Assembly: GCA_032622095.1 (NCBI GenBank)
Contig: CP136064.1
Span: 141,067,954 to 141,131,953, forward strand
DNA length: 64,000 nucleotides
Reading direction: 5' to 3'
From: Siphonodentalium dalli
Lineage: Eukaryota; Mollusca; Scaphopoda; Gadilida; Siphonodentaliidae
Made by a program: the position numbers and the translations under genes. Numbering within the stretch: position 1 is the first letter of the stretch; each line of letters starts with the position of its first letter. The notes under the pieces are model-generated. The model searched no databases, was not told where the DNA came from, and saw only the letters and a program-made list of their open reading frames with translations. Below, in pieces: positions 1-64,000 of this stretch.

Positions 1-670
1 CGTGACCTTGACCTTGAAATCGGGTAATTTCAAGGTCAAACGACCGAACATCACGGGATTTCGATGAAACTTGGTATGTGGGGGTACCTTCGGCCGGGTA
101 GTGGCATAGGCCTATTAAATTGCCTGTGCGACATGACCTTGAAATGACCCCATTTCAAGGTCAAACGCCCGAATATCATGGGATTTCGATGAAAGTTGGT
201 ATGTGGGGGTACTTTCGTATGGGGAGTGGCATATGCCTGTTAATTTGCCCGTGCGACGTGACCCTGACATCGGGTCATTTCAAGGTCAAATGCCCGAATA
301 TCACGGGATTTCGATGAAACTTTGTATGTGGGGGTACTTTCTCATAAGTCTCATAAGCCTATTCATTTGCCCGTGCGACGTGACCTTGAAATCGGGTCAA
401 TTCAAGGTCAAATCGCGAATTTTGATGGGATTTCAACGAAATTTGATACGTATGGTTACTTTTGTCCACTGAGTGTATTGGACGACCCCGACCTGACCTT
501 GACCTTCAAAATGATCAATTCGAGGTCAAATCGGGTAAAACCGGATGGATTTCGACGGGTACTTTTGTCCGGGCAGTGTTTTGGACGGGTCAAATCGTTA
601 CCCCACCTGACCTTGACCTTCAAAATGGTCAATTCATGGTCAAAGCCCGGACGAAGCCGGGTCACCTTCT
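1..670 (+). repeat. Tandem satellite, ~125-bp unit, with paired TCAAGGTCA-type half-sites
   Basis: The block around the GTGGGGGTAC landmark recurs exactly 125 bp apart twice (landmark T at 85, 210, 335), then in shorter, more diverged units near 456 and 560. Each unit carries TGACCTTGA and, about a dozen bases later, TCAAGGTCA, so every unit holds an inverted pair of nuclear-receptor-like half-sites. Open frames across the array are by-products of the repeat and look non-coding. The array is cut by the left window edge, so its full length is unknown. Confidence 0.9.
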
Positions 671-2199
671 AGTCAGTATATAAAATCGAACCTATATATC
701 GCCAAAAAAGCCAATGCATAATATGCATTGCATATACCAAATAAAGAGCGTTTAATTTTATGAGTCGGGCATGGTTACAAATACATAAAATTGCAGTTAA
801 AGAGGGGAGTATATTGATGAATAATTTAGTAAATATTCACAATGACAACTATTCCAAGTCGAGTCCCCAATTTCCTTCACCATGACTCAATAAAGAGTGT
901 TTCATGTTAAACATATTTCTGATATGGTGCAAATAAAATGAGTTTAATAAACCTGATATTGCTATGACTTTGACGGGTATATAAAGCATGTATATCGAAA
1001 GTTTGTGTAAATGTATTGATGTAATGAGTAAATACTCACGATGACAACTATTATAAGTCGAATCCCCATTTTCCTTTACCATGACTCAATAAAGAGTGTT
1101 CCATGTTAAGCCTATTCCCAATATGGTGCGAATAAAGAGCGTGATTACTTATTAAACTGAATAATTATCCCTCCTTCAAAACGTGTCATATAAAATTGGA
1201 TGTTCAAACGAACCAAGGCCAACGTTTATATCTTTTATAATGCTATTGTTATGTGTAATTGACATAAAAAAGGTTGATAATATATGCCCAGTGCCATATA
1301 TACATGTACGTGGATAAACTGGCAAACAGCATAAGGCAGTGACAAATTGGTATAAATTCAAATATGTATAAGAAGTCGAAAATTGTAGAAGCTTACGGTT
1401 GTCATTTTGATTTGATAGGAATGGGAATTCGCCTAATCGCTACATCATTGTCACATGTTAAATCATGTGACCGCACCGACCACTGTGACTTCAATCACGT
1501 GACTTTGTCTACAACATAAGATCTTCGGCATTCTTCGGATTTTGCTTTTCTTCGTTATAGAGACCAAATTAGCGATCAAACATAAGATTATTTGAGCAAA
1601 TCAGACATTTTAGTTATATAATATAGGTATATTGAAAGAAAATAGTAACACATTTTCAGAATAATATTCCTTTAAGTCCTGGTGGTGCAGGTTAGGCTGG
1701 GCTATCAAATCCCAGACAAATAATGAGTTTCCATGGTTTTAGGGGAGGGGTCAAACTACCCCTTCTTATCTGAAAATGCAGCAGAAATCCGCTTCTAAAG
1801 TTTGGTTTCTGTGTTTTTTATATATATCTAAGATTGACCATTGTAAATATCAAGAATGTGTGCATAAAAATAATTTCTTAAGATCTTTTTATGATCAGTT
1901 TTGTATCCAGGTGCGATAAAAAGTTAATAAAAGTTATTTTTTGTAGGCCCTTCGCCCCTTTATGCTATAATTGCAGAACTTAAGAATTGGGTTTGTTCTG
2001 TCAGCCCAGTCGTCCTGACAATTCTGGTACATCAAACCTTACTTAAAATTAAACCTTCTGGGCTCCCTGACTGTCTTACTATATTTGTGACCTCAGATGT
2101 AAGGTAGGGTTTTAATTGAATTCATTGTAATGTGATTTCTAGAGACACAGTTCTATATTCATTTCATATGGTTACCAAGTTAAAGAATGTATTTAGCAT
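671..2199. other. No gene seen; one diverged ~199-bp direct repeat
   Basis: AT-rich spacer. The stretch at about 836-940 (ATGACAACTATT through AATAAAGAGTGTTTCATG and the following ATATGGTGC) is repeated at about 1035-1137 with scattered substitutions, a period of 199 bp. The remainder has short open frames only, with no recognisable protein or RNA gene. Two CACGTG/CATGTG-type sites occur near 1465-1505 but nothing ties them to a transcript. Confidence 0.6.
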
Positions 2200-2217
2200 T
2201 TATTGCCTCTTACATAC

Positions 2218-2459
2218 CAACAGGTTGTGATCAAACTCTATCTGTTCATAATCTCCACCACCATCTTCTGCTTCTTCGGTTAGCTTCATTATTGGTTCTG
2301 TCGGTGACATGAGTTCACTAATGCTGCGCTGTGCAGGTAACTTTGTGTTGAACTTATTGCCAAGTTTCAAGGAGAGGGTACTTTTCTTAGCATGGAAATG
2401 TGGTGCATCTGAGACAAACATCTCTGGGTCATGGTACTCTGTATCCATGAGAATCAAGT
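2218..2459 (-). CDS. Internal coding exon of an unidentified host gene
   Basis: On the minus strand an open frame of 80 codons is bounded by good splice signals: a pyrimidine-rich tract ending TTTTAG just before position 2459, and CTGTTG followed by GTATGTAAG after position 2218. The exon is 242 nt, starts with two bases of a split codon and ends on a codon boundary. The peptide is hydrophilic, with a Ser/Thr/Pro-rich middle (RSISELMSPTEP), then an acidic Glu/Asp/Gly run before a DYEQIEFDHN stretch. It has no catalytic motif I know and could be part of a scaffold or regulatory protein. I cannot name the family. Other exons should lie at lower coordinates (downstream) and beyond the LINE (upstream), but none is evident here. 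The LINE at 2583 would sit in its upstream intron in antisense orientation. Confidence 0.6.
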
Positions 2460-2706
2460 CTAAAATGGAAGAAATATTATATTAGAATAGAATTTAATCT
2501 CCAATTTAAATTCTGATTGAACAAGAGCCAGCAACAGCAGAATATTTTATGAAATTAATGCAAATTAGCCCATCATATAATCTTGAATTTTTGATTGTGA
2601 AATATACTCAACAATCACCGACGCGGTAGGATGCGGACGTGCTGTAGCTAGCTCCTGCTTAATTATTGATGCCACCCACTGATCTCTGGCGCTACACACT
2701 ATTACT

Positions 2707-4911
2707 ATGGAGGATAGCATGTCTGCTGATACAATTATGACGCTGAACTGTAGCTTTATAGAAGAACACAACAAAGATAAAGCAGAAGACAATGATGAGT
2801 TGACAGACAACAAATTAACCGAAGACGAGGATCATGATATTCCACACGGACAGAAAAGAATCCGTTTTAAAAGCTTCACCTTGAATCCAAAAAGATCATC
2901 AAAAAAGAGAGAGATTGCTAAGATGAAACAGGGGTCCAGTGTGAAGAATCGAGGGAAGGTTATGGTCCTAACCTTAGATGCGGATAAATTCAAACGTCAT
3001 CACGAAGCTCTTAAACGAAAATACTTTAACACAGAAGAAAACATACCTATCAAAGGGGTCAACTGGATCGAAGACCTAGATGAAAATGGTGTGGATGTTG
3101 CTGTGGAAGTAATTAAGATTCCTCGCACTAAAACAACAAACGTGACACTCCACATATACAACACGAAGTGCAAAATTATGATCCAGGGAGCAAAAAGAAA
3201 CGTGGCTTGGTGGATAGCAGAGGAGCTACCAGACATCTGTCGTTTGTCCTTTGGAGAGAATTCTGAACAGGAATTAAGTTACTTAAAATCCATGATGAGT
3301 GAATATATTGAGGGACAACCAGACGACACGCCAATAACGAGCACTCCATGCAGACCAATCAAGGCGAGTTTCAAAACAAAAACGCCGTTACCGATACTAA
3401 CAAATTCACAGAATAGGACATTAGTTCGAGAAATGGAAATGGAAATAATAGACCAGCGAAAGTCAAATTCAAAGTCAGAGGAATACTTGGAACATATTCA
3501 CACGCTGCAGACAGCCATAGACGAACTTAAACTGGAAAAAGTACACAGAGAACAATGGATTGTTAAACAATGGTTGAAATTGGAGGAGTCCGTTTGGAAA
3601 GAGTTTGGCAAACTCAGGAAGGACCTAACTCGTGAAGTTATAGATTCGAAGAAGCAACGAGATATGGCACATACACCATTGACGGACAAGCCTACAATAA
3701 CAGTAGACATAACACCAGCTGCTGACTACAGTGATAATACAAACACGTCTACAGTACGTCAAAATGGTTTGGAGACCCCTCACATGGCACTTTCAAACGA
3801 AAATAAAAATGCGAAACTATTGGATATTAGTGACAAAGAAGCAACACCTGAACTAATTTCACCAAATCTTGAAGAGGATGAAAAGCCAGTGCATGTTGTA
3901 TATGATGTGCCGATCAAAAACAGATTCGGCATCTTTGATGAGAATGAGGAATGTGCGAACAAAATGGTAGACAGTCAACGCGATCGTAGTGCCAGTTTGT
4001 TTGATAACGAAACGTATGTCCATCATAGAGAGTCAGTACCGCCAAACAAAACTGACTACGGACGGTTAGATGATGTACCCCCATCAACATTTCACCTAAT
4101 GATAGGAGATTCGGTTTTGGGTGTGATTAATCCATACAAACTTGGATTCCGTGGCGAAAACGTATACAAAATTGTACAGCCTGGACAATCGCCATCAGAA
4201 CTAATTAGTTGGTTTATGGCTCAACCAGACTGGAAACCGGATATAAAAAAAGTTACTTTACATGTCGGGATCAACCAATGTAAGAAGGGGAGAAACCTAT
4301 CTGCCGGACAATTCCACAAACTTATCAGTTGTATGGAAATTCGGTTTCCAAAAGCTGAATTATTTATTTCCTCAGTTCTACCAAGTTATCACTCTGAGAG
4401 GATTACAAACGCGATTATAAGTTCCAACTTAATAATTGCATCAGTGTGTCAAAAACGAGGCGTGGGATTTATAGACAATACGGACAACTTTGTTGATTCT
4501 GAAGGATATGTTATTAAACAGCTTTATCGAGACTGCTTTCATCTCAATTTCAAAGGGGCCAAGGTACTGGCCAGGAACTTAAAATACCCAGGGGAAAAGA
4601 TCAAACGCGACGAGGAGGAAAGACGATACCAGCCGAACCATCAATCACAACCAAGCTTAATGGAAATGAGCCGTGTCGGACAGTCCATAAGGCGCGATCA
4701 GCATGCCCCTGTTGGAATGAAAGGAGCGGAGAAGCGAGTAACAGATTCCCCTGGTGATAAACTGTTTCATACCCAAAATAGGGACCCCATTTCTCAAACA
4801 GAGCGAAACCGATTTATGGACAGAACAAACACTATGGAACCATTGTTATATAATGAAGTTAAGGCGAAACAGATGACCGCCGCACCGATCAGATCGGAAT
4901 TGAACAATTAA
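2707..4911 (+). CDS. LINE A ORF1: nucleic-acid-binding protein with SGNH/GDSL-type esterase domain
   Basis: A 734-codon open frame beginning at an ATG (GGAGGATAG context) after a short leader. The first ~100 residues are basic and acidic, with a KR-rich patch. Residues ~100-190 hold a compact domain with VTLHIYNTKCKIMIQG, a pattern common in invertebrate LINE ORF1 proteins. Residues ~235-320 are rich in heptad-like Glu/Lys/Leu and probably form a coiled coil. Residues ~455-635 look like an SGNH hydrolase: IGDS near 467, HVGIN near 519 (a variant of the usual G-x-N-D block) and DCFHLN near 609-614 supplying the Asp and His. Known esterase-type ORF1 proteins bind RNA/lipid and help form the retrotransposition particle; the role here is by family. 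The frame is intact, although the element itself is broken in ORF2. Confidence 0.85.
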   Translation: MEDSMSADTIMTLNCSFIEEHNKDKAEDNDELTDNKLTEDEDHDIPHGQKRIRFKSFTLNPKRSSKKREIAKMKQGSSVKNRGKVMVLTLDADKFKRHHEALKRKYFNTEENIPIKGVNWIEDLDENGVDVAVEVIKIPRTKTTNVTLHIYNTKCKIMIQGAKRNVAWWIAEELPDICRLSFGENSEQELSYLKSMMSEYIEGQPDDTPITSTPCRPIKASFKTKTPLPILTNSQNRTLVREMEMEIIDQRKSNSKSEEYLEHIHTLQTAIDELKLEKVHREQWIVKQWLKLEESVWKEFGKLRKDLTREVIDSKKQRDMAHTPLTDKPTITVDITPAADYSDNTNTSTVRQNGLETPHMALSNENKNAKLLDISDKEATPELISPNLEEDEKPVHVVYDVPIKNRFGIFDENEECANKMVDSQRDRSASLFDNETYVHHRESVPPNKTDYGRLDDVPPSTFHLMIGDSVLGVINPYKLGFRGENVYKIVQPGQSPSELISWFMAQPDWKPDIKKVTLHVGINQCKKGRNLSAGQFHKLISCMEIRFPKAELFISSVLPSYHSERITNAIISSNLIIASVCQKRGVGFIDNTDNFVDSEGYVIKQLYRDCFHLNFKGAKVLARNLKYPGEKIKRDEEERRYQPNHQSQPSLMEMSRVGQSIRRDQHAPVGMKGAEKRVTDSPGDKLFHTQNRDPISQTERNRFMDRTNTMEPLLYNEVKAKQMTAAPIRSELNN

Positions 4912-5269
4912 GAACAATTCAAAATGGATATTACCAAAACGATTGACCATATGTTTGACAGGTATGTTGGGAAAACGCAATGGAGGAATGGTATCCCAGG
5001 GAAATTTATTTCTTGATATGTATTCTTGAGTATACTTATTATCACATTGAGTGTAACATAGAGTATATCCTATTAATTGGGAACAGAAATTTACAAACTT
5101 CACAGTTTTTCACGCACAAATAAGCGATCCTTAGCTTTAAATAATTAGGAAATATTTAAACTAACTATATATAACATTAATACATATATAAATGAAGGAA
5201 AGTTGTATATATCGAAGGATATACGCACCAGAGATCAGTGGGCATTCATGGTAAATCAATTCCCCAAAA

Positions 5270-5912
5270 AATGTGGCAAAAACTCTTTAAAAAAGCTTTT
5301 CCACATCCCTCAAATATTTCTTACATGTCCTGGAATATTCAAGGTATTTCTGACAAACTAAGACCTAATGCAAATCTAATTGATACAATATCTAAATATG
5401 ATTTCATCACACTGTCAGAAACATGGCACGAATCATCAGATGATTTGAAAATACCGGGTTATAGGGTGGTTGATCTTTCTAGAAACTGTCGGAAAAAGCA
5501 TCGTGGAGGCCTCGCCTTGTATTACAGAGAAACGTTCTCACAATGGTACAAAGGGAAAACATGTATAGACGATATGGTTCTTTGGACAACTTTTGATGGG
5601 GCAATGTTTGGTCTCCCGCGAGATTTTGTAATAGTTTTGGTGTATATACCACCATCAAATTGTTCTTATTGGCATACCAACGACCATGAATATTGTATAT
5701 TTGATAAACTAAAAACGGCATTGAGCAATTCCCATCCAGATGACTTTGTCGTGTTGGCGGGCGATTGGAACTCCCACTGTGCAACTCTCGCTGATCACAT
5801 TACTAATGACGATGATGGGCACGTGCCACTTCCAGATGATTACGAGTTAGACGAAAGCAAACCACGCCTAAGTATGGATACAACAGTAAATACCTTCGGG
5901 CGCAAATTTTAA
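5270..5912 (+). pseudogene. LINE A ORF2, 5' part: endonuclease domain, ends at a frameshift
   Basis: The frame is open from a GTG at 5238, but the first in-frame ATG is at 5270. The APE-type endonuclease motifs appear in order: SWNIQG, LSETW (catalytic Glu), the YIPPS region and AGDWNSH (GDxN block). The frame stops at TAA 5910-5912 inside GCGCAAATTTTAATC. The rest of the same domain continues in the frame two positions on, so a small indel near 5905-5915 separates the halves. In intact elements this domain nicks target DNA to prime reverse transcription. Confidence 0.85.
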
Positions 5913-5913
5913 T

Positions 5914-6991
5914 CTCACTGTGCAAGTCAACAAGTGTGCGAATCATAAACGGACGCACTGCGGGCGACTGCCAAGGTGCATTCACCAGCTACCAATACAA
6001 TGGGGCCAGTGTGGTGGACTACATGCTCGTAAAAGCAAAACACATGTCCACAGTAGACTATTTCTGCATAAAGGAACCCAATGAATTGTCAGACCACTGC
6101 CAATTATCCGCCCACATTAAAGTCGCGAACAAAATTGATAAACAGGGAAACAATGGACATAATTTTCAAGCGTTAAATTGCAAACGCAAATGGACAACGA
6201 AGAGCAAAGATCGTGCAGTAGCCACCGCATCCAGCATGATTATCAGACAAAGATTAGCAAACTTTCGAACTAAAGATTATGCAATGACTGCGAGTGGTAC
6301 AGACGCATGCGTATTAGATATGGCAATTATACACCGAAATATCAATAATCAATGTACTAAACCTATTAAAACAACTGATAAAAATAATATACCTAAGAAA
6401 CGTAAATGGTTTGATATGGACTGCACAAATGTAAAGAAAGAAATGACGACTTCGTTTCGTGACATGAAAAAATCTCCATTTGATAGACAACTCATTTTGC
6501 GCTATTTCAAAGCCAAAAAGAAGTACAAGAAACTAACTAAATACAAATATAAAACATATATTCAGACTATGATCGATAAGCTGAGAGAGATGGAAAATAG
6601 GAGCCCAAAAGAATATTGGAAAATAATAAATTGCTTGACGGCCAGAAAGAGACAGACATCATTAGAACCGGACCCCGATACACTTGTTGAGTTTTTTAAG
6701 ACATTGTACGATAATACAACTCCAAATATAAACTACATCCAATCCGATGAATGGGAACCAAAACTTGAACACCACTTGAATAATAGCCCCATAAGCAAAG
6801 CCGAAGTCCTGTCAAATCTATCTCAACTGAAAAATAATAAATCATCCGGCCCCGACAATATATCAAACGAATTCCTCAAAACGGTGGCACCTCTGATGTT
6901 AGACGAAGTAACGAAACTTTTCAATCAGGTACTTCTCTCAGGATATTACCCACAGGAATGGAGCAAATCCGTGCTCTCAGCTATATACAAA
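5914..6991 (+). pseudogene. LINE A ORF2, middle part: end of endonuclease, linker and start of RT
   Basis: This frame carries the remaining endonuclease blocks, GASVVDYML (conserved S-x-x-D) and LSDHCQ (catalytic His), then a basic linker and the start of the reverse transcriptase: NNKSSGPDNISNEFLK, followed by PQEWSKSVLSAIYK. It is cut at AAA 6989-6991 by the Helentron-like insertion and runs on into that element to a stop near 7048. The homologous frame resumes at 8939 in the same phase. Confidence 0.85.
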
Positions 6992-8390
6992 CGAGAGGCC
7001 GATCACGATCGGCAGATGTTTAACCCATACCTTGGCGCTAGCGATTAGCTATAACTGATAATTGGTCAAAGATATGATCACAGTGATACACATATCAGTA
7101 CCTAACTTAAAATCAAAAGCTCAAATAATTTGTCTTAAGAAGAGGTTAAGGTAATTGGGGTGGGGGAGGAGTCGTTTTAAATCTCATAACTCTGTCCCTA
7201 TTCAACCAAGGACCTCTCATTGTGAGATCCAATTGTTAAGCCATTGATCAATTTGACAGATAGGACAAACAATTATCCAGCCAGCAGGTTCATCTTTACC
7301 TTCATACAACCACCCCCTAGAGCTACATGTATGTAACATATGTCATCACTCAATTAATAACAGATTTCACTTGGAATGACTTCTATTAAAGGTATTCGCA
7401 TGTGCTCTGGATATTGGATGTTCACATGGCAATTTATTGATATCATTATATTACATGCAACTAAATTTTTTTTTTTAACTCAATAATTTTTTTTATTATT
7501 ATAAAAGTTTTAAAATATTTTTTATGTTAAATTGAGCGAGGAAATTCAATCTAAAAAAATATGAAAAATCAAAATTTAAAATTTTAAAAAAAGAAAGAAG
7601 GGTCATAACTGCTTTAAGATAAATCGGATCGAACTCATATTCAAACTCGAACTGTATTTTGGGATGAGAAACCTATACACAAAATTTGGTTCCGATCAAA
7701 TAGAAATAATAGAAAAATAGAGTTATCACATTATGCCTAAAGTGTCTACGAACTGACAGACAGATAGAGACGGACGGACAGATGAGTGGTCAATCTGGAC
7801 ATTGACACTATGTGTACCATACTATGGTACTCATGCAGAGTACAGGAAAAATACATCAAACCTGGTGTGCCCCTTTAATATTTCAATTCACATTTGTAAT
7901 CAATTGAAATCAATGTCGAAAAAGCTTTTGATTAATATATAGATAAAACAAACTAGACCTACAGTTCTAAGAGTGTTATGAACAATTATTTTGTTCCCAT
8001 AGACTGATACAGAGCTCTCCTTTTTTAAAGTTTGAAAACCAAAGTTGTATTCCCATGCAACCAACAAAATTCCAATGGTAATGCTATTAAACAATGAAAC
8101 CAGATTATGCCTTTAAGGTGAAATTTAAATAACCATGAATATAAAATATAAACATTCCACCTATGATATGGCCAGAGATACTTATAGAGTATAAAGTATA
8201 TCTGATATAGCCAACACAACTCCTAGTAGTTAATTAACTCAATACCAGTACAAGAGAGAGAGAACTTCATGGCATTGTAACTGGATAGTATCTCTTGTCT
8301 CCATAGCATTGTGAAACTGATTTATTAGATATTATCTAGACAGTGCCACCTGTGTATCTTTGATATATTTTAGTGATGAATAAAATAATC

Positions 8391-8822
8391 AAAGGGCCAT
8401 AACCCCATTAAAAAGTACTGGATCAAACCCATATTCGAACTCGATCTGTATTTTGAGTTGAGAAACTCATATACAAAATTTGGTTCCTATCAGTGGAAAA
8501 ATTGTAGATTATCGAAGCATTCATGAATTCTATGTCAAAGGGCCATAACTCCATTAAAAAATATCATATCAAACCCATATTCGAACTCGATATGTATTTT
8601 GGGCTCAGCAACTCACATACCAAATTTGGTTACGGTCAGATAAATTTTTTTTGAGTTATGGCAGCATGCATGAATTCTAAGTTGAAAAAGGGCCATAACT
8701 CCGTAAAAAAAACTCGGATCAAACCCATATTCGAACTCGATCTGTATTTGGTGCTGATAAATTCATATACAAAATTTGGTTCCGATCAGATATAAACTGT
8801 TCGAGTTATCGCACCATGCGTA
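8391..8822 (+). repeat. Core tandem repeats of the Helentron-like element
   Basis: AAAGGGCCATAAC starts at 8391, 8537 and 8687 (periods 146 and 150 bp). Each unit continues through CAAACCCATATTCGAACTCG and CAAAATTTGGTTCC. A more diverged unit lies at about 7595-7740 in the same element, and two units are in copy 2 (about 60640-60900). Confidence 0.85.
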
Positions 8823-8827
8823 AAGTG

Positions 8828-8873
8828 TCTACAGACAGACAGACAGACAGACAGACGGACAGACGGACGGACT
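8828..8873 (+). repeat. ACAG/ACGG microsatellite in the element's right part
   Basis: A run of CAGA units passes into CGGA units just before the conserved right end. In copy 2 the matching tract is at 60940-60990 and is almost entirely GGAC/ACGG. Confidence 0.9.
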
Positions 8874-8938
8874 AACGACGAGTGGTCAATCCGGACAACG
8901 ACACTATGTTTACCATACTATGGTATGGGTAAACATAA

Positions 8939-10681
8939 AAAGGGGATCAGCGGGATCCGAATAACTATAGAGCAATAGCTATTAGCAATACTATTGGAAA
9001 ACTTTTCAACAAAATTATCAACAATCGAATCAATACATATCTTGAGGAAAATGGAATAATTAGTAATAACCAATTTGGATTCCGGAAAAATCATGGGACA
9101 CAAGAATGCATGTTTGTGTTAAAATCTATTATAGATAAATATAAAAGCAAGCGCAAACCCGTATATCTAGCATTTATCGATTTAAAAAAAGCATTTGATT
9201 CCATAAACAGGGAGTTGCTATTCGAGAAAGTGATGAATATTCAAATAGGGGGAAATATTCTAAACATTTTGCGCTCAATATATAGTTCAAGCGACTACAT
9301 TATCAAAACATCACAAGGACTTTCGCAGCCCTTTGCCTCAACTATAGGGGTGAGACAAGGATGTTCGCTGTCCCCTACCCTATTTAAGATATTTATTGAC
9401 GACATCAAATCATGTTTTGATGAATCTTGCGGTTCATGCACTCTACAACAATCTAAAATTAACCACTTACTGTTTGCCGATGACCTACTTCTAGTTTCGG
9501 AAAGCCAAACTGGCTTACAAAGGTCACTTGATAAAGTTGTCAGCTACTCTCAAGACAACGTATTACCGATTAACATCAACAAAACTGAAGTAATGGTGGT
9601 TAATCCAAACTCTAATGCAGTTCCAATGTTCAAAGTTTTAGGTAATGAGTTGAAAATTTGCGATCAGTTTTCATACCTTGGACTAATTTTTACGAAGAGT
9701 GGAAAATATAAACTCGCCCAAGAGTCATTGAGTACAAAAGCACTTAAAGTAATGCACAAACTGCGACGTGAAATGATAAATCGCTACCACATATCTATAC
9801 CACTGGCACTAAAACTTTTTAATACACTAGTAAAACCAATTTTGCTTTATGGAAGCGAAATATGGGCACCAGAAGTATCGCGCAATGATAACTCGCCCTC
9901 TGAGAAGATACACTTGAGCTTCTGCAAAATGATACTCGGTGTAGGATCGAAGGTGGTCAACCATGCAGTGAGAGTAGAACTCGGCGTATATCCTATCTAT
10001 GTCGAGTGCATAACACAGGCGTTTAAATTTTTGAAGCGAATTAATGGTCACCCGAACCAAATCTTGCGCGAAGCACATAGATCAAGCGAATCAAATACAA
10101 TCAAACCCTCACTTAGAACAATGAAAGAAAAGTATGTTGCGTCATTGAACACGGCAGATGGAAATAGTCTACACATTTCGGATAACTATATTAATAACGC
10201 CACAGAAAGATTGAAGGATGAATACATAAATAAATATATTCTTAGTGCAGACGATCCACACAGTAAACTACAGACATATAATCAATTCAAAACCGTTTTC
10301 CGGCTCGAACCATATCTGTTATATACAACTTCGATGAAAGATCGTGAACAATTCTGTAGACTTCGAATCAGTTGTCATTCATTAGAAATAGAAAAAGGTC
10401 GACACAAACGCCCACCGACACCAGCTGACAAGCGTATATGCAAAATGTGCAATGCTAACTCAGTGGAAGACGAGAAGCATTTTGTCCTCCATTGTGCTAA
10501 ATACGACAAGTTGAGAAAACGTTTATTCGAAGAACTGAATTATAAAAGCAACGCATTTCTAAGAGCTAGTAATATCTCAAAATTTATATACATAATGCGA
10601 AACGACCAACCAAATACAAGTCATGTGATCAGTCGAGCTATCAAAGAATTCTTTGAAACGAGAGAAAAAGCCCGTGATTGA
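8939..10681 (+). pseudogene. LINE A ORF2, 3' part: reverse transcriptase and C-terminal Cys/His motif
   Basis: The frame resumes at AAA 8939, in phase with the part that ends at 6991, and reads through typical RT blocks: KGDQRDPNNYRAIAISN, NNQFGFRKNHGT, AFIDLKKAFDSI (first catalytic Asp), GVRQGCSLSP and LLFADDLLLV (the catalytic FADD, near 9470-9490). A thumb/connection region with LYGSEIWAPE follows. Near 10438-10505 there is a CKMC...HFVLHC cluster that could bind zinc, as seen at the C terminus of several LINE ORF2 proteins. The stop is at 10679-10681. The domain looks undamaged in itself but has lost its N-terminal part to the insertion. Confidence 0.9.
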
Positions 10682-10977
10682 GGTATGAATTAATAATTAT
10701 TTTCTATTCCACACGATATCATAGGTCAGCATACAGATTATTTACACGCTTATAGTTTTGAGTGTCTATTAGGTCACATTGTATACATGTAGTTTGAATA
10801 GGTTGAAAGTTTATTATATGAAAAATGTATGTATAATTATGTAAATTATATGTCTTCTCATTATGTAATGCATACGGCTCACATGAGTGTTTTTATGCTA
10901 ATAAATATCATATCATATAATCAGCTCAGATGTTGGATTTATAAAGACATAGAAAAAACATTATCACATCAATGTGG

Positions 10978-11306
10978 AGCTCCGTGGTCCAGTGGTTAGA
11001 GTGTCGGACTTGTATTCGCTGTAAACACATCGATATGGGTTCACAGCGCGTTGCCGGTCATTGAGTCTCCACATAGCAGTGGCTTGGCCGCTTTGACTGA
11101 TGATGTGCAATTGTCGGATTGCTTGCTGTTTAAAAACCCGCGCCAAGTGTGACCCTTGAGCAAGGTCGCTCGTACTAGAGCAGCACCCGCAATGGCTGCA
11201 GCTGGTTCATTGGTTGGCTTGTACAAATGACTGGGGTAATATTGTACCAAGCTTATTAGAGCAAGTAATTGGTTAATCGCTATATAAAACTGGTCATTAT
11301 TATTAA
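10978..11306 (+). mobile_element. tRNA-derived SINE
   Basis: The head GTGGTCCAGTGGTTAGAGTG matches a pol III A box (TGGTCCAGTGG), and GGGTTCACAGCG about 45 bases later is a degenerate B box. The body contains GACCCTTGAGCAAGGTCGCTC, then CTGGGGTAATATTG and GCTATATAAAACTGGTC, and ends in an ATT tail (11297-11305). This head-body-tail order is typical of invertebrate SINEs. I could not identify its target duplication. It has no complete cloverleaf and is not counted as a tRNA gene. Confidence 0.8.
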
Positions 11307-13123
11307 TGGCATAAAATAAATGTATTTTTGTTTTGAAAAGTTCATTCTGATTCTAGCAGAGAATTTGAGTCTCATTGAGGGAAGGAATAAATGAGTTAAC
11401 AATAGAATAATACTGAGGTATGCAATTGCTGCTTCCGATACCACCAAGCTTACAGCAAGTGTTGCTAAAAATAAAAGCGCTGACCTGTAACATGAGTCCG
11501 TGCATGAGAAAGCATATGATATTTGGATAAAAAATTGACGAGCAATAGAATGACACCAATAACTCATTTCCCACCAAAATGGACATAGAACATTATAGCG
11601 CTCATCCGACGACATGTTAGACACACCTGTGCTCGTTATCCTGTGTCTAAATAATGTCGTGCTAGAGTGCATGTGTACTGTAAGGACATGCATTGTGTGG
11701 CTGATAGTGGGGGCACACATTTATGACTAATTATTGCAAATACCGTCTGAATACGCAAGGCATTTATTGGTGTCTACTACATCATAATTTATATGTCCCA
11801 AATAGACAAATAGACATGCAGAATTTATAAAACGATTACTAGTGCATATTGTTTCTGCGCCCGACGAGTCGCGGCACGCGTGCATATTTCCAATATCCGA
11901 GGTAGTCTCATCTGTGCTTTCGTTCGAAGTTGATTTGGCAAATAACAACTTCTAGACTATGCTAAATGCATTAGCAATTCAGCAAATGGACACATAATAC
12001 TTGCATCGCATGCAAAATGTCCAACAAATATCAATTGTTCAACAGCTATGTGTCGACAAATTTCTCACGGCAGAGACAGATATTATATGAGACCGTTCCT
12101 CACTTTAATACACTATAGCACAATTGCCTTTAAGGTGTTCACATATGTGCGCACTCCCCCAAGTCAAGTTGACCTGATTGGTTGGCATATTATAATAACA
12201 AATATATCATTCTGTTAATTGTGATATGATTTTCTCCCACCCCCTACACACTTTAGCACAGGCAGCCAGTGTGAGATAGCTGGGTGAGATTTCCCTGTCT
12301 CACATAACACGTGACCATCTATCTCACACCACCCACGTGACTGCTTTACCTATTTAATTAAGAGCCGGAACTAATTTAACAATCCGTCATCACGTTTTGT
12401 GTGAACTAAAACAGATCAAAACAATGGCGACCAACCAGTTACGCTTCACGTTTCAAGTAAATAAATACGGACGAATTCGTGGACGCTAATACAAATGGAG
12501 ATAAGCCTCAACTGTTAATCACGAAAAACCTTCAACATAACCTCACTTGCAGACACAGAGTTACATATATAACATGAAATATAAACGACTAATTTGTGAA
12601 CATATTCCATAAAACGAAAGACTCCCAAGCGAAACTGGCACATTTCGTAACAGGTAAACAATAGCCGCTTCACAAATGACGAACGAAATAATTCCACATT
12701 CGAACAGTTGTCATCGTCGAACGCGTCTAACTAACATTTGTCTATCATATATTCACATGTTTCCTTTTCAAATGGTATCGATATGGTCATTTCCGATGAC
12801 AAACACGGTTAGTCCAGTTGTATATACTTCATATAAATACGCGCGTTTCTCGGAATTTATGCAGGTGCAATGATGTGACGTGTCCGTGTCGTTTTCACAA
12901 TCTTGACCGTGTCGATTTCACTCTAACGTATTAACCCTGCGCGCACGGGTAACGCGCTTTGTTTTTATCGTATATACCTTTGGTATATACCGAAATCATC
13001 CCAGTTAATCACGAATATCGCATCAGATTTATCCCCAGATATACCGTTACGAAGCTACTGGAATGTGCCAAAGATTGGTATAAAAAAAAATCGGAATGAG
13101 GCTCTTGGGTTGGGAGAAAAATG
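11307..13123. other. No confirmed gene; candidate promoter near 12244-12460
   Basis: AT-rich spacer with only short open frames. At 12268-12345 GTGTGAGATAG and CTATCTCACAC form an 11-bp inverted repeat around ACACGTGACC, and a second CACGTG follows near 12332. Downstream, AAAACAATGGCGACC is a good animal start-codon context at 12424, opening 11 codons before CAAGTAAATA, which could be a splice donor. This could be a first exon but has no supporting downstream exon. Confidence 0.3.
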
Positions 13124-13271
13124 ATCCATCATGACCTGGGGTGTGGGATGGAAAAATCTCACCCTCGGGGCCAGATATTTGGTCCGGACACTCGGCAAGC
13201 CTCGTGTCCGGCCCAAATATCTGGCCCCTCGGGTGAGATTTTTCCATCCCACACCCCAGGTCATGATGGAT
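13124..13271. repeat. 148-bp near-perfect palindrome (foldback/MITE-like)
   Basis: The left arm, from ATCCATCATGACCTGGGG to CCGGACAC, is mirrored by GTGTCCGG to CCCCAGGTCATGATGGAT, leaving a loop of about 12 bases (TCGGCAAGCCTC). Only a few mismatches occur over about 67-bp arms. Both strands carry open frames simply because of the symmetry. It is probably a foldback element. Confidence 0.9.
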
Positions 13272-14939
13272 AATATTAATCTTTTAACCAGTTGTATATT
13301 GCTGGTCAACAGCTGAAAACCGGCAAATTTGTTGGTAGGGCACCTTCACAAATAGTCTTAACATACATACCAATTCCAGCAAGGCCAAGAATAATTTTCA
13401 TAAATAATATAGATTTACCTTCCAGAAAAGGTTGCCTTCAACTTGTTCTACCGAGTTTAGGGATATCTAAAAAACTAAGGTCCTTTTTGGATTTGGCCGC
13501 TCCACTAAAAACGTTGAAAATCTTACAAAATCACAACCGAAGACCTTCTACTACTACACTTCATTATTATAAATGTTTGAATTTAAACTCCCGTGCATAA
13601 TAACTTTTATTTGTACAGTGCACTGTTTCGAGGTGCCGGTCATGTGACATGCACTCATCCCGTGACTTTGGAGAAAGTTCCATAACTCCACTTTCGTTTA
13701 TGAACATACTCATGTAGAGTTACAGAACTTGACTAAGAATCTTCTGGAATATCCATATTAAAACTCAAATTTCAATCTTAAATAATATTTATCTGATAAA
13801 CCAAAAAAAACTACACCAGCGATATCCTTTAATTATACTGAGGAGACCATATGGGGCAAGTGTGGTATATGTAACTTCAGGGATGTTGTCAGCGGAGGCG
13901 TGTCAAAAAGGTCTCCAAGAAACGGTGATTCTAGATTCTGAAATATTTCTTGAATCGGATGATAAATACCAGAGATATGTGACCTTAAACATTGTGTCTT
14001 GAAGCTGTATCTCCTTCAAAACAAATAAATGTATGTATGACTTTTGTTAAAAATACTGAGGCAAACATATGGGTCAAATTTGGTCGACATCACTCCAGGG
14101 GAGTGCTCAGGGCATGAGTGTCAAAAAGTGGCCAAATTTTGTTTATGCCTCGATGATCATTATTTGTTGCTCCTGAAAGAATTTTGTAAATCAGTTGAGA
14201 AATGTCGAAGATATGGCAAATCCAAAATTTTATTCATAAATTTCTTGTGGATAAAGTGTTTGTTTCCAGTTCTTCTCCTGAACGAAGCCCAACAGCTGGA
14301 ATTGATTTAGGTGAGCATGATAAACATAGACAGAAGAAAAGTTTTATTTGTCAATTATTTTTCAGTAATTTAATTTTTTTTAAACTGAGCAAATTTAATT
14401 TTCTCAAAATGGAATGTTCAGGTGATCAATGATTCATTTTTTGTTTTAAATATTCTTTTTTATTCCTTAGACACAGGATCTCAGGGTGACGGGGCTGGAA
14501 TTTGGCATGCTAACAACCCTAAGGATGTAGGTCAGTGTTGGAGGGGTTAGAAGTTTGTCCGTCCTTGACTTGCAGATTTATCTCCCTTTATGTGCAAAAT
14601 ATGTGGTTGCTATATCTTGGAAAGTATAAGCAGACTCGAAATTTGGACCATATATATACATCTCAGTATGTCCTATTGCGTCCAAACATAACTAATTATG
14701 TCTGCACTTTCGCTACAGAGTTATCTCCGTATTGTACTATATGGAAGAAATGTTGTTGCCATATCTCCTCCTGAACGAGTCAGAACGACTCAACCTAGCG
14801 GCAAACGGTATGTACCAAATTGTTATAAGCATTGAGTCTTTAACAACTGGAGAATTTCGGTCAGTGCCAGTCCAGGCATGTTGTCAGAGGAGGGGCACCA
14901 AAATTCATCAAAAATATTTTGTTGTATTCTCATCAAACT
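13272..14939. other. Diverged interspersed repeats; no gene seen
   Basis: From about 13800 the sequence repeats a degenerate theme: TATCTCCTTCAAAAC, then CTGAGG...CATATGGGtCAA, then a G-rich phrase with GTGTCAAAAAGG. Versions are near 13845, 14005, 14060 and 14750, and the theme continues on the far side of the transposon at 16649-17200. Open frames here are short and unconvincing. Confidence 0.5.
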
Positions 14940-14991
14940 TACAGGTTTATGGGAGGCCAATTTCACATTTAATATTGAATTGAGCTTAAGC

Positions 14992-15236
14992 GCAAACAAT
15001 TGCGCTTAAGCGCAATTCATGGTTATATGTAACTAAACACCCCTGGTGAATAAATAGGTTTATCCATAACTCACCCTTCACCTGATCACATATCACCTAT
15101 ATTGTTTCCATTGGTTTGGATGGGTAGGGAGCTGGTCTAAATTACTTTATCAAAATGGCTACATATAACCATGAATTGCGCTTAAGCGCAATTCTGCGCT
15201 TAAGTGCAATGATTGCGCTTAAGCGCAATCATTAAG
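14992..15236. repeat. Cluster of ATTGCGCTTAAGCGCAAT palindromes
   Basis: Perfect or near-perfect copies of this 18-bp palindrome occur near 15000, 15176 and 15210, with degenerate versions adjoining. More variants lie near 16542-16608 at the other end of the same transposon. Subterminal repeats of this kind often bind transposase; that role is inferred. Confidence 0.85.
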
Positions 15237-16072
15237 TTATACATCAAGTCAGTACTTTATAATATTAGCCTTGTTCTAAGATTTCGACAGTAATCAGTTG
15301 AAATTACTTTTGCATTTTTCAAACTCGGTAATTTTACTTCCGGGTACGTTCTGCTACATTCGTGAAAATTACGATCATTTCCTGACACCTTTCTTAAATT
15401 TTCACACTTCTCATTCAAATATCATTAAATATATCACATATATTTAGTCATTACCATTTCCTACTATTAAAATAATAGTTCATTCACATTCATGCTCTTC
15501 GTCAGTTCACAATTCGTATGCATTGATTCATATTTGTCGAAAATTTCCGATAGCCTATTTTCATCCATTCAAAAATTTAATAGTTAAGCAGAGTCCATAC
15601 AGCGGTCTCTAGAGAACCAGGGAATTCCCAACTACTATTTTTACAACATCTCGGCCAATGGGGTCACTGGTTATGTGGGGTGATTCCATTCATTACTCTC
15701 GGCCACAATGTGCAATGAATGGAATGATCTGGCATAAATACGCCGGGCTACTCTCGCTGCACTTACGGCCGAGGTGGTGTAACTGCGAGCGTATTATAAT
15801 GGGACTAAACTTTCCGCGCAAAGTTCGGTTTTTCAACTGAGTCTGTTCGACATTCCAAATGTGACTTTTGTCAAATTTCCTCAATAAAAAATATGTTTTG
15901 TTTGCAGTTGTAACTAGATGCTGTTTTTGGATTACTCTGGTCACCAAAAATCGTTCCATCACATAGCCCAGTGTAATGAATGGAATCGCCCCACATGTAA
16001 AATAGAGGTGTTTCCCCAATAAGCGGAAGGAAATTATTTTTTTGTTTTCAAGAGACATAGATTTTATTGATA

Positions 16073-16276
16073 TTAAAACATACTCCTGTTTCTTGCAATC
16101 GCAGAGGTGGTTCCTTCAGCACTGCTTTCAGCTTCTTCTGATTCTCTTTGATTTCCGACTCGGAAATGACTCAAAAACAATTGAATTGATGATGTTAACT
16201 CTTCAAAAGTTGAACTTCGAAGAAAACGTTTTATGCGGTCAAGATTGGAAAGACACTGCTCCAATTCGCTTTCCAT
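16073..16276 (-). CDS. Unassigned 67-codon ORF inside the 14948-16640 transposon
   Basis: An ATG-initiated minus-strand frame with Glu/Ser-rich, charged composition (ESELEQCLSNLDRIKRFLRS, later GNQRESEEAESSAEG). It could be a fragment of a transposase or accessory protein, or chance. There is no motif to decide, and I cannot assign a function. Confidence 0.2.
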   Translation of the reverse strand: MESELEQCLSNLDRIKRFLRSSTFEELTSSIQLFLSHFRVGNQRESEEAESSAEGTTSAIARNRSMF

Positions 16277-16648
16277 GCCTATAACTTCTTGTGAACCATG
16301 TTGCTCAGCCCCATATACACATGTATTAACATTCGCTCTGCATTTCGAGTAACAAGGCTAATTGAAGACAAAATGTCATCAACATCATTGTTGTTCAATG
16401 ACATGATTGTTGCACACACTAACAGTAACACAGTTGACTGTTGAGTACTAGGCTAATTAAAACAGTGTAAAATTAGCCCCATGCTCCTCTTGCCTTGCTA
16501 GGTGATGCCCATAGTTTATGGGTAGGTTAGATAGTTGTTGATTGCGCTTAAGCGTAAATGCCCTATTTGTCCTTAAGTACAATATGTGGTATTTGCGCTT
16601 AAGCTCAATTCAATATTAAATGTGAATTTGGCCTCCCCCATACAGGTT

Positions 16649-17442
16649 GGCACCTCCTGAATTTTCTAAAGATCCTAGAGTACAATTGTTTCAATCCGAT
16701 TAAAAATGGCTGAGTCACGGTTGTCGGCCCTCATATGATGTCATTTTATTGGAAATGATGGTGTGAACATTTAGGACAATTTTGGTCATTGTTGAATAAG
16801 GGTAGGGGTCTAAATGGAGCCAATTAAATTTTGGGCCGATTGTCACCAAACTGAGTCGAGGACTCGGAATATATAGTCTCTGTGAGTCGCTTATCACAAA
16901 TATTCAAATGGTTCTCTGATCCGAATAAAAATATCAGAGTTATGGGCCCTCATTTGGGCATCTTGAGTATCTTGGCGCTATATCTCCTTCAAAACTAAAT
17001 GCATCTGTGCCAATAGTTGATAATCCGTTTTATTGGAAATGATGGTACGAACATTTGGGAAAATATTGATCAATGTCAAATAAGGGACAGTCAGGAGGTC
17101 AAAACGGGGCCAATTTTAGTGTTGTGTCTGATCGTCGACAAAATCAGAATATAAAGTCTCCGTGCGTCACTGATTACAAATACACAAACAGTTCCCTGAT
17201 CGCTTGGTAAATGACAATACTTTTCATGTAAAATTTTAATCTCGCCACAGTTGTCGCATTATTAAATTTATGAATCAAACAAGAGAACACAATCAGTCAA
17301 TGCATATTCGTGATATTCTAGTCTTACATTGACTAGAGTGCTGCATTACAAACTTAGTCAATCTACCTTGAATTGTTCAGCATTAATCAGTTGATCAAAT
17401 AAGTTCAATCAATCGAGAAATTGTTAATCGAAATGTTGTTTA
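16649..17442. other. Continuation of the diverged repeat interrupted by the transposon; no gene
   Basis: The phrases TATCTCCTTCAAAACTAAATG, GGAAATGATGGTaCGAACATTtgGGA and TCAAATAAGGG occur in two units about 295 bp apart (near 16750 and 17040). This is the same loose family seen at 13.8-14.9 kb. Confidence 0.5.
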
Positions 17443-17446
17443 TTAA

Positions 17447-17665
17447 CCCTCTCATGACTGGATCTTCCTTAAATTTCGCGTAAACTCTGTGCCAATGCAT
17501 TCTATTATATATATATATATAATACATTGGCCTAACAATATTTACCTTGACCTTGTAAGCCAGTACATTCTCTTATATATGCTAGGCTCCCTATGGGAGA
17601 CTCACATATATAAGAGAATGCATTGGCTCAGGATCTTTAATACTGTGCAGCTCCCGTTGAAAGGG
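17447..17665. mobile_element. TTAA-flanked MITE, possibly piggyBac-derived
   Basis: The 219-bp segment lies between TTAA at 17443-17446 and 17666-17669. Its ends read CCCTCTCA and, reversed, CCCTTTCA. Inside are two hairpins built on GCCAATGCATTCT/AGAATGCATTGGC-like arms. TTAA target duplication and CCC ends fit piggyBac-type MITEs, but the shared terminal match is short. Part of the same sequence (AAGAGAATGCACTGG...) recurs inside the element at 59679-61052. Confidence 0.45.
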
Positions 17666-17669
17666 TTAA

Positions 17670-18649
17670 TACTAATTAACTTTAAAATATATTTTATTTG
17701 AAGGTGCAAAATAAGCATCATTTATTTATTACTGAATGGGTACTATTTATAGCCACAAGTGACAGTCCCCACTGTGGCCCCTTGAGCACACCACACATAT
17801 TCGTATTGTCAGTGGGAGTTTCTCCGGGCGAGCGTGTTTTTAAATAAATCATGGGGATTGAGTTGCATGTCCATTCCATTGTAGTCTAGTCGATTTAGCC
17901 AATTTCGGAACCCAGAAGAAATTGTTACTGAATCGATTTTGGAGGCATGCGATGCGGGGAATACTGTAAATTAACAAATCCAAAATCCATGAAAGTCCAA
18001 TTTGGGGAAAAGTTTTTAGAGCTCCTGAAAGCCAAACAATGTTTCTACTAAAAACGTCAATTTTGGAATACCGAGTCTTGGCACTGATTTCATGGTTGCT
18101 TGGATGGTAAGTAAATACAAGGTGTATAGAGAGCTCCCTGAACCTGCCACCAGTAATTACAAATATTGAAATTAATTGTTTCTATTAGCGCTCTTAATAT
18201 CCAACATAAATGTTATCTGAGAGTCAAATGCTCTCCACCAAAGTGACTGTGCTATAAAAAGCTTTATCAAAGCGCTGTGACTTTAATACATGTGTTGAAT
18301 GTCCCCAGAGTGAGGTATTCTCTCTCAGTGTTATTCTTTGAATATCATTGTATTTTGTTGTAATGACTGGCAGGGGATTAATGTGTCATTTGTGATGGTG
18401 CTTTCCAGGATGCTCAACCTGTTGAATCAAAGAAAACTTCTGTCAATGTTGGCGCTATTAAAAGGCATCGCAACTATCATCGCTTGGTGTGACAGACAGA
18501 CAAGGCAGAATTTGAAACAGTTTCTCCTCAGGGAAATAGGGATTATCAAGTGATAGTGCGCACAGTGTGCTGTAGAGACTTCACAAAGGCATTGAAAATG
18601 AAAAACTGTAGCTCAACATTGCGAAGAAGTTCAATTTTTGTGATGAGCA
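17670..18649. other. No gene or clear repeat seen
   Basis: AT-rich spacer. A 71-codon plus-strand frame (18338-18553) has no recognisable features and I do not call it a gene. Confidence 0.5.
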
Positions 18650-20310
18650 ATGAATGGAATGATGAAATCCAAGATGGCCACTAGCAGTCATGTTTGTTTG
18701 CCAAATGATCCCAAATGAAATCCAAGATGGCCACTAGCAGTCATGTTTGTTTGCCAAATTACCCCAAAATTACTCGGTCCCATCTACATGTCAATATCAA
18801 AAGCCATGACAAAGCCATGACAAATTTCATATTGATCCGACCAAAGGTACGTCTTGAAGCCTGTGCCAAAGGATTTAGTCATGCAAAGAGTTTAATGGAG
18901 GAATGACCCCAAAATGACTCGTTCCCATCTAAATGTTAATGTTAACATCAATGACAAATTTCATGATGATCAGACGATCAGTTCGGCCTGTAGCCCATGC
19001 TACTGGATTGAATTTTGAAATAGCTGGCGGCCATGTTTTTTCGGCGAATAATCCCAAAATGACTCGTTCCCATCTACATGTCGATGTCAACAGCCATGAC
19101 AAATTTCATAATGATCCGAGCAAAGGTACGACCTGTAGCCTGTGACAAAGATTGAAATCCAAGATGACTGCTGGTGGCCATGTTTTTTTTGCCGAATGAC
19201 CCCAAAATGACTCGTTCCATCTACATGTCAATTTCAACAGACATGACAAATTTCATTCTGATCCAACCAAAGGTACAGCTTGTAGCCTGTGCCAAACGAT
19301 TTAGTCATACAAAGAGTAAAATCAAAGATTGCTGCTGTCAGCCATGTTTTATGGCCGAATGATTTCCCAAAATGACTCGTTCCCATCTACATGTCAATGT
19401 TAACATCCATGACAAATTTCATGATGATCTGACCAAAGGTACGACCTGTATCCCGTGCCAAATGATTTAGTTATGCAAAGAGTAAAATCAAATATGGCTG
19501 CCGGTGGCCATGTTTTGGCCGAATGACCCCAAAATGACTTATTCCCATCTAAATGTCAATATTAAAGAAACTCAATCCGATCAGACGCTCCTATATTACT
19601 ATTTCTTTGGCTTCGGGGGTAAAAAATATTTTAATCGAGTTGAGGGACCCACCCATCAAAGCTCAGAGTGATTAGATATCGATGTTTGAAGTTTGCTATT
19701 TCTATTGTTTGTGGACCAGAAGCACGTGGTCAAACGGACGAGGGTGCGGATGAAGATGGATAACTCTAAATTCAAGTGGTTATTATTACCAATTGATTTT
19801 AGAGTTATCCATCTTCATCCACATGGGAGCCTGTAACCCGTTTGAAATCCAAGATGCCATCGGCGGCATTGTTTTTTGGCCGAATGACCCCAAAATGACT
19901 TGTTTCCATCTACATTTCAATGTTTGCATCCATGACCAATTTCATGATGATCTGACCAAAGGTACAACTGCTAGCCCGTGCTCAAGGATTTAGTCATGCA
20001 AAGAGTAAAATCTAAGATGGCTGCTGGCAGCCAATTTTTATGGCCCAACGACCCCAAAATTACTCGTTCCCATCTACATGTCAATATTAACATCCCTGAC
20101 AAATTTTATGATGATCAGACAAACACTCCGGCCTGTAGCCCGTGCTAACAGATTGAATTTTGAAATCCAAGATGGCCCCTGGCAGCCATGTTTTTTTGCC
20201 GAATGATCCCAAAATGACTCATTCCCATCTACATGTCAGTGCCAACAGCCATGACAAATTTCAATGTGATCGAACCAAAGGTAGGACCTGTAGCCCGTGC
20301 TAAGGGAAAT
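18650..20310 (+). repeat. Tandem array, ~145-165-bp unit, at least nine copies
   Basis: The landmark ACTCGTTCCCATCTACATG recurs near 18773, 18918, 19060, 19210, 19375, 19539, 19899, 20058 and 20218. Each unit also holds AAGATGGC..GCCATGTTT, GACAAATTTCATGATGATC and ACCAAAGGTACGACCTGTAG. The large step between 19539 and 19899 is due to an inserted segment. After the array comes GACGGACGTCTCCATACACG and TGATCTAAAAATGC, resembling the tail of pearl/Helentron-like core-repeat elements, so the array may be the core of another such element. Confidence 0.9.
19565..19835. mobile_element. Short insertion with a hairpin inside the tandem array
   Basis: About 200-270 bp here do not match the array. It contains GGATGAAGATGGATAACTCT near 19752-19771 and the mirror AGAGTTATCCATCTTCATCC near 19801-19820, a stem of about 30 bp. 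It is probably a small MITE or a foldback fragment; boundaries are approximate. Confidence 0.5.
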
Positions 20311-20865
20311 TGTTGACGGACGTCTCCATACACGCACACACATGGATGACGGATACCAAGCCATTGAAATAGCTCAAACTTTACAAGTAAAGTTGATCTA
20401 AAAATGCATGAGGTGTTGTTTCAATTTTGAATGTCTGTAAGGTGTGAGCTGAGTGTGAAAATTCTCCCATCTAAACCAGGACACTATTGTTGTTATTTTC
20501 ATTTTGTATATGAAACGTTTTAATATTCCATGTATATAGTGTCAATAAAGAATAAAGAAATAAGAAAAAATATATATTGTTCAACTTGTAACAAAGGACA
20601 TACTGATAGTGTAAATTTTATTTGAATAACATGATAAATATCTCTTGAAAAATGATTGATAATTATAACATTGAAAGTCGTGCCCATGTTCAGAAAATGG
20701 AAAACGCACTGTTTTCCCGGAAGCTTCTACTAACTTCCACGCATTGCTATTCAATAAATTTTAAATAACATATCATAAATATTGGACATATAAAATGATT
20801 GAGATCTATAATATATATCTTGAAACTTCTGCTGTCTGTCTGTATGTATGCGTGTGTTATAAACT
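20311..20865. other. No gene seen
   Basis: AT-rich spacer between two arrays. It begins with the possible element tail described for the preceding array, then has simple AT-rich sequence with no open frame of note. Confidence 0.5.
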
Positions 20866-21165
20866 CGGAAACTGCTTGACCGGTCCAACTCAAATTTGGT
20901 ATGTAGGCCTATCTTGATCCCAGGAACAATATGGGCGGGTCCAATTTCATGTGTGAATGTCACCTTGCCCTCGCTCATATAGGAATCTTTCTGGACCTCG
21001 ACCAATCCGACTCAAATTTGGTATGTAGGCCTACTTTGATCCCGGAAACAATATGGGCGGGTCAAATTTCACCTTGCTCATATACGCTCACATAGGCAAG
21101 TTTCTGGCCCTCCACCGATCCAACTCAATTTTGGTATGTAGGCCTACTTTGATCCCAAGAACAAT
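20866..21165 (+). repeat. Three-unit tandem repeat, ~118-122 bp
   Basis: TTTGGTATGTAGGCCTA occurs near 20893, 21015 and 21132, with AACAATATGGGCGGGTCcAATTTC and CTCATATAGG following. A further diverged unit stands alone at 29755-29840. Confidence 0.85.
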
Positions 21166-21597
21166 ATAGTAGAGTCGCTTATGTACTTTCGTGGGAATTT
21201 ATTTGACAAATGTAGGGACTATGGTATTATGATAGGTATCACTTAATACTTTGCCGGAAAAAGTTTGTTAGACATCATGGGTCCGCGACAGGAGGGAATT
21301 ATGACATCACAAAGATGACATCATTGTCAGTTCAGTTCAGATGTAGGGTTGCCCTATAAAGAACTGATGAATTCATGCGCATATTTTTTAATTGCTGTAC
21401 ATTTTTTTCAGTAAGAGCAACTCATCAAGTAGTAGTACAAGTAGTAGTACAGCACCAAAATTCACAGGAGACTGTTATTCCAGTTAAAGATGGCTGCCAA
21501 TATGGCACAAGAAAATCAACAATTTTGGGATTTTCAAGAATCTCATGTTTGGTAGTGACTGTGAATTGTGATAATTCTGTAATAAAAAGGTATATGA
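21166..21597. other. Spacer downstream of the Penelope-like element; no gene
   Basis: The plus-strand frame 21375-21725 overlaps the antisense of the GIY-YIG domain and is not a gene. There is a short GTAGTA-rich stretch near 21430-21450. Confidence 0.5.
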
Positions 21598-22537
21598 CTA
21601 GAAGTCCTTCCTGTTCATACCGAGCGGGGTCAGGGTTCGGAGGGCGAAAATCCAGTGGATTTCGCGTGTTTTGCGGGGTTGGGTTCCCGATTCGCTCTCT
21701 GGGTCACAATTCAAGATCTCAATGACCTGATGTAGAAGGTCGCTTGTATCGTGGTCTGGTAGATTGAAGTGGAATGCTGCCTGAGTATCTCTGTTATGTC
21801 TAATGTCGGCCAGGTGTTCTGATAGGTGTGTTCTAAATTTGCGCTTTATAGTCTCCCCTATGTATTGGGAGTTGCATTTGTTGCATGTGAGTAGATACAA
21901 TTTTTCATTATAGACAATTGTATCGTGAGGGTCCCTTGAATCGCTTTTTGTTGTTTTTGCTTTTGAACCATTTTTGGTGTGGGATGTCCTTGCATATTGA
22001 GCAGTATTTCCGTTCACACGGTGTGAATGGGTTGGGAAAATGTCTTCCTGTGGTGCCTCTCGATTGTGGGAGATTGGCTTTAGTCAATATGTCTTTGAGG
22101 TTGGGTGGTCTGCGTCTCGCTAGGGGAGGTAGTTTTGGAAATAGACGTCGATATCGTATCGATGTCTGAAGTATAGGCCAGTGTGCCCTGATTAAATGGA
22201 ATGTTCGTGAAGATTCTGGGTGGTAGTCTGTGACAAACGGTATGACTGTGTTGTCATCAATTTTGGGTTTATCTATAAGCAGGTCTTTCCTGTTAAGTTT
22301 ACCTCCCTCAATCGCCGCTTGAACAATCGTGGTTTTGTTTAGCCCCGTACTACAAAGTGCTGGATGAATTTACAGGCATTTTCGTAGTAGTCAGTGACGT
22401 CACTACAGATTCTCCTGATACGTAGGAATTGACTGAATGAGATACCCTGGAATGTGGGTTTTGGGTGGCAGGAGTCTGCCATTAGGTACGCATGGCTGTC
22501 AGTCTTCTTTGTGAATAAAGTTGTTTTGATTCCCGTG
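21598..22537 (-). pseudogene. Penelope-like ORF, C-terminal part with GIY-YIG endonuclease
   Basis: After the insertion the reading resumes with TGIKTTLFTKKTDSHAYL, FQGISFSQFLRIRRICS and CKFIQHFVVRGY, then RRPPNLKDILTKANLPQS and a Cys-rich stretch. The GIY-YIG domain follows: YLLTCNKCNSQYIGETIKRK, RTHLSEHLADI, and a terminal EIHWIFALRTLTPLGMN. It stops at 21598-21600. Frames change within the region, so the coding sequence is not continuous. The endonuclease in intact relatives cuts target DNA for insertion. Confidence 0.8.
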
Positions 22538-22544
22538 GGGGTAC

Positions 22545-23884
22545 CAGGGTTTCCGCTAGGGATAAATAACTGGGCCGTATTTGGGGGGGGGGGGACACTC
22601 AACGCGACGGGGCGACCATGGTTCGCTCCGTCGGGTGAAAATTTTGATGTTTGTCAGTGAAAAGAAGCAATTTCCTTGCACCTAAGACATGAAATAGGAA
22701 CGTTGAAGCTACGTGGATAAAGTAAATTGAAACAGCGCATGTTTTTTGACACTAAATTATTTAGTTATTAATTTAGTATCTCCATCATCGCTGTTCAAAG
22801 GTCAAGGGTATCAGAATGTGAACCGGATTTCGTACCGGCTGTTTTTCGTACCGATATTCTGAAGCATACCGGTAGTTGGTAACCAAGAGGTCATTCCCCT
22901 CGCTACGCTGGTTTGGGCGCAATTCCGTTTTGCAAGTAACTCCATGCATTTGAAAATGCATCTAATCTTCTCTCTGTTCGCGCCTCGTGTGGTGTTTGAT
23001 GCGACTTGCATTTGTTGCATCACATTTCCCGAAGTAGCTGAATTCTACGTGATCGGTAGAATTCACATGCCTTTCAAACTGTCTACGTGGATGGTCAGTC
23101 TGCCGAACCCCTGTGTCCACCCAGGACAGACCGATTTGTTGCATTCTGGGCAGAGAACGGCGCCACCGGGAACATAGGGAGCAAATCCAACCCCTTTCTC
23201 TATACTGTAATTTGCCCACGGGAAGATCTCCATCCATTTTCGACGTGACGAGACAGACGAACCACCTCGAGAAGATGTCGAATCAATACCTTGGCTATCA
23301 TCTACCATAACGGAAACTATGTTCGCTCCAGTCGACGTTGAAGCAATACATTGTCGATCATATGTTGCATCAGAAACTACGTTCGTAGAGTTTGGCGCAT
23401 CGTCGGTCGGCAAGTTTCCAGGTCGCCCAGTAGTATAAAACGCAGTTATTTTTGCTGATCCCTGGGCATCGTTCGGTCGCAGTTTTCTTTTGTATAATCC
23501 ATCTTTGTGACTCATAATTAATTTTGTTTAAACGGACCGCTCGCAAATTTTGAAAGTATTCAACTAAAACTTCAATATAACATGAGACGTGACGTCACGG
23601 GAACCGAGTGCGTGGGCAGTTTTCTTTGTCGGCAACGGTCCCTTTGATGTGACGATTGGTTTGTCTTTGACTTATGCCGACAAAGCATTACGATAGAGGA
23701 CTGTGTAGACAACTTTTCATGGGTGACCCATGCAACTGATTACGTATAGGCATAAAGTGCACATGTTAATCGCCCAGTGCCGGTGGCCACATTCCCGGGA
23801 AAAGAGGTTTGAGCTCGCCGGGCCATTATTGGGGAGGGGAATGAGACCGCTTGACGGCCGGCCTGCCGTAGTAGCGGAAACCCT
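22545..23884. mobile_element. hAT-type element inserted in the Penelope-like ORF
   Basis: The ends are CAGGGTTTCCGCTA on the left and its mirror TAGCGGAAACCCT(G) on the right. GGGGTAC lies immediately outside both (22538-22544 and 23885-23891), giving a 7-bp or imperfect 8-bp duplication. The Penelope reading resumes across the gap, with the IIRTP side meeting TGIKTTLF. The CAGGG end and ~8-bp target are typical of hAT elements. The element retains only a broken N-terminal piece of a transposase-like ORF. Confidence 0.85.
22962..23515 (-). pseudogene. Broken zinc-finger N-terminus of a hAT-type transposase
   Basis: An ATG at 23515 opens MSHKDGLYKRKLRPNDAQGS, then KWMEIFPWANYSI, then CPECNKSVCPG and RLTIHVDSLKG, ending at 23063. 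One frame over, FERHVNSTDHVEFSYFG continues the same domain to 22962, so a frameshift near 23070-23080 splits a C-x2-C...H-x5-H-like finger. This is the usual DNA-binding N-terminus of many hAT proteins. No catalytic domain follows. Confidence 0.6.
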
Positions 23885-23891
23885 GGGGTAC

Positions 23892-25264
23892 GTATGATGG
23901 TGACGTCCAGGAAATTGACTGAGTCCATACTGTAATCTGCAGTGAATTTAATAGTCGGATTGGACTTGTTGAAGTAGTCGATGAAATTATTGAGGTTGGA
24001 TTGGCCGTGGGTCCAGATTAATAGGATATCATCTATATATCTGAGATAAAGTGCTGGTTTATGTTCTGCTTCTGATAATAGCTTGTTTTCAAGCTCTCCC
24101 ATAAATATGTTGGCATAGGATGGGGCTACTCTTGTGCCCAATAGTGTACCCCCGATTTGAAGGTAATTATCGCCATTGAACTGAAAGTTGTTGCTGTGTA
24201 GCACAAGTTTCAGTAGATTGTGAAGACCACTGGTGGATATGCACCAATTTGGGTTTTGTTTTCGAATGCATTGAGCGACTGCTCTGAGGCCACCCATATT
24301 GGGAATAGTTGGGTGACATCGAGGGTGCATAATATGTAGTCGTCCGGAAGATCCTTGATGGATTCTAGTTTCTGAAGTAGGTGGGTAGTGTCCCTGACGA
24401 AACTTGGGTACGTGCTAACAAATTGTTTAATGTGTTCATCAATGAAGCTGCTGATTAATTAAGTAGGTGAGCCACTGCCGCTAATGATAGGTCTGCCTGG
24501 AATCGATCCCTTTGTGGTTGACTTGTGTATTTTTGGGAGAAGGTAAAATTGGGGTGTTCGAGCATTATGTTTGTATAAACCTTCTCGTATTTTTCCCGGT
24601 ATTTCCCCTAGCACAGAGTTTGGAAAGTTCGTTCCTAAATTGGTTGTCGTGGAATTCCGTTAGATCTTCATCTTTTTGGACATAGAAGTTAGTGTCCTGG
24701 AGTTGCCTGTTGGCTTCATTGATGTAGTCAGTTCTATCGAGCCAAGCCTTTGTCGGCTTTTTTAATTACAATTTTGTAGTTAGATTTCAGATCCCGGATG
24801 GCTTTTTCCATATTCGTGTCAATGTTTTGACATTGGAAATGGAGGGGCATGGAGGTGGGTGGTGACCAGAATTTTAATTCCAAAAAGTCTTGGAATGGAT
24901 CAATTGTTGGCCTGTCATCATCAATGGCATCAAATTTTTTTTTTAGATGGAGTCGTCTGAAAAACCTTTTTATGTCCTTTGATAGTTGTGGCGATCATTT
25001 CCCTTGGGTATGTGAGCCCTTTGCTCAGGATATTGATTTCCCCTTCGGTCAGGGTGTGGCTTGACACATTAAGGATAACGTCCGGGTAGTGAGTATTTCC
25101 ATTTTTATTGCTGTAAATGTCATTGCTTCGTTGATTAAAATCATCAAGGTTTGATGGGCGTTTTCTTTTGTAGAGATTTTGTAGTTTGCTGATAACCATT
25201 TCGAGGTCCTTGCCAGAGTTTGCTCTTCTGGGTGCTTGGTTTGTTTGGCCCTTGCGGGGGCCAC
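23892..25264 (-). pseudogene. Penelope-like ORF, N-terminal and reverse transcriptase part
   Basis: From high to low coordinates: LTEGEINILSKGL (about 25060-25020), an acidic linker, YKIVIKKADKG (about 24790-24755), PKIHKSTTKGSIPGRPIISG (about 24540-24480), YILCTLDVT (about 24340), QIGGTLLGTRVAPSYANIFM and YLRYIDDILLIW with the catalytic Asp pair (about 24055-24020), then VNFLDVTIIRT just before the insertion. The stretches lie in more than one frame, so the coding sequence is broken. The frame that runs past 23892 reads into the hAT element. Confidence 0.8.
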
Positions 25265-28200
25265 CTTTGGATCGTTGTTGGCCTCAGGGTCATTGTTGGC
25301 CCTGGGGTCGTGGTCTATCAGTTCAATCCTTGGTGGACTGGTACTTCAGAAGGAATGGGAAACGGATTGTATTTTGTTCCTGCCGTAATGCAGTGAGCGT
25401 GTTGTTGTGTGGTGCTTTTTTTCGTGTGAGGGGGCTTATTGCTGCTCCGAGTTCTTCTTTATCTCTATTGGTGGCTGTGTTTGCCCAACAATTCTGTGTT
25501 TACTTATTGCTTCAGCAATGTAGTGCACCAATTGTATTGTACAAAACATGTTCGATCTGTCAAAAATCCACTTTAGACAACCGAATTATAGCATATTGTC
25601 AAAAATTAATTACGATATTGTAGCAATAGATTTAAAGAAATAAGCGGAATTCAGTGAGGGAAAGAAATATTCATGCCGCATACAGAATTATTATCACAAT
25701 TCAACAGAACTCTTCAATTTCATCTAAGATGGCTACCAAAATGGCAGTAAAAATACAAAAGTCAATGTTCGTTACACCACCAAATGTCATCCTGGCATTC
25801 CATCATGGGGAATTAGGTTAATCGGCTAATTTTAAGTAAATCGTCTAATTTTAAGTAAATTCGCATTGCTTTAATTTTGTATACAATTTAACGGATGTCC
25901 TATACGGTATATGTTCATGTCTTCAAATTTCCTGATCTTAAGTGAGGAGGGAGTTGAAGAGAAAATCCAACTCACTATGTGACATTAGAAAGTATCTGTA
26001 GACATCCATCCTAGCTTGAGGGTCAAGTGTTACCATCCCAATGTCTAGCCTTCTGTGCTATACTCTAAAGACGGAGCGCTAATTGAGAAAAAATGGTGGT
26101 TACCATATCAACTGGCAATTGATGATGCAGATAAGCGTTGGTTTAGTTCTTGTCAAGACATCTCCTCAGTAGAAAATGCATATAGTGTCTCATATAAGGT
26201 AGCAGTACACAATTGTTTATTGTGATAGTTATGAAGTGGGGATTGTAGTTCTCAGCTATACCATGATTCTTGGCAAGCATGAAACAACACATCCTTGTTT
26301 ATAAAACACAACCAATATTTAGTAGAATTAATTACATGGCTGTCATTTGGCCTGCTTGTCTCACTGTTAGTTGCACTGTAAACTTAATTAAATTTGCATG
26401 GTAACACCATTTGAACCTCGTTTAGCTGAACTTATCAGGTTTCAATCGTATTGATAACCATGGCAGATCAAAATAGAATAGACCACCATAGGTGGGTAAT
26501 ATATCTGTATATTAAAGTGGCTGCATCCCGTATCAAGCTTAAAGTGATATACTGTGAATACCAGGTTCTGAAATCTGAATGATGGTATTCAACAAAGTAG
26601 TCCAACCACTTTCATAGCATATGTGGAGTTTTGAGAAGTTACATTTTATTCAGTTGAATTGCACATTATCACAAACCAGGCTAGATCCCCGAAAACAGGC
26701 AAAGTGGTGTGTTTGGATCTTGGCTTTCCTCGTGTTCAGTTAATTGGTGGTAGCCACACCAAGTGATTTGCCCAATATAGAAAGGTGTCTTCGCATGAAC
26801 ACATGCAGTAGGCTGGTATGGATCATTGTTAGCAATCTAATATCCCATATTGATTTCTATGATTTTATATAGGCATGTGAAGAGTTTTAATAGTTGGACA
26901 ATGCATTGAGTTTGTACATCAGTTTAATAGGAAGGTGGTTCTTGGCTATGGTTATGATTGTTTATCGATATCAACAGGTATTGTGCAACTGCTCTGCAGC
27001 TTAGATGACTAAAGAATGTGAATGCTAAATGCAATAAATACGAGCCAAAATAGACAGGCGATACGTATTATTATAATACTAATTCCCGCGTTTTGACAAA
27101 CTTTACAACCACATGGTGGGAAACGGGTAAATAATCCATTGGTAGTGATGGTTCTTCTGGTGTCATGTCATCGGTTTGATTTATTATGTCCAATATACAC
27201 TGCAATCCAGGTTCTGAATACTGAATGACATTATGGGGCAACACAGTCCATTAACATCTTACAACATAATGTGAAGTAACAGTTGAAGTTAAGAACAACT
27301 TGTGATGTGCCATGTTGATTCTGGTTAGACGGTTATCATGAACCAATGGAAATGCGGAAATGAAGGAAGTTAAATTAGCATGGTAACTATGGAGGTGGCC
27401 ATGGTTCACTATAATAATAATGGCATCTTTCAGATTATATTATATCGGCCAATCCATCTATATTCTAATGCATCAAAGTGTTCTAATTGTGTTTGACTGG
27501 GAACAATCACATCAGTCTGGCTATATCCCATAAATTGTATATCATGCTGCATGAGATACACAAGTGGCAAACATAGATTAACTTCAGCAGAAAACTAAAC
27601 GGTCATGGGGAGGCTATGGTACAAAGAGCTCCATACATGTTCATGTGATAAGCAATCCAGATTGATCAGATAGACATTAGCTTATCAACAATATTTATTC
27701 CATGAACAATACAACAACAATATATAAAGTATACATTTAATAGTGGACTGGATTCGACATCAACTGTGCAGGCTTATGTATTCATTTCCGGGAATCATTT
27801 CATATTCACCCCACCTATTAAATGAGAGTGTGATGGTACAGATACACATTAGCGCTACTTGTATATGAGACAAACTAATACTATACACACATGTAGTGAT
27901 ACAAAAATATGCTAATATCACTATAATACAAGTAAATATATTGCTTGAGTTCTAGTTCAAATTTATTACGATCCCATCTTGGCCGTCATATTAATGCACC
28001 TGTGGAAATGTACCAGTACTTTAATAGTATGAACTGGCGACAAGATGCAGTTTAAGCATGAGGCAATCATCAACATTTCTTCCTACACATATATGTTTGC
28101 CAGAATGGCAGAAGCGGATGTCTGATCATTTTGTTTCGATTGTACATTCCAATCACAAAGAGTCCCATACAAGGATTCATTTTACGAAGACTTTTATGGA

Positions 28201-30963
28201 TATTATGTCAGAAAACACCTGTGTAACTTCGACAGACTATCCAACCTTGTTTATCAACCAAGCCTATACCGGCTGTATACATGTACCATGTTGAAATGTA
28301 ATAGAATAAAGTATAGCTATAATATCTGAACAAGGACCCTGGCGATCTCCTGGTTTATATTTTCAATTTCAGACTTCAAAAGCAGTCACGGTTAGCTATG
28401 TACAGTAATCTGATTGAGTCCATCGCTAGACCGTTTAGTATATGAGTAGATATACTCAATCGTTATCGATATGCAAGAACATATGGCAATCAAATGGCGA
28501 TCATTTGAGGTCTCTTATAAAATATTTATAGAATCGAGTTTGGTACAAGTCGATATACTTAACGTGCTTGAAAATTTATTTCCGTTTCATATAGTGAATG
28601 GTATGTTCTCACTGAAAGCCCATGTATGATAATTATATGCATATGTGTTATTCTTACACGCTGGGATATATTGCGGAAAGATGTATTTTAATGTCAAATT
28701 TCGACATTTTCGCCACATTGTCCGCCATCTCGATATCAATAAGATATTAATAACTCCGGATTATCTAAATCGGAGTACATTCATTCATATATCTAGCACC
28801 GAGATATCATTCTCCTGTGGTGGACATGTTGTTTGACATATTCAAATATAATGTTTGGCGAATTTTCAAATTGCTTATTTGGACAATAATTGTCATTATG
28901 AACTCGTAATTTGAGTCATTGTGGCAAGACAACTATTAAATAGGAATGTGTCATAACATGACATTTATTTATTTGGAAGAAGCAAATTAGTCTACTACAT
29001 TCACCTTCTACATGACAGCAACGTAATTGGGTGAAAGAGGGTAAATTTGTGTATTATCTTATTTTGGCCGCCATCTTGGAAGCCATTTTTATTATGTTGA
29101 CAGTTTCTGGATCCAGTTAGATGTAAATACTTTATGTAATGATCCTACTCATTTCCATCACTGATTAATTCTAAATTTCTATAAGGAAATAGTTAGAAAA
29201 TTAAAAAAAATTGGTGAAAATTCATACCACTTCTTGCCACTTCCTTTAAATCAGGGCATTTGGAGAATACAATCAAGGTTATGATTCAAGAAATCAACTA
29301 TTGTGATGCCTAAGTGATTTGTTATCAAGATTGAAGAGAAGTATATTCCCTAATCACCACCAGTTTGATACAATCGGAAATGATGTAGGCGACATGTATG
29401 GAAAATCATCAATTTTCCCACTTCCGGTTGCCATTTTGGTGGCCATCTTTGATCGAAAGGACAAATTTTTATATAAAAATATAACATGGCATCACACCAT
29501 ACACTGTACAAATGGATTGTCATATATTTTATATCACAGTTATATTTTTATCATGAAATCCAACAATAACGAACTTAAGAAAATGAGCATGGCGGCCATC
29601 TTTGAGTCGTCACCAGACCACCCAGTCGCAACCCCAGGGGTACTAACAATTTATTTCTTAAGTGGAGACCATATACTGGCTCATGAACATGGTCTCTATA
29701 TTTGTTCATGATTTTCCCACGGGAGCCCAAAATCAGACATAAGCAACTCTACTAATATGGGTGGGTCCAATTTCAAGTGTGACCGTGTCCTTGACCTCGC
29801 TCATATACGCTCATATAGGCATGTATCTGGAGTGAGGACTGATCAAATAATATAACCAAAAAATCCCTAAATAGCCTGGATGAAGTCGGGCATATCAACT
29901 AGTTACTTATATTTTTAGTCAATATAACGAGCGTCGCACAGCGACCGCATTTATCCCGTCGGGTCGCTAAAACATGACAGCTAGAGAGACACGTTTGCAG
30001 TTGTTTACCAAAACTAAGAATAGAACCAAAACAAGATCACGTGCCCGATTGGGTCAGTTGCTAAATAAAGATTTGATGGATCATGCGGATCGATACACAA
30101 ATTCCATTGGTGGGATTAACATGCAGTACTATATGATCATTAATAAGATTTAATAAGTCAACATCTGCCTGCTAATTTATTCGCAATGTTACCAAAAACT
30201 CTCGGCAGCATCAGGGTAATATATAACCAGGGCGCTGATCGTTCTCAGTAAATCGGGAGAGCGGAACTATATCGCCGGAGGCACGTGATCAAGTCGTGAG
30301 AGGGACAAGGTCTTTTCGCAAGATTCGAAAATTGGGGAAAGTATGTTTTTTGTTTGAAATTACCCCCCCCACCCTCCCCTTTTTTTGTTTGTTTTGTGAT
30401 CCTGCGGCATTCGCTTGCCACTGACCAGCAGACATCACTAACCAGGGGGTCTAGTGTCTCATTCCAGGTCCGGGTTCCCACGGACTCCGCTTGTTTGCTT
30501 GTGGCCATGGCGCATTGTGGGCCAAAAAAGGAAGACGCGAAGCAAGAAATGGATAACTGGACAGTGAACATCCTGGGCCATTCTCTGAAAAATGGCTAAA
30601 ATCTGACAGAAATGTGTCCATGTCCAGAAATTGGGTTTTAAAAAGATGATTTTTCCTCCGAATGACTTTCTTTGACATTCACAGCATCCGACAATACAAA
30701 ATAAAACAACATAAGCCCCATGCATAGGTCCGTCACACAATATGGGATGCTAAATGGGTATGAAAATACCATTTTCTCCTTGTCCATTGATGTAGAATTT
30801 ATTTGAAAATTGTACAGAACCAACCAATTTTGTTATTGCAATTGTCCTGGTTGTGGTTAAATTTACTCTCATATCCTGTAGATGGAAATACTATAACAGA
30901 GAATATGTAGAATAATATATTTTTGTTTTGTGGCATTGATGTACCAGTGTCCATTGGTACATT
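25265..30963. other. Long gene-free stretch; a few diverged repeats
   Basis: No convincing exon or RNA gene. CCAGGTTCTGAA(A/T) followed by CTGAATGA and ACA/AAG-TAGTCCA occurs near 26563 and 27208, about 645 bp apart, suggesting an old duplication. GCCGCCATCTTGGAAG (29069) and similar phrases near 29437 and 29592 recall the 18.6-20.3 kb array. 29755-29840 is a lone unit of the 20.9 kb repeat. The 130-codon frame at 29319 runs through these repeats and I do not accept it as a gene. Near 30400-30600 the base composition is less AT-rich, with a short frame from ATG 30507 (MAHCGPKKEDAKQ), not assignable. Confidence 0.5.
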
Positions 30964-32665
30964 GCAAGATACGTTACCATAAAAGAGTGGTCGATATCTT
31001 GAAGATATTTGCGCCTCACAAACTGAACTTACCACGGTGATATGCACACATATCCATTGTTGACTTTGATATACAGTACCAAATTCAGTTCATACAGAAT
31101 ACAAGAAGACACTCACATATATATCTGGAAGGACTAGTATTACGATTATAAAAGACAAGATACGTTACCTAAGCTCAGCCTCTCCCTGCATGTGCAAACG
31201 GCCATATCTTGAATGTTTGTAACTTTGAGTGAATGGATGCGATTGACATGAATAATTATGGTAATCAATTAACAATGGAGGGTCTTGCGTAGTCCTCATA
31301 TTGCCAAATATTAATTATGACAGCAAGATACGTTACAGCAAGATACATTTTCAAAAATTCCTTGAATGTCCACCAAACAGCTGTCGGCAGTTTCTGTGAA
31401 TGTATTTGAATACTGACATCAGCTACACGAAGTCAAACCATATAATATATAAGCTGATATCTGCTACAACAATCAATTGTGGGGGTGCTTTAAAATATGT
31501 TGAGGATGTCAACCAGAATCCGCACAACGCTGACGTTGAAGATATTTCCTCTACTGTATCATAAAGGCGACTTTGTAATTTCCATATATGACAAGTACAT
31601 GTATGTTTGAAAATGGCCGAACATAGAAGTAAGGTGACACCAAAAAGTCGGGCCTTCCACAAAGGTTTTTATTCACTGTTCGGCCCGATGTCGAATGTGT
31701 GAATGTATTGGATGCATGCATCATTGATACACTGAAAATAGGCTGCATTATTTAGATACGCATAGTTGCATGATCCTTCGCACCTATTGTATTTTGAGTG
31801 AAATATTCAAGACTCGTCCCATGATATTGAACACGGGCGCTTACCGCCATCTTACCAAATTTCCAGTACCTTTAACATAAGTTCGCTTATATAGTGTAGT
31901 GTGTGGATCCTATGCATTTTTGTGGTGTTTATTCTTAATTAAAATAAAGAACATTACCATTTGCTATAGCCTATATGTTTCCAATATGATCTCTATTCTA
32001 GATCATCAAGGGCTTTTCGGGGAATTTTATACAGGCACATGTTATGTCTATTTGGGCAAAACAACGTTCTTATATACATATAGGCCTAACTATACTGGCA
32101 CAGAGCATATTAAAGATACGTTACCATGCGCCTTAATTGAACAATTTAAAGTGAGCAGCTGATGTTTTGAACTAGAAACTTCAATAAAAACCCAATACAT
32201 GTTTTAGTTTTGTTGACAGACTATACTGAACATTGAACTTTGTGTTAACCCGATCTGCTATAACTTGCTGCAAGATACGTTACCTTCCATGTATGTCTAT
32301 GTATAGACAGTATGTGCATAAAGCAGAGTGAATCATGCCAAGAAAATCTTGAATTTAAGAATATGTGGCCATATTTGAAAAGTGCTTGTTGAATGTGTTT
32401 GTTGTTTATGGAATTCTCGCTTCATGATAGTGAACTATTCAGGAAATATCATCTACTAAAACATTATTTGACTCCTGACAGCTCCCAACGGAGGTTTTTC
32501 AGACGATATATTGACTAAATGCTATATTTCGGAACAAATTTATCTGTCCAATTTTTGTTAGTGACACGACAGTTACAAAGAAAACTTATAAATAGGCTAT
32601 CACATAGTTCATTTTTTTCGATAACTGTAAGAGAAGAATACTAGTCCGTTGGTAACGTATCTTGC
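30964..32665. repeat. Six dispersed copies of a 15-mer, GCAAGATACGTTACC
   Basis: Copies, allowing one or two end differences, lie at 30964-30978, 31156-31169, 31323-31336 (followed at once by a weaker AGCAAGATACATT), 32112-32125, 32270-32284 and, reversed, 32651-32665. Sequence between copies is unrelated. Function unknown. Confidence 0.85.
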
Positions 32666-33410
32666 TACTCGGGGACGTGGAATTTACACTGATGTATTTT
32701 AAGTACTAATTTTGCACAAAATACGACCAAACAAATTGCCCCAGTTGTGTTCCGAGGCCCTATGGATACTCAGCTTTCTGTGGAAATTAAATTTAGCTCG
32801 ATCTGCAAGAGTTTGTTTTCGACGAGTATGGTCAGTCCTATTTTGCACTTTTCCAGAGAATGTCCCTCCTACCAATAATTTCACGACTACCTTTTTGATT
32901 AATAATTTATTAAATAAAGGTAGTCAATCAGGCAGACCTGTCTTTGTTGTGTTACGACCCTGCGGGATAAAAAAATTTAAATTATAAATTTTTTTGTAAT
33001 CAACAGGAAAAATATCCCATTTACACAAACGTTATGGTTAGATCTCACTTTATAGCTGTGGCCATATTAGGACTGGCAAAAATATATTTATAATGCACTT
33101 TTTGGAAAATCACCATCTTTGAAATAACATATTTCTCAATATAAATACCAATTTCAAGTTGTCGGATTCCATGTAGTTTAACACATCTGACAACAACCGA
33201 AAACGCGAAGATGCCTTCCACAATATTATTTTTGTTGGCAATAAAAGCTATCTTGGAAGATTTACATGGGAAATCTTCATAATATCAAACAAATATACCA
33301 CATAATTTGAAAGATAACTATATTATGATCCCAGATTCCCACAGATACTACTACTGTTGGACTTTTTTTGTGCTAAAAATATGGTGCCAAACAGATATTA
33401 ACAATAAACA
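32666..33410. other. No gene seen; AT-rich spacer before the Gypsy-like remnant
   Basis: The short frame 32712-32987 has no recognisable features. Near 33420 protease/RT-linker-like residues can be read in broken frames, so the retroelement probably starts about here. Confidence 0.4.
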
Positions 33411-33460
33411 AATGTTACGATAGCAGACCTGGATGTCGACAAAAGCCCTATCGATGCCCA

Positions 33461-34020
33461 TTGCAAAAGCGTGAAATTCTTAGTGATAAAATAGATGAAT
33501 TATTGCAAGCAAAAATAATTTCACCAGCTCCAGCAAGTGAGTGGTCATTCCCTTGTATGATTCTGAAAAAAACAGATAATTCATATCGATTTATAGGCAG
33601 ACTAAATGCTATAACAAAACCAACATTTTTAACAATTGATCAGATAGAGGATATTTTGGCAGAAATGAAAGGAGTTAAATATAGAACAGTTCTCAATTGT
33701 TTTTCTGCATATAATTGCATTCTGATACATCACGCGGATCAAAGTAAAGCAACCATAACTTGTTTTAGGGGGAATTTTTCATTTAACTGCACATGCTTTG
33801 GCACCATACGGAGTTCTAGCACCTTTCTTCAACTCATGAATCGAGTGTTGGAGGGGGTTAAAGGATGTCACGCCTATGTCAACGATTTAATTTTGTACTC
33901 AGTTGATATGTCCCATTTAAGGCTTCTTCAAGAGGTATTTGATCGCCTCAGGAAGTTTAATGTAAAATTAAAGTTAAAGAAATGTTCATTCTTTAAAACG
34001 GAATGTTCATTTTGGGGCAC
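33461..34020 (+). pseudogene. Gypsy-like reverse transcriptase fragment
   Basis: The open frame reads through RT palm blocks: IDELLQAKIISPA, WSFPCMILKKTDNSYRF and GCHAYVNDLILYS. The last is the catalytic YVDD region with the second position changed to Asn, and the LNCFSAYNCI stretch lacks the usual first Asp, so the enzyme would be inactive. The frame leaves homology near 34010, where a frameshift to the 34003-34434 frame occurs. In live relatives this domain copies genomic RNA into DNA. Confidence 0.8.
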
Positions 34021-34434
34021 ATCATTGATCAACATGGTGTTAGACCAGATGCCAATAAAGTAAAAGCAATTCAAACACCGCCAACAAATGTGAAACAAGT
34101 GAGAAGTGTCATAGGATCATTCTCATGGTTCTGTAAATTTATTCCTAAATTCAGTGAAATTTGTGGACCTTTGGTAGAATTGACAAAGAAAAACACAAAA
34201 TTTGAATGGACAGACCAATGTGATAAGGCATTTAAGAAATTGAAAACTGATTTAACAGAAGCGACATATCTCGCATATCCAGATAAAAACAAACCATTTA
34301 TAATGTATACTGATGACAGCGCCCGTGCTATCGCGGCAGTAATTACACAGTCACGTGACCCAGGTGACCCGTGTATATCAAGATCTAATACGGAGAATCC
34401 TATACATCTATACATTTTATTTCAGAACGGCTGA
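34003..34434 (+). pseudogene. Gypsy-like RT end and RNase H start
   Basis: It continues the RT domain in a shifted frame: FILGHIIDQHGVRPD, then the RT connection IGSFSWFCKFIPKFSEI and the RNase H entry PFIMYTDDSARAIAAVITQ, which holds the first catalytic Asp. It ends at 34434. Broken remains (SWSTLERESFAIYWAIKKLQ) extend to about 34530 in another frame. Confidence 0.8.
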
Positions 34435-34711
34435 ATAAATCTCAAATTCGTTCATGGAGTACATTGGAGCGGGAAAGTTTTGCCATTTATTGGGCAATAA
34501 AGAAATTACAATTTTACATTAAGTGGATCCCCATTAATTATAAAGACTGATCACAAAGTATTAACGAATATGCTATCTGCTCCCATGGATAAACGTCGCA
34601 CGGTGGGCTGTATGTATATCTGCATATAAGCCTCAGATAATTCACATACCCGGCAAAGATAATATATTTGCCGATTATGTATCACGACCTGCAGATGATG
34701 TAAATAATGAT
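34435..34711 (+). pseudogene. Decayed RNase H remainder
   Basis: The RNase H remainder can be read in pieces with frame changes and stops. No single open frame survives between 34434 and the integrase frame at 34712. Confidence 0.5.
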
Positions 34712-35499
34712 ATGTCGGAAGTACCAGAGCAATCAGATGTAACAGGACCCGAACCTGAAGTACCAATGAATGTTGACATTATTGATACATCAAAATTAAA
34801 CACAAAACAATATGCAAATTGTCGTTTAGAAAAAACTCCACCTGAACTGCAAGAAACAATAGAGTTAGAGGGTTTTGACATGCAGCATGAACAAAATCGT
34901 GATACAGAAGCAATAGAGATTATTCAACAATTAAATTCCACCAAACCACCCAAACAAATAGCAGATAAATATATAGTAATTAAAGATGTACTTTACTTCA
35001 TCAGTCACCATGATGAAGATCCAGATATATGCCTATTTATTCCCGCAAATATTCGACAAGCTGTACTCAAGCAATATCATGACTTTATAGCAGGACATTT
35101 TTCCACAGTTAAGACTTTTGCAACAGCAAAACTTAAATATTATTGGCCAAATATGTATAGAGATATACATAATTATTGTCAAGCTTGCATGATTTGTAAA
35201 ATGAGGAATTTATCACAACAAAAAGCTCCAATACAAGAAATGGACCGACCTCCATTTCCTTTTGCAACAATAAGCACTGATATACAAGGACCGTTTGAAA
35301 CAACAATGTCCAATAACAAATATATTTTAACTTTTATTTGTTGTCTGACTAAATATGTCGAAGCATTCGCGATTCCCGATAAACGAGCAGAAACAGTGGT
35401 AATGATATTTTTAGATGAGGTAATTAGCAGACATTCATGCTGTTTAAATCTGGTTAGCGATAATGGGACCGTATTCAAAAACAAGCACATGGATCAGGT
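34712..35499 (+). pseudogene. Gypsy-like integrase, zinc-binding domain and first part of catalytic core
   Basis: The frame includes an HHCC zinc-binding domain (H near 35080, H a few residues on in AGHFS, C-x2-C in ACMICK near 35185), then the core with STDIQGP (first catalytic Asp) and VSDNGTVF (second Asp). It is cut at GGATCAGGT 35491-35499 by an inserted DNA element. The third catalytic residue is on the far side. Confidence 0.85.
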
Positions 35500-36863
35500 T
35501 AGTCCAAGTCTTCTTGTACTAAAACCAGCTAAGATATTGGGATGGCGATGCTGGCGTTTAGTCCAAGACCGCCCTATATGCTCGCTTATGACACGGCTTA
35601 AGCGTTAGTGACCCGCTCAAATAAAACCACAATTATATGAAATAAAATATCACAATTGCGACAATAAACGGATATTTTCCGCAGAAGACATGCTATTTTA
35701 TCTGAAACCCACATCAGTTGTGAATTTAAAACGGTAATTTAATGCGAAAAGAGACATTTACCTCAATGTTTACAATTTTTTAAAAGTATGCGAACTCGGT
35801 TGACCTCGCGAACTGTGTTCGGCATTTTCCGTTGAAAATATTCCGTAGATTTTGGACAACAACGCAAATTACGAAGAATTCTCCATTGTAATCGTAATTA
35901 TGTGTGTCAATAAATAAAATAATAAATAGATTAATTAAACATTGAAGATATAAATGTAATACATTAAATAAATTACGGGGAATTACAACCCTCTCAAAGT
36001 TTAAAACAGTGTAAACACAACGAGTATTAGAATAAATAATATGGTGCTACATTTCCCACATTTGGTGGACTTCGGCGAAATTAAGATATATACTAAGCGA
36101 ACAGAGCAATATACTGCTCTTGTTAAGCACACAAAAAATCAAACAAAATTTGTATAAATTTTTAACCTTAAGTTTGAAAAGTCCCACTAAAACGGAAGAA
36201 CTATATTTCGAAACTGTGTGATTCGGTTCTCCGATTATTTTATCAACACAAAAGTCAAAATGCACATGGATGAAAATCACACGGATGGAAAGTCAGACAC
36301 AAGAGTTCTAATTTGCTCCAATTTTGACAAGTTGCTTGCGAAAATTGTCAACAAAACTACCGTTCTGATCCTCCATTATGTCATTAAGTTTTTAGTGCGG
36401 GAATTGTTCTGAAAGCACATAGAAAACTGGACTTTCGGGCGATCGGTTTTCGTCTTTTTGTTCGGAAAACCCGCGCTATATATAGAAACGGAAAGTAGAA
36501 TTCCCAGAACAAACAGCGGATTATGCCGAACTTATTCGGACCACTTCGGCTTTCGGTTAAAACGTAAACAAACAGAGAAACAAATCGATGTTTATGGCAA
36601 TCAACCGGAATATTCTATGTGTAATTTAACATTAAAGTTAGATTATTATACACCATTGTGACCATAAGATGTAAGCCTTTCCGATGTATATAGCATCATG
36701 TATTGATTTGCTAGGTAAATCGAGTAAAATACACCACAGATTCCCGCCACAGATCGTGGGCGTAAGTCGTGTGGTAGGATTGGTATGCAAGCGGGCTTGG
36801 ACTAAACGCCAGCATCGCCATCCCAATATCTTAGCTGGTTTTAGTACAAGAAGACTTGGACTA
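35500..36863. mobile_element. Non-autonomous DNA transposon with perfect 68-bp TIRs and 9-bp TSD
   Basis: Positions 35500-35567 and 36796-36863 are exact reverse complements over 68 bp. GGATCAGGT is present on both sides (35491-35499 and 36864-36872). Removing element plus one duplication (1373 nt) joins the two integrase frames in phase. Each TIR both begins and ends with TAGTCCAAG. Long TIRs and a 9-bp duplication point to a Mutator-like element; an 8-bp reading is also possible because of the boundary base. No transposase ORF is seen in the 1.2-kb interior. Confidence 0.9.
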
Positions 36864-37857
36864 GGATCAGGTTTGCAAAGAACTAAATATACATCATATT
36901 TATAGTTCACCGTATCACCCGGCCTCGAATGGTTCCGTTGAGAGATCACATGCTGTTTTAAATTCTGTTATATCCAAATTGGTGTTACAAAACACACACA
37001 CTTGGGATATGTATTTTTTACAAGCATTGTTTGCAATGCATGTTCATGTAAATGATAAAACAAAATTCAGTCCGTTTTATTTATTATATCACCGGGAACC
37101 CACATTAAGTCTCAATAATATTCTAAAACCCAGATTGAAATATGTAGGTGAGGACTTTACATCCTTAGCTTTACAAGAACATAGAAATTTTCGTTTGGTT
37201 CTTTCGCGTTTAAGATATCAAATTAGAACACAGAAAAAGAATGAGAACAGAAAAGAAGTTTCATTTGAAATAGGAGACCCAGTTTATTACAAATCTGGAT
37301 GAACAGGTAAACATGGCAAAGTCATTGGAATATAATCGAAAAATATAGCAAGGTATCATTCTTAATTAAAGATCAGTTAAGTGGTCGAACAGTCCGTTGT
37401 CATGCCGATAATATTCGTAAAGCCGACAGTGTTTGGAAAAATTCCACCAAAAGACACGATACGTCAATTGCGATGACAGCGTTTCATTGTTAATACTTCT
37501 GATGTAGACCCAGAACAGCCTGCATCATCAACTTGGTCGTCTAGTGACGAAATTCCACTTGCTCAATTAATGCGACGCAAACAATTGCGAAGACAAAATT
37601 CTTCAAGCGATGACGAAATACCGCGACTTGAATGGGCAGATCGATTGCGTGCAAATGAGCAAAACAATAATAATTCAGACGCATTCGCGTCCGCAAATGA
37701 AGAAATTGAAAATGTTGCGTCTGACAACATAAACCAATATGAACAAACAACTGTTTCTGAAATGGATATCGATTTAAATTCGCGTACATATGATGAACCT
37801 ACACAATCATGCGTGAATGATATCACTCGTGTTGTAAACACATTGGAAACAATATAG
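36864..37857 (+). pseudogene. Gypsy-like integrase, remaining core and C-terminal domain
   Basis: The core resumes with SSPYHPASNGSVERSHAVL, providing the catalytic Glu (near 36938), then FSPFYLLYHREPT and FEIGDPVYYKSG. A stop after KSG breaks the frame at 37300-37302. Shifted, the C-terminal domain continues as WNIIEKYSKVSFLI and RCHADNIRKADSVW, like the end of Gypsy integrases. A charged tail follows (37570-37857: MRRKQLRRQ, SSSDDEIPRLEW, then an Asn/Asp/Glu-rich stretch). The identical region is present in the second duplicate. Confidence 0.75.
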
Positions 37858-39093
37858 ACTTGTGTCCGACAGAATTAATCTGAGGAATCCATTCAAGTCG
37901 TACTTACCAATATGAATGTGTAACAGTAAAGGTATCCTTAAATAACTATATATTGTAGTCCTGATGGAATAACAAACAACGTATAACACAATCCTGAATG
38001 TTTAACTTCCGTATAACAAAAGAATAGAACTGATTAAAAATGAACTCAATAACACAAACATGATTTAAATCATAGTCTTAATATTCGTAGTCTACATGTA
38101 TATATATAACACAAATTCATCCGACCACGTGCCACCGCACGTTTACATAAAGTGCCGGCAACAAATGCTAAATTTTCTGTACACAAAGCATGAGGTTCAA
38201 TTTGATTTCTGTATCTGGACAACGGATCCAGGTATATTGTGTTAAGCCATTGACATGATAAATTTGCACATACAATTGTACTGACCAGCATGTGGTATGC
38301 ATAGACTCCCAAAATCAGCTAACATGCATGTTATGTGGATTATTGTATAGGTAAGCACCGCGATGAGTTGCCAACTGCCTATACTATACAGTACAATATT
38401 CAATTGTATCTGTAACAATATTAATAGTTGTCATTAATCATCATTAGCATCCATTGTGGGCACACGAAGCATTACCCAGATGGATTGAATATAGGAATAG
38501 CGGAATTCGAGCGGTATGCGCAACCCTCGTCTTCCTGGTTTGACTAGTGATATGCAGGGATATACACCCTGATGTTGGTAATGGAATGCTAAGAATAATT
38601 AAATCAGAATGGTCGTAGATGGCAAATAACAAACAACAATAATATTATTTTATTCAATTATGTGCATATAATATAGATATCGGAGAAATACATGTATGAA
38701 GTATTGCATTATCACGTAATTTAATAATTCATAAATAGCTGTGAGAATTTTAACGAAATCGCAATCATCTATTGATTGGTTCTAATTTTACTGGAATGGT
38801 GGACGATATTCACCCGATTTAAACAAAAATTTCACACCAAAATAATTACACGATTGGTTTAAATATTATAAATGTAGTCGAGGCAGGAATGTTTGGTTAT
38901 CGCACAGCAATTGTTTTCACATTTATTTGTGGGATTTTATGGCGTGATATGTATATCGCGGCCCCTTAAGGTCATGATTCAAGACATAAATTTTTTAAAT
39001 CCTAAGATCACATTTTATTGATCATAAACCCAAACCCCCCATAATGTGCATATCCCTCATTTCTTGCATGACCATTTTCTTTACTTATTATAG
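37858..39093. other. Spacer between pol tail and small ORF; no gene
   Basis: AT-rich with only short frames. The end of this stretch, TTTTCTTTACTTATTATAG (to 39093), has the form of a splice acceptor immediately before ATG 39096. Second copy at 43961-45196. Confidence 0.4.
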
Positions 39094-39095
39094 AA

Positions 39096-39443
39096 ATGCT
39101 CTACGAACACGTTCAAACTTATGAAAATGCAAATTGGACTGCAGAGTCAATGATTTCGTTTCATGACTCGTACTTTGGGCATGTTTTGGTTTCAAGATGC
39201 TTATTAGCTACCATGGGTTTATTGTGTTCTTTTTACAAACACATTATTCAGCTTTCGTGTCATTTATGTCGAACAATTTGGGTTCGCCAAACACGATCAA
39301 TGGTTGGTACTGTAAGTCAATCTAATGACGTCACACGGGATGGACCATCCAATATGCACCGTTCTGACATACCAAACACGCAGACCCGACCAGACATTGG
39401 TGTTTCAACCACATCTAGCGACACCGCTGCTAATCTTTCATGA
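39096..39443 (+). CDS. Small ORF with a hydrophobic segment, possible third ORF of the Gypsy-like element
   Basis: A 115-codon frame from an ATG that directly follows a splice-acceptor-like sequence. Residues ~30-55 (VLVSRCLLATMGLLCSFYKH) could span a membrane, with Cys residues after it and a Ser/Thr-rich tail. Its position between pol and the probable 3' LTR is where some Gypsy-like elements carry an additional, spliced ORF. There is no homology I can recognise, so it may be only a remnant or chance. Present unchanged at 45199-45546. Confidence 0.3.
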   Translation: MLYEHVQTYENANWTAESMISFHDSYFGHVLVSRCLLATMGLLCSFYKHIIQLSCHLCRTIWVRQTRSMVGTVSQSNDVTRDGPSNMHRSDIPNTQTRPDIGVSTTSSDTAANLS

Positions 39444-40334
39444 CACCGTTCATGACACTGTCCTCACGATTTTATCGGACATAGCTATTCCACCGACTGT
39501 CCAACATGAACACTCGTTTCCTCGCTGCGTTTCCTCGTTCGACGTCTCGTATATAGTCGTCATCTCACCGCTGCCATCGACATAGCTTCTTACCTGATTA
39601 CCTGAATAACGCATATGCTGCCAGATCGTTTCAAGAGATATATCGCTGATGTTGATGTTACTACATTTGATCGCAACTGTTCCATGCTGATACATGTGCA
39701 TCGCTCATTACCCGTTACGTCATCGATTCAACGTCTCTTGATGCCAACGACCAGGTACCAACGATATCTGAAGCTGTGTTTGACAATATATATATACAAC
39801 AAACATTTGCGTATTCCACTCATCATACCGTTCTATAATTATGTACAATGATCTGCTGTGTATACCTGCTTTCGTCAATGGCTCCAATAACTGCTGACTT
39901 TCCCGCTGAGCCCCTATCTCGTTTACTACACACTCTCACGCCGCACGGACAATAACATTCATCTTCCTTAATTGCTGCTGTCAATAATAACTGTACTTCA
40001 TGTGTACTTTCTCTCTTTCGCACACTGACGTTACATGCTGTTTTGACATGTATCTCACGTTAGATTCGCCTGCCGTACTTCATTCTCAGCCTCTTGGATA
40101 ATTAACTGTTAACTGATAATCCAGTGACCTAGTGACATACTGTTTACCAGACTCGCCATGGATAAATAACTATAGTTTCGTTTGCTGTTGAGTGTTTGTG
40201 TATGAATATCCATGTCTTGATATTTTTTTTAGGTTCGCGACTCGCGATTATAATCCTCGATCCAACTATCTTCTGTACACTCGGATTTAATCACATTTTC
40301 AGTTCCCACTACTATATATAGTCTTGGTAACTCT

Positions 40335-40700
40335 GAAGGAGGGGACTCTGTCCGATAGTACAGAAGATAGTACATTTATTGTTATATGTTTCCCCAAATC
40401 GAGGTAAACTTCCTTTCCCCAGTGATTGTAATTGCTAGGGTTAATTATATATATAGATAAGCACAATACATAGAAGACAAATTATATAGTGTAGAAACAC
40501 ACACGCATAATTAACAAGATCACATTCTTGAGTGGTTATGACTGTATAAGTTAGGAAACGAGTATCATTCTATAATAAACAATATAATGCTACACGTCAT
40601 AGCCATTTAAGGGTATCATGGTATCTCAGACCTTATTTGGACGCATGATACACCAGACGTTGGAATAACTACCCGTGCTCTGAAGCGGGAGCTTCACTTA
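40335..40700 (+). repeat. Possible polypurine tract and 3' LTR
   Basis: GAAGGAGGGGA (40335-40345) is a polypurine tract; TGTCCGATAG begins at 40349, where an LTR would start with TG. Downstream are TATATATAGA (near 40448) and ATAATAAACAATA (near 40573), which could serve as promoter and polyadenylation signals. ACTATCTTCTGTAC just upstream mirrors GTACAGAAGATAGT just inside the start. There is no upstream partner LTR in the window, so this stays tentative. The equal copy at 46438 is due to the tandem duplication, not an LTR pair. Confidence 0.3.
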
Positions 40701-42060
40701 TCCGACAACCTTGCTGCTACCAACACCTCGGTTCTTCCGCCTAATGTGTAATCTGCTTATCGAGAGAGACTTATACATATATAAAGTTATGAAGATCTAT
40801 GAACTAGTTATTGTTTAATGTTCCCGAAACACGGCCAATCAACCATTCAACTCTAGACGTATCGGGACACATGCATATGCCAGTGTGTACAAGGAACTTC
40901 AAAGTTGGGGCCAATTTGAATGCTGAGGTGTGCTACCTCAGTCAATGTGTGGCCTATGGTACCATTTTCAGTGTGGTGTGGGACTTTAATATATTTCAAT
41001 GCAATTGAGGGGTGTCTGAGGAACATTTACACCCTGTGCAATGTGTCTGAGGCGCATGCGAGATATCCTGCCAGTGGAGGTGTGGCCTACAAGTAGGTCC
41101 TGAGGTGTACGAACAATTATTTAAGTGAGGTTTGAATTAATATCATACAAGTTATGTTATTATAAGGTCATAGAAAAGCCCTATTATGGTGTTCGTCTTG
41201 GGCCTGTTGATATGTCAATGTTGTGCTCCGAGGAAGATGTGCCACCACAATCTAAACTGAGAGAATATATAATTACAAGAGAGCTGCATAGTTGAGAGCC
41301 TAGGAGGCATTTGTTTGTCCACATTGACAATACTTATCATATTATTGTGCCACATTAACTGTTTACTTGCAATATACATGGACAGCCTTAACACGAGTAT
41401 AAAGAGTAAGCATTAATGTACTTCTTAACTGTTCGGGGAAAAAATAAAAAAATATTACCAAAAAAAAAAAAATCCCTACCTACCTACCTGGAATTTTTTT
41501 GGCACTTTAATAGGAAACAAATAATTTTTTCTTTTTGGCCTAACCATTGTGGAGAATATGAAAATTAATGTAGGGTCCCTGAATATGCTAAATTTGAGCT
41601 GTTGTACACTGGGGAACAACTACACCTGTAAATTCTTAATACATTTCTCCAATAAAAGTGGGCTGCAAGGTGTGCGGATGGTTTATATATTTGAAATCTG
41701 AGATGGCTGCCTTATAAAGTTTGGTTACAATCAGATGATCATATGAATTATCAGTATAACTTGGCAAAATATTTCTGGAAACATTCTAAGCGAGAAGTTA
41801 TTTAAAAAGAGCCACATTAAAGATTTAAATGATATAGTTGATAAATTGTCACAAAGACTTGTATATGAATTACGATTAAAATTGAAAGAGTACCACTTGT
41901 CGTAATTTCAACATGTCTGTTTTGAAGTTTAAAGTCATATATTCTATGTGTGTGGGTGCAGACACCAAAGATTTTAGTGAATTTTGTTGTACTACTATAG
42001 GGGACTAAAGCTTACTAATTTTCTCATTTTGTATTATAGAGTTTATATTATATAAATATT
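40701..42060. other. No gene seen
   Basis: AT-rich sequence with a poly-A run (41458-41472) followed by CCTACCTACCTACC. No recognisable coding region. Copy at 46804-48163. Confidence 0.5.
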
Positions 42061-42062
42061 GA

Positions 42063-42145
42063 ACGGCTTGGAGGTGACTATGCCAAAATAGTGGTCCGAG
42101 GGGAGGAATAGTACCACTATTTTGGCATAGGCACCGACAAGCCGT
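42063..42145. repeat. Hairpin with 18-bp perfect stem plus outer stem (two copies)
   Basis: CTATGCCAAAATAGTGGT (42078-42095) and its exact mirror ACCACTATTTTGGCATAG (42113-42130) are separated by 17 bases. ACGGCTTG and CAAGCCGT extend the stem outside. The second duplicate has it at 48166-48248. It looks like the core of a small foldback element. Confidence 0.85.
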
Positions 42146-42874
42146 GCAATATTTATTATATTTTATCGAACGTTTTTCATTCTGTTCCAGGACCCATAAA
42201 TGTAAAAATATTCACAATCATCTATATTCCCTATTCATCGCAGAACGATTTAAAAAATTTCAGTTCAAAGTTTTGTTGCTTCTTTTGTTTTTTTTTTGCT
42301 TGTCAAATTATCTTCAATAAATTGCCAGGCTTCTAATTGGGCAAATCTTAAATTTTCTTCCTCAGGACTTATTGTTGCCATTTTGACTAGCAGACGTTGT
42401 TGTTGTTTTGTTAAACAATGACATCAGTTCAAAACAATACTTTTTTTTTAATGAATATTCAGTAGAGCGAACTAAGGAAATAGACAAAAATATCGAAGCA
42501 ATATTATGATCAGCAGAGAAAGGAACATGATAAATCGCCACATCACATAAAACATCACAAATAACATAAAGTAGTTGTCGATTACAAAGACATTTCGGTT
42601 AAAAATATGTTGAACTTTTGCAGGCGAGGTGGAGATGACTTTCAAATTACCTCCCCGGAATAGTGGGCATGCTAAAATTAGATTTCTGGATTTACCAAGC
42701 GATAGTGGGTGTGCTAAATTTAGGAGGCCCACTATGGTTTCGTGGACGACACTATCAATAATAGCGAATGTCATGCAACCAATCACAAGCGTGGATAAGG
42801 CTTAGATAATCACGTGAGATAAACTATAACTAAATAATAGACTGCCATGATGTTATACATGGTGCAACTAGATT

Positions 42875-43405
42875 TTGACACAGAAAGTTGTAGCGGGATC
42901 TGTCAACAGTTACAATTGGTACACAGGGTTGTATGAACTTCATAATCACAGGTGCACAGGTTCCCAGGATCAGGTTTGCAAAGAACTAAATATACATCAT
43001 ATTTATAGTTCACCGTATCACCCGGCCTCGAATGGTTCCGTTGAGAGATCACATGCTGTTTTAAATTCTGTTATATCCAAATTGGTGTTACAAAACACAC
43101 ACACTTGGGATATGTATTTTTTACAAGCATTGTTTGCAATGCATGTTCATGTAAATGATAACACAAAATTCAGTCCGTTTTATTTATTATATCACCGGGA
43201 ACCCACATTAAGTCTCAATAATATTCTAAAACCCAGATTGAAATATGTAGGTGAGGACTTTACATCCTTAGCTTTACAAGAACATAGAAATTTTCGTTTG
43301 GTTCTTTCGCGTTTAAGATATCAAATTAGAACACAGAAAAAGAATGAGAACAGAAAAGAAGTTTCATTTGAAATAGGAGACCCAGTTTATTACAAATCTG
43401 GATGA
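42875..43405 (+). pseudogene. Chimeric frame across the duplication junction plus integrase fragment, copy 2
   Basis: The frame starts (TTG, no ATG) in the end sequence of unit 1, crosses the junction at 42966/42967 and continues as integrase (DQVCKELNIHHIYSSPYHPA...NGSVER). The first ~30 codons are not integrase. It shows the integrase segment in its uninterrupted local form, without the TIR element on its left. Confidence 0.8.
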
Positions 43406-46400
43406 ACAGGTAAACATGGCAAAGTCATTGGAATATAATCGAAAAATATAGCAAGGTATCATTCTTAATTAAAGATCAGTTAAGTGGTCGAACAGTCCGT
43501 TGTCATGCCGATAATATTCGTAAAGCCGACAGTGTTTGGAAAAATTCCACCAAAAGACACGATACGTCAATTGCGATGACAGCGTTTCATTGTTAATACT
43601 TCTGATGTAGACCCAGAACAGCCTGCATCATCAACTTGGTCGTCTAGTGACGAAATTCCACTTGCTCAATTAATGCGACGCAAACAATTGCGAAGACAAA
43701 ATTCTTCAAGCGATGACGAAATACCGCGACTTGAATGGGCAGATCGATTGCGTGCAAATGAGCAAAACAATAATAATTCAGACGCATTCGCGTCCGCAAA
43801 TGAAGAAATTGAAAATGTTGCGTCTGACAACATAAACCAATATGAACAAACAACTGTTTCTGAAATGGATATCGATTTAAATTCGCGTACATATGATGAA
43901 CCTACACAATCATGCGTGAATGATATCACTCGTGTTGTAAACACATTGGAAACAATATAGACTTGTGTCCGACAGAATTAATCTGAGGAATCCATTCAAG
44001 TCGTACTTACCAATATGAATGTGTAACAGTAAAGGTATCCTTAAATAACTATATATTGTAGTCCTGATGGAATAACAAACAACGTATAACACAATCCTGA
44101 ATGTTTAACTTCCGTATAACAAAAGAATAGAACTGATTAAAAATGAACTCAATAACACAAACATGATTTAAATCATAGTCTTAATATTCGTAGTCTACAT
44201 GTATATATATAACACAAATTCATCCGACCACGTGCCACCGCACGTTTACATAAAGTGCCGGCAACAAATGCTAAATTTTCTGTACACAAAGCATGAGGTT
44301 CAATTTGATTTCTGTATCTGGACAACGGATCCAGGTATATTGTGTTAAGCCATTGACATGATAAATTTGCACATACAATTGTACTGACCAGCATGTGGTA
44401 TGCATAGACTCCCAAAATCAGCTAACATGCATGTTATGTGGATTATTGTATAGGTAAGCACCGCGATGAGTTGCCAACTGCCTATACTATACAGTACAAT
44501 ATTCAATTGTATCTGTAACAATATTAATAGTTGTCATTAATCATCATTAGCATCCATTGTGGGCACACGAAGCATTACCCAGATGGATTGAATATAGGAA
44601 TAGCGGAATTCGAGCGGTATGCGCAACCCTCGTCTTCCTGGTTTGACTAGTGATATGCAGGGATATACACCCTGATGTTGGTAATGGAATGCTAAGAATA
44701 ATTAAATCAGAATGGTCGTAGATGGCAAATAACAAACAACAATAATATTATTTTATTCAATTATGTGCATATAATATAGATATCGGAGAAATACATGTAT
44801 GAAGTATTGCATTATCACGTAATTTAATAATTCATAAATAGCTGTGAGAATTTTAACGAAATCGCAATCATCTATTGATTGGTTCTAATTTTACTGGAAT
44901 GGTGGACGATATTCACCCGATTTAAACAAAAATTTCACACCAAAATAATTACACGATTGGTTTAAATATTATAAATGTAGTCGAGGCAGGAATGTTTGGT
45001 TATCGCACAGCAATTGTTTTCACATTTATTTGTGGGATTTTATGGCGTGATATGTATATCGCGGCCCCTTAAGGTCATGATTCAAGACATAAATTTTTTA
45101 AATCCTAAGATCACATTTTATTGATCATAAACCCAAACCCCCCATAATGTGCATATCCCTCATTTCTTGCATGACCATTTTCTTTACTTATTATAGAAAT
45201 GCTCTACGAACACGTTCAAACTTATGAAAATGCAAATTGGACTGCAGAGTCAATGATTTCGTTTCATGACTCGTACTTTGGGCATGTTTTGGTTTCAAGA
45301 TGCTTATTAGCTACCATGGGTTTATTGTGTTCTTTTTACAAACACATTATTCAGCTTTCGTGTCATTTATGTCGAACAATTTGGGTTCGCCAAACACGAT
45401 CAATGGTTGGTACTGTAAGTCAATCTAATGACGTCACACGGGATGGACCATCCAATATGCACCGTTCTGACATACCAAACACGCAGACCCGACCAGACAT
45501 TGGTGTTTCAACCACATCTAGCGACACCGCTGCTAATCTTTCATGACACCGTTCATGACACTGTCCTCACGATTTTATCGGACATAGCTATTCCACCGAC
45601 TGTCCAACATGAACACTCGTTTCCTCGCTGCGTTTCCTCGTTCGACGTCTCGTATATAGTCGTCATCTCACCGCTGCCATCGACATAGCTTCTTACCTGA
45701 TTACCTGAATAACGCATATGCTGCCAGATCGTTTCAAGAGATATATCGCTGATGTTGATGTTACTACATTTGATCGCAACTGTTCCATGCTGATACATGT
45801 GCATCGCTCATTACCCGTTACGTCATCGATTCAACGTCTCTTGATGCCAACGACCAGGTACCAACGATATCTGAAGCTGTGTTTGACAATATATATATAC
45901 AACAAACATTTGCGTATTCCACTCATCATACCGTTCTATAATTATGTACAATGATCTGCTGTGTATACCTGCTTTCGTCAATGGCTCCAATAACTGCTGA
46001 CTTTCCCGCTGAGCCCCTATCTCGTTTACTACACACTCTCACGCCGCACGGACAATAACATTCATCTTCCTTAATTGCTGCTGTCAATAATAACTGTACT
46101 TCATGTGTACTTTCTCTCTTTCGCACACTGACGTTACATGCTGTTTTGACATGTATCTCACGTTAGATTCGCCTGCCGTACTTCATTCTCAGCCTCTTGG
46201 ATAATTAACTGTTAACTGATAATCCAGTGACCTAGTGACATACTGTTTACCAGACTCGCCATGGATAAATAACTATAGTTTCGTTTGCTGTTGAGTGTTT
46301 GTGTATGAATATCCATGTCTTGATATTTTTTTTAGGTTCGCGACTCGCGATTATAATCCTCGATCCAACTATCTTCTGTACACTCGGATTTAATCACATT

Positions 46401-49068
46401 TTCAGTTCCCACTACTATATATAGTCTTGGTAACTCTGAAGGAGGGGACTCTGTCCGATAGTACAGAAGATAGTACATTTATTGTTATATGTTTCCCCAA
46501 ATCGAGGTAAACTTCCTTTCCCCAGTGATTGTAATTGCTAGGGTTAATTATATATATAGATAAGCACAATACATAGAAGACAAATTATATAGTGTAGAAA
46601 CACACACGCATAATTAACAAGATCACATTCTTGAGTGGTTATGACTGTATAAGTTAGGAAACGAGTATCATTCTATAATAAACAATATAATGCTACACGT
46701 CATAGCCATTTAAGGGTATCATGGTATCTCAGACCTTATTTGGACGCATGATACACCAGACGTTGGAATAACTACCCGTGCTCTGAAGCGGGAGCTTCAC
46801 TTATCCGACAACCTTGCTGCTACCAACACCTCGGTTCTTCCGCCTAATGTGTAATCTGCTTATCGAGAGAGACTTATACATATATAAAGTTATGAAGATC
46901 TATGAACTAGTTATTGTTTAATGTTCCCGAAACACGGCCAATCAACCATTCAACTCTAGACGTATCGGGACACATGCATATGCCAGTGTGTACAAGGAAC
47001 TTCAAAGTTGGGGCCAATTTGAATGCTGAGGTGTGCTACCTCAGTCAATGTGTGGCCTATGGTACCATTTTCAGTGTGGTGTGGGACTTTAATATATTTC
47101 AATGCAATTGAGGGGTGTCTGAGGAACATTTACACCCTGTGCAATGTGTCTGAGGCGCATGCGAGATATCCTGCCAGTGGAGGTGTGGCCTACAAGTAGG
47201 TCCTGAGGTGTACGAACAATTATTTAAGTGAGGTTTGAATTAATATCATACAAGTTATGTTATTATAAGGTCATAGAAAAGCCCTATTATGGTGTTCGTC
47301 TTGGGCCTGTTGATATGTCAATGTTGTGCTCCGAGGAAGATGTGCCACCACAATCTAAACTGAGAGAATATATAATTACAAGAGAGCTGCATAGTTGAGA
47401 GCCTAGGAGGCATTTGTTTGTCCACATTGACAATACTTATCATATTATTGTGCCACATTAACTGTTTACTTGCAATATACATGGACAGCCTTAACACGAG
47501 TATAAAGAGTAAGCATTAATGTACTTCTTAACTGTTCGGGGAAAAAATAAAAAAATATTACCAAAAAAAAAAAAATCCCTACCTACCTACCTGGAATTTT
47601 TTTGGCACTTTAATAGGAAACAAATAATTTTTTCTTTTTGGCCTAACCATTGTGGAGAATATGAAAATTAATGTAGGGTCCCTGAATATGCTAAATTTGA
47701 GCTGTTGTACACTGGGGAACAACTACACCTGTAAATTCTTAATACATTTCTCCAATAAAAGTGGGCTGCAAGGTGTGCGGATGGTTTATATATTTGAAAT
47801 CTGAGATGGCTGCCTTATAAAGTTTGGTTACAATCAGATGATCATATGAATTATCAGTATAACTTGGCAAAATATTTCTGGAAACATTCTAAGCGAGAAG
47901 TTATTTAAAAAGAGCCACATTAAAGATTTAAATGATATAGTTGATAAATTGTCACAAAGACTTGTATATGAATTACGATTAAAATTGAAAGAGTACCACT
48001 TGTCGTAATTTCAACATGTCTGTTTTGAAGTTTAAAGTCATATATTCTATGTGTGTGGGTGCAGACACCAAAGATTTTAGTGAATTTTGTTGTACTACTA
48101 TAGGGGACTAAAGCTTACTAATTTTCTCATTTTGTATTATAGAGTTTATATTATATAAATATTGAACGGCTTGGAGGTGACTATGCCAAAATAGTGGTCC
48201 GAGGGGAGGAATAGTACCACTATTTTGGCATAGGCACCGACAAGCCGTGCAATATTTATTATATTTTATCGAACGTTTTTCATTCTGTTCCAGGACCCAT
48301 AAATGTAAAAATATTCACAATCATCTATATTCCCTATTCATCGCAGAACGATTTAAAAAATTTCAGTTCAAAGTTTTGTTGCTTCTTTTGTTTTTTTTTT
48401 GCTTGTCAAATTATCTTCAATAAATTGCCAGGCTTCTAATTGGGCAAATCTTAAATTTTCTTCCTCAGGACTTATTGTTGCCATTTTGACTAGCAGACGT
48501 TGTTGTTGTTTTGTTAAACAATGACATCAGTTCAAAACAATACTTTTTTTTTAATGAATATTCAGTAGAGCGAACTAAGGAAATAGACAAAAATATCGAA
48601 GCAATATTATGATCAGCAGAGAAAGGAACATGATAAATCGCCACATCACATAAAACATCACAAATAACATAAAGTAGTTGTCGATTACAAAGACATTTCG
48701 GTTAAAAATATGTTGAACTTTTGCAGGCGAGGTGGAGATGACTTTCAAATTACCTCCCCGGAATAGTGGGCATGCTAAAATTAGATTTCTGGATTTACCA
48801 AGCGATAGTGGGTGTGCTAAATTTAGGAGGCCCACTATGGTTTCGTGGACGACACTATCAATAATAGCGAATGTCATGCAACCAATCACAAGCGTGGATA
48901 AGGCTTAGATAATCACGTGAGATAAACTATAACTAAATAATAGACTGCCATGATGTTATACATGGTGCAACTAGATTTTGACACAGAAAGTTGTAGCGGG
49001 ATCTGTCAACAGTTACAATTGGTACACAGGGTTGTATGAACTTCATAATCACAGGTGCACAGGTTCCC
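42967..49068 (+). repeat. Tandem duplication, unit 2
   Basis: Near-identical to 36864-42966. It includes the integrase tail (43082-43960), small ORF (45199-45546), possible LTR (46438 onward) and hairpin (48166-48248). After 49068 the sequence continues ...CCCATGGTACTAAAT, the presumed original right flank, whereas unit 1 passes straight into unit 2. Confidence 0.95.
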
Positions 49069-49536
49069 ATGGTACTAAATATATGTACCAAGTTCCAAAA
49101 ATAGGAATACAAGCTCCATGGATGAACGTATTGTAAGGCACACAGACGGACAAGCCGACTCCAAAAGAATTGTATAAAATGTATCCAATGAAACTCAAAC
49201 AATGCTCTTTGTAAGTATTGTACACATCAGTGATGTTGGTATGGGATACAGACTGTACAGCAATCAAAGTTTGATACAGATATCTCTACAGTAAGTTTCA
49301 GTGGAACACATACAGTAGATCACAGACAGATAGAAGAAGAGAAAGTATGGTGAAAAAGCTGTTTTGTCACAAGAATATTTTTCCTGTCTGATCGCATTTA
49401 GTCTACTAACCATATGACTTCTTAGACTTTCTATGGTTAAAACTGCTACCTCCAACCAACACATGAATGGTACCCCTGAAAACAATATATATGGGTTAAT
49501 AACATTAAAGATATAAGGCACACACCAATTAAGGGG
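49069..49536. other. No gene seen
   Basis: Single-copy-looking spacer to the right of the duplication. Only short minus-strand frames, none convincing. Confidence 0.5.
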
Positions 49537-49930
49537 GCCCTCAGTGGCGCAATTGGTAAGATGCATGACATATTAGACCAACTTTCCATCCAGCAATGGC
49601 GAGTCTGGTTCAAATTCTGGTAAGTGCAGATTTCTGATCCACGTGCCGGGAAAGTAATCTGATTTGTGTATCTGGGTAAGCTTGTCAGCTGCTTTCCAGG
49701 AGTTATTTCCCGATGATTTTTTATGAAATAGAGACTGAAACAAGAGCTGGGCTGTCACCCAATGCATAACCCGAATGCTAGACATATTTCGAACTTTGTG
49801 TATCTGGGCAAGCTTGTCAGCTGCTTTCCAGGAGTTATTTCCCGATGATTTTTTATGAAATAGAGACTGAAACAAGAGCTGGGCTGTCACCCGATGCATA
49901 ACCCGAATGCTAGACATATTTCGAACTTTG
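49537..49930 (+). mobile_element. tRNA-like SINE head followed by a 132-bp tandem duplication
   Basis: TGGCGCAATTGG (49544-49555) is a good A box and GGTTCAAATTC (49607-49617) a good B box, 52 bases apart as in long-variable-arm tRNAs. The surrounding sequence does not close a clean acceptor stem, so a SINE or tRNA pseudogene is more likely than a gene. The body from 49666 is repeated once with period 132 (49666-49797 and 49798-49929), beginning GTGTATCTGGG(T/C)AAGC. Confidence 0.6.
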
Positions 49931-50010
49931 ACTAAATGTGGCACCTGGACTGATACCTGGTTGTTTGGGCATCTGATTATTAGGTACTTTGGATGATTCG
50001 GCACCTGATC

Positions 50011-51520
50011 ATTAGTCAGTCTCACAACTGGGCTCTTTAGGGAATATCCAACCACTAGAGATGGGCGGTATTGACATTTCAATCTCGGTATCGGTATCGG
50101 TAAATTTTGGTCTATTTACCTCAGTATCGGTACGGTAATCGGTATTGCTATTAAATTATAAGACTAAAGCAGATATTCCCGGTAAATTGTTGTAATTCAA
50201 GTTGTTAATAGCTGAACAATATACGTGTTTTCAGGTATATGACCACGGTCCACGGATTTACTACAACAAAATGACCTACGCAATTAAGTAATATTTACAG
50301 ATTTCTTTGATGATTTACACGCATGTCGTTGCACTGATTTGAAAAGAATAAGCGCATGACTACAATTTTTGTTCATGTCAATTTGATTTCCGTAACATTT
50401 CAATGAGTGAATAAAATTGTGATTAGTAATCTGTAATCACAATTCACAAATTTATGAAAGTTTGTGCGATATCATGAAAATCGGCAAACGATGGCAATTT
50501 CCGAACTGCAGATGTCCAAACCCGCGGGTGGTTCATAATCTCCTCCTTTTAGCGTAATTATACAATCCATGTATATAAGCACCCCTCTTATTTATAGTAG
50601 GCAAATTACTGGTAGCACATGGTGCCCAAATGTTAATTTAAAATTATCACGCGAACTTTTGTTGGTCAAATATAGGCACATATGTATAATATGCCGATAA
50701 GTATATGTTTAATTTATAGTAGGATAAAAACATATTTGTACCGACATATATGCGCACAACTTTCCGAGAAGATGTGCTATTTACAACTGACAAGATCAGT
50801 ATATGCAATGCGTATATCAAATTGTTATTGCATCACCGTCTAATTATGAAGTAACATGTGGGGGTTTCAGTTTGGTGTGCACGGGGACCCCACATAACAC
50901 ATGCTTCGATCCAACTTGGAACACGGATTAAAGACTTGTGGCCTGTACCGAGTTTAATACCCATGCATTTTCCAGTTTGCACGGATACCGAAATTGACAC
51001 ATAACGATCCAGCTATGAGTAGTCAAATGTAATGATGCTAGTTACATTGTCATTAATATGTGGTAAAGATCAGAGATGCCATCGAGCAGCTGTACCCTTT
51101 ATGTAACAATGTTGCAATAGACTAATACATGTTGTATGAACTTGTTACACCAAGTTATCATAATTATCCAATTCCCGTTGCTTATATACAGTGACAAGGC
51201 ACACACATACGCTGGCAACACATGAATAATTTCATTACCGAAAATACGATATTTTTAGTTTTGATTCGGTACGGTAAATCGGTATTACGCTGATACCGAT
51301 ACCGCACAGTAAATACCGAGTACCCCCCATCACTACCAACCACTTTCTGTTTGATACTGATTCTAGAGAACTTTTTGATGATGAATTCAGTGGTGCCGAC
51401 CAATTTTTTTTAAAAGGGGCCCAAATTCCATTTTTAAGGGCCTGAAACCCAATTTTGGAGTTCAGCCCTTTTTTTGAGCCCCCAATTAGAATTTTAATGA
51501 CCTATTGGAGCTTCACGATA
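50011..51520 (-). repeat. Interspersed repeat copy, interrupted by the hAT-like element
   Basis: 50011-50055 plus 51344 to about 51520 correspond, in opposite orientation, to about 62890-63105. Shared landmarks are CTCACAACTGGGCTCTT, TTTCTGTTTGATACTGATTC, GGTGCCGACC and CCATTTTTAAGGGCCTGAA. The copy here contains a 1280-bp insertion with an 8-bp duplication. Confidence 0.85.
50056..51335. mobile_element. hAT-like non-autonomous element, 1280 bp, 8-bp TSD
   Basis: CCAACCAC lies on both sides (50048-50055 and 51336-51343). The ends read TAGAGATGGGCGGTATT on the left and, reversed, TAGTGATGGGGGGTACT on the right, each followed by repeated CGGTATCGGTA. No transposase frame is seen in the AT-rich interior. 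The related repeat at 63058-63066 shows the site without the element. Confidence 0.9.
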
Positions 51521-52524
51521 TTGACTCAAGTTATACCGACTACGGTATTGAAAAATATATCGCGATTTTTATTTGTCAAAATCTTCTGAATTATTTCGCA
51601 TTTATGACGAACTCATTCGCATCCAACACAAAATTTTACTAGACACTGGTTGTATGGGGCTACATCGCTTTACTGTTCGCAGTCATGTCGGCAAACAAAG
51701 CAGAGCAACGAGCATCATAGAGTCAGTGTCAACATGGAAATGGGAAAACTAATGGGTGTGTCGCTTACGTTCATAAATTCATAAATTGCCAGGGCGTCGC
51801 TTACGATTAATAAAAATAACATACTAATATTATTTAAATTTCGTCTTTATTTATATGAACACAACAAACAAAAATAAAATATTAAACAATGATAGTTATT
51901 ACACATAACAATTAGGAGAATGTCTATTACACATAACAATTAGGAGAATGTCTACATGTTTGCCGCCAAGAATGACAACATATTTACTTTTTCTGGTTTT
52001 AAACATGCACGCTTAGGGCCACTATTTGATCGGACTTGAAATTCTAGCTGAGACTATTGAATGCCTATAAACATGGCCTATTGCGATTATATCGCTATCG
52101 GTGTATTACGTTTCTCACACTGACCAGGGTGTAAGTAAACCAACAATGGCGTGATGTGTCGACACCACGTGTACAAATGTTAGCGCTTGTAAAAACAAAC
52201 TTCACTGAGCTGTGATCACGAATGAATGCGCTGTGAGGACATTGGATTATGGCTTTGATGTACATGCAATGAAATTGTTTTATTACTTCCGACAACACAC
52301 TCTGATGAGGCGCATGAACGAAGGCGTTGACACTATTCAATTACTGATACAACCCTTTGTAAAGAAACGCCGGTAGTATTTGATCCAAAACATCTGTCTC
52401 TTTGTCCCCTTGATCTGTATCTTTGTCTCCTTGCTTATAGGAAGACATTTCAACTAAGATTTATACGTTTTTGGCCATTTCAAATAATAAAAATACCGAC
52501 TAAATAATCGGAATACCCTTATAT
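51521..52524. other. No gene seen; one 28-bp tandem doublet
   Basis: ATTACACATAACAATTAGGA... is present twice in direct succession (51898-51925 and 51926-51953). The rest is AT-rich with short frames only. Confidence 0.6.
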
Positions 52525-52910
52525 TTTCTAAGTGTACACTTTCATTGTATTTAAAGTGTAGTTCAGGTATACACTTATAGTACACTTGAAGCTTTTGTTT
52601 TTTTAATTCAGTACACTTGTACCACACTCACTTTTTCGAAATGTACACTTATTTTGTAAGTGTAGTGTAAGTGTTGTAATAAGTGTACACTTGCTCTACT
52701 CTTTTGAGACTTTGAAAATCTTTGGGCATGCTGCCCACACTTACAGCTACACTTATGGTACTTTGAAAAGTTCTATCTACACTTATGACACACTGATGAT
52801 ACTTATACTTTTAAAATGTTTGGGAACACTGCCCCACACTTAAAGGTACACTTATGGAACTTTGGAAAAATTTATCAACACTTATACCACACTTATCAAA
52901 CTTTGATATG
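52525..52910 (+). repeat. Degenerate array of ACACTTAT-type motifs
   Basis: ACACTTA or ACACTTG recurs more than fifteen times in under 400 bp with irregular spacing. It is overlaid on a roughly 110-bp block containing TTTGAAAA..CTTTGGGcA and CTGCCC(A/C)CACTTA. A second cluster of the same motif is at 62213-62405. Confidence 0.8.
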
Positions 52911-53056
52911 GATATGTTCAGGAATACTGCTCAGATCCGCGCACGTTTTGTACTATATAATTGCCGTCTTATATTAAATATGAACTTTTTAAATTTTTAA
53001 ATTATTTCGTTTTTCTGTTATTTATATTCCGATAGTAATAAATTTTATGAATCTTT

Positions 53057-53449
53057 GTAGAGAAATTTGCAAACGTTGGCATGACCGATTCCAGTTTTTT
53101 TTTGCCAAAAAAAGCTGTCAGTGAGTCACTTTTTTTCTTCTGATGTCACATTGTCTCATTGTCACTGAGATGACCAAATTCCAATGTGCTCTGTGTGCCC
53201 AGTCTACCCCTCCACCAAAATTAGTTTTGTCCAGTATCACAAGCATTTGGACAAGACGTCAAGATGATTGAAATTGAATCTGTGATCAGTCCTCTTGGCG
53301 AGTTTTGCCAACAATGAAACATGCGAGAGATCAATCACTGAATCAGCTGGACGACAGCCATCACTCTCCGATTGAGAATTATCACTTGTAAATAAATGTA
53401 AGTTGTATCTGAATTTAGCGCACGTTTCCATCAGTTATAATCTGTAACA
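53057..53449 (-). repeat. Inverted repeat pair, left arm (~390 bp)
   Basis: The segment is the reverse complement of 59366-59678 joined to 61053-61126, with roughly 95% or better agreement by eye. It includes a 64-codon minus-strand frame (METCAKFRYN...), which differs from its partner at six bases, five of them changing amino acids. That pattern argues against a conserved protein. The element type is unknown. Confidence 0.85.
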
Positions 53450-53629
53450 TTCTCGGAGAAGTATATGTACCTGCTATCTGTTTTTAATTTAACGTAAAAT
53501 CTATAAAAAATAACAGTTTAACTGTATATAATTGTGATTATCGACCCACTGTAAATCTCCCAAAGTAAATGCTTGCGGCTTTCTGCCCACGTGTTCGTGT
53601 TTGGGGAATTTATATCCCATGATGCAATT

Positions 53630-54345
53630 ACTATTCTATAATTAAAGGCATATAATACCTAGAATAAATCACTCACCAATATTTGTAGTCAATAATGTCA
53701 GTTTAAGTGTCTATAATGTAAAGACAATACCGTGTTATGCCTATATTTGAAGGCATCTAGTACTGTCTTGGTTCATTGACATATGAATGTAAACATCTTG
53801 GGAAACAACATCCATTTAAAATAACTAATTGAAAAATGTCTATTTCTTTACATTGTCATAATGCAACAATAAGTCTATATTTAAAGGCATTTAATATCTT
53901 GAGTAACTTATTCACCAATATTTGTAGTAACGATCTCATTTACTCAAGGTGTCTATATGTATAGACAATAGTTTTATGCCTATATTTAAAGGCATTTATT
54001 ATTTTGTCCATTGACATTGAAGGTAAAATCTTGGGAACCAACATTCATGTCAAGTTACTGATTAAAAAAGATTAAAAAATGTGAATTTCCTTAAATTGTC
54101 ATAATGCAATTATAGATCTATATTTAAAAGGCATTTAATACCTTGCATAATTTACTCAAAAAATTCACCTTAATTTGTAGTCAGCAATCTCATTTACTCA
54201 AAGTGTCAACATGTATAGACAATACAGTGCTATACCTATACTTAGAAACATTTATTACTGTATTCATTGACATTTGAAGATCAAATCTTAGGAACCAACT
54301 TTCATGTGCTCCCATCATGTCAAGTAACTGATTGAATGAATGTAA
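53630..54345 (+). repeat. Three-unit tandem repeat, ~240 bp
   Basis: AAAGGCATtTAATAcCTtG starts near 53644, 53883 and 54127 (periods about 239 and 244). Each unit continues with CACCAATATTTGTAGT, AGTGTCTA-ATGTATAGACAATA, TGCCTATATTtaAAGGCAT and GGGAAcCAACAT. Confidence 0.85.
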
Positions 54346-55270
54346 TACCAAGTGAATAGAGCGAAATTTTCTGGGAGCATATTTGGTATGACACGGACAG
54401 ACCTTTATTTAAAGACACATCAAGAGAATTATAGCTAAATATTAAATTTATTTATAATTCACTTTATATGTACTTGTACACTCATATATATACCAAAACA
54501 TCATAATATTCATAACATGCCACTTCATTACTTCATAGAGAAGATCTGATATATGCTGAAGCAAGTTACGGGTGATATACTCACGTACTGACGATAAAAT
54601 CCCACTGTGGAAATAATCCTTTTGGGGCAACTATTCACAAACTTATAAACGGAAACGCTCTCCATTAGAAACGACAACATGAAATGCTAAATCCCATTTG
54701 ATAACAGAATATAACCACATTGCTCAGCATTGCTCACTAAACAACAGAGCAACTTCGGTGTTCAAATTGTTCCCGAACTGACACAGTTATTCCACCTTCG
54801 TGATTTTCATGCAAACCATGACTTATGAATGACCCCCTTCCCTCAAGTGGCCTGATCATCGGACAACAAAAGATATAACTATGTTCGCGTCAACTCATTC
54901 TATATAACTCGGTACAGCTGAGCTCAAAGTAAATTGGTTACACTGTCGAGAAACCACCGACAACTAAATTTCGCCGAATTGCAGAAATGCTTCGACTGCA
55001 ACACATGAACAACCAGTCTGGAAATGCTAAAACATATAGCTCATCTTATTTTCTCACCTCATTCCATTCATAAACGGAACTACTTACATATTGCCAAATC
55101 ATAATTTTATTGTATTTCTTTGATATCCGCAGACTTGAATCTATGAAAAGCATCACAAACAATGATTTGATACTCGCATTATTAGTAATGTTACAGGAAC
55201 GGTATACTGTCATGGGCAGGAAAGATAACTCTAATGATTTCAAGCTAATCTATGACGGGTAGAATTAGAC
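54346..55270. other. No gene seen; may contain LINE B leader
   Basis: Spacer between the 240-bp array and the first readable codons of LINE B. Its 5' boundary was not found; no target duplication could be matched because the 3' end is a microsatellite. Confidence 0.4.
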
Positions 55271-55273
55271 TGG

Positions 55274-55663
55274 GTGAACTTCAGAGAGATGAGTCGTATG
55301 ATTTTGCTCGATTGTTTACAGGGTCGCAACACGATGATGACAATATGCCGGCCCCCCTCCCCATACAATTTGATTGATCATCGGTGCGATTACGTTACTC
55401 CATCGCAATTGAAAGAAAATATTACTTCTCGCGAAAATACCCTATCATTTTTAGGACTTAATTGTCGAAGTTTAACGGCGAATTGGGATACATTTGTAGA
55501 TCTTTTATCCGACATTCAGCAATCGGGAAAATATACCACTGCGATAGCCTTAAGCAAAATATTCAAAATTAAAACTAAGTTCACTCTTCCTGGATATCAC
55601 GAATTAATTTACAATACACGACCAGTTGATGATGACGGTAGGGGTGGGGTGGCATATTCTTAA
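55274..55663 (+). pseudogene. LINE B ORF2, N-terminal endonuclease fragment
   Basis: LSFLGLNCRSLTANW opens the APE-type endonuclease fold, and GYHELIYNTRP...DGRGGVAYS follows its usual course (GRGGVA). The Glu block normally written SETW is here LSKIF, a change that would damage catalysis. The frame ends at 55661-55663; homology continues in the next frame via a one-base slip near 55655-55665. Confidence 0.8.
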
Positions 55664-55716
55664 AAGATGATTTATCGTATAGAATACGTACAGACCTGTC
55701 AATCTTCATCCCCCAC

Positions 55717-58368
55717 GTGATCGAATCACTATTTGTAGAAATCGACACTGGTAAAAATGCTTCCTATATTATGGGATCAGTGTATAGGCCAAACACAGCC
55801 CCGTTAGCGGATCTTGATATATTTATAACTAAAATGACTGAAATTGTTGGACAAATAAGTGAATCGGGGAAGAAGGCTTACATTTTAGGTGACTTTAATC
55901 TTGATTTACTCAACATATCGAGTCATAAAAAAACTAGCAATTTGTTCGACAAGGGATTTATGCCGGTAATAACAAAACCCACACGAGTTACCGAATACTC
56001 AGCTACTCTAATTGACCACATCTACACCAACAATCTTGTATCAGAAGCTCATTCAGAAATTATTTTAACTGATGTTTCAGATCATTTTGCAACTTTTTAT
56101 GCTGAAAAAAGAAATTCGATACCTACGAATACGAGACCACAGAAAACTTTGGAAAGAATAATGAATAGAAGTAACCTCATGAAATTTAAACAAATTCTGG
56201 CTGATCATGACTTCACTAGTATATATAATTCACAGTCGACAAATGAAGCGTATGACAACTTTATAAACATATATACAACTGCATTCAATGCAGCTTTTCC
56301 ACTCAAACTATCCACTACACCGAAAAAATATGTAAAAAAAGAACCGTGGATGACCAACGGTATGATCTGCTCTTCTATCAAAAAGAATAAATTATATGCA
56401 AAAAAACTCAAAAATCCAACTGAATATAATATAACTGAATACAAAGAATATTGTAAACAATTTAACAAATTGAAGAGAAAAAGCAAAGCAGAGTACTATG
56501 CCAAAACTTTATCAGAACACCGATGTAATATGAAGCGAACTTGGGTTATTTTGAAAAAATCACTTAAACTATCAACGAGCTTTTCACAGATTCCACAGAA
56601 ACTTATGCATAACAACAAAGAATTCACAACACCAGAGTCAATCGCGAAAGAGTTAAATGACTATTTTGCCAACATTGGTCAAACAACGAGTGATAGCGTT
56701 CCAATCGGCAATGGAAAAACGTTTTCGTCATACCTATGCAAAGAAAACCCCAAAAATATGTTCATATTCCCAACCGATCTTGAAGAAATTATAAAAGTAA
56801 GCGAAAGCATCGCCCGCAAAGGTAGCACCGACATCGATGATCTCTCAACAAAATTAATGAAAAATACTATTCACGAAACGGCAACAGTCCTTACACATAT
56901 ATTCAATCTTTCATTTAAAGACGGCACATTCCCCGAAAAAATGAAAACCGCAAAAATTGTCCCTATACATAAAGGCGACAGTAAAGAAAATATTGCAAAT
57001 TATAGACCTATTAGCATATTACCAGTCTTCTCAAAATTAATCGAGAAAATTATTCAGAATAGATTATTCTCTTTCTTGTCCAAACATAACATTCTACATA
57101 ATAACCAGTTTGGTTTTCGAAAAAAACACTCTACCATCCATCCACTAATGCAACTTTTACATTACGTGGCAGAGAAAAATGATCAGCCAACTAGAGATTC
57201 AACTGTGGGACTATTTATCGATCTGTCTAAAGCCTTTGACACAATAAGTCATGAAATACTTTTAGCCAAACTCAATCACTATGGAATTCGTGGGATAGCG
57301 AACGAATGGTTTTCAAGCTATCTCAGGGACAGACGACAATATGTTGAATTTCTTGGTTCAAAATCGCACTTTAACCCTATCACTTGTGGAGTGCCCCAGG
57401 GGTCCATCCTCGCACCGACGATTTTCCTCTTGTACGTTAACGATATGCCCCGCAGTACATCATTAAAATTACTTTCATTCGCCGATGATACCACTATATA
57501 TACATCAGACCATAAATACGACCGCCTTAAAAAAAAAATCAACGAAGAACTAAGAAATGTTTTTATATGGTGCTGCTGCAACAGACTTGCAATAAATGTA
57601 TCCAAAAGTAAATTTATATTGATGCATCCTAAAAACAATGAATCAAAGTGGAGAAAATTCAAAGTTATGCTAAATGGGAAAGCATTAACTCGAGTTGGAA
57701 ATAATATGCAGGAAACTTCACTGAAATTTCTTGGCATCTCAATCGATGAAAACCTTACATTTAAATACCATATTGATATGGTCCATAAGAAACTATGTCA
57801 CACGCTCTACCTCCTGAACAAAGTTAAACGAATTCTCCCGAAAAATGCACAAAAAACTCTTTACTATGCCCTAGTACATAGTCGCTTAACATACGGCATA
57901 CATATTTGGGGGCACGCATCCTTCGATTCACTTTTAAAACAGCAGAAAAGGGCAATACGTATTTTTTGCAATGCCAGTTATAGAGCTCACACCGAACCTC
58001 TGTTCAAACAAGAAGGAATCCTGAACCTCAATGACATATTTAGAGTTAATGCAGCTTGCTTTATGTATGATTGGACTAGAAATAACTTACCGAAATCATT
58101 TAAAACGTGCTACTCTTATTCTCTCGCGAAAAATACGAGAAATGCGAATAATATACGTCTGATAACACCGAAATCATCATTTTCAGCATCCCTCCCAAAA
58201 CACTCCTTCCCAGACATTTGGAATTCAATTGATAAAACATCAAGAGGATGTAAATTTAGAGCTACGTTCAAGAAAACTCTATCACATCAAATAATATCCA
58301 AATACATTGTCGATTGCAAAAATAAAAACTGTTACAGTTGCTCATTACAAAATAACCCCGGGAACTAA
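55717..58368 (+). CDS. LINE B ORF2, rest of endonuclease and reverse transcriptase
   Basis: An 883-codon open frame (homologous reading begins near 55665, with no ATG required). It carries MGSVYRPN, ILGDFNLDLL, ATLIDHIYTN and LTDVSDHF, the remaining endonuclease blocks with catalytic Asp and His. A basic linker follows, then RT: KIVPIHKGDSKENIANYRPI, NNQFGFRKKHST, GLFIDLSKAFDTI, GVPQGSILAPTIF and LLSFADDTTIY (catalytic FADD, near 57475-57500). The C-terminal part includes LTYGIHIWGHAS and ends KNKNCYSCSLQN. The frame is intact, so decay is recent or mild. It would copy the LINE RNA at a nicked target. Confidence 0.9.
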   Translation: MIESLFVEIDTGKNASYIMGSVYRPNTAPLADLDIFITKMTEIVGQISESGKKAYILGDFNLDLLNISSHKKTSNLFDKGFMPVITKPTRVTEYSATLIDHIYTNNLVSEAHSEIILTDVSDHFATFYAEKRNSIPTNTRPQKTLERIMNRSNLMKFKQILADHDFTSIYNSQSTNEAYDNFINIYTTAFNAAFPLKLSTTPKKYVKKEPWMTNGMICSSIKKNKLYAKKLKNPTEYNITEYKEYCKQFNKLKRKSKAEYYAKTLSEHRCNMKRTWVILKKSLKLSTSFSQIPQKLMHNNKEFTTPESIAKELNDYFANIGQTTSDSVPIGNGKTFSSYLCKENPKNMFIFPTDLEEIIKVSESIARKGSTDIDDLSTKLMKNTIHETATVLTHIFNLSFKDGTFPEKMKTAKIVPIHKGDSKENIANYRPISILPVFSKLIEKIIQNRLFSFLSKHNILHNNQFGFRKKHSTIHPLMQLLHYVAEKNDQPTRDSTVGLFIDLSKAFDTISHEILLAKLNHYGIRGIANEWFSSYLRDRRQYVEFLGSKSHFNPITCGVPQGSILAPTIFLLYVNDMPRSTSLKLLSFADDTTIYTSDHKYDRLKKKINEELRNVFIWCCCNRLAINVSKSKFILMHPKNNESKWRKFKVMLNGKALTRVGNNMQETSLKFLGISIDENLTFKYHIDMVHKKLCHTLYLLNKVKRILPKNAQKTLYYALVHSRLTYGIHIWGHASFDSLLKQQKRAIRIFCNASYRAHTEPLFKQEGILNLNDIFRVNAACFMYDWTRNNLPKSFKTCYSYSLAKNTRNANNIRLITPKSSFSASLPKHSFPDIWNSIDKTSRGCKFRATFKKTLSHQIISKYIVDCKNKNCYSCSLQNNPGN

Positions 58369-58797
58369 ATGTTATAACTAAATATTATAACTATATCCTA
58401 TAACTAAATATTATAATTATACTTATTGATATTGATGTCATTCTTTCTGGATATTTCACCCGTCTGGTCATAACAAGTTCAATCAATTTGCACACGTATC
58501 ACTTAAAAATATCGTAATGAACTCGATGTGACCAGCTACTATAATGACACCCATTGAACATAGCCCATGACTATAATATGACTAGTATTAACGTTCACTG
58601 ACTTTCTGTCCTTATTTATTTATTTATTTACATTCAATCTATATAGTCAACATTCGATGCCTACATGTACAATTGAATCTGGTCTGCGGATATTATATTA
58701 TTCTATATTTTATCATATTATATTATATATATTATATATATATATACTTATTATTTGACAATTACCGCCAGGTAGTGGATAATTTGTTATTTATTTA

Positions 58798-58839
58798 AGG
58801 GACTGCAGGAAGACGGTCAGTATTGGCCATGCAGTCCCT
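58798..58839 (+). other. LINE B 3' UTR stem-loop
   Basis: AGGGACTGCA (58798-58807) pairs perfectly with TGCAGTCCCT (58830-58839) around a 22-base loop. It lies about 65 bases before the TCTA tail. Several LINE families use a 3' hairpin for recognition by their RT; that role here is inferred. Confidence 0.75.
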
Positions 58840-58904
58840 GTACAATATCATTAATTTTGTATCTTTAGTTTAACTGTAATATGCTATGTCTATTGTACAA
58901 ATAA

Positions 58905-58927
58905 AATCTATCTATCTATCTATCTAT
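58905..58927 (+). repeat. TCTA microsatellite at LINE B 3' end
   Basis: About five to six TCTA units follow the AATAAA-like sequence. LINEs often end in such short tandem tails. Confidence 0.9.
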
Positions 58928-59055
58928 CATTCTCCTGTGCGTAAACATTGTCCTCTGATGTCATCATTTTATTGGGAAATCCCTGTCTAAATCAGGTGAT
59001 ATCCTAGAACTGAGCATACGATTGGCTTAAAAGCTAACACATGACTGTGACTACA

Positions 59056-59080
59056 TGCGCATGCGCAGACCACATTCCGG
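59056..59080 (+). promoter_or_regulatory. NRF-1-like and ETS-like sites
   Basis: TGCGCATGCGCA (59056-59067) is a full palindromic NRF-1-type site, and TTCCGG follows at 59075-59080. In animals these two often mark promoters of housekeeping genes. A start codon in good context lies about 75 bp downstream. Confidence 0.4.
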
Positions 59081-59152
59081 TCATTAGGCTGTCAAGATAT
59101 CAAATTTAAATTTCATCTGCATTTTATGTGACAACAACTTTCATTTACGAAA

Positions 59153-59245
59153 ATGATGGCGAGAAAAGCCAAAACAATTCAACAATTTGGCAAAAAGAAG
59201 AAGGAACTAAACACACTAGCGATAGAACAGGTGGTAGGAGGCTGA
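59153..59245 (+). CDS. Possible first exon or short ORF, basic N-terminus
   Basis: ATGATGGCG at 59153 opens MMARKAKTIQQFGKKKKELN, with CAG|GTGGTAGG at 59230/59231 as a weak splice-donor candidate. Without splicing the frame stops after 30 codons (TGA 59243-59245). The peptide resembles basic N-termini of nuclear proteins or transposases, but that is not diagnostic. No second exon was matched. Confidence 0.25.
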   Translation: MMARKAKTIQQFGKKKKELNTLAIEQVVGG

Positions 59246-59365
59246 ATTCGGCAAATAATTACGCAAATAGGCGAAGTTTGTTTCCAATTCCACCGGTGAT
59301 CCTACAATGACACGATGACATTGAGAAATTAAATGTCAACAGTTATTAAGTCACACTGGACGCAT

Positions 59366-61126
59366 ACAGATTATAACCGATGGAAACTTGCACTAAATTC
59401 AGATACAACTTACATTTATTTACAAGTGATAATTCTCAATCGGAGAGTGATGGCTGTCGTCAAGCTGATTCAGTGATTGATCTCTCGCATGTTTCATTGT
59501 TGGCAAGACTCGCCAAGAGGGCTGATCACAGATTCAATTTCAATCATCTTGACGTCTTGTACAAATGCTTGTGATACCGGACAAAACTAATTTTGGTGGA
59601 GGGGTAGACTGGGCACACAGAGCACATTGGAATTTGGTCATCTCAGAGACAATGAGACAATGTGACATCAGAAGAAAACGAGAGGCCGATCACGATCGGC
59701 AGATGTTAACCCATCCCTTGGCGATAAAAATTTAATATGATCGGATAAATGAGAGTTTTGGTGTTGAATTATAGAGTATACTGTTATGTACTATTATAGA
59801 CAAATGTACATAACACAAATTATTGGAATTTATGGGTCACTGGCATTTATATAAGAGAATGCACTGGTACAGGATCTGTAATGCTAAACCGCCACAGCCA
59901 GCAAGTCCGTGGGTTAAATGTGTAGGTGTGCCCTGGACATGGAATACTTGGGTTAAGAGAGTCCAATTTAAGTTTACAATAATAATGTGTCCTAGTATAC
60001 AGATAAGCAACCTCACCACTGACCCATTAATATCAATTATATAGCACAGCTGTCAAAAAATCACAGGAATTGTTTATGTTGAACACTGACCTCTATTAAA
60101 CCAATAACAATTATAATGATATCAGACCATCTGAAGATATAACTCTGCAGCACACAGATGTCCAAGTCTACTGTTAATATCATGTGATGTTTATTGTTGA
60201 ATCTTTATTTTAAATTAGATACCACAGGCTTCTTTATCAGATTATTTGCACATTGGCATAAGAAAAATCAGAAAATAATATAGCTTTATCTGAAAGTTTA
60301 TCAATAGCTACTAGTAAGTAGTCCAAATGCAATTGGTGAATTGGATTTAATGTTGCTCCAAACAGATTTACCAGTACATAACACAAGATTTTGGACCGAT
60401 TTAATCAAATTTGGTGTGGTGATTCGGGGTACCCTTGGCAGAGTTATAATGGTTATAATTGTTTTTAATTATTTAAAAAAATTAAAGGGACACATTGGAA
60501 ATCTTTTTATCAACTTGTATCATAATCATCAATATCTAAATGAAAACAAATGACAATGTCAATGACATTTTTTTTATTATTATTATAAAAGTTAAAAAAA
60601 AAAAAAATTTAAATCGATTTTTTTCTTCAATTTATTTTTCGAAAAAGGGTCATAACTCCTTTAAAATAAATCGGATCAAACCCATATTCGAACTAGATCT
60701 GTATTTTGGGCTGTGAAACTCACATACCAAATTTGGTTCCAATCAGATAAAAAATGTTTGAGTTATGGCAGAATGTGTGAATTTTAAGTAGAAAAAGGGC
60801 CATAACTCTGTAACAAAAACTCGGATCAAACCCAAATTCGAACTCGATCTGTATTTTGGGTTGATATACCCATATACAAAATTTGCTTCTGATTGGATAG
60901 AAAATGTTTGAGTTATCGCATTACACGTGAAGTGTCTACGGACGGACAGACGGACGGACGGACGGACAGACGGACGGACGGACGGACGAACGACGAGTGG
61001 TCAATCCGGACAACGACACTATGTTTACCATACATGGTATGGGTAAACATAAAAAGTGACTCACTGACAGCTTTTTTTGGCAAAAAAAAACTGGAATCGG
61101 TCATGCCAACATTTGCAAATTTCTCT
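59366..61126 (+). repeat. Inverted repeat pair, right arm, interrupted by the Helentron-like element
   Basis: 59366-59678 and 61053-61126 together correspond to the left arm 53057-53449 in reverse. The interruption falls in an A-run (GAAGAAAA | AAAAAGTGACTC). The left arm shows the uninterrupted sequence with seven A/T residues, so the occupied site has two extra A residues. Confidence 0.85.
59679..61052 (+). mobile_element. Helentron/pearl-like non-autonomous element, copy 2
   Basis: It begins CGAGAGGCCGATCACGATCGG, exactly as copy 1 at 6992, and ends GGTATGGGTAAACAT(AA). It holds two core-repeat units (about 60640-60900) and an ACGG microsatellite (60940-60990). Near 59850-59885 it includes sequence related to the MITE at 17447-17665. 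It is about 570 bp shorter than copy 1. Confidence 0.8.
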
Positions 61127-62212
61127 CACTCTCAGCTTCACTGATGTCATGATAAAAAAAACTGCATGTTCAGAGAATATCAAAAAAGTTGAACACTTTA
61201 CAATACAACTTTTTACTTATTTATTACAAGAACTTACTGAGTTACTGTGAGGGTGACACTAGCCTACTTAATCAACAAACACAACAAAGCTGCAAACACA
61301 GTTATAACTTAAAGGGGTACTGTACGCCATTTGCATTAAATTTCTGGTGACAACGATCTAATATCGATAATATATAGAAACATAAGTAATTTGAGTCGAA
61401 GATGTATTCTGTAAACGCTCAGGTTAATATGCTATCTTAAAATTTAATAATTTAAAAGTTTATAATTTGATATAAATTGAATTTATGACTGGAGCCATAA
61501 AATGGCGTCAATTAAATTACGAATTTCCGTAATCAAAATAAAGTAATTGAGGGATACTGGATGTTAAACCGATCGCACACACGATTGCTTAAAATATTAT
61601 AATGATACGGGGAGAACACTCAAGTCACTCACTGACTAGCGACGATACAATAACTTAAATGATTATATTGGACTAGTATGCCTATAATATAACTTTTATT
61701 TGATTCATTTGGTTGAAAACTGTACAAAAATTACTCGACAACGACAATTTGTATTTTTGCATTCCGGTAAATTTGTCATCCGTAACACTACTTCGTACTC
61801 AACAGACTTTCAAATAATGAAAAAATTGTTACCTTATTCTCTGACTCGGAGAAACCAACAACAACATTTGGCGTACAGTACCCCTTTAAGTTAAGTTATA
61901 GTGCATGCTTTAAATGGGACATGGTACTGAATATGACATGGACATCATGACATAAGTGGAGTAAAGACTAACGGGAAGAGACAAGCTTGAAGATACTTCA
62001 GCTCATTCAAACTTCGAATATCAGCACCAGATTTATGAAATATATTTATTGAGCCAAGGAACCTAATCTATAGATGATTTATATATTAAAACATTATTAA
62101 TATAATATAATAAAGTATTTTATCAGTCTAAATCATTGTGAATGTGATTCCCTTGATTAATGCATCAATTGCCATCATTGATAGTGAAATTTAATATGTG
62201 CATGCCCATCTA
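61127..62212. other. No gene seen
   Basis: AT-rich spacer. TTAAAGGGGTACTGTACGCCA near 61311 and TGGCGTACAGTACCCCTTTAA near 61869 are near-perfect mirror images, so 61309-61890 is probably a small TIR element. No coding region is evident. Confidence 0.5.
61309..61891. mobile_element. Probable MITE with ~22-bp TIRs
   Basis: ACTTAAAGGGGTACTGTACGCC on the left is matched by GGCGTACAGTACCCCTTTAAGT on the right (61870-61891). The interior is AT-rich without coding potential. The exact target duplication is uncertain; AACTTAA / TTAAGTT at the two outer edges extends the symmetry. Confidence 0.65.
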
Positions 62213-62405
62213 TGATATACACTTATTTTACTAATACTATACACTTATATAATACACTTGCATCACAACCACCATTGTACACTTACAACCCCATTCAGAA
62301 CTTTAATACACTTATAAAACACTTGAAATTATTATACACTTATATTACACTTGCCAACATACACTTTATATACCACACTTTAGAATCATACACTTACACT
62401 TGTGA
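62213..62405 (+). repeat. Second cluster of ACACTTAT-type motifs
   Basis: ACACTTA/ACACTTG is found about fifteen times in 190 bp, spaced irregularly. It is in the same orientation as the cluster at 52525-52910, unlike the neighbouring inverted pairs. Confidence 0.8.
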
Positions 62406-62414
62406 TATAAGTCA

Positions 62415-63238
62415 CCCCATTTATAACCATTTTGGCAGCCATCTCACATCAAAGGCCATGAAATCTAGATAACAAAGCATGAACTACTCACAACTACATT
62501 CAAATTATATCACTAGGTAACATTTTTGCAGGAGTTTTAGGTTACTGATCAAATACCAGGAGTTTTAGGTTACTGATCAAATACCCTATACCCTATAATA
62601 CCCTATAATTTCCTCAACATCTTTGTTATTGGGAACATGTCTGTTTTTCATTCTACGACCAATATTTAAAGCATTCATGAGTGGAAGAACAGAGGTGCTG
62701 ATCCTTTAAAGATGAAAATAATTCTATAGGTAGCACAATTTTAATTATTCTTGACTTTGCTAAATTTTTGCAAATTTGAAGTCGGCCATTTTGGATGTTC
62801 AAGGTCAAGAGCTCCTTGAAGGTCAATCCCGTCCGATAATGGTACAGAATATATCAGAAATGATACCTGTATGTGGCACTGATGCATATAGGTCAATAAA
62901 ATTCTAATGGGTAGGCTCAACTTGGAGATAAAAGTGCTGAACCCCAAAATTGGGGTTCAGGCCCTTAAAAATGGAATTTGGCCCCTTTTATAAAAAATCG
63001 GTCGGCACCACTGAATTCCTCATCGAAAAGTACTCTAGAATCAGTATCAAACAGAAAGTGGTTGGATATTCCCTGAAGAGCCCAGTTGTGAGACCGACTA
63101 GTCCTAAAACTCCTGCAAAAAGGTTACCTAGTGATATAATTTGAATGAATACATGTAATTGTGAGTAGTTCATCCTTTGTTATCTAGATTTCATGGCCTT
63201 TGATGTGAGATGGCTGCCAAAATGGTTATAAATGTGAT
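62415..63238. mobile_element. Element with ~130-bp terminal inverted repeats
   Basis: 62415-62550 (ATTTATAACCATTTTGGCAG through GCAGGAGTTTTAGG) is the reverse complement of 63105-63238 with few differences. The middle (about 62890-63105) is the interspersed repeat also seen at 50011-51520. Next to the left arm, AGGAGTTTTAGGTTACTGAT... is doubled in tandem (about 62532-62586). No transposase is seen and the outer duplication is unclear. Confidence 0.7.
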
Positions 63239-63304
63239 GACATATGTCACATTATCATTATAAATGAGTTCAATGTGTTATTTTCTTTAGGGGTCATCTC
63301 AAAA

Positions 63305-63510
63305 CTACTATCGGGATCCCGATAAATATCCCGATAGGATACCGATAACTCAAAACTATCTTCTAAATTTCCCGATAGTTCCCGATAGAGCGGTTGCCAT
63401 TTCCCGAAAATATTCCGATACCTTATCTAAATATTCCGATAACACGCCGATTTCCCGAAAATTTCCCGATAACTTCCCGAAAGTAATATTGCCGACAACT
63501 TTCCGATAAT
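63305..63510 (+). repeat. Irregular array of CCCGATA/CCGATAA motifs
   Basis: CCCGATA, TCCGATA or CCCGAAA recurs about fifteen times in 200 bp, with spacers of roughly 4-20 bases. It is a low-complexity satellite-like tract unrelated to its neighbours. Confidence 0.75.
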
Positions 63511-64000
63511 TTACCCATTTATTTCAAGAACAAATATGTCTGTTTTGATAATCGATGAATCGAGCATGCTGTTTTGTTTATTTGTTTCTGTTTCCAGTTG
63601 AATGTGTTGTCATTACTTTTGGATTCGTCCTTCGTAAGCACATTTTTAATGGGGTGGAAGCTTGTTTAAAAGAATTAAAATTCTACACGTTTCAAGTTTT
63701 GATTCCAAGTTATCAAATTGTCCATTGAATTATTTTTGCATACTATTCATACAGCACATATCTCCTAGAAACGCTCTGAAGGAAACATAAAAAGAAATGG
63801 TTTCATAAAGGTAGTATCCCTTCAACACTAGCAATAGACTGTTCCAAAGTGAACGTGATAAAACATCCAAATTTATATTTGATAAAAATCGAATAAATTA
63901 CCAAACATGTGAAATAAATGCCATAAGATTACAATAATTACCACACATTGGCTTCAAATAGTTGATTTTTAATCGCAGGTATCTTTCTTCAAACACTGTT
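63511..64000. other. No gene seen
   Basis: AT-rich sequence to the window end with no open frame or repeat that I can support. Confidence 0.5.

Follow-up and report, generated by a model that had tools for sequence, protein, structure and literature searches.

How does a stretch of DNA come to be repeated in tandem so that the repeat begins, to the base, at the edge of a transposon, with no transposon lying between its two copies? The question is raised by a stretch of 64,000 bases (the window; C4:141067954-141131953; 37% G+C, zero N) from a 2.23-Gb assembly of nine contigs. A real duplication here would be a very recent natural case of tandem duplication begun, to the base, by a DNA transposon, lacking the middle element from which the mechanism is usually recognised, and surveys that require an element between the copies would overlook such events.

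The duplication and its left edge

Self-BLAST and base-by-base comparison across the window show a direct tandem repeat with a unit of 6103 bp, preceded by a transposon with terminal inverted repeats (TIR element):

36864..42966, + strand: copy 1 of the 6103-bp unit (self-BLAST, base comparison)
42967..49069, + strand: copy 2 of the unit, one mismatch against copy 1 (self-BLAST, base comparison)
42958..42975, + strand: junction AGGTTCCCA/GGATCAGGT, no element between the copies
35500..36863, no strand: copy of the TIR transposon, 1364 bp, without a long reading frame (genome search, inverted-repeat comparison)
35491..35499, + strand: left 9-bp target duplication GGATCAGGT (site empty in six relatives of the retroelement)
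36864..36872, + strand: right 9-bp target duplication GGATCAGGT, the first bases of copy 1

The left edge of the unit coincides with the start of GGATCAGGT, the 9-bp target duplication on the right of the TIR element, and the same GGATCAGGT also lies immediately left of the element. The initial annotation had put the start of the unit at this right target duplication, which proved exact to the base, and had noted a single base shared with the element's end. We find the same: the only match left of the unit is an A in both places (36863 and 42966), and further out the likeness stops abruptly on both sides. A single mismatch separates the two copies (A at 37059 vs C at 43162), and with one difference in 6103 bp the duplication, if real, is recent, as had been proposed. 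The start at 36864 and the period of 6103 bp also stood, whereas the end had been set at 49068, one base short of the true end at 49069.

Other repeats lie elsewhere in the window. A 132-bp unit occurs twice in tandem with 98.5% identity at 49663-49930, ~600 bp past the far breakpoint; at 53133-53446 and 59365-59678 two stretches of 314 bp, 97% identical and ~6 kb apart, lie in opposite orientation; and short palindromic repeats around TTGCGCTTAAGCGCAA cluster at 14951-15233 and 16542-16637.

The TIR element is itself nested in an older sequence:

33377..40870, + strand: frame-broken LTR retroelement (reverse transcriptase, RNase H and integrase regions), interrupted by the transposon and from 36864 part of the unit

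The Pfam domains RVT_1, RT_RNaseH_2 and Integrase_H2C2 score above their cut-offs in this retroelement, rve falls below its own, and the TIR element sits in the integrase region. Six related retroelement copies read through the insertion site without the TIR element; one of them (L022, 94.6% alike over 224 aligned bases) reads ACATGGATCAGGTTTGC exactly, and the five others differ by 1-4 bases. These relatives show that the TIR element inserted into an unduplicated site. At the position of the one difference between the copies, 37059, two relatives carry C (L019, L023) and two carry A (L020, L021), which leaves its polarity ambiguous; the aligned pieces of L004 and L022 stop short of the position. 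The unit spans the insertion point, the retroelement's 3' end (family homology stops near 40870) and a further ~2.1 kb. With a start inside the integrase region and an end that far past the 3' end, a retroelement origin of the unit is out.

The empty site also bears on whether the duplication is a product of the assembly. A transposon-free haplotype could have been clipped at GGATCAGGT and the piece joined behind the transposon-bearing haplotype, in which case the alignment of the haplotypes would end exactly at GGATCAGGT (T against A to its left), as the observed edge does, although the far end has no such explanation. When 200 bp around the junction were searched against the whole genome, only one of the best 40 of 60 candidate matches spanned it, the window's own; on the other side, there is no N at the junction, and two haplotypes of an outbred animal would usually differ at more than one base in 6103, depending on its heterozygosity. 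We regard an artefact of this kind as unlikely.

The transposon family and its target sites

The TIR element measures 1364 bp, with terminal inverted repeats of 73 bp that differ by one mismatch, and its longest stop-to-stop frame lying fully within it is 88 amino acids; it is presumably non-autonomous. Among the best 40 of 3402 first-look candidates in the genome, the window's copy included, all 40 show 99 or 100% identity, which marks the family as young, abundant and recently active. The window's copy has one private change among these 40, a 1-bp deletion, and the 29-base word around it occurs once in the genome. Set against the one difference between the copies of the unit, this change only hints that the element is older than the duplication, because about 1 in 5 chance outcomes look alike by length alone (hand count). 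Elsewhere, at L059 (G000:C6:169983686-169985330), a copy of the transposon has apparently inserted into an older copy of itself, 91-92% identical, and its two outer pieces have 9 query bases in common, as expected of a target duplication.

Mutator-like (MULE) transposons typically make target duplications of ~9 bp. The TIR family does likewise: in 39 further copies the target duplication is an exact 9 bp in 30, 8 bp in three and 10 bp in two, with imperfect duplications or cut alignments in the other four. Among MULE-domain matches in the genome (best 150 of 813 candidates scored; seven loci fetched), neither the family's own transposase nor its excision was found, and the end word TAGTCCAAG or its complement occurred in none of the seven loci fetched for six of the matches (L062-L067, L070). 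Some MULE-domain matches are regularly spaced, three on C1 (G000:C1:214712637-214722793) lying ~5.08 kb apart and four on C7 (G000:C7:136090858-136194560) forming two pairs ~15.0 kb apart. Their appearance is that of tandem arrays, either of complete elements or of some larger unit.

From the 30 exact 9-bp sites, with the nine other copies and the window's own site left out of the model, the family has a palindromic target, CAn/N9/nTG. The window's TIR site, CAT/GGATCAGGT/TTG, scores 8.14, which 0.056% of window positions match or exceed. We scored the far breakpoint of the duplication with the same model:

49040..49094, + strand: conserved core of a dispersed repeat spanning the far breakpoint (relatives compared)
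49058..49072, + strand: far breakpoint as a candidate target of the same family, CAC/AGGTTCCCA/TGG (score 2.44)

The far breakpoint, 49069/49070, falls within this dispersed repeat. Nine of its relatives, fetched from 39 matches outside the window, all cross the breakpoint uninterrupted, so the bases after 49069 are the normal continuation, and neither a copy nor a piece of the TIR element was found at this breakpoint or at the junction. Read as a target ending exactly at 49069, the breakpoint scores 2.44, a value that 2.57% of 63,976 window positions attain and that lies above those of 8 of the 30 real sites (leave-one-out). It has three of the four motif letters, with one missing; three or four letters are found in 24 of the 30 real sites and in 5.5% of window positions. 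The other register, with a target beginning at the breakpoint, scores poorly, and as two registers were possible beforehand a fair figure for the match is ~5%. The match is suggestive, not proof, of a target of the same TIR family. If this reading is right, both sides of the junction, AGGTTCCCA/GGATCAGGT, may be edges cut by the same transposase. A hairpin at the far breakpoint (TGGTAC, a 9-base loop, GTACCA) was considered as a cause and set aside as weak; it has -4.0 and -5.4 kcal/mol in short stretches and is absent from the best fold of a longer stretch.

Target quality and shared bases also enter into the case for coincidence, that is, an ordinary duplication by end-joining or microhomology, with a transposon inserted independently at the left edge of the duplication. 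CATGG is common to both breakpoints of the empty allele, one base out of register, which offers another possible cause and counts against a transposase; at least 5 bases shared within one base are found in 2.0% of random pairs, and the TIR site is, as scored above, a very good family target. Joining through CATGG would, however, leave a T that the junction lacks, and a base-exact meeting of independent events comes to ~5 in 10,000 by hand count (~6 in 12,206, from three duplication boundaries and two target-duplication edges, given an element in the neighbourhood). The element's 1-bp deletion, weighed against the one copy difference, only hints that the insertion came first. Exact-edge coincidences will occur somewhere genome-wide, among many transposons and tandem duplications; at this locus we judge one improbable, more so than an assembly artefact.

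For a base rate of flank duplication, the right flanks of 10 of the 11 long-flank family copies were searched together (L012 was left out as repetitive). Two flanks, which are high-copy repeats, supplied 31 of the best 40 of 4426 candidates; because repeats fill these matches, no rate is obtainable. The search also returned two paralogous sites without the TIR element (L068, L069), one of them with an unrelated insertion close by. This site, L069 (G000:C1:256526000-256530000), is a transposon-free paralogue of the L014 site, and 20 bp away it holds an insertion of ~450 bp whose ends, CAGCCCTGGGAATTA and TAATTCCCAGGGCTG (as printed: AATTCCCAGGGCTG), are inverted, with direct repeats AACGAC on either side.

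How the duplication may have begun

Because the unit starts base-exact at the right target duplication, we favour the view that the duplication was initiated by the transposon's own cutting machinery, with alternative transposition as the favoured route, and give it about an even chance of being correct. It gains support from the uninterrupted site in the relatives together with a far breakpoint that resembles a family target, and from a TIR family that is young, abundant and recently active. The layout, shared in part with the maize tandem direct duplications compared below, speaks for it as well. Aberrant transposition from one cut element end had been suggested initially; a transposase cut at the right end is indeed the best-supported cause, whereas the route and an excision are steps that we infer.

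If the assembly is true to the genome, the cuts, the join and their order would be as follows. Transposase would cut the right end of the TIR element on one chromatid, freeing the flank that starts with GGATCAGGT. The freed flank would join a left arm (left flank, element and segment) broken 6.1 kb downstream at a target-like site, and the product would be left flank, element and segment, followed directly by segment and the rest. The likeliest route would be alternative transposition with reversed ends or a hybrid element, or else unequal exchange involving a second element inserted at the far site. In each case an element would come to lie between the copies, and this middle copy would later have left cleanly; or a middle copy was never made, the reaction having aborted and the two cut ends been joined.

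Several observations count against a transposase. Alternative transposition leaves an element between the copies, and the junction has none; 42966/42967 shows no excision footprint; the window holds no second copy of the TIR element; the far-site match lacks a motif letter; and neither excision by the family nor its transposase was found among the MULE-domain matches scored. With neither element nor footprint at the junction, the middle element would have been lost without trace, or the reaction would have aborted.

A single cut-and-paste element might also duplicate its own flank in one step, through out-of-register gap repair once one sister has lost the TIR element by excision. The right end of the break (GGATCAGG...) would invade the unbroken sister 6.1 kb downstream of the correct position, be extended through the segment, the element and the left flank in turn, and then anneal to the left end, so that the element would be restored and a tandem copy made with no element at its junction. 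This fits nearly as well: one event would account for the element being retained between its two target duplications, for the GGATCAGGT at the junction and for the absent middle element, and a loss step becomes unnecessary. It does not, however, predict a target-like far site; the junction homology of one base or none, as in 46% of random pairs, bears no mark of invasion; and we found no description of such an event in the literature searched. We consider both this origin of the duplication and the general capacity of a lone element to act in this way doubtful, somewhat less so than an assembly artefact. If it were true, some tandem duplications beside transposons that pass as ordinary would be unrecognised excision scars.

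Returning to a start by transposase cutting, if the duplication is real, an abundant young TIR family with a defined target motif would make such events countable.

Comparison with known transposon-induced duplications

The duplication is most likely a variant of known transposon-induced duplication. Hybrid element insertion of the P element gives rearrangements of the flank that start at the element's end, and the rearrangement here starts in the same place. By our own derivation, that reaction would leave an element between the copies and empty the original site, the reverse of what we see here. This reaction of the Drosophila P element is named in PMC3744419, where unequal homologous exchange between transposon copies is also described as leaving three copies in all, one of them at the junction. 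With a second copy in the far site of one homologue, unequal exchange could have duplicated this interval too, but it leaves a junction element, and here only the first element is present.

The closest comparison is with the tandem direct duplications that reversed-ends transposition produces in maize. In the account of them given in PMC3744419, the repeat starts precisely at the transposon, matching target duplications flank the first element, the copies have a second element between them and the distal end has none; three natural cases are given among 7611 hAT insertions. Related products are reported in PMC4270019. The maize middle element has one matching and one non-matching flank, and its somatic excision joins the repeats via a short footprint; for that study's own cases, a missing footprint is an argument against later excision (PMC3744419). 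Unlike in maize, the copies here have no element between them, the target duplication is 9 bp rather than 8 and belongs to a different family, and the maize reaction needs two nearby elements whereas the window holds one. As in maize, the repeat here starts precisely at the transposon's end, the first element is flanked by matching target duplications, and the distal end carries no element, with two copies only.
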